A stretch of 64,000 nt of DNA, from NCBI RefSeq assembly GCF_902809845.1, contig NZ_CADDWI010000008.1, positions 496,001-560,000 on the forward strand. Direction: 5' to 3'. Below, one piece after another: positions 1-64,000 of the stretch. Each line of letters begins with the position of its first letter. Positions within the stretch are counted from its first letter, which is position 1. The notes under the pieces were generated by a model, which was not told the DNA's origin, searched no databases, and was given only the letters and a program-made list of their open reading frames with translations. The position numbers and the translations under genes were made by a program. The DNA is from Chelativorans sp. Marseille-P2723 (GTDB lineage: Bacteria > Pseudomonadota > Alphaproteobacteria > Rhizobiales > Rhizobiaceae).

Positions 1-382
1 CCGGAGCATTTGCCGCGGCGTCTACCTTCTCGTCGACAATCGGATCGATCCGGAAGAGGCGGTTTGACACATCGCCGGAAGCGGCCATTGCCAGAAACTG
101 CATTGCCAATCCCGAGTTCTTTCCGGTAGGTGTTCGCTTCGCAGCCTCCGTCAAAGCGAGCAACCCATTCTCTCTCCATGCTAGCAAAGCAGCGGCAGCC
201 GGGCCCTTGACCTCCATGTTGAAGGTAATGCCATCGTACATGTCCTCGTAGAGACGGCACACGGACGTCAACGCTTCCAACCCTCCGTCCAGGACACACT
301 CCCTCAGGAGCGTGGCGAGCCCATCGCGGCTCAATGGGCCGGAGATGAATTCTTCCGCCCTTTGCCTGAAGTTACTCGACAT
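1..382 (-). CDS. hypothetical protein, C-terminus beyond window edge
   Basis: An open reading frame runs from an ATG at 382 leftwards to the window edge without a stop, giving about 127 visible residues (begins MSSNFRQRAEEF). A ribosome binding site (AAGGTG) lies about 6 bases upstream of the ATG, which supports this start. The visible part looks soluble and helix-rich, with an Ala/Leu-rich stretch and no signal peptide or membrane segment. I do not recognise the family and propose no function. It diverges from the thymidylate-synthase-like gene across about 470 bases. It sits at the outer edge of the defence-type island, so it may belong to a neighbouring accessory operon that lies outside the window. 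Confidence 0.6.
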   Translation of the reverse strand, partial: MSSNFRQRAEEFISGPLSRDGLATLLRECVLDGGLEALTSVCRLYEDMYDGITFNMEVKGPAAAALLAWRENGLLALTEAAKRTPTGKNSGLAMQFLAMAASGDVSNRLFRIDPIVDEKVDAAANAP

Positions 383-851
383 CGCTATCACCTTAAAGTG
401 AGGCTTATAACCGACGGGGCCTACCGCCACGCCAGGCACTGGAAGTAGAACATTACGAGCAATTGTCTGGTACCGCGTGGTTTGTTACGCCCGACAAGTC
501 GCGGACAGATACATATAGATATTTCTTTGTCCACAACGCGCCCTCAGGTCAGCGCGCTCGGGCAACTCGGAAGCGGACGTTTCTTCGGAGAGGACCCAAT
601 ACCAGAACAGGCGGAAATCCGACTTTGATTACTATCTTCAGTTGATAACCTTCGCCTCCTGGAAGCGGATACTCAGTGCGAAAATAGGTGCCCCGCGCGC
701 CCTGCCGTAAGAGGCTTGTCCAAGCCATATCGTAGCCTGACAATCCCGACCGCTTGGCTTGTAGAGCGACTGCTGGTTGCACCGATTAATACGGAAGGCC
801 GACGACTGAATGAGTTTTTCGAATCAAACCTATCGGCTAAATTGCTGAGTT
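383..851. other. 470-bp divergent intergenic region, no gene seen
   Basis: This stretch separates the leftward hypothetical gene from the rightward TS-like gene, so it should hold both promoters. The sequence GTTATAAGCC, read leftwards about 30 bases before the left gene, could be a -10 element. The short reading frames inside have no ribosome binding site and no recognisable content. No repeat or RNA gene was noticed. Confidence 0.4.
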
Positions 852-1883
852 ATGATGATAGAAGGGCGGTACTTGGATGAAATAATGCGAAAGCTCTACA
901 GCGAGCTTTCGAAGAGCACTGACACGTTCGAAGCGAGCAAAGGAAAAGGACAAGATCTTCTAGGGCAAAAGATTTTGCTTAAAGACCCTCGCGCCCGAAT
1001 CAGCGCCACCGCAACACGCGGAAGACTCATTTCAGCGCTGGCGGAATTTTGCTGGTATATGGCTGGGAGTGCCGACCTAGATTTCATTCGCTTCTATTTG
1101 CCCGATTATCCTCCCGAAGGAGCCAAAGGGTCGCTTGAAGAAGCCTATGGACCTCGCCTTATTGGCACAGGTGAATTTGGCCGCTCATTCGACCAGATTA
1201 ACAGAGTGATCGACCGGCTACGGCGAAAATCTGACACGCGCCGCGCGGTGATTTCCATTCTTGAGCCAAGCGATCTTGAACCGGGGAAAGAGGAAGCCCC
1301 CTGCACCATAGCCCTGCAATTTATTCGCAGACGTGAACGCTTGCATCTCGTTGCGATGATGCGATCCAATGACGCCTATCTGGGCTTTCCCCATGACGTG
1401 TTCTGTTTCACGATGATCCAAGAGCTTGTTGCCCGTTCCCTCGGTATCCAGGTCGGCGAATATCATCATTTCGCGACGAGTTTGCATCTCTATGAGCGTG
1501 ACCAGGACAAGGTTTCCGCCTATCTCGATGAAGGATTCCAAAGTCCTACATTCGCGATGCCAAAAATGCCTTCCGGCTGTCAGCTCGCCAACCTTCAGGC
1601 TTTTCTCGATATCGAACAGTCGATCAGAAGCGGCAAGACCACAGCGGCGGCGCAGATAAAGCTGCCAGAATACTGGCGTGATTTGGCACTTGTACTCCTT
1701 CGCCTCGCGGATTCAAGATTTAGAAGGGGGCAGAAGACGCTTGAGGATAACTTCTCGAATATAAATAATAATTTTTACAGAAACTTCTTTATTAAGCGTC
1801 CAAAAAAGTTGCCGAAAGCGCCAGCACCCGTAATGATTCAAGACAAACTCGATTTAGGTGATGATGATGGCGTTAAGAATTAA
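852..1883 (+). CDS. thymidylate-synthase-like pyrimidine nucleotide C5-modifying enzyme (Asn to Asp at base-recognition site)
   Basis: This 343-residue protein belongs to the thymidylate synthase superfamily. Residues known from E. coli ThyA align without gaps: Cys146 with C151 (motif APCT), Arg166 with R171, Asp169 with D174, Asn177 with D182 (motif LGFPHD), His207 with H212 and Tyr209 with Y214. Glu58 probably corresponds to E65. Asn177 recognises uracil in ThyA, and Asp at that place is the known hallmark of dCMP hydroxymethylases. The sequence therefore suggests a cytidylate substrate rather than dUMP, or an altered reaction; this is inference. The loop holding ThyA Trp80 is shortened. 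The C-terminus from about residue 230 is divergent and longer than in ThyA, ending in a basic tail. The next gene overlaps it by about 20 bases, implying translational coupling. The DNA is AT-richer than the core genes. No clear ribosome binding site precedes either ATG (852 or 855). Confidence 0.85.
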   Translation: MMIEGRYLDEIMRKLYSELSKSTDTFEASKGKGQDLLGQKILLKDPRARISATATRGRLISALAEFCWYMAGSADLDFIRFYLPDYPPEGAKGSLEEAYGPRLIGTGEFGRSFDQINRVIDRLRRKSDTRRAVISILEPSDLEPGKEEAPCTIALQFIRRRERLHLVAMMRSNDAYLGFPHDVFCFTMIQELVARSLGIQVGEYHHFATSLHLYERDQDKVSAYLDEGFQSPTFAMPKMPSGCQLANLQAFLDIEQSIRSGKTTAAAQIKLPEYWRDLALVLLRLADSRFRRGQKTLEDNFSNINNNFYRNFFIKRPKKLPKAPAPVMIQDKLDLGDDDGVKN

Positions 1884-2799
1884 GGACCAACAAAAGTCCG
1901 ACGAAATTTCCGATTTGCTAGATAATTTTCCCAATGCCCAATTCCCGTTCGTGGGTCTGAATAGCCCTGAGCGCAAATCGGTTTTGGTTGCGCAACTTGT
2001 CGACAGCATCCGCCGGATCGAGTATCTTCGTATAACGTCGATCAGAGCCGGGTCAGCTAGTCTTTATACTCCTTATTCAGGGAGCTTCCAGCCTCTTGGC
2101 GGTGCGGCCGCGTTGCATAAGACGGGACGAACAGACGATGCCTATTGGTTGGTCTACCTGGCGACCCACTTCGGGAAGCACAAGACCGATGGCTGGAATC
2201 TGACCGAGGACTTCTATGGCCGGTTCGGGCAGGGCGGCGTCTGGGATTGGGCCTCAGCGAGCCAAGACCCTATGGCAATTTCAAATTGGCTACAGGCGAA
2301 CTACCCTCATGTCACCAGCGCCGGACGTTCCCGGCGTTTTGGCAATCACCGCAAGTTTGAAACTCTAAAACCGGGCCCCAAGGGCACCGGTCATGCCGTT
2401 GCAACCTACATTCAGTGGATTGCTGCGTATGGCTCCCATCAGGCATTGATTGGCGATGTGCAGAAGCGGGTCGGCCAAAATCCAAAAGATGTTTTCGCAT
2501 GTCTCCATGGCGAACTCGATCAGGTTGCCAAGCTTGGCAGGCTAGGCAAGTTCGACCTTCTGTGCAATCTCAGTAATCTGCTGATCGCTCCGATCCTTCC
2601 CGACAAAGCTTACATCGCTCAATCGACCGGTCCGAAAGCGGGGGCGCGTCTGCTGTTCGGCAATGGCCTGAGTGTCGCGCAACTCGAAACCGCATGTGTG
2701 GAATTGGCCGAGCATATGGATGTCAGCCCGCAGGCAATCGAAGATGCGCTGTGCAACTGGCAAAAAAGCCCGGCGGACTACATTTATTTCCGGGGCTAG
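1864..2799 (+). CDS. alpha-glutamyl/putrescinyl-thymine pyrophosphorylase-like protein (clade 3 type)
   Basis: This protein is about 311 residues. Triplets that could serve as starts occur in tandem at 1858 (GTG), 1861, 1864 and 1867 (ATG). An AGGTG motif at about 1856-1860 favours one of the later ATGs. From memory it matches the bacterial 'alpha-glutamyl/putrescinyl thymine pyrophosphorylase clade 3' family, a branch of the helix-hairpin-helix DNA glycosylase fold. The shared features are an early LVDSIRRIEY motif, a WLVYLATHFGKH segment followed by YGRFGQGGVWDW, a RRFGNHRKFETL motif with a nearby GTGHAVATYIQW helix, and a late STGPKAGARLLFG segment. Phage relatives are proposed to attach side chains to activated 5-hydroxymethyl-pyrimidines in DNA. 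Here it overlaps a TS-like gene, the association expected for a base hypermodification or repair pair. I could not identify catalytic residues with confidence. Its 3' end overlaps the convergent ImmA gene by four bases. Confidence 0.7.
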   Translation: MMALRIKDQQKSDEISDLLDNFPNAQFPFVGLNSPERKSVLVAQLVDSIRRIEYLRITSIRAGSASLYTPYSGSFQPLGGAAALHKTGRTDDAYWLVYLATHFGKHKTDGWNLTEDFYGRFGQGGVWDWASASQDPMAISNWLQANYPHVTSAGRSRRFGNHRKFETLKPGPKGTGHAVATYIQWIAAYGSHQALIGDVQKRVGQNPKDVFACLHGELDQVAKLGRLGKFDLLCNLSNLLIAPILPDKAYIAQSTGPKAGARLLFGNGLSVAQLETACVELAEHMDVSPQAIEDALCNWQKSPADYIYFRG

Positions 2800-3887
2800 T
2801 TTGTCCAGCGGAAGCGACGTTTGAGACGTTGCATCTGGTTAAATCCTATGATGCCCTCATGCTGGAGTTGACCTACTATCAAGCCCGGCGCTACGCCGAC
2901 CTTCTTTGCAAATTCGATAATCGGAAATCGTGAACCACCGAGCGAGAGCAATTCTTCACGATACGATACTGGGACAATGACCTGGGCGGCGTACTCGTTC
3001 GCTTCCTGCTCGCACTGTTCTTCCGTTAGCTCAGTGTTCTCCAATATTGGCATTTTATCATAGTGGAGAAGCAGATGCGCGATCTCGTGGAACAGCGAGA
3101 ACCAGAATTGATCGTCGGACAAGTAGCGAAAACTGACCTGAATATGGGGCGTTCCATCTGCCAGAATCCGCACCGCACCGCTCGCAGAGCACCCCTTGGG
3201 AGCCCTGACAATTGCGAACTTTACCCCGGCTTCGGCAAGGGCCGCTTTGAGTTTCGGCAAGAATAGCTCCGGACTCTTGTACCATGTCAGTCTTCGGAAT
3301 TGAGGAATCTGGCTTTCGAGCGCTTTCGGCGACCAGTCCGATACCTTGTCATTTTGGGTCTCTATTTCGCCTTGGCGGAGCCAGGCCGTCGTTGAAACTT
3401 CGCAAGATGCATATGCTGTCGACCGTCGATAGGCTGCTTGTTGAAATGCATTCTCATATCGCCCTTGCCACTGCGCGAGCGATGAAACACCGAAAAAATT
3501 CAGGCATTCTGCGATCTGATCGCCCCTGGATCGAGGAGTCTCGATCCATCCGAATTTCTGCATATCACTTAGCGGGAGCCCGCCAATCAGGTCATCTAAA
3601 CTGCTGACCCTAACATTCTCTGGTTCCGTCAAGCTTGCCCGGTAATCGTGTTCCCGTGCCATCCAAAAGTTTTCTGAAGCGCCGATGGCCCGCGCTAGGC
3701 GGCGCGCTAAATCCACATCGATAGCACGCGAACCGTCCAGGATTTTCTGTGCCACAGCCGCACTATGTCCGATTATGTGGGCAAACTGTTCGACTGTTAG
3801 CTCGCGTTCTTCGAGGATGCTTACGATGGTGTGTCCCGGCGGGGACACCCAGTCCGGTTTCTCAACGGTTCCATCATTTAACATCAT
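2796..3887 (-). CDS. HTH (XRE/HigA-like) and ImmA/IrrE zinc metallopeptidase fusion, antitoxin-type regulator
   Basis: This 363-residue protein has two parts. Residues about 18-75 form a HigA/XRE-type helix-turn-helix (segments LTVEQFAHIIGHS and DLARRLARAIGA). Residues about 200-330 form an ImmA/IrrE (COG2856) peptidase domain with the zinc motif HEIAH at 267-271 and a likely third ligand in the EQEANEYAA helix near residue 296. Such fusions usually repress their own operon and can cleave or sense a partner regulator. The upstream gene on the same strand encodes a HigB-like protein and overlaps the start of this gene by 14 bases, so the two form a toxin-antitoxin type operon with this as the DNA-binding partner. 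It is convergent with the pyrophosphorylase-like gene. All key metal ligands look intact. Confidence 0.85.
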   Translation of the reverse strand: MMLNDGTVEKPDWVSPPGHTIVSILEERELTVEQFAHIIGHSAAVAQKILDGSRAIDVDLARRLARAIGASENFWMAREHDYRASLTEPENVRVSSLDDLIGGLPLSDMQKFGWIETPRSRGDQIAECLNFFGVSSLAQWQGRYENAFQQAAYRRSTAYASCEVSTTAWLRQGEIETQNDKVSDWSPKALESQIPQFRRLTWYKSPELFLPKLKAALAEAGVKFAIVRAPKGCSASGAVRILADGTPHIQVSFRYLSDDQFWFSLFHEIAHLLLHYDKMPILENTELTEEQCEQEANEYAAQVIVPVSYREELLSLGGSRFPIIEFAKKVGVAPGLIVGQLQHEGIIGFNQMQRLKRRFRWTN

Positions 3888-4206
3888 TGATCCCCATCAG
3901 CTTAACCCGTCCGACCGTTGACCAATCGTACAGGCTGCCGTCATCCGCAACTGGATAATTGGGAGCCATCACGATTGAAAGGAGATTCGGGACTATTAGA
4001 GTGCACAGGTTTCCATCGACGGATACCTGCCCGACCAGCAGCTCAAATATATTGCTTGCCGCTTGAATATCAGAATGCCGCGCCTGTAAAGAAATAGCCG
4101 CCTCCTCTCCCAAATATTCTATCGCAGTGGAAGCATGAAAACAAATATCCCGTATAAGCTCTGAATTATATGAAATCAGCAAATAACCCTCACATTTTTG
4201 CTTCAA
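3874..4206 (-). CDS. HigB/RelE-like toxin candidate
   Basis: This is a 110-residue frame from a TTG at 4206. A second in-frame TTG at 4182 follows a GAGGG motif and gives an N-terminus (LLISYNSELIRDIC) that better fits the family. Content resembles the small RelE/HigB-fold proteins, often misnamed 'killer suppression protein HigA', that precede HTH-ImmA/IrrE genes. Shared features are an early beta strand, an E-L-I-R-D-I-C helix, an alpha segment LGEEAAISLQARHSDIQAASN and a final DWSTVGRVKLMGI strand. Proteins of this fold act as ribosome-dependent mRNA endonucleases, but activity here is inference. The segment is AT-rich compared with the core genome. The 14-base overlap with the ImmA gene indicates coupled translation. 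Confidence 0.65.
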   Translation of the reverse strand: MKQKCEGYLLISYNSELIRDICFHASTAIEYLGEEAAISLQARHSDIQAASNIFELLVGQVSVDGNLCTLIVPNLLSIVMAPNYPVADDGSLYDWSTVGRVKLMGINDVK

Positions 4207-4644
4207 TAATCTTAGTTTGGTGGTTGGTCCAGGGTCAGGACGATGCGTTTGAAGGGGAACTGGCGTTGGCTATTTTAAGAAAAGAATATCAAAAATTATG
4301 AACGAAATATTTGCGTCGAAGAAGGGTTATTTACGTTGGGACTGCGAATCCATCTTCTCGAGAGTGTGTGCACCTCTCTTGGGCGAATGTCTGCTTCGCC
4401 GACTTGGCACCCATAAGCGGCGAGTCAGCTCACGGCCCCGAACACGTCATTCGGCGATTAGCGTGGCGACGACCGCTTGGTCCGCTACCACGCCGTTCGT
4501 CTCATCCTCGCCGAACGGCAATTCTCCACCCGACCATGACGTAGAATGCTCCCTCATTCCGGAGCCGAGGTGAGCGCGCCGGTCGGCCCTGTCGCGGTCT
4601 TTGTTGCCGTTCGCAAATGGGGAACTCCGGTGCTAAATGGCCAA
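4207..4644. other. 440-bp intergenic region, partly AT-rich, no gene seen
   Basis: The first 120 bases are AT-rich and probably carry the promoter of the leftward toxin-antitoxin operon. The rest, about 4330-4640, is GC-rich with several short frames on both strands, none with a convincing start site or recognisable motif. It may be decayed coding sequence, but I cannot name a source. Confidence 0.35.
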
Positions 4645-5137
4645 ATGAAAATCCGAGCCGAGACACCGAGCGATTACGAAACCATATATCGTCTGACGAA
4701 GGCAGCTTTCGATCCGATGCCGTTCAGCGATGGGACCGAGGCCGATGCCATTACCGTTCTGCGGGAAGATGGAGACTTGACACTCTCCCTGGTCGCGACG
4801 GGTGATGCTGGGCTCCTCGGCCATATCGCGTTTTCGCCGGTCTTCGTCGACGGGCACCGTGATGGATGGTTCGGTTTGGGGCCGGTCTCCGTATGGCCGC
4901 ACCTTCAAAGAACCGGTATCGGTAGTGCCCTCGTGAAGGAAGGTCTCTCTCGGCTGCGGCAGATGAGGGCCGATGGCTGCGTGTTGATCGGCGATCCTCG
5001 CTACTTACAGCCGCTTCGGTTTCGGGTCGGGCAACGGGCTCGTGTATCGCGACCTTCCAAGCCAACTGGTTCAGTGGCTTGCGTTTGGTGAACGAAAGCC
5101 CTCCGGAGTATTGAAGTTCAGCCCGGGGCTTGAGTGA
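4645..5137 (+). pseudogene. GNAT N-acetyltransferase, frameshifted near C-terminus
   Basis: Translation from the ATG at 4645 (MKIRAETPSDYETIYRL) gives a normal GNAT acetyltransferase of the YhbS type: an N-terminal beta-alpha segment, a central LLGHIAFSPVFVDG strand and the acetyl-CoA-binding motif PHLQRTGIGSALVKEGL. After GDPRY the frame changes. Reading +1 from about 5005 restores the family ending (YSRFGFGSGNGLVYRDLP, then LVQWLAFGER) and stops at 5137. One extra T in the TT at 5005-5006 explains this. The unshifted frame ends at 5091 with an unrelated, arginine-rich tail. The site that normally closes the acetyltransferase fold is therefore lost unless the base is a sequencing error. The true acceptor is unknown. 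Confidence 0.8.
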
Positions 5138-5222
5138 TCGTCGGCCCGTGGACGCATTAACCCCAAAGGTGGTGGTAGATTGCAGTCAGCTACAGTGGGA
5201 GCCCAAACGAGGAGGATTTCCC

Positions 5223-5555
5223 ATGAGCTACGGGATGTCGGCGCGTGCTTATATCAAACGAGCAGAAAGCTGCTTGCAACAGAACGATCCAAAGTACCTT
5301 TTCTACGCCGCGTTCGAGTTGAGATGTGCAGTAGAAGCACGCATGCGAGAATATTTGGAGGCATGGGATCACGTCTCAAAGAAGCAAAAACAGGGATGGG
5401 AAATTGCTAAGCTAGGTTCCGCGACGAAGCGAGCGTTCAAGACCGACCGTGTGATGCGATGGCAGATGGAGGATGAGCGTGCAGGTGAAACGCTCGCAGG
5501 CCTCTACTACACGCCTGTAACCAAAAGGCTGCGCTGGTGTGGCTCATACAGATGA
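5223..5555 (+). CDS. small hypothetical protein, helical (HEPN-like appearance)
   Basis: The likely start is the ATG at 5223, preceded by a strong GAGGAGG ribosome binding site at about 5210-5216; longer forms lack one. The 110-residue product begins MSYGMSARAYIKRAESCL. Its first half is a pair of amphipathic helices (YIKRAESCLQQ, then FYAAFELRCAVEARMREYL), reminiscent of HEPN or four-helix bundles, but the catalytic RxxxxH motif of HEPN RNases is not seen. I do not recognise the family. The C-terminus (KRLRWCGSYR) ends abruptly, so truncation by frameshift is possible; a continuation in the third frame near 5540 cannot be confirmed. A perfect 9-bp inverted repeat follows 9 bases after the stop. 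Confidence 0.5.
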   Translation: MSYGMSARAYIKRAESCLQQNDPKYLFYAAFELRCAVEARMREYLEAWDHVSKKQKQGWEIAKLGSATKRAFKTDRVMRWQMEDERAGETLAGLYYTPVTKRLRWCGSYR

Positions 5556-5564
5556 GATAAACGA

Positions 5565-5585
5565 CCGCTTCGGGCTCCGAAGCGG
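5565..5585. terminator. hairpin downstream of small hypothetical gene
   Basis: CCGCTTCGG and CCGAAGCGG form a perfect 9-bp stem with a 3-base loop. No T-run follows, so it may end transcription only weakly or act as a 3' stabiliser. Confidence 0.4.
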
Positions 5586-5716
5586 CTGGATAGATCTCGA
5601 GCCACTACACCTATCGGCGGCCAAATCAATAATGGATTCGACATGGGCTTTCGGCTTTCGCAGGCTTCGCGAATTCTTCTATGGGCTCTCGCGCCACATC
5701 CGTAGTAACATCGGTT

Positions 5717-5740
5717 CTGGGACTCAGTCCCAGTTTGGTT
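5717..5740. terminator. inverted repeat with short T tract before the Phd-like gene
   Basis: CTGGGACT and AGTCCCAG are perfect inverted arms around a single base, followed by TTTGG. It can fold into a terminator-like hairpin and lies between the small hypothetical gene and the Phd-like gene. Confidence 0.35.
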
Positions 5741-5786
5741 GCTAGTTCAGAACGCGCGATCCTGCGAAGGCGTGTAAGGATTTCCT

Positions 5787-6014
5787 ATGGCAAAGAATCC
5801 ATCCAGGAGAGGCCTTGAGCAAAAGGATTCGAATTCTTGGATGGTCGAGGATGCCCGCGTGCATTTCGATGCTCTGCTTGCGGCGGCTTCCCAAAGGGGA
5901 CCGCAGCGAATTGTCGACGATGGCCGTGAGTTCACGGTCAGCTTGTCTCGTGCTACGGCGACGCCGATAGGTAACAAGTTGTTGTCGAAGGGCGGTCCAA
6001 TCGAAAACCATTAG
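5787..6014 (+). CDS. Phd/YefM-like antitoxin, orphan
   Basis: This 75-residue protein starts at an ATG preceded by an AAGGA ribosome binding site. Residues about 18-50 fit the Phd/YefM antitoxin pattern: W-M-V-E-D-A-R, a helix ending in F, then GPQRIVDDGREFTV. Phd proteins bind operator DNA through this N-terminal fold and neutralise a toxin with a flexible C-terminus. Here the C-terminus is short and polar. No toxin gene is visible on either side: upstream is the hairpin region, and downstream are 137 bases without a credible frame before the 3' end of the convergent methyltransferase gene. It may be a relic, or may neutralise a toxin elsewhere. Confidence 0.65.
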   Translation: MAKNPSRRGLEQKDSNSWMVEDARVHFDALLAAASQRGPQRIVDDGREFTVSLSRATATPIGNKLLSKGGPIENH

Positions 6015-6151
6015 CCTCTATCGACCGTGACGGTCTGACGGGGGAAGCCATCTTGATGGATAATTGGCGCATTCTGCTTCGCATGGTCCCAGCGAGTACG
6101 TACCCCAGGGTGCAGAGATCATGATCCTTGGCGTCAACCAGCGGTCCTGCG

Positions 6152-7810
6152 CTATGTTTCCGGAAGCTGAGACTGACGCAGAAACGTTTTCGGCAACGGC
6201 TTTTCATCTTCCTGCAGGCTCTCGACCATCTGCTCGTATTGGACGTTCGGGTCCAGCATTGCCGCAAAAGCACCACGAGCGTACATCAGATCGTCGTCAG
6301 GAAAGAGTTCGGCGCGCACGTAAGTTTGAAACAGCTCGAACTCCGCGAGGTTCACCAGTGCCTTGCGCAGTTGTGACCTCCTTACGATGGACATCCTATT
6401 TGCCGCTGTCGCTGGCAGAGAGTTAAAGGCCCTCAGCTCTTCTTCTGCGCTTCCGAGTTTCCGCACGTGCACAAGCTTTTTGGCGGCGCGGAGGTCCGAA
6501 AGTTCCTGACTGATGTCTTTGCCCCGTAATCCCTTGGCAGTTTCAAGCCAACGTTTGTACCTTTTGAGTTCGACAGCTTTCATCCTCCACTCGGCTTCCG
6601 CAATCGCCTTGGGTTCGATTGGATTGGCCGGAACCATTCTTCTGGCATGGTCGACAATCGCGCGTCCTATCGCCTGGGCCAGCGGTGGAGGAACGGAATT
6701 CGCCAGCATCTGCTGCCGGCTGCCGCCGACTGGAGCAGCCTCGGTTTCGGACAAGCCCCCGTCTTCTGGCGAGGGGAGCTTCCAATCCCACCACTCAGGG
6801 TATCCCGTGAGGCGCGAGAACTGATGAAACGTCAGCTGCTGCAGCTTCCTGAGATCGACAGGATCACCAACGGTCGGCCGATAATTCTTCGACAGCCGGT
6901 CAGTCGATGTACGGATAAGGGTAGGGGAGGGCCTGTCGGTTCTCTGAATCGCTCCTGAGGCCGCGCCTCCGGGTGAACGGTAGTAAAAGCGTGTGTTCGG
7001 GTCTCGCTCTGATAAGCATTTCAGATCGCGCTTGCGCAACCGATAACTCTTGTATTCGGAACTATCCTTTGACACCAGGTCTGAACATTCTGGGTCCAGG
7101 GCAAAATCTTCAAACTGGGTTCCAAAGTCGTTGCCCAACAGATCCGCGACCGTCATGGGTTCACGAGATTTGTACTGGTTCAAGTATGCGTGGAGCCACC
7201 CGTCTGTCTCGTCTAAGCACCCGGCCAAGATGAGACGCTCTCGGTTCTGTGGAGTGCCGAAATAGGAAGCGTTCAATACAGTTTCAGTGAGACCATACCC
7301 GCCACGCTCAAAAATCGCACGTGCTCGTCGGTAGACCTCGGAGTTACGAAGTCCCTTTACGTTCTCCATGACAAAGTATCTCGGGCGTGCAGCGGCCACG
7401 AGAATAGCGAAGGCTTCCGTCAGGCTCGAAAGCGGACTCTTATCACCTTCTCCTTTTCCTGCCGCCGAAAACGGTTGGCAAGGTGGGCCACCGAAGATGA
7501 TGTCCGGACGGTCCAATGCGATTTCAGGAGCGATATCGATCACCGCCAGAAGATCGGCTACATGATGTGGAAGATGGCTTTTATGTATACGGCCGCGTTG
7601 CGACTTTCCTCCAGCCTTGGCGATCGACTGCTTCACTGGCGGGCGAAACAATCGTATTGGGTTCTTCACGTCCTTTATATTTGCCCGGTGGATGTCGATA
7701 ACCGCTGGGTCGTGATCCAAGGAACGGATGATTTTCACGCCTGCAGATTGCATGCCATAGGCGAATCCGCCTGAGCCGCAGAAAAGGTCGATTCCTCTCA
7801 ATGCCAGCAT
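6152..7810 (-). CDS. C5-cytosine DNA methyltransferase (Dcm family) with C-terminal extension
   Basis: This 552-residue protein methylates cytosine at C5 in double-stranded DNA using S-adenosylmethionine. Motif I is DLFCGSGGF (8-16), motif IV is GGPPCQPFS with catalytic C111, motif VI is ENV (149-151), motif VIII is QNRER (188-192), and the motif X region has QMLANSVPPPLA near 370. The target-recognition region lies between about 200 and 340. Residues after about 400 form an extra helical, charged region not present in simple Dcm enzymes, possibly for specificity or partner binding. The gene diverges from the DUF4011-helicase-nuclease gene across about 290 bases, suggesting a paired modification and restriction role. 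The recognition sequence cannot be read from the protein. Confidence 0.93.
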   Translation of the reverse strand: MLALRGIDLFCGSGGFAYGMQSAGVKIIRSLDHDPAVIDIHRANIKDVKNPIRLFRPPVKQSIAKAGGKSQRGRIHKSHLPHHVADLLAVIDIAPEIALDRPDIIFGGPPCQPFSAAGKGEGDKSPLSSLTEAFAILVAAARPRYFVMENVKGLRNSEVYRRARAIFERGGYGLTETVLNASYFGTPQNRERLILAGCLDETDGWLHAYLNQYKSREPMTVADLLGNDFGTQFEDFALDPECSDLVSKDSSEYKSYRLRKRDLKCLSERDPNTRFYYRSPGGAASGAIQRTDRPSPTLIRTSTDRLSKNYRPTVGDPVDLRKLQQLTFHQFSRLTGYPEWWDWKLPSPEDGGLSETEAAPVGGSRQQMLANSVPPPLAQAIGRAIVDHARRMVPANPIEPKAIAEAEWRMKAVELKRYKRWLETAKGLRGKDISQELSDLRAAKKLVHVRKLGSAEEELRAFNSLPATAANRMSIVRRSQLRKALVNLAEFELFQTYVRAELFPDDDLMYARGAFAAMLDPNVQYEQMVESLQEDEKPLPKTFLRQSQLPET

Positions 7811-8102
7811 TCCAAGCCCCTGTTTCCCCGCTTGGGAAATTGGCTACGGAAAGTTGATGGCTCGTTAATCCGTACTCCTGGCAAGACCGGACGGGTTCTC
7901 AGTCGCCGGTATCCGGATGCGATATGGGCATTCCCGCCGGGCAGCGGGATTCTGCGATTCCCTCTGCTTCTGGATTGCATCGCTGAAGGCTGCCGCCAGA
8001 GTGAAGGAGTGCGAGACTCCTTGACCATGAGAACCAGACCGGCATTGCATCGATCGCTGCTGCCGTTAAAGTTTAGGCGGAACTCTGGGGCAGGGGGACT
8101 TT

Positions 8103-11100
8103 ATGGATAATCAAACTGCGGCCGCCGCAGCATTTTCGATCAGGGATCGACTTCTTGCCGATCGCCGCATCCTGCTCGATTTGAGCACTCGGAACCGTCT
8201 GATCAACGTTCCCCTGCGTTCGCGAAACATACGGACGATAGAGATCGTCGATGAGAAGACGACTGAAATTTATCGGCTTCTGGTTGACGGGAAGGGGCTG
8301 ACTTTTCTCCCGGGTCGGCAACTCACGGACGAAGAGAAGGCGGAACTCGGGGAAACTGACGATATTACCGGGGGTATTCCGCAGCCGGACGACGATGAGG
8401 AAGTGGACGAGCGCGGTATAGCGCGCCGCCATCTGGATACACGGCTGCAGACCCGTTTGACCTCGCAAGGACTCCAGAAGCGGCTGTTCGACATCTGGTA
8501 TGATGCTCGAACACTTGAGGAAGAGCAGGGCGTCAACGTCCTCTATCTAGCGTTGGGCCTTTTGCGGTGGTTCGATGCCGATAACTCGGACATCGAGCGT
8601 CACGCGCCGCTTGTCCTTCTTCCCGTGCAACTCGACCGCACAAGTGCTGCCGACCGGTTCACGCTCCGTTGGCGGGGAGAGCCGCCTTCATCGAATCTGT
8701 CGCTTCAGGCCAAGATGAACTCGGAGTTCGGTTTGAAACTGCCGGATCTGGAAGATGAGGAAGAGGTCGATATTGCAGCCTACATCGAAAAGGTGGCCGA
8801 AACAGTATCAGGCAAAGAAAGATGGTCTGTTCTGCCGGACGGGATGGTTCTTGGCTTTTTCTCTTTTGCCAAATTCCTGATGTACCGCGATCTTGATCCG
8901 GACAACTGGCCTGAAGAGAAATCTCTCGATCGTCACCACGTTATCGAAGGCCTGTTGGGCGACGGGTTTCCGATGCGTGATCCAATCATTCCGGACACCG
9001 GGCGCATAGATCCCTTCATCCCGCCGGAGAAAACCCATCACGTAGTGGATGCGGACTCGTCTCAGACGGTCGTTATCGAGGAGGTGGCACAAGGCGGCCA
9101 TCTCGTGGTGAAAGGGCCGCCCGGTACCGGAAAGAGCCAGACCATCACCAACATAATCGCCGCGGCTGCCAAGGAAGGGCGGAAGGTTCTCTTTATGGCA
9201 GAGAAAATGGCGGCTTTGGATGTGGTCCATCGGCGATTGAGAGATGCCGGTCTCGGTCCGCTGACCCTGGAACTCCATTCGAACAAGGCCAACAAGCGGG
9301 CACTTTTGGAAGAGCTACGCAGGACAAAAGATCTGGTCGGGCGGGTCCCGCAGAGCGACGCCACCGTCATCACCCGCCTGAAGGCAGCTCAGGACGGGCT
9401 CAACGGTCATAGCGATGCGATGCATGCGGTGCATGAGCCCAGTGGCATGACGCCCTACCAGTTGATCGGACACCTTGTCCGTATCGGCGAAGGGGATGGG
9501 CTTCCCGGATTTGCACTTTCGGCCCCAGAGAGCTGGGGACCCCTGGACTATGAAAAACGACTGGATGTCTGCAACGAACTGACGGACCGTTTCAGTTCAA
9601 TCGGCCAGCCTGTAGAGCATCCTTGGTATGGTGTGCGACGAGAGGCTCTCGATCCTGGTGAGATCGACCACCTTCGTCGGAGTGTCGCCGACCTCTGCTC
9701 GGATTTCGAGAGCATTAGAACCAATTCTCGGGAGGCCTCCAAGCGCCTCAACATCGGCGAGCCCAAGAAGTTCTCCGATCTCGTGCGTCTGTTGAAGGTG
9801 TTACGGGCAATCGCGTCACTGCCGGATTTCGACCGGAAGGCCTTTGCGGACCCCATATGGCAGCAACCGGGCAGGATCGCAGAACTGATCGAGGCGGGTG
9901 CAAGGCTCAAAACACTTCGGGAGGCGGTGGACACTTCGTTTGCGGAGACAGTCTGGGCATCCTCCCTGAGCGAATGCAGAGCTGTGTTGGCAGCGAAGGG
10001 AGCGTCGATACTCCGGATTCTCAGTGGCCATTATCGATCACAGCTCGCCCTGCTGAAGTCCTATCTGAAGCAGCCATTGCCGAAAGAACTTCCTGCCAGG
10101 TTGGCTTTGGTCGACACGGTCATCTCGGCACAGGAGGCCCGGCGCGACTTCGACGGCTTGAAGGCGACCGGCGCTGCAGCGATGGGAGCGCACTGGAGTG
10201 GTGAGAATTCGGATTGGGATCGCGCCCGTACGGTGGTTGAATGGCGTCAGGTGAACGATGATCTTCTGACACCGGACATCCTCAAGTATCTCTCTGAGGC
10301 AACGGATTTACCACGGCAGATTGAGATTGCCCGGGATCTGTCGGAATTGCTTGCCCGATTTGTGCAGGGATGGGGCGCACTGCAAAAGTTCCTTGACCTC
10401 GATCTGCGGCAATCGCTGGCGGCTGAGAGTTTTGCATCCGCGGAGGTTGAGGCGATCTCGCAGCGGCTCGGCCAATGGGATGTCAACATCGAGAGCATCA
10501 CGAAATGGGTGGCGTTTTGTGACCGATGCCGGACCGCGTCCTCTCTCGGCCTCCAAAGCCTTGCTGACGGTGTACTTCGTGGCGAACTCGGCGCGGACAC
10601 GCTGGTCCCGACGCTGGAAAGATCATACTTCGAGGCGCTTCGTGCCGACTTCTTTGCGCGGGAACCTGACCTCAAACGCTTCGACGGCGAACTACATTCC
10701 CGCTTGGTGGAATCGTTCCGCGGGCTGGAGGCTGCCCGCATGTCGCTTGCCCGAGAGCAGATCGTTGCCCAGCATGCAATGGAATTACCTCGCAGCAATG
10801 GCGGTATCGGTCCTCTCGGGGTCCTCAACGGTGAATTGGCGAAGAAGCGTAACCATCTACCGATACGTCAGCTTCTCGATAGGGCAGGGCCAGTCATTCA
10901 GCAGATCAAGCCGATCTTCATGATGAGTCCGCTTTCGATCGCTCAGTTCCTGAAGCCGGGCTCGATTTCGTTCGATCTTCTGGTTGTCGATGAGGCTTCG
11001 CAGATCGAACCGATCGATGCCCTGGGGGCGATCGCCCGGTGCGCCCAGGTCGTTGTCGTGGGGGACGAGCGTCAGCTCCCGCCAACGCGCTTCTTTGCGA

Positions 11101-12902
11101 AGCTTACCTCCGACGTTGACGAGCAAGAGGACGATGACGGGGTCACATTCCAAGCCCGGGATGCGGAATCGATCCTTGACCTCTGCCTCGCCAAGGGCAT
11201 GCCGTTTCGGATGCTTAACTGGCACTACCGCAGCAAGCACCAGTCCCTGATCGCGGTATCCAACCGGGAATTCTACGACAACAGGCTCTTCATCGTTCCG
11301 AGCCCCTATGATGCAGTCGCAGGGATGGGACTCAAGTTCAACTACCTGCCAGACGCTCATTACGACCGTGGAAACACCCGCACGAATCCAGTCGAAGCTA
11401 AGGCCGCCGCTGAAGCTGTAATCCGGCACGCCACGGAGCGGCCCGAGATTTCACTTGGGGTGGCAACGTTCTCGGTCGCTCAGCGTCAGGCGATACTGAA
11501 GGAACTTGAGCTTCTGCGCCGGGCACATCCTGAAACGGAAGACTTCTTCAACCGGGGTTCCACCGAGCCTTTCTTCGTCAAGAACCTCGAGAACATCCAG
11601 GGAGACGAGCGCGACGTCATCTTCATATCGGTTGGGTACGGGAAGACGAGCACCGGCTACATGGCGATGAGCTTCGGTCCGCTGAATTCAGAAGGTGGCG
11701 AGCGACGCCTGAACGTGTTGATCTCGCGGGCTAAACTTCGGTGCGAAGTCTTCTCTTCCATAACGGGGGACGACATCGACCTTGAACGGGTCCGCAGCCG
11801 AGGCGTCGCTGCGCTCAAGCTCTTCCTCACGTTCGCACAGACGGGCAAGTTTGGTATTGCGGAAGAGACCGGCAACGGACCGGACTCCGTCTTCGAAGAG
11901 CAGGTGGCCGACAAGCTTCGATCGCTTGGGTATGACGTGAAAACCCAGATCGGGTCGGCCGGATTTTTCGTCGATCTCGCCATCTCCGACCCCGAAAAGC
12001 CGGGGCGCTTCATTTTGGGAATCGAATGCGACGGCGCACAATACCATTCATCCCGGTCGGCGAGAGAACGTGACCGCTTGAGGCAGAGCGTGCTGGAAGA
12101 CCATGGATGGATCATTCATCGGATTTGGTCGACGGACTGGTATCTCCGCCCCAATGAAGAATTGGCAAAGGTTACTGCCGCGATTGAGAGTGCGAAGGCG
12201 GAATGGCGGAACCGGGACGACGATCTGGCTAAGCCTCGGCAAGCGGTGCCGCTGCACTTCACGACGCACACTGAAGCAGATGTCGACGTGATCACCGCGC
12301 ACGTGTCGCCGGAAGAACCACCTCTGGCAATTCCGTATGTAGAAGCCACTTTCCCAGTCCGGACCGACCGGGAGCCCCATGAAGTCTCTGTTTCCGAGAT
12401 GGCGCGCTATGTTGTTGAGGTAATCAGACAAGAAGGCCCGGTCCACGAAAGTGAGATCGTCACGAGAATACGATCGGCGTGGGGATTGGCGCGAGCGGGT
12501 AACCGGATTCGGGACGCGGTTCTAGCAGGGATAAGGGCAGCCAAGTCGCAGGGCGGCATCAATGGTGAGGATCAATTCTATATCGTACCCGGCCAAGAGA
12601 TCAGGGTTCGGGATCGTTCAGCGGTCCTGTCTCAGTCACTAAGGCGGCCTGAGGTTTTGCCGCCGGCCGAGATTCAGGCGGCAGCTGTTGCCGTTGTGGA
12701 GGCAAACTTCGGAGCCAATCGGGAGGAACTCGTCACGGCTATTGCACGATCGTTCGGGTTTGCATCGACGAGCGCGCAGCTTCGGGTGGTGATCGAGCAT
12801 GCGATAGATCGAGCGATCCAGAGCGGAGCCATCAAAGACGAGAAAGGGTTCCTTGCGAAAGTAACCCAGTCCGAGAGCGTGCCGAGCGTTACAGTGCACT
12901 GA
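8103..12902 (+). CDS. DUF4011-SF1 helicase-Vsr-like nuclease-DUF3320 defence protein
   Basis: This is a 1,599-residue multidomain protein with an ATG start and a GGGGGA ribosome binding site. The N-terminal DUF4011 signature is LLDLSTRNRLINVP (about residue 20). The superfamily 1 helicase core has Walker A GPPGTGKS (338-345), Walker B VDEAS (963-966), the GDERQLPP motif just after it, IQGDERDVIF near 1165 and LNVLISRAK near 1205. A PD-(D/E)XK Vsr-like nuclease domain (MTES_1575 type) follows at about 1265-1355, with FEEQVADKLRSLGY, FFVDLAI and IECDGAQYH as the active-site strand. A DUF3320 module closes the protein (about 1425-1580). From memory, this architecture has been reported as a single-gene phage-defence protein (Hhe in one survey). 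Inferred job: unwinding and nicking or cutting of foreign DNA. The divergent cytosine methyltransferase could mark self DNA. All catalytic motifs look intact. Confidence 0.9.
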   Translation: MDNQTAAAAAFSIRDRLLADRRILLDLSTRNRLINVPLRSRNIRTIEIVDEKTTEIYRLLVDGKGLTFLPGRQLTDEEKAELGETDDITGGIPQPDDDEEVDERGIARRHLDTRLQTRLTSQGLQKRLFDIWYDARTLEEEQGVNVLYLALGLLRWFDADNSDIERHAPLVLLPVQLDRTSAADRFTLRWRGEPPSSNLSLQAKMNSEFGLKLPDLEDEEEVDIAAYIEKVAETVSGKERWSVLPDGMVLGFFSFAKFLMYRDLDPDNWPEEKSLDRHHVIEGLLGDGFPMRDPIIPDTGRIDPFIPPEKTHHVVDADSSQTVVIEEVAQGGHLVVKGPPGTGKSQTITNIIAAAAKEGRKVLFMAEKMAALDVVHRRLRDAGLGPLTLELHSNKANKRALLEELRRTKDLVGRVPQSDATVITRLKAAQDGLNGHSDAMHAVHEPSGMTPYQLIGHLVRIGEGDGLPGFALSAPESWGPLDYEKRLDVCNELTDRFSSIGQPVEHPWYGVRREALDPGEIDHLRRSVADLCSDFESIRTNSREASKRLNIGEPKKFSDLVRLLKVLRAIASLPDFDRKAFADPIWQQPGRIAELIEAGARLKTLREAVDTSFAETVWASSLSECRAVLAAKGASILRILSGHYRSQLALLKSYLKQPLPKELPARLALVDTVISAQEARRDFDGLKATGAAAMGAHWSGENSDWDRARTVVEWRQVNDDLLTPDILKYLSEATDLPRQIEIARDLSELLARFVQGWGALQKFLDLDLRQSLAAESFASAEVEAISQRLGQWDVNIESITKWVAFCDRCRTASSLGLQSLADGVLRGELGADTLVPTLERSYFEALRADFFAREPDLKRFDGELHSRLVESFRGLEAARMSLAREQIVAQHAMELPRSNGGIGPLGVLNGELAKKRNHLPIRQLLDRAGPVIQQIKPIFMMSPLSIAQFLKPGSISFDLLVVDEASQIEPIDALGAIARCAQVVVVGDERQLPPTRFFAKLTSDVDEQEDDDGVTFQARDAESILDLCLAKGMPFRMLNWHYRSKHQSLIAVSNREFYDNRLFIVPSPYDAVAGMGLKFNYLPDAHYDRGNTRTNPVEAKAAAEAVIRHATERPEISLGVATFSVAQRQAILKELELLRRAHPETEDFFNRGSTEPFFVKNLENIQGDERDVIFISVGYGKTSTGYMAMSFGPLNSEGGERRLNVLISRAKLRCEVFSSITGDDIDLERVRSRGVAALKLFLTFAQTGKFGIAEETGNGPDSVFEEQVADKLRSLGYDVKTQIGSAGFFVDLAISDPEKPGRFILGIECDGAQYHSSRSARERDRLRQSVLEDHGWIIHRIWSTDWYLRPNEELAKVTAAIESAKAEWRNRDDDLAKPRQAVPLHFTTHTEADVDVITAHVSPEEPPLAIPYVEATFPVRTDREPHEVSVSEMARYVVEVIRQEGPVHESEIVTRIRSAWGLARAGNRIRDAVLAGIRAAKSQGGINGEDQFYIVPGQEIRVRDRSAVLSQSLRRPEVLPPAEIQAAAVAVVEANFGANREELVTAIARSFGFASTSAQLRVVIEHAIDRAIQSGAIKDEKGFLAKVTQSESVPSVTVH

Positions 12903-12976
12903 AGCGCTAGAAACGAGAGTGCGAATTCCAGCGGGGCTATCGCGATGGCCATTGGCCAGCTGAAATCGGGGGCATC

Positions 12977-13696
12977 TTGGGACTTAACATATCTGCAACG
13001 AAATTTGTTGCCTTTGATGACACGCATCAAAGGCGCGTTGACACCTCGCTCAACAACCCGACGAGTGAAACTGTTGGCGGTATTGCCGTTCGGCACATCT
13101 TCAGGCGGAACAAAACCGGGGACAAGGATCGTGACGGCAACCCGCTGATTTATGCCCTCAAGGGTATGCACGGATACCAGATCATGCCTATGTACCGGAA
13201 ACAGTTCATGAATCGGGCGCGACAGATCATTGAATCTTTTGCGGAGGAACTGGAAGCTGACTATATCATGCCTCTCCCCTCCAGCTACGACTTCTGCCGA
13301 GAGGTGGCCGAACTCATTTGCGAGATCACGGAAAAAGAGTACCTGGACCCCAATTTCATACGGAAGAGGACGGTTCAGGAAATGCTCGACCAGTATGGAC
13401 TAGAAGTGCCTAACGGTCTCAATAGCAGAGCTAAAATAAGCTACAAAGCCCAACTGGCCAGTTGGCGTCGTGCGAAGCCTGCTCAATACGTTTCGATGAA
13501 GGAGATCGTCAACCCCATCAGGCATTGCTTTAATCCGCTCACACTGAACGGGCCGGTTCCTGACATCGTAGGCAAGCGTCTAATAATAGTGGATGACCTA
13601 ATGTCCACAGGTGCCTCATTGACCTCAGCGGTTAATGTTCTTACGGAGGCTGGTTGTACCGTCACCTCAGGGGTGTGCTTCGTCAGCGGGTTGTAG
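12977..13696 (+). CDS. type I phosphoribosyltransferase-like protein
   Basis: This 239-residue protein probably starts at the TTG at 12977; the frame is open only 66 bases further upstream and has no ATG there. The PRPP-binding loop is VDDLMSTGAS (205-214), the classic type I PRTase motif, preceded by the GKRLI strand. Residues 95-104 (ADYIMPLPSS) fit the first strand of the fold, which contacts pyrophosphate. The substrate is unknown. It starts 75 bases after the helicase-nuclease gene on the same strand, so the two are likely co-transcribed. PRTase-like proteins occur as effectors in some defence systems, for example certain retrons, but no reverse transcriptase is present here. A predicted structured RNA lies immediately downstream. 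Confidence 0.7.
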   Translation: MGLNISATKFVAFDDTHQRRVDTSLNNPTSETVGGIAVRHIFRRNKTGDKDRDGNPLIYALKGMHGYQIMPMYRKQFMNRARQIIESFAEELEADYIMPLPSSYDFCREVAELICEITEKEYLDPNFIRKRTVQEMLDQYGLEVPNGLNSRAKISYKAQLASWRRAKPAQYVSMKEIVNPIRHCFNPLTLNGPVPDIVGKRLIIVDDLMSTGASLTSAVNVLTEAGCTVTSGVCFVSGL

Positions 13697-13730
13697 GGTC
13701 TTACCCATGTCCTCAAGGACGGCCTTGGGA

Positions 13731-13921
13731 ACCAAACCAGGGGGTTAGGTATTGACTAGATGTCAACAGTGAGCCATATAGGTTCATGTGATTGGGCGCT
13801 AATGCCCTGACCGTGCCTACGCCTCACGGTCATAAAACATAAGGTGTGGGGAAACCTGCACAGGTCCGAGCGTGCACCAGGTGAGGTCAGTCGATAAGCG
13901 ACGAGTATCACCAAACCAGGG
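13731..13921 (+). repeat. 12-bp direct repeat pair bracketing the RNA region
   Basis: ACCAAACCAGGG occurs at 13731-13742 and again, identically, at 13910-13921. Both copies lead into small hairpins (AACC-AGGG-GGTT and AACCAG-loop-CTGGTT). Confidence 0.6.
13752..13780 (+). promoter_or_regulatory. candidate sigma-70 promoter for a small RNA
   Basis: TTGACT (13752-13757) is separated by 17 bases from CATATA (13775-13780). The -35 is a near-consensus hexamer; the -10 is weaker. Transcription would begin near 13787, upstream of the structured region. Confidence 0.45.
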
Positions 13922-13972
13922 ATCGGCTGGTTAGATTTGAAAGGAGGTCGTCGGACCTCCTTTCGTCGTTTC
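13787..13972 (+). ncRNA. putative structured small RNA, about 185 nt
   Basis: No reading frame of note lies here, but consecutive stems do: GGGC/GCCC around 13794-13807; an 8-bp perfect stem TGACCGTG/CACGGTCA (13808-13832, 9-base loop); a bulged stem at 13854-13882 (ACCT/AGGT continuing into GCAC/GTGC); GTCG/CGAC at 13890-13902; AACCAG/CTGGTT at 13914-13932; and the terminator stem at 13939-13964. A promoter-like element sits just upstream. The combination of promoter, serial hairpins and terminator in a gap between convergent genes supports an independent small RNA. It does not match tmRNA, RNase P RNA, 6S or a riboswitch that I know. It could instead be a long 3' leader of the PRTase mRNA. 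Confidence 0.45.
13939..13972 (+). terminator. strong hairpin terminator after the RNA region
   Basis: GAAAGGAGGTC and GACCTCCTTTC form a perfect 11-bp stem with a GTCG loop, followed by GTCGTTTC. The T tract is weak but the stem is very stable. The 3' arm resembles the anti-Shine-Dalgarno tail of 16S rRNA and the 5' arm a perfect Shine-Dalgarno sequence. Confidence 0.65.
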
Positions 13973-14158
13973 AGGCCACTCCCTTAAGTATTTGACTGGT
14001 TCGCTATTGCACTCCCGATCGCGCGTTAATCGCCACCACTGCGCCATGAGGGTGGCAGTTGACGATACATATGTCCCGAAGGCGTACACTGGACAAGTGG
14101 ATGGTACAGCGCGCTAACCGAAAGTTCTCGGCGTCATCGATCTGACGACGCTACTTTC

Positions 14159-16624
14159 CTACTTGGTTTTGAGATTTACGTTGATGCTCCCGCAGCTACA
14201 GCGAAGCTGTTCCGAAGCCCCTTTGCGTGGTGTGAGGTAGGGATAGCCACCGCATTTCGGATTTTGACAGCGAATATGGCCAAGTAACGCCTTGAAAGCG
14301 TCAGTCACCTCCTTGAACTCGGTCCTCGTGAAGTTTTCCCACTCGTTGAAATGCACGGACTTGTTGATCGCCCATTGCTCGGCATTGGTCTTCTGAATCA
14401 GCATCGTGGCTTCCGCCAATTTTGCTTCCAGCGCCGCCTTGGTCTCGTCGTGGTCCCAATGTGCTGCGGACTTGATTCCCTTCTCCAGACGGTTCTTCCA
14501 TCGGTCGAGCACAGACGGCAACAAGTCGCCAAGATCGTAATTCGCATCGCCCCGATACTCGACCTGCGCCCGCAAATTGTCGGCAAGAACGGCAGAGATA
14601 TATTCAAGATAACGGCGCATCAACGCAGCGGCGCGTGGCACATCATCCTTGTCCAGAGCCTCCTGGATTTCGGTCCAGACGTCAGTATCATCCCAAATGC
14701 GAGGTCCTGTTTCGATATTCCAGCCGCCGAAGAACTGGCCCTTCTGGATCAGACCCTCGGTCTTCATATATTGCAGCCACACCCGATCATGTGTTGTTAG
14801 AATGAATTGAGTATCGGGAAATTTTGTCTTGAGCAGGCGGCATACTTCGCGCCGGTGGCCGGTATCTACGGACATAAGGACGTCATCGAGCACGGCAAAG
14901 CTGAATTTGTCGCCGAGCGTGTGCTTCATCAGTGCCAGATAAAGGCACAGTCCCATACCGTCTTGATGCCCTTCGCTATGATAAGCGCCGGGCGGGAATG
15001 TTCCCCTGCCATAGAAGTCGACATTGAAACTGAGTTTCGCCGGCTCGGCCTTCAACTCACCGACAAATTTACCTTCATCGTCATTGATAGCCTTGTAGAA
15101 GTCGGTAAAATCCTTGGCGACGGCATCGTAGATGTCTTCGAGGACCTTGTTGGAAACGGCATTGTAGTGGTCATGCACCTTCTGCGCTGTGGCATTTCGC
15201 ATGCCCATTGCCTTGGCGGTTCTGGTCGTAGAGAGCAGTCTTTCATAGCGATCCTGGAGGACGGCGAGAAATGCAATCGCTTTGTCCTTGGCCGAGCTGT
15301 CGGGCAAAGCCGTGAAGCCTTTTTGCGTCTCGTCTAGTCGTGCCTGCGCTTCTTTCCCAACTTCCCACCACTTGTTCTCCAGCGCAGAAATTGCTCCTTC
15401 AATCTTGGAAGGATCCTCCTGGAATGCCTTGAGCGACGCCTTCACGTCACTAAGGGCCTCGGCGTAACTATCGAGCTCGGCGCGCAGGACGGAGGGATTA
15501 AGGGCCCCCGCGTAGTCAGCCGCCTTGCGGATCGCTGTTGCCCGTTCATCAATCCCGCCCATAACTGCGCTGATCGCCTTGTTAAGACTTTCGAGCAGCG
15601 TGCCCATCTCTTCGGCACTCAAGAGCTTCGCCTTGAGGTGTTCGCGCAACTCATCGGCGTTCCAAGGCGTGTCGCAAAGAGGGCAGGCATCCTCCGTAAC
15701 CAGTTGCAGGCCGGTGGTAATGAAGCCATGCGACCGGGCGAGCGACAGAGCCCTTTCGTCCTCCTTTAGCTTTCGCAAAGCTGACAGGGCGCTTTCCCGA
15801 TGCGCTTTCAACGTGGCGGGTTCAGCTGCCTTAATGGCGGCGGACAACGCAGCAAGGTCCGCAAGGGCGACATCTTTTGCTATGCCGGGTTTCTCGGAAT
15901 CTTTCCCATCCTTTGGCGCACCTTCCTTGAAAGACGTTTGCGGGGTGAGCTCGGCCAAAGTCGGCAAACCAAGAATGCCGCGCTGCGCATTGGCTCTTTC
16001 CAGCACTTTTTCCCGGTCAAGCGCGGGAAGCCCGAGCGCCGTCTTGAGGTCGTCTTCGGCACGCTTCCGCGCGCGCTCCGCTTCCTCGTCCTCCCGTTTG
16101 CATATGTTTGCGTAGCTGACGAACGCTCTGCGCAAGCCTCCAATATGCTCAAGGCGCAGCAGATTCTGCACGTCAGTGGAACGCTGCGCGGGTGGCGTGA
16201 CAATGTATTTGGCGATCTCACGACGGGAGAGGGCAAACTCGGGGTGCGATTGCAGTTCGTCAAAGACTGCCTCCGCTGCCGGATCAGCGGGCGTAAGGAT
16301 CATGATACGCGGATTCTTGACGGTGCGCGTTATCGTGACATCCTTACCGAGAGAAGGGATAGTCGCAGTAATCGCAACCTTGGCTTTGTCAGGGTTTTTG
16401 CGATGTTCGACGTGAGGGGCATGCCCTTTAACGCTTAGTTCGCCCTGGCCTTGTCCGGAAAGTCTCGTGACATTGCCGGTGAGACAAAACTCGATGGCAT
16501 CGACCACGCCGCTCTTGCCGGTGCCATTCGGTCCGCAAATCCCGAAATTTGCACCGCCCAAATCAAGATCAAGTTCCCGGATGCCGCGAAACTCCTCGAT
16601 ATGAATGGTCTTTATGCGGATCAC
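14159..16624 (-). CDS. Rad50/RecF-like AAA (SMC-type) ATPase with zinc hook and C-terminal zinc ribbon
   Basis: This 821-residue ATPase starts at a GTG that overlaps the preceding stop (GTGA). Walker A is GPNGTGKS (31-38), a degenerate signature is SEGHQDGMGL (550-559), Walker B is FAVLDD (576-581) and the H-loop is TTHD (610-613). Between the two halves lie coiled-coil helices with a Rad50-style CPLC hook (C314, C317). The C-terminus carries a second metal site (CQNPKC, then CSC) within the last 40 residues, which is unusual for Rad50. Such proteins bind DNA ends or act as ATP-driven sensors in defence systems. No Mre11-type nuclease is adjacent; the only partner is the small upstream gene. 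It could be an uncharacterised two-gene defence or repair module. Confidence 0.85.
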   Translation of the reverse strand: MIRIKTIHIEEFRGIRELDLDLGGANFGICGPNGTGKSGVVDAIEFCLTGNVTRLSGQGQGELSVKGHAPHVEHRKNPDKAKVAITATIPSLGKDVTITRTVKNPRIMILTPADPAAEAVFDELQSHPEFALSRREIAKYIVTPPAQRSTDVQNLLRLEHIGGLRRAFVSYANICKREDEEAERARKRAEDDLKTALGLPALDREKVLERANAQRGILGLPTLAELTPQTSFKEGAPKDGKDSEKPGIAKDVALADLAALSAAIKAAEPATLKAHRESALSALRKLKEDERALSLARSHGFITTGLQLVTEDACPLCDTPWNADELREHLKAKLLSAEEMGTLLESLNKAISAVMGGIDERATAIRKAADYAGALNPSVLRAELDSYAEALSDVKASLKAFQEDPSKIEGAISALENKWWEVGKEAQARLDETQKGFTALPDSSAKDKAIAFLAVLQDRYERLLSTTRTAKAMGMRNATAQKVHDHYNAVSNKVLEDIYDAVAKDFTDFYKAINDDEGKFVGELKAEPAKLSFNVDFYGRGTFPPGAYHSEGHQDGMGLCLYLALMKHTLGDKFSFAVLDDVLMSVDTGHRREVCRLLKTKFPDTQFILTTHDRVWLQYMKTEGLIQKGQFFGGWNIETGPRIWDDTDVWTEIQEALDKDDVPRAAALMRRYLEYISAVLADNLRAQVEYRGDANYDLGDLLPSVLDRWKNRLEKGIKSAAHWDHDETKAALEAKLAEATMLIQKTNAEQWAINKSVHFNEWENFTRTEFKEVTDAFKALLGHIRCQNPKCGGYPYLTPRKGASEQLRCSCGSINVNLKTK

Positions 16625-16887
16625 CCATCGCCCCCCTTGGGTAGCGGGGAAAGTGCCGTATCAATATCCTCGATTTTCGGAACCTTGCCCGTTCGCAAGA
16701 GTGCGTCGAGCTGCTTTGCAACTGCGTCTCCCAGCGATTCATCAGCAAGCAACGTATCAAGATACTCGTCAAGAACCTTCGTGACGGTCGGTGAAAGCGG
16801 GTTGTTGTGTTGCTCGTTCACGCTGTTTCGTAGCTTTGGGACATCGTCAAGCTGCCATTGCGGACAATTTAGGCTGCAGGAGGACAA
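16621..16887 (-). CDS. small partner protein of the Rad50-like ATPase, unknown function
   Basis: This 88-residue frame opens at a TTG (16887) with a GGAGGG ribosome binding site 9 bases before it. An in-frame GTG 66 bases later would give a 66-residue form (beginning at NEQHNNP). The product is acidic and helical (VLDEYLDTLLADESLG, then AVAKQLDALL), with no metal or catalytic motif. It overlaps the ATPase gene by four bases, so the two are translationally coupled and probably function together. It begins 36 bases after the nrdJ stop and may be read through from nrdJ. I do not recognise the family. Confidence 0.65.
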   Translation of the reverse strand: MSSCSLNCPQWQLDDVPKLRNSVNEQHNNPLSPTVTKVLDEYLDTLLADESLGDAVAKQLDALLRTGKVPKIEDIDTALSPLPKGGDG

Positions 16888-16902
16888 ACTATGTTGCCCT
16901 CC
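16879..16902 (-). promoter_or_regulatory. hairpin covering the Shine-Dalgarno and TTG start of the small partner gene
   Basis: Read on the minus strand, GGAGGGCAA (16902-16894) pairs with TTGTCCTCC (16887-16879): nine pairs with one G-U and a 6-base loop. The stem contains both the ribosome binding site and the TTG codon. It may limit translation, stop nrdJ transcription, or both. There is no T-run. Confidence 0.5.
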
Positions 16903-16922
16903 TCACACGTCGTCAACTCTGC

Positions 16923-19900
16923 TCATGAGCAGCCGCTGGTGCTGCCGCAAGTATCGCACTTCTCGCAGGTGCCGTTCCGCACCATCGTGAAGTTCTGGCA
17001 TTCGGAGCACATGTTGCCCGTGTAGCCCTGCATGATCGCCTGCTGGCGGCGTTGGGATTCGAGCTTCTTGGCTTCTGCTGCCTCTTCGGCCGCCGTGTCG
17101 GTGAAGAGGGCGCTCACGCCTTCCTCTTCAGCCACATCCTCGGCCAGTTCCCGGGCGCGCTCCTCATAATCGCGGCGGAAGGCAGTGGCTTCCTCCTGAA
17201 GCCCCGCATAGGCATGCTTCAGAGCCGTAACGGTTGCGCCTGAGGAAATGGCGCGGACATTGGAGCCGCCGGAGGCTGTCGGCGCGGTGCGGGCCTGGGC
17301 AGGAGAGGCCGGTGCGGCTTCGCCCTTCGGCTCGCCCTTGCCGCTCACCACCTTGAAGGGCGTGGCGCCGCGCATGAGACCCTTGGAGAAGGGAAGCGCC
17401 TTGCCCTCATTGATGCCCCGGCCGAGCGCCGTCTTGTCGAAGTCCGACGTATCGACATGCGCCAGATCCGTGCGGCCGAGATAGGAGACGGCCAGCTCGC
17501 GGAAGACATAGTCGAGGATCGAGGTGGCGTTCTTGATGGCGTCGTTGCCCTGCACCATCCCCGCCGGCTCGAATTTCACGAAGGTGAAGGCGTCGACAAA
17601 CTCCTCCAGTGGCACGCCATATTGCAGGCCGATGGAGATCGCGATGGCGAAATTGTTCATCATGGCGCGGAAGGCGGCGCCTTCCTTGTGCATGTCGATG
17701 AAGATCTCGCCCAGACGGCCATCGTCGAACTCGCCGGTGCGCAGGTAAACCTTGTGGCCGCCGATCACCGCCTTCTGCGTGTAGCCCTTGCGGCGATTTG
17801 GAAGCCGCTCGCGCTCGCGCACCAGGCGCTCCACCACGCGCTCCACGATCTTTTCCGTGACCTGAGCGGCACGGGCAGCCATGGGCTGTGCAAGCAGCGT
17901 TTCCACCGCATCGTCCTCATCCTCCTCATCATCGGCGATGAGGGAGGCGTTAAGCGGCTGCGAGAGCTTGGAACCGTCGCGGTAGAGCGCGTTGGCCTTC
18001 AATGCCAGCTTCCAGGAAAGCATATAGGCGTTCTTGCAATCCTCGACGGTGGCCTCGTTCGGCATGTTGATCGTCTTGGAAATCGCGCCGGAGATGAAGG
18101 GCTGCGCGGCCGCAAGCATGCGGATATGGCTCTCGACCGAGAGGAAGCGCTTGCCGATCTTGCCACAAGGGTTGGCGCAGTCGAAAACAGGCAGATGCTG
18201 CTCCTTGAGGTGCGGCGCGCCTTCAAGCGTCATCGCCCCGCATACATGGATGTTGGCTGCCTCGATGTCCTTCCTGGAGAAGCCGAGCGCCGGCAGAAGC
18301 TCGAACGAGAAATCGTCAAGCTGCTCCTGCGTGAAGCCGAAGGTTTCCTTCAGCCAGTCGGCGCCGAGCGTCCATTGGTTGAAGGCGAACTTGATGTCGA
18401 AGGCGGCGGCGAGCGCGGCGTTGAGCGCGGCGATCTTCTCGTCGGTAAAACCCTTGGCCTTGAGCGTGGACGGGTTGACGCCCGGTGCCTGGTTGAGATT
18501 GCCGTGGCCCACGGCATAGGCCTCGATCTCGGCAATCTGCGCTTCGGAATAACCGAGCGTGCGCAGGGCCTCCGGCACGGCACGGTTGATGATCTTGAAG
18601 TAGCCGCCGCCGGCGAGCTTCTTGAACTTCACCAGCGCGAAGTCTGGCTCGATGCCGGTCGTGTCGCAATCCATGACGAGGCCGATCGTGCCGGTGGGCG
18701 CGATGACAGTCGCCTGTGCGTTGCGGTAGCCGTGCTTCTCGCCAAGCTCCAGCGCCCGGTCCCAGGCGGCGCGGGCGTGTTCGATCAGCGCCGGGTCGGG
18801 GCAATGCTGCGCTTCGAGCGGCACGGGATTGACGGAAAGCTTTTCATAGCCGTCGATCTGGCCATGGGCGGCGCGGCGGTGATTGCGGATGACGCGCAGC
18901 ATGTGCTGCGCATTGCGCTCGTAATCCGGGAAGGCGCCGAGCTCGGCGGCCATCTCGGCCGAGGTGGCATAAGCCACGCCCGTCATGATGGCAGTGAGCG
19001 CGCCGCAGATCGCGCGGCCCTCGTCGGAATCATAGGGGATGCCGGAGGTCATGAGCAGGCCGCCGATATTGGCGTAGCCAAGGCCCAGCGTCCGGTATTC
19101 ATAGGAGCGCCTGGCGATCTCCCTGGAGGGGAACTGCGCCATCATCACGGAGACTTCGAGCACGATCGTCCAGAGCCGGACGGAGTGCTCATAGGCTTCG
19201 ATGTCGAACTTGCCGTCCTTGCCGCGATAGGCAAGCAGGTTGATGGAGGCGAGATTGCACGCCGTGTCGTCCAGGAACATATATTCCGAGCACGGATTGG
19301 ACGCGCGGATGGGACCGGCCTCGGGCGAGGTGTGCCAGTCGTTCATGGTGGTGTTGAAATGCAGGCCCGGATCGGCGGAGGCCCATGCGGCATAGCCGAT
19401 CTTGTCCCATAGATCGCGTGCCTTCAAGGTCTTTGCCGGCTTGCCGTCTATGCGGCGGATCAGCGTCCACTCGCCGTCATTCTCGACCGCGCGCAGGAAG
19501 TCGTCCTTGATCGAGACGGAATTGTTGGAGTTCTGGCCAGAGACCGTGAGATAGGCTTCCGAATCCCAATCCGTGTCATAGGTCTTGAAGTCGATGGAGG
19601 TGTAGCCCTGCCGCGCGAACTGGATGACGCGCTTGATGTAGTTCTCAGGTACCGCGTTCTTCTTCGCCGCCTTGATTTCGCGCTTTAGCGCTGGATTCAT
19701 CTTCGGATCGTAACAGTCATCATTAGCACCATCGCAATTGACGCAAGCCTTCAGAATGGCGTCGAGATGCTTGCGCACGATCTTGGAGCCGGTGACAAGC
19801 GAGGCGACCTTCTGCTCCTCGTTCACCTTCCAGTCGATAAAGGCTTCTACGTCGGGATGATCGACATCGACGATGACCATCTTGGCGGCGCGCCGGGTGG

Positions 19901-20717
19901 TGCCGCCTGATTTGATGGCGCCCGCCGCACGGTCGCCGATCTTCAGGAACGACATAAGCCCCGAGGATTTGCCGCCGCCCGAAAGCTTCTCGCCTTCGCC
20001 GCGAAGCTCCGAGAAGTTCGAGCCCGTGCCGGAGCCGTATTTGAAGAGACGCGCTTCACGAACCCAAAGGTCCATGATGCCACCCTCGTTCACGAGGTCG
20101 TCCTCCACGGACTGGATAAAGCAGGCATGCGGTTGCGGGTGCTCGTAAGCCGACTTGGACTTGGTCAGCTTGCCGGTAAAGGGATCGACATAGTAATGGC
20201 CCTGGCCGGGCCCGTCGATGCCATAGGCCCAATGCAGCCCGGTGTTGAACCATTGCGGCGAGTTCGGCGCGACGCGCTGGGTGGCAAGCATATAGGCAAG
20301 CTCGTCCATGAAGGCCCTGGCGTCGGCTTCCGTGTCGAAATAGCCGCCTTTCCAGCCCCAATAGGTCCAGGTGCCCGCTAGCCGGTTGAACACCTGGCGC
20401 GCATCCCGCTCGGAACCGTAGCGTTCCCCCTCGGGCAGTGCCGCAAGCGCTTCTTCGTCGGCGACAGAGCGCCAGAGGAAGGAAGGAACGTCATTCTCTT
20501 CCACCTTTTTCAGGCGCGCGGGTACCCCGGCCTTGCGGAAATACTTTTGCGCCAGGATGTCGGAGGCCACCTGGGAGAACTGCGCCGGAACGTCGATATC
20601 GTCCAGCCGGAAGACGACGGAGCCGTCCGGGTTCCGGATCTCGCTGGTTGCCTTGCGGAATGCAACCTCTGCGTAAGGCGATTGGCCTTCCTTCGTGAAC
20701 CGGCGTTCGATGCGCAT
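16923..20717 (-). CDS. nrdJ: vitamin B12-dependent (class II) ribonucleoside-diphosphate reductase
   Basis: From the ATG at 20717 ([11 protein letters not shown]), preceded by AAAAGGAA, the product is 1,264 residues, the usual length for the large rhizobial NrdJ. It reduces ribonucleotides to deoxyribonucleotides with adenosylcobalamin as radical source, without needing oxygen. Visible family features include the substrate-site segment [18 protein letters not shown], the [11 protein letters not shown] stretch and [19 protein letters not shown]. The C-terminus has paired cysteines ([13 protein letters not shown]) for disulfide exchange. A longer upstream start is open but lacks a ribosome binding site. 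A tandem NrdR-box-like site lies about 230-275 bases upstream, suggesting control by NrdR. Downstream it abuts the accessory island. Confidence 0.97.
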
Positions 20718-20945
20718 CTTCGTTCCTTTTCGACCCGATATATATAGCGTCCCGAGCAAGCTTTTGCTCATCACAAATGCCTTTGGGGACAACGCGAATC
20801 CTTCGCTGGCAGCAAAACGCCGCGCTGGCGCAGCCTTTCACCGTTTTCCCCAATCCTGCTGGAGCGGCCCCTCAGCCACACGAACTACCTGGAACCCGGT
20901 TGGTCCGTGATGACGCTTCGAGTGGTCGCTCTCCAACGGGAAATT

Positions 20946-20992
20946 TACTGCTAATTTGTGTGCGGCATGGAAGCAAACACTAAATGTAGTGT
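20946..20992 (-). promoter_or_regulatory. tandem NrdR-box-like operator upstream of nrdJ
   Basis: ACACTAAATGTAGTGT at 20977-20992 matches the NrdR consensus (acaCwAtATaTwGtgt) at 14 of 16 positions and is nearly palindromic. A degenerate half-matching copy lies at 20946-20961. The 15-base gap gives 31 bases centre to centre, the spacing known for NrdR box pairs. Confidence 0.6.
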
Positions 20993-21295
20993 TAACCGAT
21001 TCCTTATCCATGCTCAAGACCAGTGCCCCCAGCCGCGAAAAACGCAAAAAGAGAACCCTTCTTCCGCCTCGCGGCTACGGACGGAAGAACTTGCACGATC
21101 ACCGTTTGGGAAACTGACCGACTGCCCACTTTCCGGTCGCGTCCATGATGGACGCACAACAACCATAAAAGGCGACTCGGTTCAGGGCGTCAAGGAGCGG
21201 CGGCGTAACTTCTGTGAACACCATATTTTGGGTTCCCCGGGTGTGGATATCGGGGATGGCGCTGATGAAGCTTCTGCGCTGGGCTTCCAAAGTAG

Positions 21296-21322
21296 AAAAA
21301 GGCGGCCAGAAGCCGCCTTTTT
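21296..21322 (-). terminator. intrinsic terminator of icd
   Basis: AAAAAGGCGGC and GCCGCCTTTTT form a perfect 11-bp stem with loop CAGAA, 20 bases after the icd stop. The A and T tracts make it functional in both directions. Confidence 0.85.
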
Positions 21323-21341
21323 GAATTATCCGGGGGCTTTT

Positions 21342-22556
21342 TCAGGCCGACATGGCTTTTTGTAGGTTCTCGTCGACCTTATCGAGGAAGCCGGTCGTTG
21401 AAAGCCAGGGCTGGTCCGGCCCGATAAGAAGGGCAAGGTCCTTGGTCATGTGGCCGGCCTCGACGGTTTCGACGCACACGCGCTCCAGCGTCTCTGCGAA
21501 CTTCTTCAGTTCTGCATTGTCATCGAGCTTTGCGCGGTGCGCAAGGCCGCGCGTCCAGGCGAATATGGAAGCGATGGAGTTGGTGGAGGTCTCTTCGCCG
21601 CGCTGATGCTGCCGGTAGTGCCGGGTGACGGTGCCGTGGGCGGCCTCGGCCTCGACGGTCTTGCCGTCCGGAGTCATGAGGACGGAGGTCATGAGGCCGA
21701 GCGAACCGAAGCCTTGCGCGACCGTGTCGGACTGAACATCGCCGTCATAGTTCTTGCAGGCCCAGACGTAGCCGCCCGACCATTTCAGGTTCGAAGCTAC
21801 CATGTCGTCAATCAAGCGGTGCTCGTACCAGATCTTCTTCTCCTTGAAGGCATCTTCGAACTCGGTCTCGTAGATCTCCTGGAAGATATCCTTGAAGCGG
21901 CCGTCATAGACCTTCAGAATCGTGTTCTTTGTAGAAAGATAGACCGGGTAGCCACGCTGCAAACCGTAATTCAGGGAGGCGCGAGCAAAGTCGCGGATTG
22001 AGTCGTCGAGATTGTACATGGCCATGGCAATGCCAGAGCTTGGGGCGTCAAACACTTCGTGCTCGATGGTCTGGCCATCCTCGCCTACAAACTTGATGGT
22101 GAGCTTGCCCTTGCCTTGGAACCTGAAATCGGTGGCGCGATATTGATCGCCGAAGGCATGGCGACCAACGACGACAGGCTGGGTCCAGCCGGGTACCAGA
22201 CGCGGCACATTGCGGCAGATGATGGGCTCGCGGAAGATCACGCCGCCCAGAATGTTGCGGATCGTGCCGTTCGGCGACTTCCACATCTTCTTGAGCCCGA
22301 ATTCTTCAACGCGGGCTTCGTCCGGCGTGATGGTCGCGCATTTGACCCCTACGCCATATTCCTTGATGGCATTGGCGGCATCGATGGTGATCTGGTCGCT
22401 GGTGGCATCGCGCGATTCAATCCCCAGATCGAAATATTTGAGGTCAATATCGAGATAGGGGTGGATCAGCTTCTCTTTGATGAACCGCCAGATGATACGC
22501 GTCATCTCATCGCCATCGAGTTCAACGACGGGATTATCCACCTTGATCTTCGCCAT
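21342..22556 (-). CDS. icd: NADP-dependent isocitrate dehydrogenase
   Basis: The product is 404 residues from the ATG at 22556 ([18 protein letters not shown]), which has a GAGAGG ribosome binding site; a longer frame to 22745 has none. It oxidises isocitrate to 2-oxoglutarate in the TCA cycle, producing NADPH. Family features are [12 protein letters not shown] at the start, [12 protein letters not shown] (substrate serine), [11 protein letters not shown] (metal ligands) and [14 protein letters not shown] (NADP binding). It is the homodimeric eukaryote-like type common in alphaproteobacteria. It diverges from the trmJ-like gene, with 140 bases between them, and ends in a strong terminator. 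Confidence 0.97.
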
Positions 22557-22696
22557 GCCCAACCTCTCTGCGGAAAAAAGGGCGGCCGTGCCGCCGGTCA
22601 ACTTTCGAAGTGGCGCCCCTATAGCATTGCCTGAACGCTTGGCAAAGGCGTGTAGGCCCGCTTTACCACGCATCCGGAAGACGCTAACAGCGGGAA

Positions 22697-23485
22697 ATGG
22701 CAGGCACAGACAGACAACGCGAATTGCTCGCGGAAGGCCCGGCAATCATCCTCGTCGAGCCGCAACTGGGCGAGAATATCGGCATGGTAGCGCGGGCGAT
22801 GGCCAATTTCGGCCTCGCGGAGCTACGGCTTGTACGGCCGCGTGACGGTTGGCCCAACGAGAAGGCGCGCGCGGCTGCGAGCCGCGCCGACCATGTCATC
22901 GATGCCGTGCGCGTTTTCGACGATCTCTCAAGCGCCGTGGCCGATCTCAATTTCATTTATGCCACCACCGCGCGCCCGCGCGATAATTTCAAGTTAGTCC
23001 GTGGGCCGGAAGAGGCGTCCCTCGATCTGCGCGCGCGCCATGCATCCGGGCAGAAGACCGGCATCCTCTTTGGCCGCGAGCGTTGGGGCCTTACCAATGA
23101 GGAGGTGGCGATGGCCGACGAGATCGTCACCTTCCCCGTCAATCCTGCCTTCGCTTCGCTCAATGTCGCGCAGGCGGTGCTCCTCATGTCCTATGAATGG
23201 ATGAAGGGCGGAGGAAAGGGCGTGTCGCCCTACGATCATCGACAGACGCCAGCGACTCGCGAACATCTCAACAGCCTGTTCGCTTATCTGGACCGAGTTT
23301 TGTCGGAACGCGGCTATTTCCGTACCGCTGACAAGAAGCCCAAGATGATGGACAATCTGCGCGGCCTCTTCACACGTCCGGCATTCACGGTGGAAGAGCT
23401 TGCGGTGCTGCGCGGCGTTCTGGTCTGTCTGGAAAAATTCTCGCCGAACAAGCCGAAGGGCAGGGTGGTTAATGAAGAGGACTGA
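22697..23485 (+). CDS. trmJ: TrmJ-type tRNA 2'-O-methyltransferase (SpoU/TrmH superfamily)
   Basis: This 262-residue SPOUT protein carries all three knot motifs: [18 protein letters not shown] near the N-terminus, [14 protein letters not shown] centrally, and [19 protein letters not shown] near residue 150. This is the pattern of TrmJ, which methylates the ribose at position 32 of several tRNAs. The C-terminal helical part (about 190-262) is of the kind that mediates dimerisation and tRNA binding. It is followed 57 bases later by murI on the same strand. Exact substrate specificity is inferred from the family. Confidence 0.9.
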
Positions 23486-23542
23486 TCTTTCTGAAGGACC
23501 TCTGCGCAATCCTGCTAGCGCACCGCGGAGCGCGCTTCTGCA

Positions 23543-24349
23543 ATGGTAAATGCACAAGCGTCCCTGCCCATCCTGTTCTTCGATTCCGGTATCGGCGGGC
23601 TGTCCGTCGTGAAGGAGGCTCGCATAGTTCTGCCGGAGCATCCCTATGTCTATGTGGCCGATGATGCGGCTTTCCCTTATGGCGATTGGGAAGAGGAGGC
23701 TTTACGGGCGCGGCTCGTGGAGCTTTTCGGCAGGCTGATCGCCCGTTTCGAGCCCGCGCTGATCGTCATCGCCTGCAACACCGCCTCCACGCTCGCCATC
23801 GCTGATCTGAGGGCAGCTTATCCCGGCCAATCATTTGTCGGCACCGTGCCTGCCATCAAGCCAGCTGCCGAGCGTACCCGATCCGGCCTTGTCTCTGTGC
23901 TGGCTACCCCTGGCACTGTGAGACGGCAATATACAAGGGATCTCATCGGCCAGTATGCTGCAAGCTGCCATGTCCGGTTGGTGGGCAGCGAAAATCTTGC
24001 CCGGCTGGCGGAGCAATATATGCGGGAAGGCTTTGTCGACGAGGCGGCGGTGCGTCAGGAGATCGTTCCCTGTTTCGTGGAGCAAGAGGGCAGGCGCACC
24101 GATATAGTCGTGCTTGCTTGCACACATTACCCGTTTCTCGTCAACCGCATGCGCAAGACTGCGCCCTGGCCGGTCGACTGGATCGACACCTCCGAGGCCA
24201 TTGCACGGCGCGCGTTGGCCTTGGCGCAGGAGTTGCCGCAGCCGCAGCGGCAGGGGCTGGACCTGGCCTTTTTCACCTCGGGCAATCCGCCGCCCGCTCT
24301 CAGCAGGCTGGTCGGCGGCTTCGGTTTTGCCGTGGCAAGGGAACCCTGA
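23543..24349 (+). CDS. murI: glutamate racemase
   Basis: This 268-residue enzyme interconverts L- and D-glutamate to supply D-glutamate for peptidoglycan. Motifs are [10 protein letters not shown] near residue 13, the first catalytic cysteine in ACNTAS and the second in LACTHYP, and the intervening PYG loop. Length and motifs are complete. It sits between trmJ and rpsD on the same strand. The ribosome binding site before the ATG is weak. Confidence 0.95.
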
Positions 24350-24400
24350 TATCATCGCGAAACCGGCCTATGGATGTTCGCTTTCGGCATTCTGCACTTG

Positions 24401-24428
24401 TTGACTTTAATACCGGTCTCGCCTATTT
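24401..24428 (+). promoter_or_regulatory. candidate rpsD promoter
   Basis: TTGACT (24401-24406) and CTATTT (24423-24428) are separated by 16 bases, about 170 bases before the rpsD start. The arrangement resembles housekeeping promoters of alphaproteobacteria. Confidence 0.4.
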
Positions 24429-24596
24429 CCCCGCCAGCGCGATGGCCTTGTGCCTTCCGTGCTTAGTGACGTGTCCCGTGGGCAGTGCCTCTTGCGTGCG
24501 GCAATGTCCTGTCAGGCCTTAATGAGGGCCAGAGGAGGGCGCGTTTCCTTCACCTGGGACAAGGGGTTCCGGGTGTGTTATCTGAAAGGGAATGCG

Positions 24597-25214
24597 ATGA
24601 GCAAACGCCAATCTGCAAAATACAAGCTCGACCGACGCTTGGGCGAAAACATCTGGGGACGGCCCAAGTCTCCGGTCAACCGCCGTGAATACGGTCCAGG
24701 TCAGCATGGCCAGCGCCGCAAGGGCAAGCTTTCCGACTATGGCCAGCAGCTCCGCGCCAAACAGAAGCTGAAGGGCTATTACGGAGACATCTCGGAAAAG
24801 CAATTCCGCCGCATCTATGACGAGGCTAACCGCCGCAGGGGCGAGGCGACCGAGAACCTGATCGGCCTTCTGGAGTCGCGGCTCGACGCGATCGTGTATC
24901 GCGCGAAGTTTGTTCCCACCGTCTTTGCCGCCCGCCAGTTCATCAATCATGGTCATGTCAATGTGAATGGCCGGCGCGTGAACATTCCCTCATATCGGTG
25001 TAAGCCAGGCGATGTTATCGAGGTTCGCGAAAAGTCCAAGCAGCTCGTGATGGTGCTGGAGGCCGTGCAACTGGCTGAGCGCGATGTGCCGGACTATATC
25101 GACGTGGACCACAACAAGATGGTGGCCAAGTATGTGCGCGTCCCAGCGCTGGTCGACGTTCCATATGCGGTCCAGATGGAGCCGAACCTGGTTATCGAGT
25201 ATTACTCTCGCTGA
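24597..25214 (+). CDS. rpsD: 30S ribosomal protein S4
   Basis: The start is the ATG at 24597 ([18 protein letters not shown]), with a GAAAGGG ribosome binding site; the product is 205 residues, the standard length. S4 binds 16S rRNA early in 30S assembly. Features are the N-terminal basic region with [18 protein letters not shown] and the S4 RNA-binding domain ([14 protein letters not shown], then [19 protein letters not shown]). As usual in this order, rpsD stands alone rather than in the alpha operon. It ends with a strong terminator. Confidence 0.98.
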
Positions 25215-25242
25215 TCCGGCTTCACAAATTTATGGTTCTCAG

Positions 25243-25279
25243 AACGCCGGGCTCCCGTTGGTGCCCGGCGTTTTGTTTT
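25243..25279 (+). terminator. intrinsic terminator of rpsD
   Basis: AACGCCGGGC and GCCCGGCGTT form a 10-bp stem followed by TTGTTTTG, 28 bases after the rpsD stop. Confidence 0.85.
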
Positions 25280-25614
25280 GCCGGAAAGCCGTGTAGCAAG
25301 GCTTCAGAACACAGCTCGCAACGCGGGCTGTGACAAGGATCAATGCCAGTTTGTGGTACATGCCACGGGGAGGACCAAGCGAACCTGGCAAGAGCTGCTT
25401 TAAAGCCAGCGCTAATCCTGACGCTCGGCTGCGTAAGCCTATGAGGCTATCAGTATTCACATAGCATACCCGGAGCAGGCAGGTTAGAACAGCTTCTGCG
25501 GCTAACTTTTGGCTTACGTCGAGCCTTACGAAGGCAGTCGTCCGGCGGGCCGAACTTCCGCCTTGCCAACTCACCTTGACCAGCCGCCACCAAGGCTATG
25601 TCGCTTCATCGCAA
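25280..25614. other. 335-bp intergenic region, no gene seen
   Basis: A leftward frame spans this area but runs through the rpsD terminator and lacks a recognisable product. No RNA or repeat was noticed. The genes on either side are convergent. Confidence 0.45.
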
Positions 25615-26109
25615 CTATGCCTTAAGAGGCACAAACGATATCTTCCCACTGCCTTCGATCACAGCGACCTTGATCGTTGAGATGTCGTCCATGCCGTGCT
25701 GCCTGAGATAGCTTGTCAGTTCTTCTTCGGTGAGAAACTCACGGCGCAAGTTGTCCATGAGTGGTTTGCCGTTCCGCACCACCGTTAGCGGCCCCGGCGT
25801 TACCAGCTTTTCGAGCGCGGGAACATAGAAGGTGAGCGCATTTATTGCATAGTCCAAGGCCATGAAGGCAATGATGACGATCAGGCCGTCTGCGACCGAA
25901 CTGTAGCTGCCCATAGAATGAGTGGCAGCTTCTGCAATGAGCAGCATGAATATCAGGTCCATACGCGCCACTTCCCCGCCCGTCCTCCTCGGCAACAGCC
26001 GCATGAAGGCGAGAATACCGAGGTAAAGAACGAAAGCCCTGGCGATGAGTTCGAGGAGCGGAGTTTCCGGTGCAAACACTTTCAGCCAATCAGACGGGAC
26101 CAGTTCCAT
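25615..26109 (-). CDS. DUF421/YetF-family membrane protein
   Basis: This 164-residue protein has three N-terminal membrane helices (about 20-40, 50-70 and 75-98) and a soluble C-terminal domain. The family pattern is seen in FMRLLPRRTGGEVARMD after the first helix, and in VVRNGKPLMDNLRREFLTEEEL, a typical DUF421 segment. The function is unknown; related YetF proteins are linked to the cell envelope. A GAGGA ribosome binding site precedes the ATG. The gene ends about 340 bases from the rpsD terminator and starts near the tRNA-Val gene. Confidence 0.85.
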   Translation of the reverse strand: MELVPSDWLKVFAPETPLLELIARAFVLYLGILAFMRLLPRRTGGEVARMDLIFMLLIAEAATHSMGSYSSVADGLIVIIAFMALDYAINALTFYVPALEKLVTPGPLTVVRNGKPLMDNLRREFLTEEELTSYLRQHGMDDISTIKVAVIEGSGKISFVPLKA

Positions 26110-26289
26110 GTTAAAGTCCTCACATGATTAAAATTGTGCCTCGCCAGAGCGATCGAGTGGCCGAAGCACTAGGTGGCAGCCGGCCTGACATCAGAACCTC
26201 AGCATAGTGGGCGATGTTCCGGCACCTTTGCGCACCAAATGGTCGGCAAAAAGCGACAAATACAGATGGTTCAATCATTTCAAGGGAGA

Positions 26290-26365
<76 letters not shown>

Positions 26366-26565
26366 TTAGGAAAACGGCCGCAAGCGGCCACATCCCAGGT
26401 CCGTTCGTTTAGGCGTTTCACGGCGGTATCGCAAGTCAAAATTGCCCTGGGCGGACTGCGGCGTAATTCCGCCGTGGATTTGTGCACATGCCTGTTGAGA
26501 CCGCTTGACAGCAAACGCGTAAGTGCCTAAGTGACCGCCACGACGTGCATTTGGCGCGTTGGTGC

Positions 26566-26642
26566 GCGGGTGTAGCTCAGCTGGTTAGAGTGCCGGCCTG
26601 TCACGCCGGAGGTCGCGGGTTCGAGCCCCGTCACTCGCGCCA
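26566..26642 (+). tRNA. tRNA-Asp (anticodon GUC)
   Basis: The acceptor GCGGGTG pairs with CACTCGC, the D-arm is GCTC/GAGT, the anticodon loop TGTCACG gives anticodon GTC, and the T-arm is GCGGG with loop TTCGAGC. The discriminator is G, followed by an encoded CCA. Confidence 0.97.
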
Positions 26643-26985
26643 CTTAACCCTTCTGAGATCCCTTCTTCCAAACATCCGAATTGGGCTGGTGCTGCTAACC
26701 GCAAAGTCTCACGCTTTTTCGGTACGCGTTCAGCCAGTCGCGCGTGTGGGCGGCCCGTTCCTACGGCGAATTGGCTGGGCTCGTCTCGCAGGGGATCGAC
26801 CACAGGCCGCGTCTCTGGCAGATGTTACTGCATGAGCGGCCGACGCTGGCGCCTGCGGCACCTACTTCCTGCGGGTTGGTTGGATGGCAGATCCTTGCCG
26901 TTTATGCGCTGCCGTGTTCCTGCTCTCCAATAACCCGTTGATTGGGCCTGTGCGGCAGTTCATGATGAGCGGCAGGGGGGTCAGC
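26643..26985. other. 340-bp region between tRNA-Asp and the LysR gene
   Basis: No gene is supported; a longer frame of the LysR gene extends back to 26884 but lacks a ribosome binding site. Promoter elements were not identified with confidence. Confidence 0.4.
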
Positions 26986-27897
26986 ATGGACCGTTTCGAA
27001 CATGACAGGATGTTCATGGCTGTTATCGAGATGGGCAGCTTCGTTGCTGCCGCCGGGCAGCTCGGCACCAGCTCTGGACAAGCATCCAAGCTGGTCTCGC
27101 GACTCGAAGCTGAGCTCGGGGTCCAGTTGCTCAATCGCACCACGCGCTCGGTCCAGCCCACAGCGGAAGGGCGCGCCTATTACGAGCGTCTCAAGCCGCT
27201 GATCGATGAGTTTGATGCCCTTGACAGCGATATTCGGAATATCTCCCGATCGCCCCGGGGGCGGATTCGCGTCACTGCGCCGCTTACATTTGGGGTGGTC
27301 GAACTTGCCCCCGCGCTCAATGCGTTCGCCGCAGAATATCCGGACATTGAGCTCGACGTTAGCTTTACCGATCGCGTGGTGAATGTTGTAGAAGAGGGTT
27401 TCGACATGGCGGTGCGAGTTGGCCGACCCTCTGATTCAAGTCTCATCATCCGCAGGCTCTGCGCGGTCCGGATTGCGACGGTTGCGGCCCCGTCCTATCT
27501 TGAGCAGCACGGTGAGCCCGAAGCGCCGGACGATCTTTCCGGCCACAGCTGTATTCTTGATCCGAACTTTCGCGACGTGAAACGCTGGCCCTTTAGGAAC
27601 AGCGCTGGAGAAGCAGCCAACATTGCCGTGAACGGGCGCATCCGCTATTCGAATGCCGAAGCTTGCCTTCGAGCGGCTGAAGCCGGTCTTGGCATAGCCT
27701 GCGTGCCCGGTTTTGTCGCGGGGGAGGCCATCCGCGATGGCCGCGTGGTGCGCATCCTGCAGAAGTTTGAGACCGAACCCTATGATGTTCACATCCTTTA
27801 TCCCCACAGCCGCCACCTAGCCACGAAGGTACGGCTTCTCGTCGACACACTGGTTGAGCGGTACCGCGACACGCCGCATTGGGAACAGGGTTGGTAG
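26986..27897 (+). CDS. LysR-family transcriptional regulator
   Basis: This 303-residue protein starts at an ATG preceded by GGCAGGGGGG. Residues about 1-60 form the winged helix-turn-helix (MFMAVIEMGSFVAAAGQL, SGQASKLVSRLEAELG, LLNRTTRSVQPTAEG). From about 90 on is the periplasmic-binding-like effector domain, including DMAVRVGRPSDSSL and AEAGLGIACVPGF. It lies just upstream of, and on the same strand as, genes for an F420-reductase-like protein, DoxX and a glutathionyl-hydroquinone reductase. It most likely controls these in response to quinone-like or electrophilic compounds. Confidence 0.92.
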   Translation: MDRFEHDRMFMAVIEMGSFVAAAGQLGTSSGQASKLVSRLEAELGVQLLNRTTRSVQPTAEGRAYYERLKPLIDEFDALDSDIRNISRSPRGRIRVTAPLTFGVVELAPALNAFAAEYPDIELDVSFTDRVVNVVEEGFDMAVRVGRPSDSSLIIRRLCAVRIATVAAPSYLEQHGEPEAPDDLSGHSCILDPNFRDVKRWPFRNSAGEAANIAVNGRIRYSNAEACLRAAEAGLGIACVPGFVAGEAIRDGRVVRILQKFETEPYDVHILYPHSRHLATKVRLLVDTLVERYRDTPHWEQGW

Positions 27898-28011
27898 ATT
27901 GCTTCCAGAATGGAAGATATGATCTTCCTCCCGGTCTGATTATCATCGCATCCAGTTAGAGCCATCTTCTTGTCACACGGACCCCAGCGGTCATCGACAA
28001 GGAGAACCAGC

Positions 28012-28641
28012 ATGAATGTTTCGATCATCGGCGCAGGCAACATGGCCAAAGGCCTTGCGGCAGTTTTCACTGCAGCCGGCCACCGCGTCACCATTGCCGC
28101 CCGAGACAAGGTCAAGGGCGAAGCAGCCGCACAGGAGGCTGGTAACGGCGCAACGGCAGGATCAATCGCCGAGGCCGCAGCGGCGGATATTGTGGTTCTT
28201 GCAGTGCCCTATCAAGGTGCCTTCGAGGCGATCGAGGCTGCGGGAGGGCTCGTAGGCAAGATCGTGATCGACATCACCAATCCCATGACTGAGGACTTTT
28301 CGGGCTTAAGCATCGGCCACACGACGAGCGCTGCTGAGGAAATACAGAAGAAGTTCCCGCACGCCCGTCTGGTGAAGGCATTCAACACTGTCTTCGCCCA
28401 GGTGCTGCAGAACGGCGGGAAGATCGCGGGCAAGCCCGTCACAGTGTTCGTCGCCGGCGACGATGCGGAAGCCAGAACAAAGGTGGTGGAGCTCGCACAA
28501 GATGCAGGCTTTGAAACGCAGGTGACAGGTAGCCTCTCCACCGCGCGGTATCTCGAACCAGTAGCCGCACTCAACATCACCCTTGGCTATGGCCTTGGCC
28601 ACGGTGTGGCCATCGCACCAACCTGGCAGCGCGCTGCCTGA
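28012..28641 (+). CDS. NADP-binding F420-reductase-like oxidoreductase
   Basis: This 209-residue protein starts at the ATG at 28012 with a strong AAGGAGA ribosome binding site. The Rossmann motif is IIGAGNMAKGLA at residues 4-15, followed by ITIAARD-type cofactor-binding residues. The single domain corresponds to the 'NADP oxidoreductase coenzyme F420-dependent' family; with no F420 genes in view, an NADPH-dependent quinone or flavin substrate is equally likely. KAFNTVFAQVL and SARYLEP-like segments are typical. It heads the operon with DoxX and the GST-like gene. Confidence 0.85.
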   Translation: MNVSIIGAGNMAKGLAAVFTAAGHRVTIAARDKVKGEAAAQEAGNGATAGSIAEAAAADIVVLAVPYQGAFEAIEAAGGLVGKIVIDITNPMTEDFSGLSIGHTTSAAEEIQKKFPHARLVKAFNTVFAQVLQNGGKIAGKPVTVFVAGDDAEARTKVVELAQDAGFETQVTGSLSTARYLEPVAALNITLGYGLGHGVAIAPTWQRAA

Positions 28642-28668
28642 ACCCGATCATCCAAGGAGATTTTCACC

Positions 28669-29112
28669 ATGAGCGACGTCACTATTCGAAACTCGGTCAA
28701 CTCATCCATAGTAGAAGGCGTTACCAATGCCGATCTTGCGGCAGCGATACTTCGCTTCTCAATGGGCGTCCTGTTTCTGGCCCATGCCGGCCTGAAGATC
28801 TTCATCTTCACGCCCGCAGGGACGGTGGCCTATTTTGGCAGCCTGGGATTACCCGGCGGGCTTGCCTATCTGGTGTTAGGCGCCGAACTGCTCGGCGGTA
28901 TCGCACTCATCCTCGGCCTGTGGACCCGGTGGGTGTCGCTTGCCTTGGTGCCGATTCTGCTCGGTTCCATCTACACGCCCCACGGCGCCGCAGGCTTCTT
29001 CTTCTCCAATGAGGGGGGCGGCTGGGAATTTCCGATGTTCTGGGCGATCACCCTGATCGTGCAGGCACTGCTGGGCGATGGCGCCTTCTCGCTAAAGCGC
29101 GCCAGAGACTGA
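28669..29112 (+). CDS. DoxX-family membrane protein
   Basis: This 147-residue protein has four predicted membrane helices (about 22-45, 58-82, 86-105 and 118-138). LRFSMGVLFLAHAGLKI opens the DoxX domain, followed by LVLGAELLGGIALILGLWTR, the family core. DoxX/YqjF proteins are small inner-membrane proteins linked to quinone or thiosulfate redox. It lies 27 bases after the F420-reductase-like gene with an AAGGAGA ribosome binding site. In E. coli the relative yqjF sits next to yqjG, as here. Confidence 0.88.
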   Translation: MSDVTIRNSVNSSIVEGVTNADLAAAILRFSMGVLFLAHAGLKIFIFTPAGTVAYFGSLGLPGGLAYLVLGAELLGGIALILGLWTRWVSLALVPILLGSIYTPHGAAGFFFSNEGGGWEFPMFWAITLIVQALLGDGAFSLKRARD

Positions 29113-29205
29113 CGATCTGAAAATCTGGAGGGCGTGGAACCTAAACGTGCCTCCTTCATCACGAGTTTTGCGGCGGGCGCCGGTTCAACGCTCAAGGAGA
29201 GGATC

Positions 29206-30153
29206 ATGCTGATCAATGGCAAATGGGTGGCGGACTGGCAACCCGTCCAAGCGAAGGACGAAAAGGGTGGTTTCGTCCGGCAGACTTCAAGTTTCCGCAA
29301 CTGGATCACGCCCGATGGCAGCGCCGGCCCAACGGGCGACGGTGGCTTTCCGGCTGAAAAAGGGCGCTATCATCTTTACGTGGCGCTGATCTGCCCCTGG
29401 GCTTCCCGCACGCTCATGGGGCGCATGCTGAAGGGCCTGGGTGATGTGATCTCCGTTTCCGTGGTTGAACCGGAATTGTCGGCTCAGGGCTGGCGCTTCA
29501 AAGAGCCCGATGAGATCACCGGCGTCACCTATATGCACGAACTCTATACCCGCGCTGATCCCACCATCTCAGGCCGCGCAACCGTTCCCCTTCTTTGGGA
29601 CAAGCAGCGCGGCACCATCGTCAACAATGAGTCTGCCGAGATTCTGCGAATGATGAATTCCGGTTTCGGCGACCTCGCGGACCCGACACATGACCTCTAC
29701 CCGGCTGATTTGCGGGAGGAGATCGATGCGCTTAACGCCCGAATTTATCCAAGCCTCAACAATGGCGTCTATCGCGCAGGCTTTGCCACAACGCAAATTG
29801 CCTATGAAGAGGCGTTTTATCAGGTCTTCGGGATGTTTGACGAACTGGAAGCCCTTCTCGGTGATGGACGACGCTTTCTGCTCGGCGAGCGCCTGACCGA
29901 GGCCGACATCAGGCTGTTCGTGACGCTGGTGCGTTTCGATGTCGCCTATCATGGCCTCTTCAAGTGCAATTTACGCCGCTTGGCTGACTATAGTACACTG
30001 TCTGATTATCAGGCGCGCATCCTTGCACTGCCCGGTATGCGGGAGACGGTCGACATCGATCACATCAAGCGCGGCTATTATTCAGTCAAGGCTCTCAATC
30101 CGACAGGAATTGTCCCCGTGGGACCGGCATTGCCGGCCACGCTGGCTGCGTAG
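29206..30153 (+). CDS. glutathionyl-hydroquinone reductase (YqjG/ECM4-like glutathione transferase)
   Basis: The start at 29206 (MLINGKWVADWQ) has an AAGGAGAGG ribosome binding site, giving 315 residues, normal for this class. The catalytic motif CPWASR near residue 65 uses its cysteine to remove glutathione from glutathionyl-hydroquinones. Other family marks are TVPLLWDKQ with VNNESAEILRM (thioredoxin fold and glutathione site) and the C-terminal helical domain with LTEADIRLFVTLVRFD. It ends the LysR-linked redox cluster. The role in quinone detoxification is known for the family and inferred here. Confidence 0.93.
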   Translation: MLINGKWVADWQPVQAKDEKGGFVRQTSSFRNWITPDGSAGPTGDGGFPAEKGRYHLYVALICPWASRTLMGRMLKGLGDVISVSVVEPELSAQGWRFKEPDEITGVTYMHELYTRADPTISGRATVPLLWDKQRGTIVNNESAEILRMMNSGFGDLADPTHDLYPADLREEIDALNARIYPSLNNGVYRAGFATTQIAYEEAFYQVFGMFDELEALLGDGRRFLLGERLTEADIRLFVTLVRFDVAYHGLFKCNLRRLADYSTLSDYQARILALPGMRETVDIDHIKRGYYSVKALNPTGIVPVGPALPATLAA

Positions 30154-30292
30154 CCAAGACTTGGGTAGACTACCTTATGCCCAACAGTGGCGATTATTTG
30201 TAATAATAACTGCTCCATGTCGATAGATCTACGCCGGCTGCTGCTAGTGAGCGGAGCAGGACATATGGCTTCTTTCTGCCCTGCCGGTTCCT

Positions 30293-30733
30293 TTATCGCT
30301 CCAGTCTCAACAACTCGAAGGGCAAGCCGTTGTCGTCGATGTCTCTGCGGGAGACCTCTCGGAAACCAAGACGCTTATAAAACCGGCTTGCTCCTTTATT
30401 GAGGGAGTAGACCTCAAGCTCCAGGCGACCCTTAAGCCTGGCCGCATGTTCGACGAGCGCGCGGCCGATCCCCTGGGCATGAAAGGCCGGATCCACGAAC
30501 AGGCCCCCGATGAACCCGTCGAGCAACCCGATGAAACCGACCGGCAGTTCATTACAAGTGGCAACCCAGTTCTCCGCCCTCGGCAGGTAAATCGCCGCAA
30601 CAGCCTTCGCCTGTTCGTCCAATTGCTGTTCGGTAAAGAAGGGGTGCCCAACAATGGAGGCTTGCCGCCAGATTTCGAGCAAACGTGGTTTGTCATTCGG
30701 CTGGTAGGGCCGAATCTCCAGTTCGATACTCAT
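30293..30733 (-). CDS. GNAT-family N-acetyltransferase
   Basis: This 146-residue protein begins MSIELEIRPYQPNDKPRL. The acetyl-CoA motif is in GLFVDPAFHAQGIGRALVEHA, and ASRFYKRLGFREVSRRD is the closing strand pair. The family resembles YjaB-type acetyltransferases. The substrate is unknown. It is convergent with the preceding redox cluster and stands alone. Confidence 0.88.
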   Translation of the reverse strand: MSIELEIRPYQPNDKPRLLEIWRQASIVGHPFFTEQQLDEQAKAVAAIYLPRAENWVATCNELPVGFIGLLDGFIGGLFVDPAFHAQGIGRALVEHAARLKGRLELEVYSLNKGASRFYKRLGFREVSRRDIDDNGLPFELLRLER

Positions 30734-30949
30734 TTCAGATATCCGCCAGTAGAGCGCTTAAGCGCGCAGGTCCATGTTCGGCCGTGGAGGCCGCTCCGCC
30801 CGTCGACGGGCTGATCCTGTCATATGCCGCTGCGCATAAGTCTCCTTACCGACTGAGCCAGAAATACAGCTTAAGATAATAGGAGGCAACTCGGTGATGG
30901 TGGACAGGTACACAAAAAACAAAGGAGCCGCTTTGGCTTGGCTTCGGTC

Positions 30950-32116
30950 TCACCGCCGCGCTGCCGCAAGCCCTTTCTCGATATCTGCTTTCAGATCCTC
31001 TACATCCTCCAGCCCGATCTGCAGGCGGATGACTGGGCCCGGGTAAGAGCCGTTGGTTATGGTCCGGTCGGACAGCGAGACATGAACGGCGAGGCTCTCA
31101 TAGCCGCCCCAAGAATAGCCAAGACCGAAGATTTCCAGGGCATCGAGGAAGGCGTGTGCTTCTGCCCCTCCGCCCTGTGAAAGCACGAAGGAGAAAATGC
31201 CGCTTGAGCCTGAAAAATCACGTTTCCATAGTGCGTGGCCGGGATGGGAGGGCAGGGCAGGATGTAACACCTGCGCAACGCCGGGCTGACCCTCCAGCCA
31301 GCGCGCAATGGCAAGCGCGCTCTCCTGATGATGTGCAAGCCGCACGCCCATCGTCCTCAGACCACGAAGCACCTGATAGACATCATCCGGGCCTGCGCAC
31401 ACGCCAAGCGTGATGAAGGTCTCGTGCAACTGCTTCCAGCATTTCTCATTGGCCGAAACCGTCCCCAGAAGCACATCCGAATGCCCCGCCGGATATTTCG
31501 TGGCCGCATGAATTGATATGTCTACACCGTGGTCGAGCGGTCGGAAGTAGAGGGGGGTGGCCCACGTATTGTCCATCAGCACGATGGCACCGCCATTGTG
31601 GGCTGCCGCGGCAATCACGGGAATGTCCTGTATTTCGAACGTGTTAGAGGCCGGAGATTCGGTGAAGACGACCTTCGTGTTGGGCTTCATGAGGGCAGCA
31701 ATGTCAGCGCCCACCATCGGGTCATAATACTCTACCTCGACGCCAAGGCGTTTCAACATCGTGTCAGCGAAGTGGCGCGTCGGATTATAGACAGAATCGA
31801 CGATCAGCGCATGATCCCCGGCGGAAAGAAAAGCTAGGAGCGGCACGCAGACCGCCGCGAGGCCGGAGGGGACGATAATGGTTCCGGCCGAGCCTTCAAG
31901 CTCGTCCACCGCTTTCGCCAGCGCGTCCGTCGTGGGCGTGCCGCGCGTGCCATAGGTGTATTGCTGGGACCGGCTGGCCATGGTCGCCGCATCGGGAAAA
32001 AGCACCGTCGAGCCGTGCACTACCGGCGGATTGACAAAGCCGAAGAAATCGCGCGGGTTGTTGCCCATATGGGCCAGCCTGGTGTTGACGCCCTTTTTGC
32101 GATGGTTATCCGCCAT
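30950..32116 (-). CDS. metC: cystathionine beta-lyase
   Basis: This 388-residue PLP enzyme cleaves cystathionine to homocysteine, pyruvate and ammonia in methionine synthesis. The ATG at 32116 (MADNHRKKGVNTRL) has a GGAG site 9 bases upstream; a GTG at 32131 is an alternative. Family features are the YTYGTRGTPTTDAL substrate loop, LMDNTWATPLYFRPLDHG, and the PLP lysine in the HAATKYPAGHSD segment. YSWGGYESL near the C-terminus is typical for MetC. It is divergent from the aap operon. Confidence 0.93.
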   Translation of the reverse strand: MADNHRKKGVNTRLAHMGNNPRDFFGFVNPPVVHGSTVLFPDAATMASRSQQYTYGTRGTPTTDALAKAVDELEGSAGTIIVPSGLAAVCVPLLAFLSAGDHALIVDSVYNPTRHFADTMLKRLGVEVEYYDPMVGADIAALMKPNTKVVFTESPASNTFEIQDIPVIAAAAHNGGAIVLMDNTWATPLYFRPLDHGVDISIHAATKYPAGHSDVLLGTVSANEKCWKQLHETFITLGVCAGPDDVYQVLRGLRTMGVRLAHHQESALAIARWLEGQPGVAQVLHPALPSHPGHALWKRDFSGSSGIFSFVLSQGGGAEAHAFLDALEIFGLGYSWGGYESLAVHVSLSDRTITNGSYPGPVIRLQIGLEDVEDLKADIEKGLAAARR

Positions 32117-32345
32117 ATCGACAGTCTCCACTCCTGCTGTTTCCGGATTTACGGCTTAGTGGCTCCCCTGCATTATCACAAGGCCGGGCGAGCGTTTCAT
32201 TCGTTCTTGACCAAGGCGAGATTATCGCATTCGATGGGTGCCGTGATTTGGAGGAGAAGCGTGCTCGCCACCGTCAGGCGGGCGTCAGCTTCGGTTGTTT
32301 TAGTTTAGGGGATTAAGCCCTGCTTAAGAATAGGGTCGATTGATC

Positions 32346-33368
32346 ATGCAGAAATTAATAAAGACGCTGCTTGGTTCGGTTGTTGTCGCGCTGGCCGCCA
32401 GCTCGGTTTCCGCGGCGACGCTTGACGATGTGAAGAATAGGGGCGCGCTGCGCTGCGGCATCAATACCGGCTTGCCGGGCTTCGCCTTCCAGAATGACCG
32501 CGGCGAATGGGAGGGTATGGACATTGACTACTGCAAGGCCGTCGCGGCTGCGATCTTCGATGGCGATGCGGGCAAGGTCGAATATACCCCCCTTTCGGCG
32601 GTTCAAAGGTTCCCGGCGCTGCAGAACAACGAGATCGACCTGCTTGCCCGCAACACGACCTGGACCATGAATAGGGATACCGCGCTGGGGCTCAATTTTG
32701 TCGGCGTTAACTATTATGACGGACAGGGCTTCATGGTGCGCAAGGATCTGAACGTCACCTCGGCCCTGCAGCTTTCGGGCGCGACCGTATGCGTGCAGAG
32801 CGGCACGACAACCGAGCTCAACCTGACAGACTATTTCCGCGCCAACAACATGGAATTCAATCCGGTGGTCATCGAGGCGCAGAATGATGTCAATTCCGCC
32901 TACGAGCAGGGCCGCTGCGACGTGCTGACAACCGACGCTTCCGGCCTTTATGCAAGCCGCCTCGAACTGGCCAATCCTGACGAGCATGTGGTTCTGCCGG
33001 AGATCATCTCCAAGGAGCCGCTGGGTCCTGTCGTCCGGCAGGGCGATGAACAATGGTTCGACATTGTCAAATGGGTTCATTTCGGGCTCCTGAATGCGGA
33101 GGAACTCGGCGTCACCCAGGACAATGTGGAAGAACTTGCGGCAAATTCCGACAATCCGGACATTCGCCGGCTGCTGGGCAGCGACGGGACCTTCGGCGAA
33201 GATGTTGGTCTCAGTAATGAGTGGATGGTGCACGCCATCAAGGCCGTCGGCAATTATGGCGAGATCTTCGACCGCAATATCGGCCCCGATACCCCGCTAA
33301 AGATCCAGCGCGGCATCAACGCCCTGTGGACGAAGGGCGGCCTGCAATACGCGCCGCCGATCCGCTGA
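32346..33368 (+). CDS. aapJ: general L-amino acid ABC transporter, substrate-binding protein
   Basis: This 340-residue protein begins with a Sec signal peptide ending at about residue 23 (VALAASSVSA, then ATLDDV). The solute-binding domain has GALRCGINTGLPGFAF, EGMDIDYCKAVAAAIF and the ligand loop LLARNTTWTMNRD, all typical of AapJ/BztA. It binds a wide range of L-amino acids in the periplasm and delivers them to AapQM. It is the first gene of aapJQMP. A GC-rich segment with short inverted repeats (33370-33450) before aapQ may stabilise the aapJ mRNA end. Confidence 0.96.
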   Translation: MQKLIKTLLGSVVVALAASSVSAATLDDVKNRGALRCGINTGLPGFAFQNDRGEWEGMDIDYCKAVAAAIFDGDAGKVEYTPLSAVQRFPALQNNEIDLLARNTTWTMNRDTALGLNFVGVNYYDGQGFMVRKDLNVTSALQLSGATVCVQSGTTTELNLTDYFRANNMEFNPVVIEAQNDVNSAYEQGRCDVLTTDASGLYASRLELANPDEHVVLPEIISKEPLGPVVRQGDEQWFDIVKWVHFGLLNAEELGVTQDNVEELAANSDNPDIRRLLGSDGTFGEDVGLSNEWMVHAIKAVGNYGEIFDRNIGPDTPLKIQRGINALWTKGGLQYAPPIR

Positions 33369-33474
33369 GCAAAGGACGGAAGCCCGCGCACCGCTAAGCG
33401 CGAGCCCGGCGTCGGGTTGCTGCAGGCGAAAGCGCGGGTGAGCCGTGCCTTGGCCGCGGCTCCTGGAGCGTTCT

Positions 33475-34665
33475 ATGACCGTCGATACAGAATCTCGCAC
33501 CGGACCGCGCGAGCGCATTGCGCTCCTGCGCGACCCCCGCATGCGCGGGCTGATCATCCAGATCGTGATGATCGTCGCCATCCTGGCTTTCGCAGACTGG
33601 CTGGTCAACAATACGGTTCAAAACCTTAGCCGGGCAAACATTGCCTCGGGTTTCGGATTCCTGTCCTCCCGCGCAGGCTTCGATATCGGTCAGGTGCCGA
33701 TCGATTACACCGCCAATTCCACCTATGGCCGAGCGCTGCTGGTGGGCATCACCAATACGGTGATCGTCTCGCTCTCCGGGATCGTTCTCGCAACGATCGT
33801 CGGTTTCATCATTGGTATCGGGCGCCTTTCCCACAATTATCTCGTGCGGGGACTTTCCAGTATTTATGTGGAGACGTTCCGTAACATCCCGCCGCTGCTC
33901 GTCATCCTCTTTTGGTATTTCGGTGTCCTTACCGTATTGCCGCTGCCGAGAAACGCGGTGGGACTGCCCTTTGGCTCATATCTTTCTAATCGGGGGTTGC
34001 AGACGCCCTCGATCAACTTTGAACCGGCCGCGCTATTCACCCTGATTGCCTTTGTCGCCGGTGTTGCTGGCGCGATCGTCCTTGGGCGAGCAAACAGGCA
34101 GCAGCACATGAAGACCGGGCAACAACGTTCGCTCATCCTGCCCAATCTGGCCCTGATTCTCGGAGTGCCGCTTGCCGTTTTCGCACTTACCGGCTTCCCC
34201 GTTGCGGTCGAGTTCCCGACAGCGACGCGGTTTAACCTCGTTGGGGGCTGGAACGTATTGCCGGAGTTCCTCGCGCTTTTCCTCGCGCTTTCCTTCTACA
34301 CGGCCGCCTTTATCGCCGAAATCGTGCGCGGGGGAATTCTGGCCGTTTCATGGGGGCAGACGGAAGCAGCCTATGCGCTGGGCCTCAGGCGGGCGCAAAC
34401 GCTTCGCTTCGTCATCATTCCGCAGGCCTTCCGCGTCATCATTCCTCCGCTGACCAGCCAATATTTGAACCTGACAAAGAATTCCTCACTCGGCCTTGCC
34501 GTAGGTTATCCGGAGCTTGTGGCAGTCGGCTCAACGGTTCTCAACCAGACCGGCCAGTCGGTGGAGGTGGTGGCAATCTGGATGGTTGTTTATTTGGGCC
34601 TGAGTTTCGTTACCTCGGCGCTCATGAGCTGGTTCAACGCGCGCATGATGTTGCTGGAGCGGTAG
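33475..34665 (+). CDS. aapQ: general L-amino acid ABC transporter, permease
   Basis: This 396-residue inner-membrane protein starts at the ATG at 33475 with a GGAG site. It has an extended N-terminal half and the His/Glu/Gln-type permease domain in the C-terminal half. The EAA loop that contacts the ATPase is in [35 protein letters not shown] is characteristic of polar amino-acid permeases. It overlaps closely with aapM (one base between stop and start) and pairs with it to form the channel. Confidence 0.95.
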
Positions 34666-34666
34666 A

Positions 34667-36157
34667 ATGGAAAAACAGTTCCAAGCTCATATTGCCCGCG
34701 ATGAGAAAAGGCCGATGCCGCCGCCGGGAGAGCAGGGCCTGCTGGCGGCGCTGCGCAAGAACCTTTTCGCAACCTGGTTCGATTCCCTTCTGACGGTTGT
34801 TCTTGGCCTTGGCTCCGTCTGGGTGGCGTGGAAGCTCATCCAGTGGGGCCTGGTAACGGCGGTATTCACAGGGGAGGACCGGCAGGCCTGCCTTACCACC
34901 GACGGAGGACCGGTCGGAGCCTGCTGGGCCTTCGTGAATGCCAAAATAGGCCAGTTCATCTATGGGCGCTATCCGCTGGCGGAGCGCTGGCGGGTCGACC
35001 TGACGCTGCTTCTGCTTGCCACCCTTGCGTTGCCTCTTGCCATCCCGCGGGCTCCTTTCAAGCGCCTGAACGCGAGCTTGCTCATAGGGGTGTTTCCCTT
35101 CGTTGCATTGGTACTGCTCACGGGCGGGAATTTTGACATGAACGTCGGCTGGATCGTACTGCTGTTCATAGCCGCTGCCTTCGCGTCCGCTACTTTGGCG
35201 GCAGGCACTGCCGGCGCTCTTTCCGGCCGTCTCAAGGGCGCCTACAGGCTGGCGCTGGCGGCTCTCGTCCTTCTTCTTGCGTCCATTATCCTGCCGGGAT
35301 CGGATATCCGGCTTCCGATCTTCGAACTCCCTCTGCTGTCATTGGCTGCGTTGCTGGCTGCGCTTGCATCCATCGGCCTAAGCGTAGTCGCCGCGCGCGG
35401 GGGCCTGAAAAGGTCTTTCATGCCATTCCGGGTCTTCATGCCGTCGGTCTTCGCCGTAGCACTTGTGGCACTGCTCACGAGTGATTTCCACTTGATGCCG
35501 GTGTCCACCAATCTCTGGGGCGGGCTGATGCTGACTCTGGTGGTCGCGCTTACCGGGATCGCAGCCTCGCTTCCCCTCGGTATCCTGCTTGCACTTGGGC
35601 GCCGCTCGCACATGCCTGCCGTGCGGCTCCTCTGCGTCATCTTCATCGAATTTTGGCGCGGCGTGCCGCTTATCACCGTCCTCTTCATGTCGACCTTCAT
35701 GATCCCGCTTTTCCTGCCGGTGGGCATAACCTTCAACCAGTTGCTGCGGGCACTCATCGGAGTGGCGCTCTTTTCCGCAGCCTATATGGCTGAGGTAATG
35801 CGCGGCGGACTACAGGCGATCCCCAAGGGGCAGTATGAAGGGGCAATGGCGGTGGGCCTCAGCTACTGGCAGATGATGCGCCTCGTCATCATGCCGCAGG
35901 CGATCAAGCTCGTCATCCCGGGCATTGTTAACACCTTCATCGGCCTCTTTAAGGATACCAGCCTCGTCTATATCATCGGGCTCGCCGATCTTTTGGGAAC
36001 CGTACGGCGCGGTTTTTCGGATCCCAACTGGATCACACCGACCACGGCAGCAACAGGGCTCCTCTTCGCGGCATTCGTCTATTGGCTTTTCTGTTTTGGC
36101 ATGTCGCGCTATTCGATTTTCATGGAACGCCGGCTTGATACCGGTCACCGGCGATAA
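34667..36157 (+). CDS. aapM: general L-amino acid ABC transporter, permease
   Basis: This 496-residue protein has multiple membrane helices and a long central hydrophobic region typical of AapM, larger than the usual amino-acid permease. The conserved domain lies in the last 230 residues: [18 protein letters not shown], then the EAA loop [18 protein letters not shown]. The ATG follows the aapQ stop by one base, with GGAG inside aapQ, suggesting coupled translation. It forms the second channel subunit. Confidence 0.95.
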
Positions 36158-36187
36158 CAGGCCGAAGTGCCGTTCAGGGGAAAAGAC

Positions 36188-36994
<807 letters not shown>

Positions 36995-37004
36995 CGAGGC
37001 GGAA

Positions 37005-38201
37005 TCACTCAACGGCGGCGGCCGCGTCATATCCGTAGAGCCAGTCGAGATCGGCAGCCAGCTTCTGCCCGTCCCGCAGCCGCAAGGCGAGATTGCGCGC
37101 AAACGCCACCGGGCCGCTTGCGTGCCAGACGAAGCGATTGAAGCTCCCGCGCCTTGCAACACGTGCAAGGCGGGGGCGCCTGAGACGCTCAAAATCGTGA
37201 AGCACCTGCGCCGCACCTCCGCGGAAGTAGAGCGCCGCCAGAGTGGCAGCGTCCTCGATGGCCATGGCAGCGCCCTGTGCAAGGTAGGGCGGCAATGCAT
37301 GAGCCGCATCGCCGATGAGGGCGAGCACGCCGGGATGGACCCAGCGGGCGCGGTTGCGTACCTCATGAACTGGCCACGTCGTCCATGCTCCAGCAGTCTT
37401 GATGAGCGACAGGAGGGGAGGGGCAGCGCGTTCGGTTTCTTTCAGAAGGTGGACCATGTCCGCGTCACTGGCCCACCCGCGGCTTAATTCCGGGCTGCGG
37501 GTGATCGCCACCAGGTTGATCTCCGAACCCCCACGCAGGGGATAGGCGATGAGATGAAAGTCCGGCGCAAGACAGGCTACGACTCCGTCAGACGGAAGTA
37601 TCGCTGCGGCCACGCCATTCGCTGCCTCCCTGCGCAGGATGGCGCGAAAGGCAGCCTGGCCGGTGAAGCGGCTGCCCCCGCCCGTGAGCTTCCGAAGCTG
37701 CGACCACACTCCATCTGCGCCAACCAGCAGCCGGCATGTGGCCTCTGAGGAACTGCGTTCTCCTCCGGCGGTGATAAAACGAACACCTTCCGGCTCAAAT
37801 GTCACATCGGTGACCGCCACGCCGGTTCTTAAAGTGATGGTGGCCGTTTCGGTGACGCAGTCGAGAAGGGCGCGCTGGAGGTCGGCGCGATGTGCCACCA
37901 TATAAGGCGCTCCCCACCGCCTTTCCGCTGCCTGGCCCAGCGGTATGGCGGCCAGTGTGTTGAGGCTTCCCGCGTCCTTAAGGAAGATGGCCTGCGGCCT
38001 CACGGACTTTCCTTCAAGCCGGGCAAGGACCCCCCACCGCTTCAGAAGACGGGTGGCGTTAGGAGAGAGTTGCAGTCCCGCGCCCACCTCCTCCAGACGC
38101 TCTGCGCGTTCCAAAATGGTAACGGATGCTCCGCCCGCGGCAAATGCAAGGGCCGCAGAAAGGCCGCCTATTCCCGCCCCAGCGATGACGATTTCATCCA
38201 T
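37005..38201 (-). CDS. FAD-dependent monooxygenase (salicylate/hydroxybenzoate hydroxylase-like)
   Basis: This 398-residue flavoprotein has the FAD motif IAGAGIGGLSAALAFA at residues 6-21, the second binding motif LLVGADGVWSQLR (DG type), and LIGDAAHALPPYLAQGAAMAIEDA, where the GDAAH motif contacts FAD ribose. This is the aromatic-ring hydroxylase group, which uses NAD(P)H and oxygen. The natural substrate is unknown. It lies 18 bases downstream of the zinc-finger gene on the same strand, so they are probably co-transcribed. Confidence 0.9.
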   Translation of the reverse strand: MDEIVIAGAGIGGLSAALAFAAGGASVTILERAERLEEVGAGLQLSPNATRLLKRWGVLARLEGKSVRPQAIFLKDAGSLNTLAAIPLGQAAERRWGAPYMVAHRADLQRALLDCVTETATITLRTGVAVTDVTFEPEGVRFITAGGERSSSEATCRLLVGADGVWSQLRKLTGGGSRFTGQAAFRAILRREAANGVAAAILPSDGVVACLAPDFHLIAYPLRGGSEINLVAITRSPELSRGWASDADMVHLLKETERAAPPLLSLIKTAGAWTTWPVHEVRNRARWVHPGVLALIGDAAHALPPYLAQGAAMAIEDAATLAALYFRGGAAQVLHDFERLRRPRLARVARRGSFNRFVWHASGPVAFARNLALRLRDGQKLAADLDWLYGYDAAAAVE

Positions 38202-38219
38202 GTGGGCAGCGCCAGGGCC

Positions 38220-38465
38220 TTAAGCTGGACCATCCTCGAACAGGCCGCCGGGCGGCACCGTCTCATGCGCGTTCAGCTTCGGATTGTAACGGTAAAGGGT
38301 GGAGCAGTAGGGGCAGATGCGCTCTTCGTCCTCGCCCATGTCCAGGAAGATGTGCGGATGATCGTTGGGAGGCAGCGCTCCCATGCACATGAATTCCTTG
38401 ACGCCGATCTCAATCGAGCGGTGGCCTTCCGTGTTGTGGAAATGCGGTGTTGCGTCGCCCGCCAT
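38220..38465 (-). CDS. small zf-CHCC zinc-finger protein (NDUFS6-like)
   Basis: This 81-residue protein starts at the ATG at 38465, with GGAG 6 bases before it; a longer frame upstream is antisense to ppk and not credible. Metal ligands appear as C and H in FMCMGALPPNDHPHIFLDMG, then CPYC in ERICPYCSTLYRYNP. The motif is found in the complex I subunit NDUFS6 and in small bacterial relatives. In alphaproteobacteria it may assist complex I or act alone; role is inferred. It precedes the FAD monooxygenase gene in a two-gene unit. Confidence 0.85.
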   Translation of the reverse strand: MAGDATPHFHNTEGHRSIEIGVKEFMCMGALPPNDHPHIFLDMGEDEERICPYCSTLYRYNPKLNAHETVPPGGLFEDGPA

Positions 38466-38603
38466 GAACATCTCCGGAAAAGGGGGGATATTTATGCTGC
38501 GTTTGGAGCATAAATGCCTTCTTTGCAAGTCTGTGATATGAAACTGTCGCAAAAGCCTGTCACCAACCCGTATTAGGGAAAAGGGGGCGAACGAGAGCGG
38601 ACG

Positions 38604-40817
38604 GTGAGCGTAATGAACGAGCTGAAGCCCGTCAGGAATGAGTTTCCCACCGATCCGGAAGACGCGGCCGAGATCGCGCTCAACAGCCCGGACCGTTTCG
38701 TCAACCGGGAATTCTCCTGGCTCCAGTTCAACAGCCGGGTACTGGAAGAGTCGCAGAATCCGAATCATCCCCTTTTGGAGCGGTTGCGCTTCCTTTCCAT
38801 TTCGGCGGACAATCTCGACGAGTTCTTCATGGTGCGCGTGGCCGGTCTTGCCGGCCAGGTTCGCGAGGGGATCACGGAAAGAAGCGCGGATGGACGCACG
38901 CCGGAACAGCAGCTTGAACATATATTGCGCGAGGTGGACGAGTTGCAGATGGAGCAGCATGGCAGCCTCATCCGGCTGCTGGAAATGCTCCGCGATGAGG
39001 GTATCGCCATCGTGCGGCCAGATGCGCTTTCGGCTGAGGATAGAAGCTGGGTCGAGCAGCACTTCATGGATGAGATCTATCCGGTGCTCACCCCGCTTTC
39101 CATCGATCCCGCCCATCCATTTCCGTTCATTCCAAACTTGGGCTTTTCCATTGCCTTGGCGCTGGAGAACCTCTCCAGCAATGAGAAAATGACCGCGCTC
39201 CTGCGCCTGCCGACAACGTTGCCACGCTTCATTGCGCTTCCGGAACAGCCGGAGATGGTGCGCTTCATTATGCTGGAAGACGTGGTGGAGATGTTCACCT
39301 CCATACTCTTCCCCGGCCACAAGGTGAACGGTTCCGGCACTTTCCGCATTATCCGCGACAGCGATATCGAGGTGGAGGAGGAGGCGGAAGACCTCGTCCG
39401 CTTCTTCGAGACAGCATTGAAGGAGCGCCGCCGCGGCTCCGTTATCCGCATCGAATTTGAAAGCACGATGCCGGAAGGGCTGCGCGATTTCGTTGCCACG
39501 GAGCTCGGCGTTGCGCCCCCTCGCATTAGCGTTCTTGAGGGTCCGCTTGCCATCAACCAGATTTCCGAGCTCTTCAGGCTGCCGCGGGACGAGCTTAAAT
39601 TCCAACCCTACAATCCGCGCTTCCCAGAGCGCATCCGCGAGCATGGGGGCGATTGTTTTGCTGCCATCCGTGAGAAGGACATCATTGTCCATCACCCTTA
39701 TGAAAGCTTCGACGTTGTGGTGCAGTTCCTGCGGCAGGCGGCGAATGATGCAAATGTCGTGGCTATCAAGCAGACGCTTTACCGCACATCCAACGACAGC
39801 CCGATCGTGCGCGCACTGATTGACGCGTCCGAATCTGGCAAGTCGGTCTCGGCGCTGGTGGAGCTGAAGGCGCGCTTCGACGAAGAGGCTAATATCCGCT
39901 GGGCGCGCGATCTGGAGCGGGCAGGCGTGCAGGTGGTGTTCGGCTTTGTAGAACTAAAGACGCACGCCAAGATGTCGCTGGTGGTGCGGCGGGAGGAAGG
40001 GCGCCTGCGCAATTATGTGCATCTGGGCACAGGCAATTACCACCCGATCACTGCGCGCATCTATACGGACCTTTCCTACTTCACCGTCGATCCGGCGATC
40101 GCTCATGATGTGGCGAAGGTGTTCAATTTCATCACCGGTTACGCCGAACCGGACGTCAACATGAAGCTTGCCGTCTCTCCCTTCACCCTCAGAAACCGCA
40201 TTCTGGAGCACATCCACGCGGAGGTGGAGCATGTGAATGCAGGTCGTCCGGCGCAGATCTGGATGAAGATGAATGCACTGGTCGATCCTGAAGTGATCGA
40301 CGCGCTCTACAGGGCTTCGCAGGCGGGCGTGGAGATCGACCTAGTTGTGCGCGGCATTTGCTGCCTGCGCCCACAGGTGCCGGGACTTTCGGAGAATATC
40401 CGTGTGAAATCCATCGTCGGGCGTTTTCTGGAGCACAGCCGCATCTACTGCTTCGGCAATGGCCATGGACTGCCTTCCGATGAGGCGATCGTCTATATCG
40501 GCTCTGCCGACATGATGCCCCGCAATCTCGATCGCCGCGTCGAATGCATGGTGCCCATTATTAATCCGACCGTGCATGAACAGGTTCTCGGTCAGATCAT
40601 GCTAGGAAATATCATGGACAACCAGCAGAGCTGGGAGGTATTGCCTGACGGCACCTCAAGGCGCATGAAGCCGGAGGACGGAGAGGAAGCGTTCAACGCG
40701 CAGGAATATTTTATGACCAATCCAAGCCTGTCAGGTCGCGGCCATGCCCTCAAGTCCCACGCACCGAAGAGAATCGCCGCTTTCAAACGGCGCAAGAAAG
40801 CGCTTGCGGACGGCTGA
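38604..40817 (+). CDS. ppk: polyphosphate kinase 1
   Basis: This 737-residue enzyme polymerises ATP gamma-phosphate into polyphosphate. The start is a GTG (38604); an ATG three codons in (38613) follows GGTGAG and is equally possible. Domains run in the usual order: N ([16 protein letters not shown]), H ([13 protein letters not shown]), then the two catalytic C domains. [17 protein letters not shown] and [15 protein letters not shown] are seen, with the catalytic histidine in the [11 protein letters not shown] segment. It is followed 6 bases later by ppx, an operon for making and degrading polyphosphate. Confidence 0.96.
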
Positions 40818-40823
40818 CCGCTC

Positions 40824-42347
40824 GTGAGCCTGAAAAACTCGCAGGGACGGCTGCAGGACCGGCGACCGGTTTCCGTCATCGATATCGGATCGAACTCGAT
40901 TCGTCTGGTGATCTATGAGGGGATTGCCCGATCGCCGACATTTCTGTTCAACGAGAAGATGCTTGCCGGACTTGGCCGTGGAATTGTAACCACGGGCGAA
41001 CTCGACCCGGACGGAGTCTCTCGTGCGCTGGAGGAGTTCAGACGGTTCCGGGCGCTTTCAGAGCAGGCAGGTTCGGATTCGCTGCATGTGCTGGCCACCT
41101 CTGCCGCCCGGGAAGCGAAGAACGGGCCAGAGTTCATCCGACGTGCCGAAGAGATTCTGGGTACGAATATCCGCGTACTTTCGGCGCGCGAGGAAGCCGG
41201 TTACTCCGCATTGGGCGTCACTTCCTCCTTCCATGGGGCCGATGGCGTGATGGGGGACCTGGGCGGCGGCAGCCTGGAACTGGTGGACATCAAGAGCCAT
41301 GAGAGGGGCGAGGGCATCACCCTGCCGCTCGGCGGCCTGAGATTGCAGGATATGGCGGGCGGCTCCCTGGAGGCGGCAGGGCAGATCGCCCGGGCGGAGG
41401 TCGCTCGTGCCGAATGGCTGGGCGAGTGCGAAGGAAGAACCTTCTACTGCGTCGGCGGCACCTGGCGAAACCTTGCCCGGCTTCATATGAGCGTCACCCG
41501 CTACCCGCTGGAGGTCATGCACCATTACGAGCTGGACCCCGAGAAATGCCTGCCTTTCCTGAAGCGCGTTGCACAGGGTAATGTGAGCAAAATGAAAGGC
41601 ATCGAGCGCGTGTCAAAGAACCGGCGTGCTCTCCTGCCATTTGGTGCGACGGTGCTGCTTGAGGTCATCCGGGCTGCGAAGCCTGCCAGGATCGCCATCT
41701 CCGCCAATGGCGTGCGTGAAGGCTATCTTTATTCGCTGCTGCCGGAGAAAGCGCGTGGAGCGGACCCGCTCCTCTCGGCCGCCGAGGAACTGGCGCTGCT
41801 GCGTGCCCGCTCGGTTACCCATGCGCACGAGCTTGCCGATTGGACAGGTGAAGCCTTCGCTGCTCTTGGCATCGAGGAGACGAAGAATGAGGCGCGCTAC
41901 CGGCGCGCCGCGTGTCTTCTTGCAGACATCGGCTGGCGCGCGCATCCGGAATATCGCGGTACGCAGTCGCTCAACATCATTGCTCATGGCTCGTTCGCCG
42001 GAATTGACCATCCTGGTCGCGCCTTCATCGCGCTTACCAGCATGTTCCGCCACGAAGGGCTGTTTAACGATGAGCTGTCGCCGGAAATGCGCAAACTTGC
42101 AACGCCCCTTTATGCGGAAAGGGCGCGGCTGCTGGGCGGGCTCATGCGAGTGGTGTACCTGCTTTCCGCCTCCATGCCTGGCGTCATTCCCCGGCTGAAA
42201 TGGGAAAGGCGAAGCGATGGCGCACTGGCACTCATCATCCCGCGGGACAGAGCGGATCTCATGGGTGCAAGACCTCAAGGTCGAATGGCTCAACTCGCCA
42301 AGCTGACGGGCCGAAATCTTGTGCTGGAGGTGGCAAGCCGAGATTAG
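40824..42347 (+). CDS. ppx: exopolyphosphatase (Ppx/GppA family)
   Basis: This 507-residue protein starts with a GTG immediately after ppk. The ASKHA fold is shown by VIDIGSNSIRLVIYEG (phosphate loop 1), VLATSAAREAKNG, the catalytic-glutamate loop SAREEAGYSALG and the phosphate loop 2 GDLGGGSLEL. The C-terminal half is an HD-like helical domain. It removes terminal phosphate from polyphosphate or converts pppGpp to ppGpp. Operon position with ppk supports the polyphosphate role. Confidence 0.94.
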   Translation: MSLKNSQGRLQDRRPVSVIDIGSNSIRLVIYEGIARSPTFLFNEKMLAGLGRGIVTTGELDPDGVSRALEEFRRFRALSEQAGSDSLHVLATSAAREAKNGPEFIRRAEEILGTNIRVLSAREEAGYSALGVTSSFHGADGVMGDLGGGSLELVDIKSHERGEGITLPLGGLRLQDMAGGSLEAAGQIARAEVARAEWLGECEGRTFYCVGGTWRNLARLHMSVTRYPLEVMHHYELDPEKCLPFLKRVAQGNVSKMKGIERVSKNRRALLPFGATVLLEVIRAAKPARIAISANGVREGYLYSLLPEKARGADPLLSAAEELALLRARSVTHAHELADWTGEAFAALGIEETKNEARYRRAACLLADIGWRAHPEYRGTQSLNIIAHGSFAGIDHPGRAFIALTSMFRHEGLFNDELSPEMRKLATPLYAERARLLGGLMRVVYLLSASMPGVIPRLKWERRSDGALALIIPRDRADLMGARPQGRMAQLAKLTGRNLVLEVASRD

Positions 42348-42376
42348 CTGAACGCCTGCCACAAATGGAGGAAACA

Positions 42377-42766
42377 ATGGCGGAAGTTCTCGTTCTGCCC
42401 AAAGGTGCGGGCCGATCATACGAAATGAAGAAGATGCGGGCGATCTTCAAGGCGGACGAGGAGGAGACCGCTCAGCGCTATTCCGTGTCCGAATGGTGGC
42501 TTGAGCCTGGATGCGAAGGACCCGGCGCTCACTCGCACGAGAAGAATGACGAAATTTTCTACGTCATCGAGGGCACCGTTGCCATCCTTCTCGGCAGTGA
42601 GTGGATAGAGGCTGAAGCCGGCGCATTCATCCGCATTCCCGCAGGGGTAACGCATGACTTCCGGAACACGAGCGGCAAGACGGCCGGAATGCTGAATGTT
42701 TTCATTCCCGGTGGCTTTGAGCGGCACATGCCCGCCATCGTCGACTGGTTCGCGGCAAACGGCTGA
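42377..42766 (+). CDS. cupin-domain protein
   Basis: This 129-residue protein has a GGAGGAAA ribosome binding site before the ATG at 42377. A single cupin barrel is visible: motif 1 in GAHSHEKNDEIFYVIEG (metal-binding histidines and glutamate) and motif 2 in GAFIRIPAGVTHDFRN. The substrate is unknown; such small cupins can be isomerases, dioxygenases or storage proteins. It follows ppx by 29 bases and may belong to the operon. Confidence 0.88.
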   Translation: MAEVLVLPKGAGRSYEMKKMRAIFKADEEETAQRYSVSEWWLEPGCEGPGAHSHEKNDEIFYVIEGTVAILLGSEWIEAEAGAFIRIPAGVTHDFRNTSGKTAGMLNVFIPGGFERHMPAIVDWFAANG

Positions 42767-42855
42767 AGCAGAGCAGGGGAGTTACCGCAAGCTCTTGGCG
42801 CTCCACAACAGCTTTCAAAACCCGCCCAGGTTTACGCCGCTACCCGTCCGGCTCC

Positions 42856-44034
42856 TCACTCGGCTGCGCTTACCATGCTGCTTTCCGGTGTAAAGGTCTC
42901 GATACGCCGGTTCGAAAAACGCAGCGCCGTTTCACCGCGCAGGAGTTTCAAAGCCTCCTCACCGAAAACGTCGCGGCGCCAGCCCGTAAGGGCGGGCACG
43001 TTGGCCTTCTCGCCCTGAGCGGCGATTCGCTCGATATCATCGCTGGAGGCGAGCAGCTTCGGCGCAACGGATTCGCGCTCTGCAACGAGTTTCAAAAGCA
43101 CCTTGATGAGTTCGGCTGCGGCGGCCGCGCCTTCAGGCGCGTGCTGCGGCTTCGGGAGTTTGGGCAATGCTTCTTTCGGCAACGCCAAAGCCTCATTCAC
43201 CGCCTTCAAAAGACCGGCAGCGGCCGCTGAACGTTCCCAGCCACGGGGGGTGCTCCTGAGCCGTGCGAGCGCCTCCGGATCGCGGGGCTGCTGCTGAGCC
43301 ACCTCGTAGATCATTTCGTCTTTCACGACACGGCCGCGGGGGACGTTGCGCTCTCGCGCCTCGCGCTCCCGCCAGGTCGCCACGCTCTGCATCACGGCGA
43401 GTTCGATCGGCTTTCGCACCCTCATCTTGAGGCGCTTCCAGGCATCCTCGGGGTGCGGGTCATAGGTTTCCCGGGCGGTAAGGACGTCCATCTCTTCCTT
43501 GAGCCAGTGCGCGCGGCCCTCCCGTTCCAGCTCTGCCTTCAGATGCTGGTAGACGGGAATAAGGTGCGTGACGTCGGCGAGCGCGTAGCTGAGCTGCTTT
43601 TCGGAAAGAGGGCGGTGGCGCCAATCTGTGAAGCGTGAGGTCTTGTCGATATGCTCCCCAGTAACGCGGGAGACGAGCTGGTCGTAGGAGATGCTGTCTC
43701 CAAAGCCACAGACCATGGCTGCAACCTGGGTATCGAAGATCGGGACGGGGATGAGCCCGCCTTCATGATAGATGATTTCGATATCCTGTCGAGCAGCGTG
43801 AAAGACTTTCATCACCTTCTTGTTGTCCATCAGATCGAAGAAGGGGGAAAGGTCGAGCCCCGCAGACAAGGGATCGATAAGGGCGGTTGTGCCGGGTGCA
43901 GCCATCTGGATCAGGCAGAGTTCCGGCCAGAAGGTGGTCTCGCGAATAAATTCGGTGTCGATCGTGACGAAGTCGGACTTTTCGAGCGCGGCGACCGCTT
44001 CCTTCAGTTCTTGTGCGCTTGTGATCAGTTGCAT
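42856..44034 (-). CDS. rnd: ribonuclease D
   Basis: This 392-residue 3'-5' exonuclease trims tRNA and other RNA 3' ends. The DEDD catalytic residues are visible in FVTIDTEFIRE (D and E near residues 26-28), in HAARQDIEIIYHEGG, and in YALADVTHLIPVY. One HRDC-like domain follows in the middle (PIELAVMQSVATWRE to ERNVPRGRVVKDE), and another RNase D C-terminal region ends near residue 380. Length is normal. The gene is monocistronic between the convergent cupin gene and the MFS gene. Confidence 0.95.
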   Translation of the reverse strand: MQLITSAQELKEAVAALEKSDFVTIDTEFIRETTFWPELCLIQMAAPGTTALIDPLSAGLDLSPFFDLMDNKKVMKVFHAARQDIEIIYHEGGLIPVPIFDTQVAAMVCGFGDSISYDQLVSRVTGEHIDKTSRFTDWRHRPLSEKQLSYALADVTHLIPVYQHLKAELEREGRAHWLKEEMDVLTARETYDPHPEDAWKRLKMRVRKPIELAVMQSVATWREREARERNVPRGRVVKDEMIYEVAQQQPRDPEALARLRSTPRGWERSAAAAGLLKAVNEALALPKEALPKLPKPQHAPEGAAAAAELIKVLLKLVAERESVAPKLLASSDDIERIAAQGEKANVPALTGWRRDVFGEEALKLLRGETALRFSNRRIETFTPESSMVSAAE

Positions 44035-44088
44035 GGATGTTTCTTAGGCGCAGATTGCAAAAAAGGAAAGAAGGGGGTTTTCAACCAA

Positions 44089-45327
44089 TCAGCCATTTTC
44101 GCGGTTCGCAACACGTCTTGCCATGCGGATAAAGATGGGCGACGTCCTGAGCAAGGCGGCGAAACGGCCGCGCCGCTCCGTCGGTACCGCGTCGCCAGCG
44201 CCGATCCGGTAAAGCGTAATGAGAATGAATATAATGTAGGCCGCCGCTATAAAGGCGAAAAGGCCCCCTGACCCATAAATCTGCATGAGCAGGGACGCAG
44301 CGATCGGACCCACGACCGCGCCCGTGGAATAAAACAGTATGAGCCCTGCCGCAACCTGCACATACTCGCCGCTCGTCGCCCGGTCATTAGCATGTGCAGC
44401 CGTCAGAGAGTAAATTGGCATGGCGAAGGAACCGAAGACGAAAATCAGAGCATAACCGGTAATTCCACCGGCGCCGAGCATGAATATGGCAAGTGTGCTT
44501 GCTGCGGCGGCGGTTGTTGAAGCCAAAATCACATAACGCCTGTCCCAGCGATCAGAGAGTGCACCCAGCGGATATTGCATGAGGGCGCCGCCTATAATGC
44601 CGGCGTTGAGGAAGGTGACAATTTCGGCCACGGAGTAACCAACGGCATCGGCATAGACGGGGCCGACCATGCGGAAGGCGCCGTTCGTGAGGCCGACGGT
44701 GATGGCGCCGAGCATCGCAAGCGGCGAGACCTGCCAGACGGCCGAGACGTCGAGTCGAAGTTCCGCAGGAGGCGTGGGGTTGGACCGGTCGCCGATCGAA
44801 ACCGGTACCAGAGAAAGGGTGATTATCATCGACGTGAGGGCGAATACGGTAAATCCCTCCACTCCGACCGCCGGGATAATGTACTGCGAGCCGGTGATCG
44901 CTACAATGTCGATGATGCGGTAAATCGCAAGCACGCGCCCGCGATTCTCATTCTTAGCACCGGAGTTGAGCCAGCTTTCAATGATGGTGAAGAGGCTGGA
45001 GAAGCAGATTCCATTTAGAAGGCGGACGGCCGTCCAGACATAGGGGTCGATGATGAGGACGAGCAGCAGCGTGCCAGTTGCAGCCAGCGCTGCCATTGCG
45101 GCGAAAGCCCGGATGTGCCCGACGGAGCGAAGGAGCCGGGGTATATAGAGGCAACCGATGACGAAACCCAGGAAATAGGCTGTCCCCATGATGCCGATGG
45201 AAATGGGACTGAAGCCTTCAGCCACGCCGCGCAGGGCGATCAACGTCCCCATAAGGCCATTGCCGGCTAGCAGAATGCCCGCAGCGATAAGAAGGGGAAC
45301 AAGCGGGCGAAGGCCGGACATGCGCAT
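44089..45327 (-). CDS. MFS transporter (YcaD-like)
   Basis: This 412-residue protein has twelve predicted membrane helices. The loop 2-3 motif appears in GFVIGCLYIPRLLRSVGHIR, and GALSDRWDRRYVI is the second-half version. NGICFSSLFTIIESWLNSGA fits the YcaD/UMF branch of the MFS. The substrate is not predictable. An alternative ATG lies two codons inside. It is tandem with rnd, about 55 bases apart on the same strand, so co-transcription is possible. Confidence 0.9.
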   Translation of the reverse strand: MRMSGLRPLVPLLIAAGILLAGNGLMGTLIALRGVAEGFSPISIGIMGTAYFLGFVIGCLYIPRLLRSVGHIRAFAAMAALAATGTLLLVLIIDPYVWTAVRLLNGICFSSLFTIIESWLNSGAKNENRGRVLAIYRIIDIVAITGSQYIIPAVGVEGFTVFALTSMIITLSLVPVSIGDRSNPTPPAELRLDVSAVWQVSPLAMLGAITVGLTNGAFRMVGPVYADAVGYSVAEIVTFLNAGIIGGALMQYPLGALSDRWDRRYVILASTTAAAASTLAIFMLGAGGITGYALIFVFGSFAMPIYSLTAAHANDRATSGEYVQVAAGLILFYSTGAVVGPIAASLLMQIYGSGGLFAFIAAAYIIFILITLYRIGAGDAVPTERRGRFAALLRTSPIFIRMARRVANRENG

Positions 45328-45440
45328 AGGCCGTAGGGAGCAAAGATGTCCTACTTTAAGCGTGCTTTTTCCTCGCGCTATAGGCCAGCCGTTAAAGGTG
45401 TTGGAGACAAGGCCACCAAGACTACGCCACCAAGCAGGAC

Positions 45441-46844
45441 TTACGCTGAAGGCTGAGTCTGTTCGTCCTCAAGCGCCGCCATGAAGGTGTTGAGCCAGTT
45501 CTTGGCATCATGACGTCGAATGCGTTCCATCAGGGCCTTCTGCCGCTTTTGTCTCTCTTCCAGCGGCATGGTTAGCGCGCGGCGTAGATTGCGCGCCATG
45601 TCGTCAACATCATAAGGATTGACGATCAGCGCCTCATGCAAATCCTCCGCTGCACCCGCGAATTTCGACAGCACTAGGACGCCGGGATTGTCCATCGACT
45701 GGGCGGCGACATACTCCTTGGCGACCAGATTCATCCCGTCGCGTAGCGGCGTTACGAAGCCAACCGGGCTTGCCCGATAAAGCGCAGCCAGTGCATCGCG
45801 CGGTACTGTGCCGTGGATATAGCGCACCGGCGTCCAGTTGAAGTCGGCGAAGCGACCGTTGATCTCACCGGACAGCGCCTCCAGTTCCTTCCGGATGGAG
45901 ACATAGGCGTCGACCTCTTCGCGCGTTGGCGTTGCAATTTGCATCAGTGCCACCGACTTGCGCATCTCCGGATAGAGCTCCAGTAGGCGGGCAAAGGCGC
46001 GCAAACGGTCGGGCAGGCCTTTTGTGTAATCCAGCCGGTCCACACCAATGATCTGACGGCGGCCGAGAATCGCGCGCCGCTGCGTCTCAATCTGGACCTC
46101 ATCATTTGGCTGCTCGGCCATGGCGATGAAAGAATCCACATCGATGCCGATGGGAAAGCAACCGGCAATTACCTCCCTTTCGCCAATCCTGATGCGCTCA
46201 TCCGGCTTGATCCAGCTTCCCAGATTGTCCTCCACGTAATGATGAAGATTGCCAAGATCCGTATTGGTCTGAAAGCCGATCACGTCGAATTCCAGCAGGC
46301 TTTCGACAAGCCAGCGATGGCGTGGCACCGCCGCCAGGATCTCCGGCGGAGGGAAGGGGATATGCAGGAAAAAGCCCATGCGCTGCTGGCAGCCGCGCCG
46401 CCGCAACTCCGCTGCAAGCGGAATCAGGTGATAGTCATGAATCCAAACGAGATCATCTGGTTTCAGGATCGCCATCAGCGCGTTGGCAAACTTCGCGTTG
46501 ACGCGGCGGTAGCCGTCTAAAAAGGCCGTCTTGAAATCGACAAGGTCGAGCCGGTAATGGAAGAGCGGCCACAGGACACTGTTGGCGAAGCCCAGATAAT
46601 AGTCGCTGTAGTCCTGTTGCGTCAGCGGAATGGTCGCCTGCGTGACCTCGCCTATTTTCCGGATGCGCGGCTCAGGCTCCGCTTCGTACTTCAGAGACTG
46701 GCCATCCCAGCCCATCCAGACCCCTCCGCGCTCGCGAAGGGAATCGGCAAGTCCTACCGCCAATCCCCCAGCCTGCGCAGTCCTGGTCAGATCAGCAACT
46801 CGGTTCGAGATGACGACAAGTCTTCTCACACAACCGTCTCCCAT
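45441..46844 (-). CDS. otsA: alpha,alpha-trehalose-phosphate synthase
   Basis: This 467-residue GT20 enzyme joins UDP-glucose and glucose-6-phosphate to make trehalose-6-phosphate. Family features are VVISNRV at the N-terminus followed by [50 protein letters not shown], and [15 protein letters not shown] near the UDP site. It overlaps the preceding GH15 gene by 19 bases, the last gene of otsB-GH15-otsA, a trehalose operon for osmotic and desiccation tolerance. Confidence 0.96.
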
Positions 46845-48605
46845 GGTTTGGATAGCCGTCTTGCGGCGTTAATAATCCCTACCATTGAATAGGTCTGGGG
46901 GAAATTGCCCCACATCTCGCCTGTCGTGGGGTGGGTGTCCTCCGACAGAAGGCCAAGTGGATTGCGGGCTTTCAAGAGGGCTTCGAATATGTCGCGAGCC
47001 TCATCTGCCCGGCCGATGCGGGCAAGTGCGTCCAGCCGCCAGAAAGCACAGATATTGAACGAGACTTCCGGTTTTCCGAAGTCATCCGCTGCTTCATAAC
47101 GCAGCATGTGGGGTCCGTTTGCAAGCACCTTTTCAAGCTGGTCGACCGTGCTAACGAACCGCGGATCAACGGGATCGATGAAGCCGACCTCCGCCATCAA
47201 AAGAACGCTTGCATCGAGTGTCTCACCACCGAAGCTTTCGACAAACGCCTTGCGCTTCTCGGACCAGGATTCGGCAAGTATGCGCTCCTTAATCTCGTCG
47301 GCCCGCTTTCTCCAATGTCGCTCGCGAGCCGCTTCTCCCATTTGTGTGGCGATGTGCGCGAGCCTGTCGCAGGCTGCCCAGCACATCAGGCTGGATGATG
47401 TGTGAACGCGCGATCTGGAACGGAGTTCCCACATCCCCGCATCGGGCTTGTTGTGCAGTCGGTAAGCTTGCTCGCCTGCAGCTTCGAGAAGCTGGAAATC
47501 GCTGAGCGAAGGGGTCATTTCTATGCGGCGATCGAAAAATATCTGGGCCGCACCGAGGATGACATTTCCATAAACGTCGTGCTGGTAGTGTTCGTGCGCC
47601 TGGTTGCCGCTGCGCACCGGTCCCATGCCGCGATAGCCGGGAAAGTGGTCGAGAATGTTTTCAGTCAGCTCGCGTTCGCGGCCGATACCGAATACGGGCT
47701 GGAGATGGCCGCCATCTGCGTCTGCTACTATATCCATGAGATAGCGGAAATAGTTCTCCATCGTCTGAACTGTGCCCAGACTGTTAAGAGCACGCACGAC
47801 GAAGAAAGCATCGCGCAGCCAGCAAAAGCGGTAATCCCAGTTGCGGCCGCTTCCCGGCGCCTCAGGTATGCTGGTAGTCATTGCTGCAATGATGGCGCCG
47901 GTAGGCTCGTAGGTGCACAGCTTCAGCGTGATTGCCGCCCGGATCACAGCTTCCTGCCATTCAAAGGGCAGCGCAAGATTGCTTACCCAGCCGCGCCAGT
48001 AGGCGCAGGTGCGCTCCTCGAAATCCCGGGCAACATCGGTAACGTTGCCCGACAGCGTCTCATCAGGGCCGAAGACAAAGTCGACCGGGCCCGTCAGGTT
48101 GAAGTAGGTTTCGTCCAAGACGTAATCGACGGGGGCATCTGTGGTAAGCCGCAACGTCATTTCCGGTCCCACGTAGCGCAGGTGGTTGGAGCCGCGCGTG
48201 ATCTGAGGGCGTACGGTGCCGTAGGCGAATGTGGGGCGAACCCGTACACGAATGCGCGGAGTGCCGGAAATGGGGCGCACCCGCCGTACCAGCGTTTGCG
48301 GTCGGAAGATCCGGTCGCGCCAGTAAAAGCGCGGCGCACAGTCAATGATCTCCACCGAACCAGACGTTCCATGCAGTGTTGTGGACAGGACCGCAGTATT
48401 GGGCTCGTAGCTCTGTTCGGTCTCGGCGAGATCTTCGAGCTCGATTGAAAAAAGCCCCTCTTCGGGATCGTCGTCACCCGCCAGCAGAGCGTTGAACACC
48501 GGATCACCGTCGAAACGCGGCAGACAACACCAGAGAATTCTGGCCTTGGGGTCGATCAGAGCAGAAAAGCTGCAGTTACCTACAGCGCCGAGATTAAGAG
48601 TGGTC
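46826..48605 (-). CDS. glycoside hydrolase family 15 protein (glucoamylase/trehalase-like)
   Basis: This protein of about 593 residues has the GH15 arrangement: an N-terminal beta domain, then an alpha/alpha barrel with NWDYRFCWLRDAFFVVRAL, HYQHDVYGNVILGAAQIFFD and a later catalytic segment. GH15 enzymes hydrolyse alpha-linked glucose; family members in some actinobacteria act as trehalases. Placement between otsB and otsA suggests it acts on trehalose or a related glucoside, possibly for turnover. Its ATG shares a base with the otsB stop (TAATG), starting at 48607. Confidence 0.88.
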
Positions 48606-48606
48606 A

Positions 48607-49398
48607 TTATAAGCCTTGTTCCGTCAATAATTGGGAGTCAAAGCAATCCGCTAGCCTGGCGAGCCAGGCCCGGAATGCGTCTGTTCCTTCGCTGCGAAAG
48701 GATGCAGCGGTGGTACCGCTGCCGATCTTGATGGAGATGCCCTCAGAGCGTGCAACCTCGCGAAACGCATCCTCATCGGTTACGTCATCTCCGGCAAAAA
48801 GGGGCCGACGCCCTCGAAACGGCAGCTCCTTCATGAAAGCCGCGATGGCGTCCGCCTTGGTGGCCTCCCCAGCCTTGATCTCGATCACCATTTTGCCACT
48901 CAGGATGTGAAGGCCGGAGTGGCCGTCCAGTGCAGCATGAACCGCTGCTGCCGCGGCGTCCGCAAGTTCGGGCCGCTGGCGGTAGTGCAGTGCAATCGAG
49001 CCTCGCTTCGTTTCAAAAAGAAGCCCTGGATTGGCATCAGCGAACGCCTTCAACTTTCTCTTCAACGCGCCGAAACCCTTCTCGTCAATCGCTACGGCGC
49101 TTCGCGTGCCTCGGGCCGTTCGCCGTTCCAGACCGTGCACCCCCGCTACAGGAAGGTAAAGGGGCGCCAGAAACCGGTCGATATGGTCGATCGGCCGGCC
49201 GGTTACAATGGCAAGAGCGCCTTGGGTGCTTCTTTCAAGGCGGCGGAGAATGTCGCAGGTGACCGCGGGAACCGAGACAGCGTCCGGATGTTCGGCAATG
49301 TCTGCAAGCGTACCGTCGAAATCCAGGAACAGGGCAGTCGATTCTGGTTTTAGGTTGGAAGGGTCCAATGATATCAAAGGTGCGGGTTGTCCGGTCAT
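48607..49398 (-). CDS. otsB: trehalose-6-phosphate phosphatase
   Basis: This 263-residue HAD phosphatase converts trehalose-6-phosphate to trehalose. The nucleophile motif is FLDFDGTLADIA (about residues 24-35), followed by IVTGRPIDHIDRFL, GVHGLERR and the metal motif AGDDVTDEDAF. It heads the operon otsB-GH15-otsA with translational coupling at both junctions. The ATG lies opposite the start region of the small exported-protein gene. Confidence 0.95.
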   Translation of the reverse strand: MTGQPAPLISLDPSNLKPESTALFLDFDGTLADIAEHPDAVSVPAVTCDILRRLERSTQGALAIVTGRPIDHIDRFLAPLYLPVAGVHGLERRTARGTRSAVAIDEKGFGALKRKLKAFADANPGLLFETKRGSIALHYRQRPELADAAAAAVHAALDGHSGLHILSGKMVIEIKAGEATKADAIAAFMKELPFRGRRPLFAGDDVTDEDAFREVARSEGISIKIGSGTTAASFRSEGTDAFRAWLARLADCFDSQLLTEQGL

Positions 49399-49562
49399 GT
49401 TATTTGCAGTCGCTGCGAATCAAGAGAGTTGGGAATGACCGTGATATTATCGACCGGATCACGGCTGAATCGGTTCCAGACGCCTGCCGGCAGGCAATGA
49501 CTCCGGCCACGTCGCGACGCAGATAAAGCGGTTTTTCACTTTCGACAAGGGTGGTAACGGAG

Positions 49563-49886
49563 ATGTCACGATTGATGGGATGGCCATTTGCCGCAACGTT
49601 GCTTGCGGTTCTGGCATTTGCTGCGCAGGCGCAAGCGCAGGCAAGACCCGATACGCGCACCATGAGCTGTGAGCAGGGCAGGGCACTCGTGCAAAGCACC
49701 GGTGCTATCGTGCTCACGACGGGGCCACACACTTATGACCGTTTCGTTGTGGACGGCCGTTTCTGCCCGTCCGGACAGATCGCGGAACCAGCGTGGGTAC
49801 AGACAGGCGACGCTGCACGATGCAGGATCGGCAATATCTGTGTCCTGGCTCCCGACCCGGAGGATTTCTGGCGGTTCAGGCGCTGA
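49563..49886 (+). CDS. small exported protein, unknown function
   Basis: The product from the ATG at 49563 is 107 residues. It starts with a Sec signal peptide (hydrophobic AATLLAVLAFA, cleavage probably after QAQAQA). The mature part holds four cysteines (SCEQ, RFCP, ARCR, NICV), probably two disulfides, and the sequence TTGPHTYDRFV. It resembles conserved small hypothetical exported proteins of rhizobia, but I know no function. It is convergent with the aminotransferase gene. Confidence 0.7.
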   Translation: MSRLMGWPFAATLLAVLAFAAQAQAQARPDTRTMSCEQGRALVQSTGAIVLTTGPHTYDRFVVDGRFCPSGQIAEPAWVQTGDAARCRIGNICVLAPDPEDFWRFRR

Positions 49887-49892
49887 CTCCTC

Positions 49893-51071
49893 CTAGCCAC
49901 CCCGTCTTGCTGCAATGTAGCGCCGCAACCGCAGGGCTGCGTCGTGAAGGACGTCCTCCTCCTGACACATGGATATTCGCACATGGCCTCTTGCCGCAGA
50001 GCCGAAGCTCGTTCCGGGCAGCACGGCGACGCGCTCGCCCTCCAGCAGGCCCCAAGCGAACGCCTCACAGTCGGGTTCAACCTGGGATATGTCGAGCATC
50101 ACATACATCCCGCCTTCGGAGCCGCGAACGGTGACCCCATTAACGCCATGCAAGGCATTAAGGAATGACTGGCGCCGGGTATCATAGCGGGAAGCGATGT
50201 CGGCCACGCCATGGCCGTTCTCCACGGCGGCGATAGCGGCCTGTGAGACGAATTCGTTCATCCCGTAGCTGGAGACGAGATTCAGGCTGGTAAGATGCCG
50301 GATGATCTCGGAAGGTCCGGTCAGCCACCCGACGCGCCAGCCTGTCATTCCATGGCTTTTCGAAAGGGAATTGACGACAAGTGTGCGCTCTTTCATGCCG
50401 GCCAACGCGCGCGGGGAGACATGCTCGCGGCCCGAGGCGAGCGTCCAGTAAACCTCGTCAGATACGAGCCATAGATCATGGCGGCGGCAGAGATCGGCAA
50501 TGCACTCCAAAGTGGCGCGGGAATAGACGGCGCCAGTGGGATTGTTGGGAGAGTTGATAAGGATCATCCGGGTTTCGGGGCGCAACGCGGCAGCGATAGC
50601 GGCGGGATCCGGCTCGAAGCCGTTTTCCGCAAGCGTTTCTACCTCGGTGAAGCTCGCCCCCGCTGCTCGCACAGTGCCGGGGTAGGTCGCATAATAGGGG
50701 GAAAGGATAACCGCATGAGTCCCCGGATCCAGCACCGCCTGACACGCTGCAAATAGCGCACCCTGCCCCCCCTGGGTGACGATCACTTCCTCAGGCAGAG
50801 TCTCAACGCACGTGCATTCCGTCGATAGCCGCGCCATACCGGAGCGCAGTCGAGGCAGCCCCGGAAGCTGCACATAATGGTGTGCTCCGCCGGTCACGGC
50901 TTCCACACAGGCGGCGACCGTTTCGGCGGGACTGTCGAAATCGTGATCTCCCACCGACAGCATCAATATGTCCTCGCCCGCCTGCTTGCGCGTCAGGGCG
51001 GCAAAGTGGACCTCCCAGCCATCCTTGCCGGAAGGAATAATGCCGGTGATACGTCTTGAAGGTTCAGGCAT
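49893..51071 (-). CDS. pyridoxal-phosphate class I aminotransferase
   Basis: This 392-residue enzyme starts at the ATG at 51071. The fold is type I: LSVGDHDFDSP near the N-terminus, INSPNNPTGAVYS, LVSDEVYW, and the PLP lysine in NSLSKSHGMTGWRVGW. Sequence around the start resembles the arginine-pyruvate type aminotransferases, but substrate is uncertain. It is convergent with the exported-protein gene and tandem with the XRE-cupin gene, separated by about 170 bases. Confidence 0.9.
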   Translation of the reverse strand: MPEPSRRITGIIPSGKDGWEVHFAALTRKQAGEDILMLSVGDHDFDSPAETVAACVEAVTGGAHHYVQLPGLPRLRSGMARLSTECTCVETLPEEVIVTQGGQGALFAACQAVLDPGTHAVILSPYYATYPGTVRAAGASFTEVETLAENGFEPDPAAIAAALRPETRMILINSPNNPTGAVYSRATLECIADLCRRHDLWLVSDEVYWTLASGREHVSPRALAGMKERTLVVNSLSKSHGMTGWRVGWLTGPSEIIRHLTSLNLVSSYGMNEFVSQAAIAAVENGHGVADIASRYDTRRQSFLNALHGVNGVTVRGSEGGMYVMLDISQVEPDCEAFAWGLLEGERVAVLPGTSFGSAARGHVRISMCQEEDVLHDAALRLRRYIAARRGG

Positions 51072-51244
51072 TGGCAACTCTTGTCGTGGGAACGGGCGAA
51101 AGCTGGATCGGCTCTTGGAAAGCGATGAGCAAATAGAAATTGCTTATTGCGTCCTTTGTGCGTCCGAACCGACGCCGGACCACGCCTCAGGGGTCCTATC
51201 CGCCGGAGCAAATGTCAAGCCCCGGAAAGGTGCTTAGCCTTGGC

Positions 51245-51844
51245 TCAACAGTTTGGCGGGGAGATCACCCATAGGACAACCGTCTTTTGGTTGCCGGGGT
51301 TGCACCACCGCAGCGGCTCGCCGCGTACGCAGAAGCTGTCGCCGGCTTCTAGTTGGTACCACTGGCCGGCGATCTCGATTTCAAGTTTTCCCGAAATGAT
51401 ATGGCCTGCCTCCTCGGCGGCGCGCTGATGCTTCTGCGCAAGGCCGCTGCCGGGCGCGAATTCGCAACGCAGGATCTCGAAGCGCCCGCCGAGATCGGGC
51501 GAAAGCAGTTCTTCCGTCACCCCGCTTTGATCCGAAGCGAGCCGCCGTCCCTTGCCGGCGCGCACCACAATCCGCGACTCGTTCTCATCTCCCGCCTGGG
51601 GCCGGAAGAAAAAGCTGACCGGCACCTTGAACTGATGCGACAATGCGCGAAGGTCCGCCAGGCTCGGCAGCGAAATGCCACGTTCCACCTGGCTCAGCCA
51701 GCCTACCGAGCGGCCAAGCCGGGCAGCAAGCCGGGCGAGCGTGAGGCCGTGGGCCTTGCGCAGGCACCGGATGTCTGCAGCAAGGACACGCAGCGCGCTG
51801 GATTTGATGTCGGCGTCCGGATTATTGGATTGGAGCGGCGGCAT
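51245..51844 (-). CDS. XRE-type regulator with cupin domain
   Basis: This 199-residue protein has an N-terminal helix-turn-helix (about 20-75: LRKAHGLTLARLAARLG, then WLSQVERGISLPSLADLR) and a C-terminal cupin sensor (about 120-195: FAPGSGLAQKHQRAAEEAGHIISG, then LEAGDSFCVRGEPLRW). Such regulators often repress neighbouring catabolic or polyamine genes by sensing a small ligand. It is divergent from the nitroreductase gene, with inverted repeats in the shared promoter region. Confidence 0.92.
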   Translation of the reverse strand: MPPLQSNNPDADIKSSALRVLAADIRCLRKAHGLTLARLAARLGRSVGWLSQVERGISLPSLADLRALSHQFKVPVSFFFRPQAGDENESRIVVRAGKGRRLASDQSGVTEELLSPDLGGRFEILRCEFAPGSGLAQKHQRAAEEAGHIISGKLEIEIAGQWYQLEAGDSFCVRGEPLRWCNPGNQKTVVLWVISPPNC

Positions 51845-51862
51845 GGGATTTCCCTCTGGAAA

Positions 51863-51906
51863 TTCATGAAACCGGCCTGTATGAAAAAATCAAGCAGATT
51901 TTCATA
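51863..51906. promoter_or_regulatory. candidate operator between XRE-cupin and nitroreductase genes
   Basis: TATGAAAA (51880-51887) and TTTTCATA (51899-51906) are perfect inverted arms 11 bases apart. A palindrome TTCATGAA lies at 51863-51870, related to the same motif. The cluster sits in the divergent promoter region, as expected for an autoregulator. Confidence 0.55.
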
Positions 51907-51967
51907 TGGCGTGTCTGGCGGCGATGATTTGCCGGCAGAAGAGGCCAAAGCCCTGTAGGAAGGCAAG

Positions 51968-52678
51968 ATGTTGGCACCCGACGACAAACGCACGGATGCG
52001 GCGGCTATTGCGGCCGTCGATCAGGCTCTGGCCTCTCGCCGATCTGTGCGCGCCTTCCTGCCCGACCCTGTTGATCACGAGACGATTTGCGAGATACTGC
52101 GGCTGGCCGCGCGCGCTCCCTCGGGTACCAACATGCAGCCCTGGAAGGTCTACGTTACGGAAGGACGAACAAAGGAACGGCTCTCCGAAGCCATCCTTTC
52201 CTCGGGCATACGGGCCGAAAAGGCGGAATGGGACGAGTACAAATACTATCCCGACAAGTTCTTCGAGCCCTATCTGACGCGCCGCCGGGCAGTGGGTTAT
52301 GCGCTCTATGACCTGCTCGGTATTACCCGGCGCGAGGTGGAACGGATGCGCGCGCAGCACGATCGCAATTTCACCTTCTTCGACGCGCCTGTGGGCATGA
52401 TCTTCACGATCGACCGTCGGCTCAACATGGGGTCGTGGATCGATTACGGCATGTTCCTGCAGTCCATCATGGTCGCCGCACGGGCGAGAGGGCTGCACAC
52501 CTGTCCTCAGGCGGCCTTCGCACCCTATCATCGCATCATCCGGCCCATCCTCGGGATACCTGATGAGGAAATCGTCGTATGCGGAATGGCGCTTGGCTAT
52601 GAGGATCCTGACAAACCGGAAAACCGGCTCAGGACCGAGCGCGCACCGCTTGAGGAATTCGTAGCCTTCGTCAGGTGA
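51968..52678 (+). CDS. nitroreductase-family protein
   Basis: This 236-residue flavoprotein has an AGGAAGG ribosome binding site. Family features are ASRRSVRAFLPDPVD with LRLAARAPSGTNMQPW (FMN binding) near residue 25-60, and SWIDYGMFLQSIMVAARARGL near residue 160. It probably reduces nitro groups or quinones with NAD(P)H. It is divergent from the XRE-cupin regulator, which may control it. The end of the gene is followed by a short GGCGGCCGCC palindrome and TTTT, possibly a terminator. Confidence 0.9.
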   Translation: MLAPDDKRTDAAAIAAVDQALASRRSVRAFLPDPVDHETICEILRLAARAPSGTNMQPWKVYVTEGRTKERLSEAILSSGIRAEKAEWDEYKYYPDKFFEPYLTRRRAVGYALYDLLGITRREVERMRAQHDRNFTFFDAPVGMIFTIDRRLNMGSWIDYGMFLQSIMVAARARGLHTCPQAAFAPYHRIIRPILGIPDEEIVVCGMALGYEDPDKPENRLRTERAPLEEFVAFVR

Positions 52679-52820
52679 GGGCGGCCGCCGTTTTCGCCCA
52701 AGACAACGTTTTTACCAGCTTACGAAAATGTAATTCTCCGGCAAGCGCCTCGTAATGTTCGCCGTGGCAGAAGAAGAGCGTCCCCCCGCGCTGCCCGGCA
52801 GCACCACACGAGGAATGAAT

Positions 52821-53408
52821 ATGCTTCGCAAGACCTTACTTTCTGCAATAGCCCTTTCGCTTGTCGCCGGAACTGCCGCGTTCGCGCAGAATGCCGGTGA
52901 CAGACAGCAAGGCGTGTCGAAGCGCGAAGGCGCTCGCCAGACGATGTTCCAACGCCTCGACCGCAATGGAGACGGCATCATCAGCTCGGACGAGTTCGCC
53001 GGCCGGCATCTGGATATGCTGAGGGCTGCCGATGCCGATGGAGACGGTACACTAACCCAGGACGAACTCCTCACCTACGTGATCAACCGCGAGTTTCAGC
53101 GCCGTGCCGAGCGCGCTGCCCGCTGGCTCGACATAGATGGCGATGGCACGGTTACGCTGGAGGAAATCGAGGCCCATCAGCAGAAGCGTTTTGCCCTTCT
53201 GGATCGCAATAATGACGGCGAACTCAGCCAGGAGGAACTGCGCCGGGGCGGCCATGGCTGGCGCGCAATGCACGAGCACCGCAGGGGCGAGCACGGTCCG
53301 CGCTTCTCCATGCGCCGGGGGGAGGGAAAGCAGCACAGGTTCATGCACCGCATGAAGCACGCCGAGACCGCTGCTCCCGCAACCCCTGCGGCGGAGACGG
53401 CAGAGTAA
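52821..53408 (+). CDS. exported EF-hand calcium-binding protein
   Basis: This 195-residue protein begins with a signal peptide (MLRKTLLSAIALSLVAGTAAFA). Four EF-hand loops follow: DRNGDGIISSDEF, DADGDGTLTQDEL, DIDGDGTVTLEEI and DRNNDGELSQEEL, all with the expected oxygen ligands. The C-terminal tail is His/Arg-rich, then Ala/Pro-rich. It may buffer or sense calcium in the periplasm, a role known for rhizobial EF-hand proteins. Start at 52821 is favoured by GAGGA at the right distance; an ATG two codons earlier is possible. Confidence 0.9.
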   Translation: MLRKTLLSAIALSLVAGTAAFAQNAGDRQQGVSKREGARQTMFQRLDRNGDGIISSDEFAGRHLDMLRAADADGDGTLTQDELLTYVINREFQRRAERAARWLDIDGDGTVTLEEIEAHQQKRFALLDRNNDGELSQEELRRGGHGWRAMHEHRRGEHGPRFSMRRGEGKQHRFMHRMKHAETAAPATPAAETAE

Positions 53409-53663
53409 TCAAGCACGTTTTACTGCAAAGGAGGGCCTGGCATAATCCGCCGGGCTCCATCCTTTCGGCCGAGCAGGCCGATTTTTCGGGACCATCCGAT
53501 CCTGCTGTGCATTTACGTTGCGCTAAGGATAGGGCAGGAAAGCCGGCTGTCTAAGACACGTCTTCCGTCTGGATTTAGAGTTCTGAAGCGATTCCTGGCT
53601 TAGAGGGCGCTCTGGGGAGGCGTAGTGGGGGCCTCCGACAATTTAATTGGTGGGGGCCTTCAA

Positions 53664-55097
53664 ATGGATGCGCGGCCTGAACGCATCGCCGTACCGCTGG
53701 CCGTCGATCTCGATGGTACGCTGATTGCGACCGATTTGCTGTGGGAAAGCCTTTTCCTGCTTATCCGCAAGCAGCCGCTTTGCATCTTCCTGCTTCCTTT
53801 CTGGTTGTGGCAGGGAAGGGCTCATCTCAAATGTCAGATTGCCGAGCGGATCGACTTCGATCCGGCAGCGCTGCCCTACCGGCAGGAGTTTCTGGATCTT
53901 CTTCGTGAGGAGCACAGGGCAGGGCGCCGCATCGTGCTTGCGACCGCAGCGGCGCGCCGGCTCGCCGAAAGCATTGCCGCGCATCTGGGGCTCTTCGACA
54001 CGGTTGTCTGTACAGACCCCGGCTGCAACATGGCCGCCAAGACAAAGCGGCAGGCGCTTGCTACGCTCTTTGGTGACGGCGGCTTCGACTATGCGGGCAA
54101 TGGCCAGGCTGACCTGCCGGTGTTCGATGCAGCCCATCGCGTGATCGTCGTTGCGCCGGACAGGCACGCGGCTCGATGGCACCGCCGCAACGGGGGCGAT
54201 CTCATTTTGGCGCCGAAGGCGACCCTTAGGACTTTCGCGCGCATGATGCGGGTTCATCAATGGGTGAAGAACACACTCATCTTCGTGCCCATGATCCTCG
54301 CGCATCAGTATTTTAACGTGGAACTGATCATCGCCTGCCTTCTGGCATTTCTTTCCTTCAGCATGGCGGCTTCGGCCATCTACATTCTGAATGACTTCTT
54401 CGATCTTGCGCTCGACAGGCGCCATCCGACCAAGCGCAACCGGCCCTTCGCCAGCGGGATGCTCTCCATCCCCTTCGGCCTCGGCGTGATTGCAGGGCTG
54501 CTTGCCGCAAGCGCAGCGACGGCATTGCTGCTTCCGCCGCTCTTTGGGGCCGTCCTTTTGTTCTATCTCGTTGCGACGACCGCCTATTCGATCTTTGTCA
54601 AGAGGATGTTGCTGCTCGATGTGTTGATGCTTGCCGGGCTCTACACGGTGCGGCTGCTTGCCGGATGGGCAGCGACGGGGATCGAGGTTTCGTTCTGGCT
54701 TCTGGCGTTTTCCATCTTCTTCTTCCTGTCGCTGGCGCTGGTGAAGCGATATGTGGAGCTTCGCTCGACCGCGCTGCCGGAGGGCGAGCGCATCGCCGGA
54801 CGCGGCTATCGCAAGGAGGATCAGGAAATCCTCGCGCAGGCAGGCATGGCTTCCGCCTTCTCCTCCGCGCTGGTGCTTGCGCTCTACATCCAGAGCGGTT
54901 CAGTACCGCAACTCTACAACTATCCGTGGCTGCTCTGGCCGCTTGGCCCCATTGTCCTCTATCTTACGATGCGGATCTGGATACTCGCCCGCCGCGGCGA
55001 ATTGCACGACGATCCAATCGTTTTCATCATCAGCGACTGGCGCAGCCAGCTTTTTATGGCGCTTGGCGCCGTGCTTCTTTTCGGGGCAGGGCTGTAG
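53664..55097 (+). CDS. HAD phosphatase-UbiA prenyltransferase fusion (decaprenyl-phosphate phosphoribosyltransferase-like)
   Basis: This 477-residue protein has two domains. Residues 1-190 are a HAD phosphatase with the nucleophile motif DLDGT (15-19) and the late GDGGFDYAGNGQAD motif. Residues 195-477 are a UbiA-type membrane enzyme with RVHQWVKNTLIFVPM and the prenyl-binding NDFFDLALD (243-251). The latter pattern matches decaprenyl-phosphate 5-phosphoribosyltransferases (Rv3806c type) and rhizobial NoeC, which start arabinose donor synthesis. The attached HAD domain could remove the 5'-phosphate in the next step. It opens the six-gene cluster; the DprE1-like gene follows directly (TAGATG). 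Confidence 0.88.
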   Translation: MDARPERIAVPLAVDLDGTLIATDLLWESLFLLIRKQPLCIFLLPFWLWQGRAHLKCQIAERIDFDPAALPYRQEFLDLLREEHRAGRRIVLATAAARRLAESIAAHLGLFDTVVCTDPGCNMAAKTKRQALATLFGDGGFDYAGNGQADLPVFDAAHRVIVVAPDRHAARWHRRNGGDLILAPKATLRTFARMMRVHQWVKNTLIFVPMILAHQYFNVELIIACLLAFLSFSMAASAIYILNDFFDLALDRRHPTKRNRPFASGMLSIPFGLGVIAGLLAASAATALLLPPLFGAVLLFYLVATTAYSIFVKRMLLLDVLMLAGLYTVRLLAGWAATGIEVSFWLLAFSIFFFLSLALVKRYVELRSTALPEGERIAGRGYRKEDQEILAQAGMASAFSSALVLALYIQSGSVPQLYNYPWLLWPLGPIVLYLTMRIWILARRGELHDDPIVFIISDWRSQLFMALGAVLLFGAGL

Positions 55098-56480
55098 ATG
55101 GTGCGCGTGGTGCAAAGTTTCGGCCGTGTGGCAGCGGCCACGGCGCATGTTATTTCGGCCGACGAAGGCTTGAGCTTGCTCAAGTCCGCGCAGGCGAAAC
55201 CGGCTTCACTGCTTCCCTATGGCAATGGCCGCTCCTACGGGGATACTTGCCAGAACACGGCGGGCGCGGTCATCGACATGAGGGGTAGGAACCGCATTCT
55301 CGACTTCGACACCCGCACCGGGCTAATCCGCGCGGAGGCGGGAGCGATGCTTGCCGACATCATTGTGGAAGCGGCGCCTCATGGGTGGTTTCCGCCGGTC
55401 GTGCCCGGCACGCGATACGTGACCCTCGGCGGCGCTATCGCCAATGACGTACATGGAAAGAATCATCACCGACGCGGCAGCTTCGGTTGCCACGTAACGG
55501 CGCTGACGCTGCTGCGTTCCGATGGCATAGTATATGAATGCGCACCCGACCGAGAGACGGAGCTTTTCCGCGCCACCTTGGGCGGCATGGGCCTTACCGG
55601 CCTCATCCAGGAAGCCACCATCCGGTTGATGCGGGTGGACTGCGCTGATGTGATCGAGAAGGTGCAGGGTTTTTCCTCACTCGACGAGTATTTCGATCTT
55701 GCCGAGGAGGCGGACGCAGCGAATGAATATGCGGTTGCGTGGATCGACCAGCTCGCGGGTGGGACTGCGGCAGGCAGGGGGCTTCTTCTTACTGCCAACC
55801 ACGCGCCGGACGGTGTCTTTCGCCCGGCAGGCAGGGCAAGGCTTTCTGTTCCTTTGCAGCCGCCGCTCAACGTGTTGAACAAGCTGTCCATCCGCCTCTT
55901 CAATGCCGCTTATCAGCGAGCGAAACTGCGCCATGAAGGCCCCCGCCGCAGTCACTATGGAAGCTATTTCTTCCCGCTCGACGGTGTCGCCGGCTGGAAC
56001 AGGCTCTATGGACCGCGCGGCCTTCATCAGCACCAGAGCGTCATTCCGGAAGGCGCGGCGCGGACGGTTGTTCCGGCTCTGCTTGCCGCCGCCAGAGATG
56101 CAGGAGAAGCATCGTTCCTCACGGTGCTCAAGCGCTTTGGGCCGCAGCGCTCACCGGCAATCATGTCCTTTCCTCGACCAGGCTTCACCCTCACGCTGGA
56201 TTTTCCAAATCGCGGGAAGAAGACAGTTCAACTGCTTGAACAGCTTGACAAGATCACGATTGATGCCGGCGGGGCAGTGAACCCCTACAAGGATGTGCGT
56301 ATGAGCGCTGGCGTCTTTGCTGCGTCCTTTCCCGGCTGGCGCATTCTGGAGCGCCAGCGCGACCCAGCGTTCATATCGGACTTCTGGCGCCGCACGGCCA
56401 TGACACTCGAACCGGCACCACATGGGAAAGGGGCGGCGCACGATGATTGCAGGACAGTTACCGCGATGCGGAAGATTTGA
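55098..56480 (+). CDS. DprE1-like decaprenylphosphoryl-beta-D-ribose 2'-oxidase
   Basis: This 460-residue FAD oxidase belongs to the vanillyl-alcohol-oxidase class. Signature segments match DprE1: YGNGRSYGDTCQN at residues 41-53, PVVPGTRYVTLGGAIANDVH at about 100-119, and HGKNHH (119-124). DprE1 oxidises C2 of the lipid-linked ribose; a reductase (DprE2) then makes arabinose. It starts immediately after the UbiA stop. The partner reductase could be the SDR two genes on. Confidence 0.92.
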   Translation: MVRVVQSFGRVAAATAHVISADEGLSLLKSAQAKPASLLPYGNGRSYGDTCQNTAGAVIDMRGRNRILDFDTRTGLIRAEAGAMLADIIVEAAPHGWFPPVVPGTRYVTLGGAIANDVHGKNHHRRGSFGCHVTALTLLRSDGIVYECAPDRETELFRATLGGMGLTGLIQEATIRLMRVDCADVIEKVQGFSSLDEYFDLAEEADAANEYAVAWIDQLAGGTAAGRGLLLTANHAPDGVFRPAGRARLSVPLQPPLNVLNKLSIRLFNAAYQRAKLRHEGPRRSHYGSYFFPLDGVAGWNRLYGPRGLHQHQSVIPEGAARTVVPALLAAARDAGEASFLTVLKRFGPQRSPAIMSFPRPGFTLTLDFPNRGKKTVQLLEQLDKITIDAGGAVNPYKDVRMSAGVFAASFPGWRILERQRDPAFISDFWRRTAMTLEPAPHGKGAAHDDCRTVTAMRKI

Positions 56481-56549
56481 GCCAATGACTTCACGCCATG
56501 TTTCAACCTTTGCGATAGCAAGCGGCGGGGACCAGCAGACGGGGCGGCA

Positions 56550-56981
56550 ATGAAATATATCCCATTCATACTCTTTACGGTTTTCACGAACGCCGCAGCC
56601 CAGCTCATGTTGAAATACGGCATGATGACGATGGGGCCGCTCTCTTTCGCCGGCGTGAACCCGTTGCTCAAGGTCCTGCAAATCGTCTTCAGCCCATGGA
56701 TTTTTCTGGGCCTGTGCGTCTTCGTGATCTCCATGGCGTCGCACCTTTTCGTGCTTTCGAAGGTTGAGCTCTCCTTTGCCTACCCCTTCCTGAGCCTAGC
56801 CTATGTGGCGGTAGCCGTGTTCGCTTATTTCCTGTGGCGTGAGGATCTCAACGCCTACCGCGTCGCCGGGATCGCGCTCATCTGCGTCGGCACGGTTCTC
56901 ATCGCCCATAGCGGTCGCGATGCGCCGGAACAGGCTCTGGCCGGAATACCCCCTTCATCCGAAAGGTCGAATATCCGATGA
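56550..56981 (+). CDS. small DMT-type flippase (ArnE/EmrE-like)
   Basis: This 143-residue protein has four membrane helices (about 3-20, 48-68, 73-93 and 98-118) typical of small DMT/SMR transporters. The IALICVGTVLIAHS region closes the last helix. In sugar-lipid pathways, ArnE/ArnF proteins flip undecaprenyl-phosphate aminoarabinose across the membrane. Here it sits in a lipid-pentose cluster, so flipping of the product is inferred. It overlaps the SDR gene by four bases. Confidence 0.8.
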   Translation: MKYIPFILFTVFTNAAAQLMLKYGMMTMGPLSFAGVNPLLKVLQIVFSPWIFLGLCVFVISMASHLFVLSKVELSFAYPFLSLAYVAVAVFAYFLWREDLNAYRVAGIALICVGTVLIAHSGRDAPEQALAGIPPSSERSNIR

Positions 56982-57985
56982 GACACGTCATTTTCGGTGG
57001 CGACGGCTTTGTCGGCCGTCATCTTGCGCCCAAGCTGCTAGCCGATGGCCAGGAGGTCATCATTGCCGACATCGCCGAGGGCGAGCGGCCGCACTATCGA
57101 CATGCAAAATTCGTCCATTGTGATGTAACCGACAGGACATCGGTCGAAGCCGTGGGAATCAAGCCGGATGACATGGTCTACAACCTGTCGGCCAAGATGC
57201 TGTCGCCGATCCAGATCCGCTCCAAGAGGCACGACTTCTTCTATCCCGTGAATTATCACGGAACGGTCCACATCATCGAGGCGATGGATAAGGTGGGTGC
57301 AAAGAACCTCATCCATTTCACCACAGACATGGTTTACGGCCATACGGTCACCTATCCCATGACCGAGGATCACCCGGTAAACCCGCTCGGCGAGTATGGC
57401 CGGTCCAAGGCCGATACCGAGATGCTCGCCGTCGAATGGCGCAGGCGCGGCATGAACATAGCGCTGTTCCGGCCGCGCCTCATCATCGGGCCAGGCAGGC
57501 TGGGCATTCTTGAAAAGCTCTTCAAGCTGATCGACCTGAACCTTCCCGTGCCGATGATCGGCTCGGGAAGAAATCCGTACCAGTTCATTTCCGTCTTCGA
57601 TTGCGCGGAGGCTGCAAGGCTCGCCTGGAAGGCGGGGGTGCCCAACGAAGCCTACAATCTCGGCTCTCTCAACCCTCCGCCGGTGCGGAAGCTGCTTAAG
57701 ACCCTGATCGCGCATGCCGGCTCACGCTCCTTCCTCATCCCGTCCCCCGGCTGGGCGGTGAAGCGGACGCTTGACTTCCTGGACCTGATCAACCTGCCGA
57801 TCATGGACCCGGAGCAATATCTCATTGCCGACGAGATGTGCGTACTCGACGTGTCGAAGGGCGAACGCCAGCTCGGCTGGGTGCCTCAATACCGTGATGA
57901 GGACATGCTGATCGCCGCTTATGACGAATACCGCGCCAATAAGACCCGGCAGCCCGCGAAGGCACGGCAGGCACCAGCCGAATAG
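56978..57985 (+). CDS. NAD(P)-dependent epimerase/dehydratase (extended SDR)
   Basis: This 335-residue protein has the nucleotide-binding motif FGGDGFVGRH at residues 6-15 and the catalytic pair Y140 and K144 in YGRSK, with threonines T115/T116 in the serine position. It is an extended SDR of the sugar epimerase type rather than the short DprE2 type. It may provide or modify a sugar for the pathway, perhaps as a keto-ribose reductase substitute. It overlaps the flippase gene by four bases and is followed ten bases later by the aminotransferase. Confidence 0.88.
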   Translation: MRHVIFGGDGFVGRHLAPKLLADGQEVIIADIAEGERPHYRHAKFVHCDVTDRTSVEAVGIKPDDMVYNLSAKMLSPIQIRSKRHDFFYPVNYHGTVHIIEAMDKVGAKNLIHFTTDMVYGHTVTYPMTEDHPVNPLGEYGRSKADTEMLAVEWRRRGMNIALFRPRLIIGPGRLGILEKLFKLIDLNLPVPMIGSGRNPYQFISVFDCAEAARLAWKAGVPNEAYNLGSLNPPPVRKLLKTLIAHAGSRSFLIPSPGWAVKRTLDFLDLINLPIMDPEQYLIADEMCVLDVSKGERQLGWVPQYRDEDMLIAAYDEYRANKTRQPAKARQAPAE

Positions 57986-57995
57986 GAGCTTCAGC

Positions 57996-59459
57996 ATGAC
58001 AGCAGTAACGAAAAGCAATGTCATCGGTGCGGCAGCGCTCGCCGAGCCTCCGCTTACGCAAGCGACGAGGCCGGCGCTCCTTTCGGTGGAGGACGCCAAG
58101 GCGCTCAACGTCGAGCAGATGGCCGACCTGTTCAAGGCGCATATCAACCCGGGACAGTTCCACTTCATGAAGCTCCTGGGCTTCCACAAAGTGAAGGTCG
58201 AACGTGCCGAAGGCATGTACTACATCGACCAGCACGGGCGGAAGATCCTAGACTTCTTCGGCGGTTTCGGCTCGCTCGCCTTCGGGCACAACCACTCGCG
58301 CATCTTGGAGGCGCGCCGCAGGTTCCAGGACGAGAAGCGGCACGAGATCGCAATTGCCTTCCTTTCGCAATATTCGACAGCTCTCGCGCAAAATCTTGCC
58401 CGCTGCTCGCCAGGGGACCTTGAAATGGTCTTCTTCGGCTCCTCGGGATCGGAGGTCATGGAAGCGGCGGTGAAGCTTGCCGAGCGGGCGGCCGGGAGGA
58501 AGCGGCCGAAGATCGTCTATGCCGAGAATTCCTTTCATGGAAAGACGAAGGGCGTGCTGGCGGTCACCGACGGTAGCCTTTATCGCGGCGAGTTTCTGCT
58601 CACCGGCAACACCGTGCGCGTGCCTTTCGGAGACATCGAGGCTGTCGAGAACGCCTTCCGGGCTGACCCGGAGATCGGGGCCATTGTATTGGAGACGATA
58701 CAGGGTGGTGGCGGCATCATTGAGGCCGATCCGGCCTTCTGGCCGAAGTTGCGCGAACTGTGCGACCGGTACGGCGTCATCTGGGTCGCCGACGAGGTGC
58801 AATGCGGCTATGGACGTACGGGGCGCTTCTATGCTTTCGAACATTACGGCGTGGTGCCTGACATCACGGCGCTTGCCAAGTCGTTAGGGGCAGGCAAGGC
58901 CGCCATCGGCGCCATGATCGCCCGGCGGGACATCTATTTGAAGGCTTATGGCACGCCCAAGTCGGCGATGGTACATGCCATGGCGACATTCGGGGGCATC
59001 GGCGAAGCTTGCGTGACCGCTATCGAAGGCCTCAACGTGCTTTACGATGAGCAGCTCATGCAGAACGCGGCCGAAACAGGCGGCTATCTCATCGAGAGGC
59101 TCATGGCGCTGCAAGAGAAGTATCCCCGCATCATCAAGGAAGTCCGGGGCAGGGGATGCATGGTCGGACTTGAATTCCACGACTTCTCGCACACCATGCC
59201 GGCAGTTGTTAGGCCCATGCTTTCCATGCTGGACGACAAGTTGAAGGGCTCGCTATCCGGCTTTGTGGGCGCGCTTCTGTTGCGCGATCATGGCGTGCTC
59301 GTGGCTTTCACCGAATATAACCGCAACGTCATCCGTCTGGAGCCCCCGCTGATTGTCAGGCGGAAGCATGTCGATCAGTTCATTGCCGCGCTTGATGAAT
59401 TGCTTGGGCGGGGCGTGGTCGCAATCGTGAAGGATTTCGTGAAGAGTCAGGTGAGCTGA
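57996..59459 (+). CDS. class III pyridoxal-phosphate aminotransferase
   Basis: This 487-residue protein starts at an ATG with GGAG 8 bases upstream. Family features are FGGFGSLAFGHNHSRILEA, FFGSSGSEVMEAAVKLA, VWVADEVQCGYGRTGRFYAF-like segments, and the PLP lysine in TALAKSLGAGKAAIGAM. Class III members transfer omega-amino groups to keto acids or aldehydes; in this cluster it might aminate a lipid-linked or nucleotide keto-sugar, but an amino-acid substrate is possible. It is followed 73 bases later by the membrane glycosyltransferase gene. Confidence 0.88.
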   Translation: MTAVTKSNVIGAAALAEPPLTQATRPALLSVEDAKALNVEQMADLFKAHINPGQFHFMKLLGFHKVKVERAEGMYYIDQHGRKILDFFGGFGSLAFGHNHSRILEARRRFQDEKRHEIAIAFLSQYSTALAQNLARCSPGDLEMVFFGSSGSEVMEAAVKLAERAAGRKRPKIVYAENSFHGKTKGVLAVTDGSLYRGEFLLTGNTVRVPFGDIEAVENAFRADPEIGAIVLETIQGGGGIIEADPAFWPKLRELCDRYGVIWVADEVQCGYGRTGRFYAFEHYGVVPDITALAKSLGAGKAAIGAMIARRDIYLKAYGTPKSAMVHAMATFGGIGEACVTAIEGLNVLYDEQLMQNAAETGGYLIERLMALQEKYPRIIKEVRGRGCMVGLEFHDFSHTMPAVVRPMLSMLDDKLKGSLSGFVGALLLRDHGVLVAFTEYNRNVIRLEPPLIVRRKHVDQFIAALDELLGRGVVAIVKDFVKSQVS

Positions 59460-59532
59460 GGAATCGGCGGAGTCACGGCACCTTGACTACATCCGACGAG
59501 CCGTTGCCTGGATTTGCCAGTGGAGAGAGCGA

Positions 59533-60717
59533 ATGAGCCTGACCGCTCAGACGACCATCGTGGGCCGCTTGCTCGACACCGGCGCCACATTCGCGCGCCG
59601 GATGACCACGCGCAAGGTGCTCGACCGTGCGGGAGCGTTCCTTCTGCTCATTGGCGTGCTTGCGGTTTCTGCCTACGGCTGGATCCGGCCAGATTATAAT
59701 TGGGATATGGTCGCCTATGTCGCAGCCGCTCTAGAGGACAGGTTCGACGACGCGGTCAGCCTGCATGCGGAAACCTGGGCGCGCATCGACGCAGGTGCCG
59801 ATGAGGGACAAGAATATCATCTTAAACATTCCAATCCCTACAATCTGAACCAGTGGGAGAATCCGGAGGATTTTCAGTCGCAACTTTCCATGTACCGGGT
59901 GAAGGTCGCCTATGTGGCGCTGCTTCGGCTTCTGGAACCCGTCACAGGGCTTGTGCAAGGAGCGATACTCCTGAGCGTGCTGCCCGCGCTCGGCGTAGGG
60001 CTAATATGCCTGTGGTGGCTGTGGCGGGCACAGGCGCTGCAGGGTGCGTTCCTGCTGCTGCCTTTTCTGCTCTTGGCAGACTATTCGCGCATGACCTCGG
60101 CAGCGGTGCCGGACATGCTGCTGGCATTGGTTACCCTTGCGGCGCTTTACGCGCTATGGCGCGGCCGCCAATGGCTGGGATGTTTCCTGCTCTTCACATC
60201 GGTCTTCGTAAGGCCGGACAACATCATTCTCATCTTTGCGGTTCTGATTGCCGCCATTCTTTTCAACTCGCGAAAGCTGCCGATCGCTGTCTCCTTTGCG
60301 GCAGCTTTCATTGCCTGCCTTGTCATTTCCCGATTGGGCGAGCATCCGGGTTGGTGGGCGCACTTCTATTTCTCCTGTGTGGAGATACAGAACAACATGG
60401 CGGACTTCCGCCCGGATTTCTCACTCTTCGCCATGATCAGCGGATATGTGCGCGGTGCTGTCATATCGATGCAGTACAATGATTGGCCGGCGCTGCTCCT
60501 CCTTATGATGGCCGGCTGGGCATTAATCGGGCGATTTGGCCACATGGGCGAAGCGCGAGCAAACATGCTCACCTTCGCGCTGGCTGTTGGCGCGCTTGGA
60601 AAATTCGTCAGTTTTCCTCTGCCCGACGACCGCTTCTACTTCGTCTTCATTGCCGGGCTTGCGCTGACGCTTCTGTCTTCCTGGAAGCCGCGCTTCGATC
60701 GCGAATGGGTGGCCTGA
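59533..60717 (+). CDS. membrane glycosyltransferase candidate (GT-C type)
   Basis: This 394-residue protein has GGAGAGAG before the ATG. It has about ten membrane helices. The first external loop contains an acidic pair in RPDYNWDMVAYVAAALE, as seen in GT-C transferases that use lipid-phosphate sugars on the periplasmic side. I cannot name the acceptor. Position at the end of the lipid-pentose cluster fits transfer of the flipped sugar to an envelope glycan, a protein or a lipid. Confidence 0.65.
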   Translation: MSLTAQTTIVGRLLDTGATFARRMTTRKVLDRAGAFLLLIGVLAVSAYGWIRPDYNWDMVAYVAAALEDRFDDAVSLHAETWARIDAGADEGQEYHLKHSNPYNLNQWENPEDFQSQLSMYRVKVAYVALLRLLEPVTGLVQGAILLSVLPALGVGLICLWWLWRAQALQGAFLLLPFLLLADYSRMTSAAVPDMLLALVTLAALYALWRGRQWLGCFLLFTSVFVRPDNIILIFAVLIAAILFNSRKLPIAVSFAAAFIACLVISRLGEHPGWWAHFYFSCVEIQNNMADFRPDFSLFAMISGYVRGAVISMQYNDWPALLLLMMAGWALIGRFGHMGEARANMLTFALAVGALGKFVSFPLPDDRFYFVFIAGLALTLLSSWKPRFDREWVA

Positions 60718-60836
60718 GCGATACGTCGCGCCGCAAGTCGGGCATGTCGCAAACAGGCAGGGAGATGACGTGCGCTAACGCATAATCTTCCTTGTCAATG
60801 CAGGCCCGATCCGGCCTTCGAGGGGAGAGAGACTGT

Positions 60837-63353
60837 ATGAAAAGCGAGGCGCGCGCTGTCGTTATCGGTGGAGGGGTCGTGGGCGTGTCCACCCTCTACC
60901 ATCTGGCCCGGAAGGGCTGGTCAGATGTGGTGCTACTGGAGCGCAAGGAGCTGACCTCCGGATCCACCTGGCATGCGGCTGGCCTCCTGCCGCTTTTCAA
61001 CATGAGCTACTCAGTCGGGCAGATTCATAAATATTCAGTGGAGTTCTACCGGGAGCTTGAGCGCGAGACCGACATGGATGTCGGCTTCAAGCAATGCTCG
61101 AACATCCGGCTGGCGCGCACCAAGGATCGCTGGGACGAATATATGTATTATGCCGGCATTGCCGAAACTATCGGCGTCGCCGTCAACATCCTCACGCCCG
61201 AGCAGGTGAAGGGAATTTGGCCGCTCTGCGAGACTGACGGGCTTCTCGGCGCTATCCAACATCCCGACGACGGCTATATCCAACCCGCGGATCTGACGCA
61301 GGCGCTGGCCAAGGGGGCGCGTGACCGGGGAGCCACGATCCACCGCAATACGGCGGTAACCGCCATTGAGAAGGCGCCGGACGGGCGCTGGCTGGTGAAG
61401 ACCGAAAAGGGCAACATTCTCGCTGAGCACGTGATATCCGCGACAGGCAATTTTGCCCGCAAGACAGGCCGGATGGTGGGCCTTGATGTGCCTGTCATTC
61501 CCGTCGAGCACCAATACATCGTCACCGAGCCGCATCCGGCGATCCTGGAACGCAAAAAGCAAGGGCTCCCCGAAATGGGCGTACTGCGCGAAAGCGACTC
61601 CTCCTGGTATATGCGCGAGGAAAATGGCGGGCTTCTGCTCGGCCCGTATGAGCAGGGGGCGCCCTGCTGCTACGTCGACGGGCCGTCGGAAGACAGCGAA
61701 TATGAGCTTTTCCAGGAGGATCTGGAGCGGCTGATGCCGCATGTGGAAACGGCGATCGCCAGGGTCCCGGCCTTTGGCGAGGTGGGGATCAAGAAGATCT
61801 ATAACGGCGCAATTGCCTATACGCCCGATGGATCGCCGATCATCGGTCCGGCTCCGGGGCTTAAGAACTTCTGGTTGAACGAGGGTCATTCCTTCGGCGT
61901 CACCGCGGCTGGCGGCGCTGGCTGGCAACTGGCCGAATGGATCGTGGAGGGCGAGCCTTCAATTGACATGATGGGCGTCGATCCACGCCGCTTCGGCCCT
62001 TACGCCACGGAAGGTTATCTGCGCGCCAAGAACGAGGAGGCCTATGCCAACGTCTTTACCGTCCACTATCCGGACGAGGAACGGCCCGCCGCCCGGCCCC
62101 TGAAGACCACGCCCTGCCATGAACGCATGAAGAAGCTGGGGGCCGTCTTCGGCTCCGTCTATGGCTGGGAGCGGCCCAACTGGTTCGCACCTGAAGGCTA
62201 TGAGGTGCCTGCAGAAGAGCTGGACGTCGGCACGGATGTGCTTCTGAAACACAACCATGCCGCTCCCCTTGATGACGGCCGCATCGTGGAGAGATGGTCG
62301 TTCCGCCGCGCAAATTATTTCGAGCATGTCGGCAACGAGGTGCGCAACGTGCATGAGAATGTCGGCCTTCTCGATATGTCGGCATTCGCCAAATGCTGGG
62401 TGAGCGGGCCGGAAGCAGAAGCCTGGCTCAATCGCATTTTTGCCAACCAGGTTCCGAGAAAGAACGGGCGCATTGCGCTTTGCCACATCCTGACCAAGCG
62501 TGGCGGCGTACGCTCGGAGTTCACCGTCTACAGGCAGCCTGAAGGCTTTTATCTGGTCTCGGCGGGGGCCTATGAGACGCATGACCATGACGTGCTGAGA
62601 AAGCTTCTGCCGGAGGATGGCAGCGTGCGGATGGTACCTGTCACCACGGCGCGCGGTGTGCTGGTGCTGGCAGGGCCGCGCAGCCGCGACGTGCTGAGAA
62701 AGCTGACTCGTGCCGATCTATCCAACGCGGCCTTTCCCTGGCTCTCTGGGCAACAAATCTCCGTTGGGCACGCCACTGCGGACGCGCTCCGGGTCAACTT
62801 CGTGGGTGAGCTTGGATGGGAACTGCACCATCCCATCGAAATGCAGAATGCCATCTTCGACATGGTGATGGAGGCGGGCCAGGAGTTCGGTATCAAACCC
62901 TTTGGCATCCGCGCGATGACGTCAATGGCCATCGAAAAGAGCTACAGGCTTATCCCGCGCGAACTTTCCATTGAATATACCGCCTGGGAAAGCGGCATCG
63001 ACCGGTTCGTGCGTATGGAGAAGGACGATTTCATCGGCCGGGAAGCACTGGAGCGCCAGCGGGAGAGGGGCCTTAACTGGAAATTCGTGACCCTTGAGGT
63101 TCACGATGTGACGGATGCGGACGCGCGCGGCTCCGAAGCAATCTACAAGGATGGCAAGTTGGTGGGGCGGGCTACCCATGGCGGTTATGGCTGGCGCGTG
63201 GGCAAAAGCCTCGCGCTCGGCATGGTGCGTCCGGAATTCGCCAAGGAAGGCACACAGCTCGACATCAATATTCTTGGCCGCCTGCACGGGGCGACGGTGA
63301 TTGGGGAAAGTCCCTACGATCCCGAAAACCATGCCTTGCGCTCCGATGGATGA
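60837..63353 (+). CDS. FAD-dependent oxidoreductase with GcvT domain (dimethylglycine/sarcosine dehydrogenase-like)
   Basis: This 838-residue protein starts at the ATG at 60837 with AGGGGAGAG. Residues 1-370 form a DAO-type FAD domain with VVIGGGVVGVSTLYHLARKG, SGSTWHAAGLLPLF (flavin attachment region) and IYNGAIAYTPDGSPIIGPA. From about 430 to 838 are FAO and GcvT domains, with GLLDMSAFAKCWVSGPEAEAWLN and VNFVGELGWELHHP (folate site). The pattern is of enzymes that demethylate N-methyl-glycines and pass the carbon to tetrahydrofolate. The substrate is not certain. It stands apart from the preceding cluster. Confidence 0.92.
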   Translation: MKSEARAVVIGGGVVGVSTLYHLARKGWSDVVLLERKELTSGSTWHAAGLLPLFNMSYSVGQIHKYSVEFYRELERETDMDVGFKQCSNIRLARTKDRWDEYMYYAGIAETIGVAVNILTPEQVKGIWPLCETDGLLGAIQHPDDGYIQPADLTQALAKGARDRGATIHRNTAVTAIEKAPDGRWLVKTEKGNILAEHVISATGNFARKTGRMVGLDVPVIPVEHQYIVTEPHPAILERKKQGLPEMGVLRESDSSWYMREENGGLLLGPYEQGAPCCYVDGPSEDSEYELFQEDLERLMPHVETAIARVPAFGEVGIKKIYNGAIAYTPDGSPIIGPAPGLKNFWLNEGHSFGVTAAGGAGWQLAEWIVEGEPSIDMMGVDPRRFGPYATEGYLRAKNEEAYANVFTVHYPDEERPAARPLKTTPCHERMKKLGAVFGSVYGWERPNWFAPEGYEVPAEELDVGTDVLLKHNHAAPLDDGRIVERWSFRRANYFEHVGNEVRNVHENVGLLDMSAFAKCWVSGPEAEAWLNRIFANQVPRKNGRIALCHILTKRGGVRSEFTVYRQPEGFYLVSAGAYETHDHDVLRKLLPEDGSVRMVPVTTARGVLVLAGPRSRDVLRKLTRADLSNAAFPWLSGQQISVGHATADALRVNFVGELGWELHHPIEMQNAIFDMVMEAGQEFGIKPFGIRAMTSMAIEKSYRLIPRELSIEYTAWESGIDRFVRMEKDDFIGREALERQRERGLNWKFVTLEVHDVTDADARGSEAIYKDGKLVGRATHGGYGWRVGKSLALGMVRPEFAKEGTQLDINILGRLHGATVIGESPYDPENHALRSDG

Positions 63354-63484
63354 GGTGGATCCCCGGATCTTAAGAAGGCGGTATAAACTCTAAAGACGTA
63401 CTTCGCGGAAATGTGAACGCGTCCTCAAGGTTTTTTGCCCAGGGCGGATTGCCGTGCCGCCGTCAGCCCGTAAACTTCGCCATT

Positions 63485-64000
63485 ATGTGGATGCTCCACG
63501 ACAACCGCTATCTTCATCGAGGCGTGCTTGCCGCCTTGATGGCCTTGCTGCTTTCAGCAAAGGGGCAAGCGCAGGAGGCGGTAGACGTGGAATTGATCCT
63601 GGCGGTGGACGTTTCACTTTCCATGTCCCCCGGGGAACTGGAGATTCAACGGCGGGGCTACGCAGAGGCGCTAACGCATGAAAGCGTCGTACAGGCGATA
63701 GAGGACGGCATTAACGGGCGTATCGCACTCTCCTATTTCGAATGGGCTGGGGACTTTTCACAGCGGATCGTCGTCCCGTGGACGGTCGTGGCTTCGGCAG
63801 AGGATGCCGCGCGGGTGGCTGAAATGCTGTCGGCCACGCCGCCGCGCAGCGCCAGGCGCACATCCATCTCCGGAGCGATCAGTTTCGCTGCTGATCTTTT
63901 TGCCGAAAGCAGCTTTAATGGATTGCGCCGCGTTCTCGATATTTCCGGAGATGGACCCAACAATCAGGGGCCGCCGGTGGAGGAAGCCCGGGACAGTCTC
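63485..64000 (+). CDS. DUF1194 (von Willebrand A-like) protein, C-terminus beyond window edge
   Basis: An open frame from the ATG at 63485 runs to the window end without a stop (172 codons visible). It begins with a signal peptide (LAALMALLLSAKGQAQ) and continues with AVDVELILAVDVSLSMSPGE, where DVSLS is the MIDAS metal site. IALSYFEWAGDFSQRIVVPWTV and RRTSISGAISFAADLF match DUF1194, a family of exported vWA proteins in alphaproteobacteria with unknown role. The start lacks a clear ribosome binding site. Confidence 0.85.
   Translation, partial: MWMLHDNRYLHRGVLAALMALLLSAKGQAQEAVDVELILAVDVSLSMSPGELEIQRRGYAEALTHESVVQAIEDGINGRIALSYFEWAGDFSQRIVVPWTVVASAEDAARVAEMLSATPPRSARRTSISGAISFAADLFAESSFNGLRRVLDISGDGPNNQGPPVEEARDSL

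Follow-up and report, generated by a model that had tools for sequence, protein, structure and literature searches.

Thymine hypermodification by enzymes of the aGPT-Pplase and ADDT types is a phage trait exemplified by PUGT (gp46 of phage PaMx) and by the SP10 and phiW-14 types, and the ADDT-type enzymes are held to act on DNA. Aminoacyl-thymine hypermodification, HigA-M78 pairs and the prediction that aGPT-Pplase is a defence domain are already known, and the part that looks new in the locus described here is a fixed cassette with a cytosine-type hydroxymethylase. Iyer and colleagues in 2013 and Burroughs and colleagues in 2015 may already have discussed such systems, so that an earlier mention of its TS/aGPT-Pplase3 gene pair is possible. 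The sections of the DefensePredictor report considered here count aGPT-Pplase among the defence domains that are predicted but unvalidated, and give the thymidylate synthase and 5-hydroxymethyluracil kinase domains as validated (PMC13092281). PD-lambda-2, according to the sections of its description considered, is an antiphage system whose B component, toxic when on its own, is rescued by A (PMC9519451), and excerpts of two reports on Brig1 and other antiphage DNA glycosylases tie such a glycosylase to modified cytosine in defence islands (PMC11078745, PMC13216743). Excerpts of two further papers contain nothing bearing on the cassette (PMC10273834, PMC12923530), a PMC full-text search for literature on PUGT returned nothing, and no experiment on the cassette was found in the literature searched.

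The window analysed here, a stretch of 64,000 nucleotides from Chelativorans sp. Marseille-P2723 (NZ_CADDWI010000008.1, positions 496,001 to 560,000), carries what we read as a horizontally moving cassette of four genes, or five in about three of ten cases, that most likely serves defence against phages or invading DNA by way of hypermodified cytosine, with a HigB-HigA/M78 pair as its control or guard. We give this reading a probability of roughly one half.

Gene organization and linkage

The unit in the window consists of the following genes:

852..1883, + strand: TS-fold protein, predicted dCMP 5-hydroxymethylase, 343 aa (PF00303, E 2.4e-25)
1867..2799, + strand: aGPT-Pplase3 / amino-acid:DNA transferase-like protein (PP), 310 aa (PF18746, PF18724)
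2796..3887, - strand: fusion of HTH (HigA-like) and M78/ImmA-IrrE metalloprotease, 363 aa (PF06114, E 1.1e-9; PF01381, E 1.5e-5)
3874..4206, - strand: S4, small HigB/RelE-like protein, 110 aa (hhalign against PF05015 HigB)

The TS and PP reading frames overlap, as the initial annotation had noted, by 17 bases, or by 26 if PP begins at the alternative GTG at 1858. The M78 gene is convergent to the PP gene and overlaps it by 4 bases, while its start shares 14 bases with S4. In the 111 PP-bearing sequences examined, which are not independent events because they include near-identical copies (e.g. L005/L006, L009/L010/L011/L029 and L007/L050) and because loci from the IMG/VR M78 and TS scans overlap those from the IMG/VR PP scan, TS is present in 111, M78 in 109 and S4 in 105, and five of the six sequences without S4 end at a contig edge. 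These counts exclude the window copies (L001, L003) and a true ThyA (L002), and a piece of a split gene was scored as presence (TS in L008, L038 and L056; PP in L033 and L066; M78 in L059, L066 and L099). Because of this linkage to M78 and S4, the proposal that TS and PP form a two-gene system is rejected; the initial annotation was right about the type of TS, the family of PP and the hypermodification candidate, and missed half of the unit.

The PP-bearing sequences, whose genome relatives are the best 80 of 204, span at least eight phyla. PP and M78 are convergent in 108 of the 109 sequences having M78, and in 100 of these 108 the two stops lie -25 to +60 bases apart; S4 lies on the M78 strand wherever it is present (105/105). 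Among the IMG/VR matches listed (80 of 101 for M78, 80 of 584 for TS), PP accompanies 25/25 M78 proteins scoring at least 413.9 bits and 0/55 scoring at most 385.1 bits, and likewise 17/17 TS proteins at 382.1 bits or more and 0/63 at 248.6 bits or less. The tree distances of PP, TS and M78 agree across 98 loci (Mantel r 0.69-0.78, permuted maximum 0.153), L038 and L066 and the near-duplicate, cut or broken L006, L010, L011, L019, L035, L056, L059, L099, L033, L007 and L031 being left out.

The predicted substrate of the TS-fold protein

The TS-fold protein shares 25% identity (E 1e-15) with the true ThyA of the same genome (C8:1075877). The ungapped alignment to ThyA claimed previously holds for the stretch from C151 to Y214, with gaps before and after it, and C151, R171, D174, H212 and Y214 are all identical in the two proteins. 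The uracil-type Asn of this ThyA is replaced by D182, a substitution that is not due to chance, since Asp stands there in all 111 cassette TS proteins (the genome's own ThyA being left out of all such residue counts); the assignment to the cytosine type was sound. The Asp is not specific to the cassette, as 54 of 54 distinct IMG/VR TS relatives outside it, among the matches listed, have it too. The catalytic C151 is found in 111/111 cassette proteins and the active-site E65 in 109 (two gaps), the deoxyribose-type S172 in 111 and R130 in 106 (Lys in four, a gap in one), and an acidic residue stands three positions before the catalytic Cys in 100 of 111.

The closest solved relative is the CMP 5-hydroxymethylase MilA (5b6d, E 5.8e-39). 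Ser and Arg at the positions of MilA Ala176 and Lys133 lead to selection of deoxyribose, according to the sections of the MilA study considered (PMC5175136), which together with parts of a second paper guided our interpretation of the dCMP-hydroxymethylase residues (PMC6400193). Judged by their cytosine-type Asp182 and deoxyribose-type Ser172/Arg130, the cassette TS proteins look able to act as dCMP hydroxymethylases. An ordinary ThyA is rejected because the genome carries a separate one, and a MilA-like role on CMP or in nucleoside antibiotic synthesis is disfavoured because the sugar-selecting residues are Ser/Arg, unlike the Ala/Lys of MilA. TS gave no PADLOC match at E 1.

The aGPT-Pplase3 protein and accessory genes

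The likeness of the second protein to aGPT-Pplases is borne out by the profile search that the initial annotation had proposed, with a strong match to PF18746 (aGPT-Pplase3; 270 bits, cut-off 25, E 2.8e-80) and a further one to PF18724 (ADDT, E 1.3e-59), and because of these matches the possibility that it lacks any such profile falls away. No match was obtained in NCBIfam, nor in PADLOC at E 1. Its AF2 model (pLDDT 93.0, pTM 0.91) matches a viral ADDT model in Foldseek with E 3.0e-5 (prob 1.00), and ADDT and aGPT-Pplase1 models at prob 0.97-1.00. The match to the PUGT structure 8z2m is weak (E 0.27, prob 0.72, TM 0.33), no PDB structure matches the model at E 0.001, and PDB sequence searches with the window PP and a second member (A4) gave no credible match. 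By family and predicted model, PP thus resembles the phage amino-acid:DNA transferases. The kinase profile PF18723 (HMUDK_hel) is unmatched in the genome, in line with the earlier remark that no kinase or oxidase is in view, and the control genomes are likewise silent; the cassette includes no kinase that would act on 5-hydroxymethyl-dCMP or on the hydroxymethyl group.

A UDG-fold gene, for example that at 1947-2744 of L052, is added in 34 of the 111 PP-bearing sequences and absent from the window. Its protein matches UdgX, TDG and family 4 enzymes in Foldseek (prob 1.00, E 8.4e-5 and TM 0.43/0.57 for the best match), and the motif residues N46 and H237 occur in 33/33 proteins. When profiles were compared, family 4 UDG did not match (0.4), so the assignment relies on the fold; two members have no Pfam match, and a PDB sequence search with the accessory protein A3 gave no credible match. 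Apart from this gene, a NUDIX cluster occurs in four loci and in three of these immediately precedes TS on the same strand (Pfam run: L094), and a MazG-like gene adjoins all three E. coli copies viewed.

The HigB-HigA/M78 pair

The M78 protein matches the PADLOC profile PD-Lambda-2_B (PDLC03982, E 6.3e-29) and scores 35.5 bits against the HigA profile TIGR02607, under its cut-off of 47.7. His267, Glu268, His271 and Glu293 are invariant in 101/101 aligned proteins. The window S4 has no Pfam match, five S4 proteins scanned have none to PD-Lambda-2_A, and a PDB sequence search with an S4 protein (A6) gave no credible match. Compared by hhalign with 30 PF05015 HigB proteins, however, a set of 95 S4 proteins matches with prob 92.9 (E 3.7e-7), and in the reverse direction with 95.7 (E 9.5e-9), against at most 0.6 for three unrelated protein sets. 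The sets for the S4, HigB and UDG comparisons and the M78 and UDG residue counts are without L038, L066, duplicates and rows beyond the length limits. No operator common to both promoter ends was found, own pairs averaging 14.67 of 20 matches and mismatched pairs 14.40.

Genomic setting and mobility

In E. coli the cassette is carried by 226 of 5,426 complete genomes (about 4%), and the three copies viewed adjoin type I RM genes; one complete copy occupies 7158-10600 of L335. A Shedu gene lies next door in the Chelativorans locus (L334, 17297-18439, corresponding to the window up to position 439), and further surroundings of defence type include PDC-S36, PDC-S37/Hhe helicase, a C5-methylase and an LmuB-like ATPase; this setting speaks for a defence role. 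The replicon type of the 80 GTDB contigs is mostly not stated.

This setting also bears on an alternative that we consider possible though improbable, in which the cassette serves mobile elements rather than the cell: TS and PP would modify element or host DNA against restriction, and the HigB-HigA/M78 pair would be an addiction module. The cassette is indeed found in 8 of 72,556 plasmid records and in 19 loci on IMG/VR contigs, and transposase, recombinase or integrase genes lie close by in several of the seven regions examined on plasmids. The plasmid copies, which also speak for the mobility of the cassette, come from seven genera distributed over the alpha- and gammaproteobacteria, the actinobacteria and the spirochaetes. 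Free-standing S4-M78 pairs are moreover common in IMG/VR, with S4 near 54 of 55 M78 genes without PP among the matches listed. Against this, each of the 240 places in E. coli, counting partial ones, lies on a chromosome, and none of the 50,697 INPHARED phage records, where self-modification would be most expected, matches PP at E 1e-5, a result that likewise disfavours a phage-borne hypermodification. A clade 3 domain is, however, reported from Acinetobacter phage SH-Ab15599 in the part of one study considered (PMC8878043).

Proposed function and alternative explanations

Starting from the observed gene content, order, conservation, model folds and active-site residues, we infer the reactions, the trigger and the outcome of the cassette as follows. 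TS would convert dCMP to 5-hydroxymethyl-dCMP, as its residues suggest, after which PP, working at the nucleotide stage or once the base is in DNA, may swap the hydroxymethyl group for an amine or amino acid or decorate it with one; this step is the weakest, because the cassette has no kinase to activate that group. Where present, the UDG-fold protein, given its fold and intact motifs, might excise the modified or the unmodified base. The product might mark the cell's own DNA or poison the phage, and could end up in host DNA, in phage DNA or in nucleotides only. The HigB-like/HigA-M78 pair would be a toxin-antitoxin-like module, similar to components A and B of PD-lambda-2, and would hold TS and PP silent; upon infection it may release them, its own toxicity, or both, as its family and fixed linkage suggest. 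The initial annotation's hypermodification candidate with a flavour of defence is thereby retained as a candidate. A more specific form, in which an immune cassette present in about 4% of complete E. coli and in many phyla makes amino-acid- or amine-substituted 5-methylcytosine on demand, with the pair sensing phage or modification state, is tentative and on balance doubtful; such a base, if made, would be the cytosine counterpart of the phage aminoacyl-thymines. Counted against the defence reading were the missing kinase, the lack of a shared operator and of PADLOC matches for PD-Lambda-2_A or TS/PP, the weak PUGT fold match, the occurrence of the cytosine-type Asp outside the cassette, and the presence on plasmids, which fits addiction or self-protection too.

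If the defence reading is true, hypermodified cytosine, best known from phages, would be a tool of bacterial immunity with a toxin-antitoxin pair as guard. The aGPT-Pplase3 proteins of the cassette and one HigA-M78 group, for neither of which a tested function was found in the literature searched, would gain a function, and a new modified base and its transferase might be obtained. Because an E. coli copy exists, the cassette can be tested at once.

It is likewise conceivable, but unlikely, that TS and PP produce a modified dCMP acting as an antimetabolite or ligand, for instance of the M78 protein, and that DNA is not the target. The cassette lacks a kinase raising hydroxymethyl-dCMP to the triphosphate, the NUDIX (four loci) and MazG-like (three E. 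coli copies) neighbours hint at work on the nucleotide pool, and MilA serves nucleoside antibiotic synthesis; the family and model of PP, however, belong with enzymes held to act on DNA, a gene with a DNA-glycosylase fold is present in 34/111, and the TS residues favour dCMP over CMP, unlike those of MilA. Quite improbable is a PP related to helix-hairpin-helix glycosylases in a system that makes hydroxymethyl-dC and then destroys DNA containing it, for although Foldseek finds a virus endonuclease III model (E 0.15, prob 0.89), AGOG (1xqp, E 1.2, prob 0.28) and a 3-methyladenine glycosidase (2h56, E 2.2, prob 0.38), the ADDT, aGPT-Pplase1 and PUGT transferase matches are better and the separate UDG-fold protein accompanies PP in 34/111. 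That a ThyA paralogue with its partner and an unrelated toxin-antitoxin pair are fortuitous neighbours hitch-hiking in islands is scarcely credible, even though several copies are surrounded by many mobile or defence genes in their islands or plasmids, because the convergence of PP and M78 across phyla, the exclusive score groups and the agreement of the trees already contradict it.

Comparison with known systems

Like the phage aGPT-Pplase and ADDT systems, the defence cassette proposed here has a protein that matches PF18746 and PF18724 and whose model is akin to ADDT and weakly to PUGT 8z2m. Unlike the phage pathway, which proceeds through hydroxymethyl-uracil, its partner TS would by its residues yield hydroxymethyl-cytosine, the genes are joined to a toxin-antitoxin-like pair, and no 5-hmdU DNA kinase was recognised among the recurrent neighbour clusters, some of which were profiled. 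In the DefensePredictor figure with the predicted aGPT-Pplase system, HTH and UDG also appear as domain labels, whereas the sections of the text considered do not describe a dCMP-hydroxymethylase/HigB/M78 cassette (PMC13092281). With T4 dCMP hydroxymethylase (gp42) and MilA the cassette TS shares the TS fold, the catalytic Cys, the Glu, the cytosine-type Asp and the acidic residue three before the Cys; it differs from MilA in having deoxyribose-type Ser172/Arg130 in place of Ala176/Lys133, and from both in belonging to a bacterial cassette rather than to a phage or an antibiotic cluster. Brig1 resembles the UDG-fold gene as a DNA glycosylase associated with modified cytosine in a defence setting, but acts on phage-made glucosyl-hydroxymethyl-C, whereas the UDG-fold protein accompanies enzymes that would themselves make the modified base. 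PD-lambda-2, finally, consists of a HigB-like A, a HigA-M78 B and a third component C needed for defence; the cassette has a HigA-M78 protein matching B and a HigB-like gene upstream of the M78 gene, and departs from it in that the five S4 proteins scanned have no PD-Lambda-2_A profile match and that TS, PP and sometimes the UDG-fold gene are added.

Organization of the cassette

The initial annotation had read the genes at 852-1883 and 1867-2799 as a two-gene base-hypermodification system. Both genes are present and the pairing holds, but two further genes on the opposite strand, M78 and S4, had been overlooked, and the cassette comprises four genes:

852-1883: TS, thymidylate synthase homologue (PF00303, E 2.4e-25), separate from the true ThyA of the same genome
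1867-2799: PP, aGPT-Pplase3 protein (PF18746, E 2.8e-80; PF18724 ADDT, E 1.3e-59)
2796-3887, strand opposite to TS and PP: M78, helix-turn-helix domain fused to an M78 (ImmA/IrrE) metalloprotease (PADLOC PD-Lambda-2_B, E 6.3e-29)
3874-4206: S4, 110 residues, upstream of M78 and overlapping its start

The PP and M78 genes lie tail to tail and overlap by 4 bases. The two profile matches of PP bear out its earlier assignment as an aGPT-Pplase relative. Its AF2 model (pLDDT 93.0, pTM 0.91) gave zero PDB matches at E 0.001; the top match was 8z2m, the 5-phosphomethyl-dU glycinyltransferase of phage PaMx (E 0.27, probability 0.72, TM 0.33), with helix-hairpin-helix glycosylases ranking lower. Three viral models matched at E 0.001, the best named being an ADDT protein (E 3.0e-5, probability 1.00), and aGPT-Pplase1 proteins come after it. 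By these viral-model and PDB matches, PP is ADDT-like in its modelled fold.

Distribution and linkage

Relatives of PP were found at 204 places in GTDB contigs, at 19 IMG/VR loci and on 8 of 72,556 plasmid records, and on none of 50,697 phage records. Five of 297 genomes of the order and one of 385 genomes of a class sample carry one, the source genome being counted both times. The 111 PP-bearing sequences compared are the window, the 19 IMG/VR loci, four other genomes of the order, seven plasmids and the best 80 of the 204 GTDB places. TS is present in all 111, M78 in 109 and S4 in 105, counts that are not independent because there are near-duplicates among the sequences. M78 is absent from L007, whose contig stops at PP, and from the broken copy L038; S4 is absent from L038 and from five loci at a contig edge (L007, L008, L011, L035 and L074). 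In all but one (L049) of the 109 loci with M78, PP and M78 converge, and in 100 of these 108 their stops lie -25 to +60 bases apart. Record titles among the best 80 of 204 GTDB places name Pseudomonadota, Acidobacteria, Chloroflexi, Bacteroidota genera, Actinobacteria, Planctomycetes, Gemmatimonadales and Verrucomicrobiaceae, and the rows of the tree set fall in eight phylum groups, with 24 of 98 rows in none. Plasmid copies span seven genera. In the copy on a Leptospira plasmid, PP is split into two overlapping pieces (L033 6977-7910).

In a reverse test, IMG/VR was scanned with an M78 profile (80 of 101 loci kept) and a TS profile (80 of 584). Among the M78 matches listed, the 25 with PP all scored at least 413.9 bits and the 55 without PP at most 385.1 bits; among the TS matches listed, the 17 with PP all scored at least 382.1 bits and the 63 without PP at most 248.6 bits. 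The profiles were made from cassette members, and therefore the score gap, not the score order, is the evidence. Since the two score ranges are kept apart, one TS group and one M78 group are tied to PP, and S4-M78 pairs occur alone too:

L194, L198-L213, L215-L249, L251-L253: HigA-M78 without TS-PP, 55 IMG/VR loci among the matches listed, with S4, the HigB-like gene, nearby in 54

In 20 loci listed, lone pairs often adjoin phage genes that, on inspection of the sequences, look lambdoid. Patristic distances of PP, TS and M78 are concordant over 98 loci (Mantel r 0.69-0.78; maximum of 500 permutations 0.153), an agreement that may come partly from common descent of the hosts.

Residues and predicted chemistry of TS

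As the initial annotation had proposed, TS shares C151, R171, D174, H212 and Y214 with ThyA in the alignment and has Asp182 in place of the Asn that reads uracil. This Asp is found in 111/111 cassette TS proteins, and the genome's own ThyA, left out of the count, has Asn there; Asp at this position is given as a mark of cytosine substrates in an excerpt of PMC5175136. Among the IMG/VR matches listed, 54 of 54 distinct TS relatives outside the cassette carry it as well, so Asp182 is common to what are probably phage enzymes. The closest PDB entry to TS is MilA, a CMP enzyme with Ala176 and Lys133, from which the cassette proteins differ by Ser172 (111/111) and mostly Arg130 (106/111; Lys in four, a gap in one), residues that the same excerpt names as marks of deoxyribose; the own ThyA likewise has Ser and Arg. 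Three positions before the catalytic Cys, 100 of the 111 cassette proteins have an acidic residue and the own ThyA has Leu. T4 dCMP hydroxymethylase likewise has an acidic residue there, Asp145 before Cys148 (PMC6400193, in part). From these residues, TS is predicted to convert dCMP to 5-hydroxymethyl-dCMP.

Accessory genes and surroundings

A UDG-fold gene (protein of 261-336 residues with longest-ORF starts) accompanies 34 of the 111 loci, lying between TS and PP in 33 and between PP and M78 in one (L072); no member was detected in the first 30 kb of the window. Pfam gave zero matches for the two members scanned, and comparing the family's profile with that of family 4 UDG gave no match. A Foldseek search with its AF2 model (pLDDT 93.5) retrieved UdgX, TDG and family 4 UDG (probability 1.00, E 8.4e-5), and the motif Asn46 and His237 is kept in 33/33. 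Clusters drawn from 1,156 flanking ORFs gave further recurrent neighbours, including a NUDIX cluster in four loci (one member profiled):

L007, L008, L044, L050, L054, L059, L060, L062, L064, L065, L067, L072, L102-L104 (15 loci): DUF4031 family (L104 profiled), upstream of TS or the UDG-fold gene
L010, L029, L054, L059, L065, L070, L095 (seven loci): Mrr_cat endonuclease (L029, L054 profiled), upstream of TS, opposite strand in 6/7

Around the window cassette, PDC-S36 and an AAA protein also occur, together with:

Window 1-439, continuing beyond the window start (L334 17297-18439), minus: Shedu (SduA, DUF4263; SduA E 9.7e-25), adjoining the cassette
Window 6152-7810, minus: C5-cytosine methylase, near the cassette
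Window 8103-12902, plus: PDC-S37/Hhe-type helicase-nuclease, 1599 aa (DUF4011/AAA/REase_MTES_1575/DUF3320; PADLOC PDC-S37, 1905.7 bits)
Window 14159-16624, minus: SMC/RecF-like ATPase (top PADLOC match LmuB, E 9.7e-30)

In E. coli the cassette is chromosomal in 226 of 5,426 complete genomes (coverage at least 80%), and five more genomes have parts. Identity is at least 99% in 226 of the 231 records with any match, for which reason the E. coli copies are probably one recent spread. The three E. coli loci viewed have a type I restriction-modification system and a MazG-like gene beside the cassette (L335, one such copy, 7158-10487), two of them a dGTPase-family gene nearby, and in all three S4 is present yet unannotated.

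Proposed mechanism and comparison with known systems

We favour an inducible defence cassette, in which TS would make hydroxymethyl-dCMP, PP would decorate it, the UDG-fold protein would excise the modified product in some loci, and the HigB-HigA/M78 pair would serve as sensor, repressor or killer. A search of the source genome for an HMUDK_hel kinase found none, and control genomes gave no match either; the missing kinase is a gap in the proposed mechanism. Comparison of the two promoter ends of the cassette revealed no common operator.

In the partly available text of the CC-licensed PMC literature, no account was found of this cassette, nor of aGPT-Pplase3 combined with a cytosine-type TS. 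The aGPT-Pplase families, HigA-M78 pairs and glycosylase defence are already known. In excerpts of DefensePredictor (PMC13092281), aGPT-Pplase is a defence domain that is predicted but unvalidated, and thymidylate synthase is one of the domains newly validated in defence.

S4 itself has zero Pfam matches. In hhalign, 95 S4 proteins aligned with 30 HigB proteins (PF05015) at probability 92.9 and E 3.7e-7 (reverse 95.7, E 9.5e-9), and controls against the UDG, PP and TS sets stayed at or below 0.6; the zinc motif of M78 is intact in 101/101. Makarova et al. (2009; PMC2701414, in part) had predicted that RelE and Xre-peptidase fusion proteins form three-component toxin-antitoxin systems. PD-lambda-2, as an excerpt of PMC9519451 describes it, consists of a HigB-like component A, a HigA-peptidase, B, whose toxicity on its own is relieved by A, and a component C that is required for defence. 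The cassette M78 matches the B component, whereas the five S4 proteins scanned have no match to the PADLOC PD-Lambda-2_A profile, and the pair is for that reason not classed as PD-lambda-2; it may nevertheless work like it.
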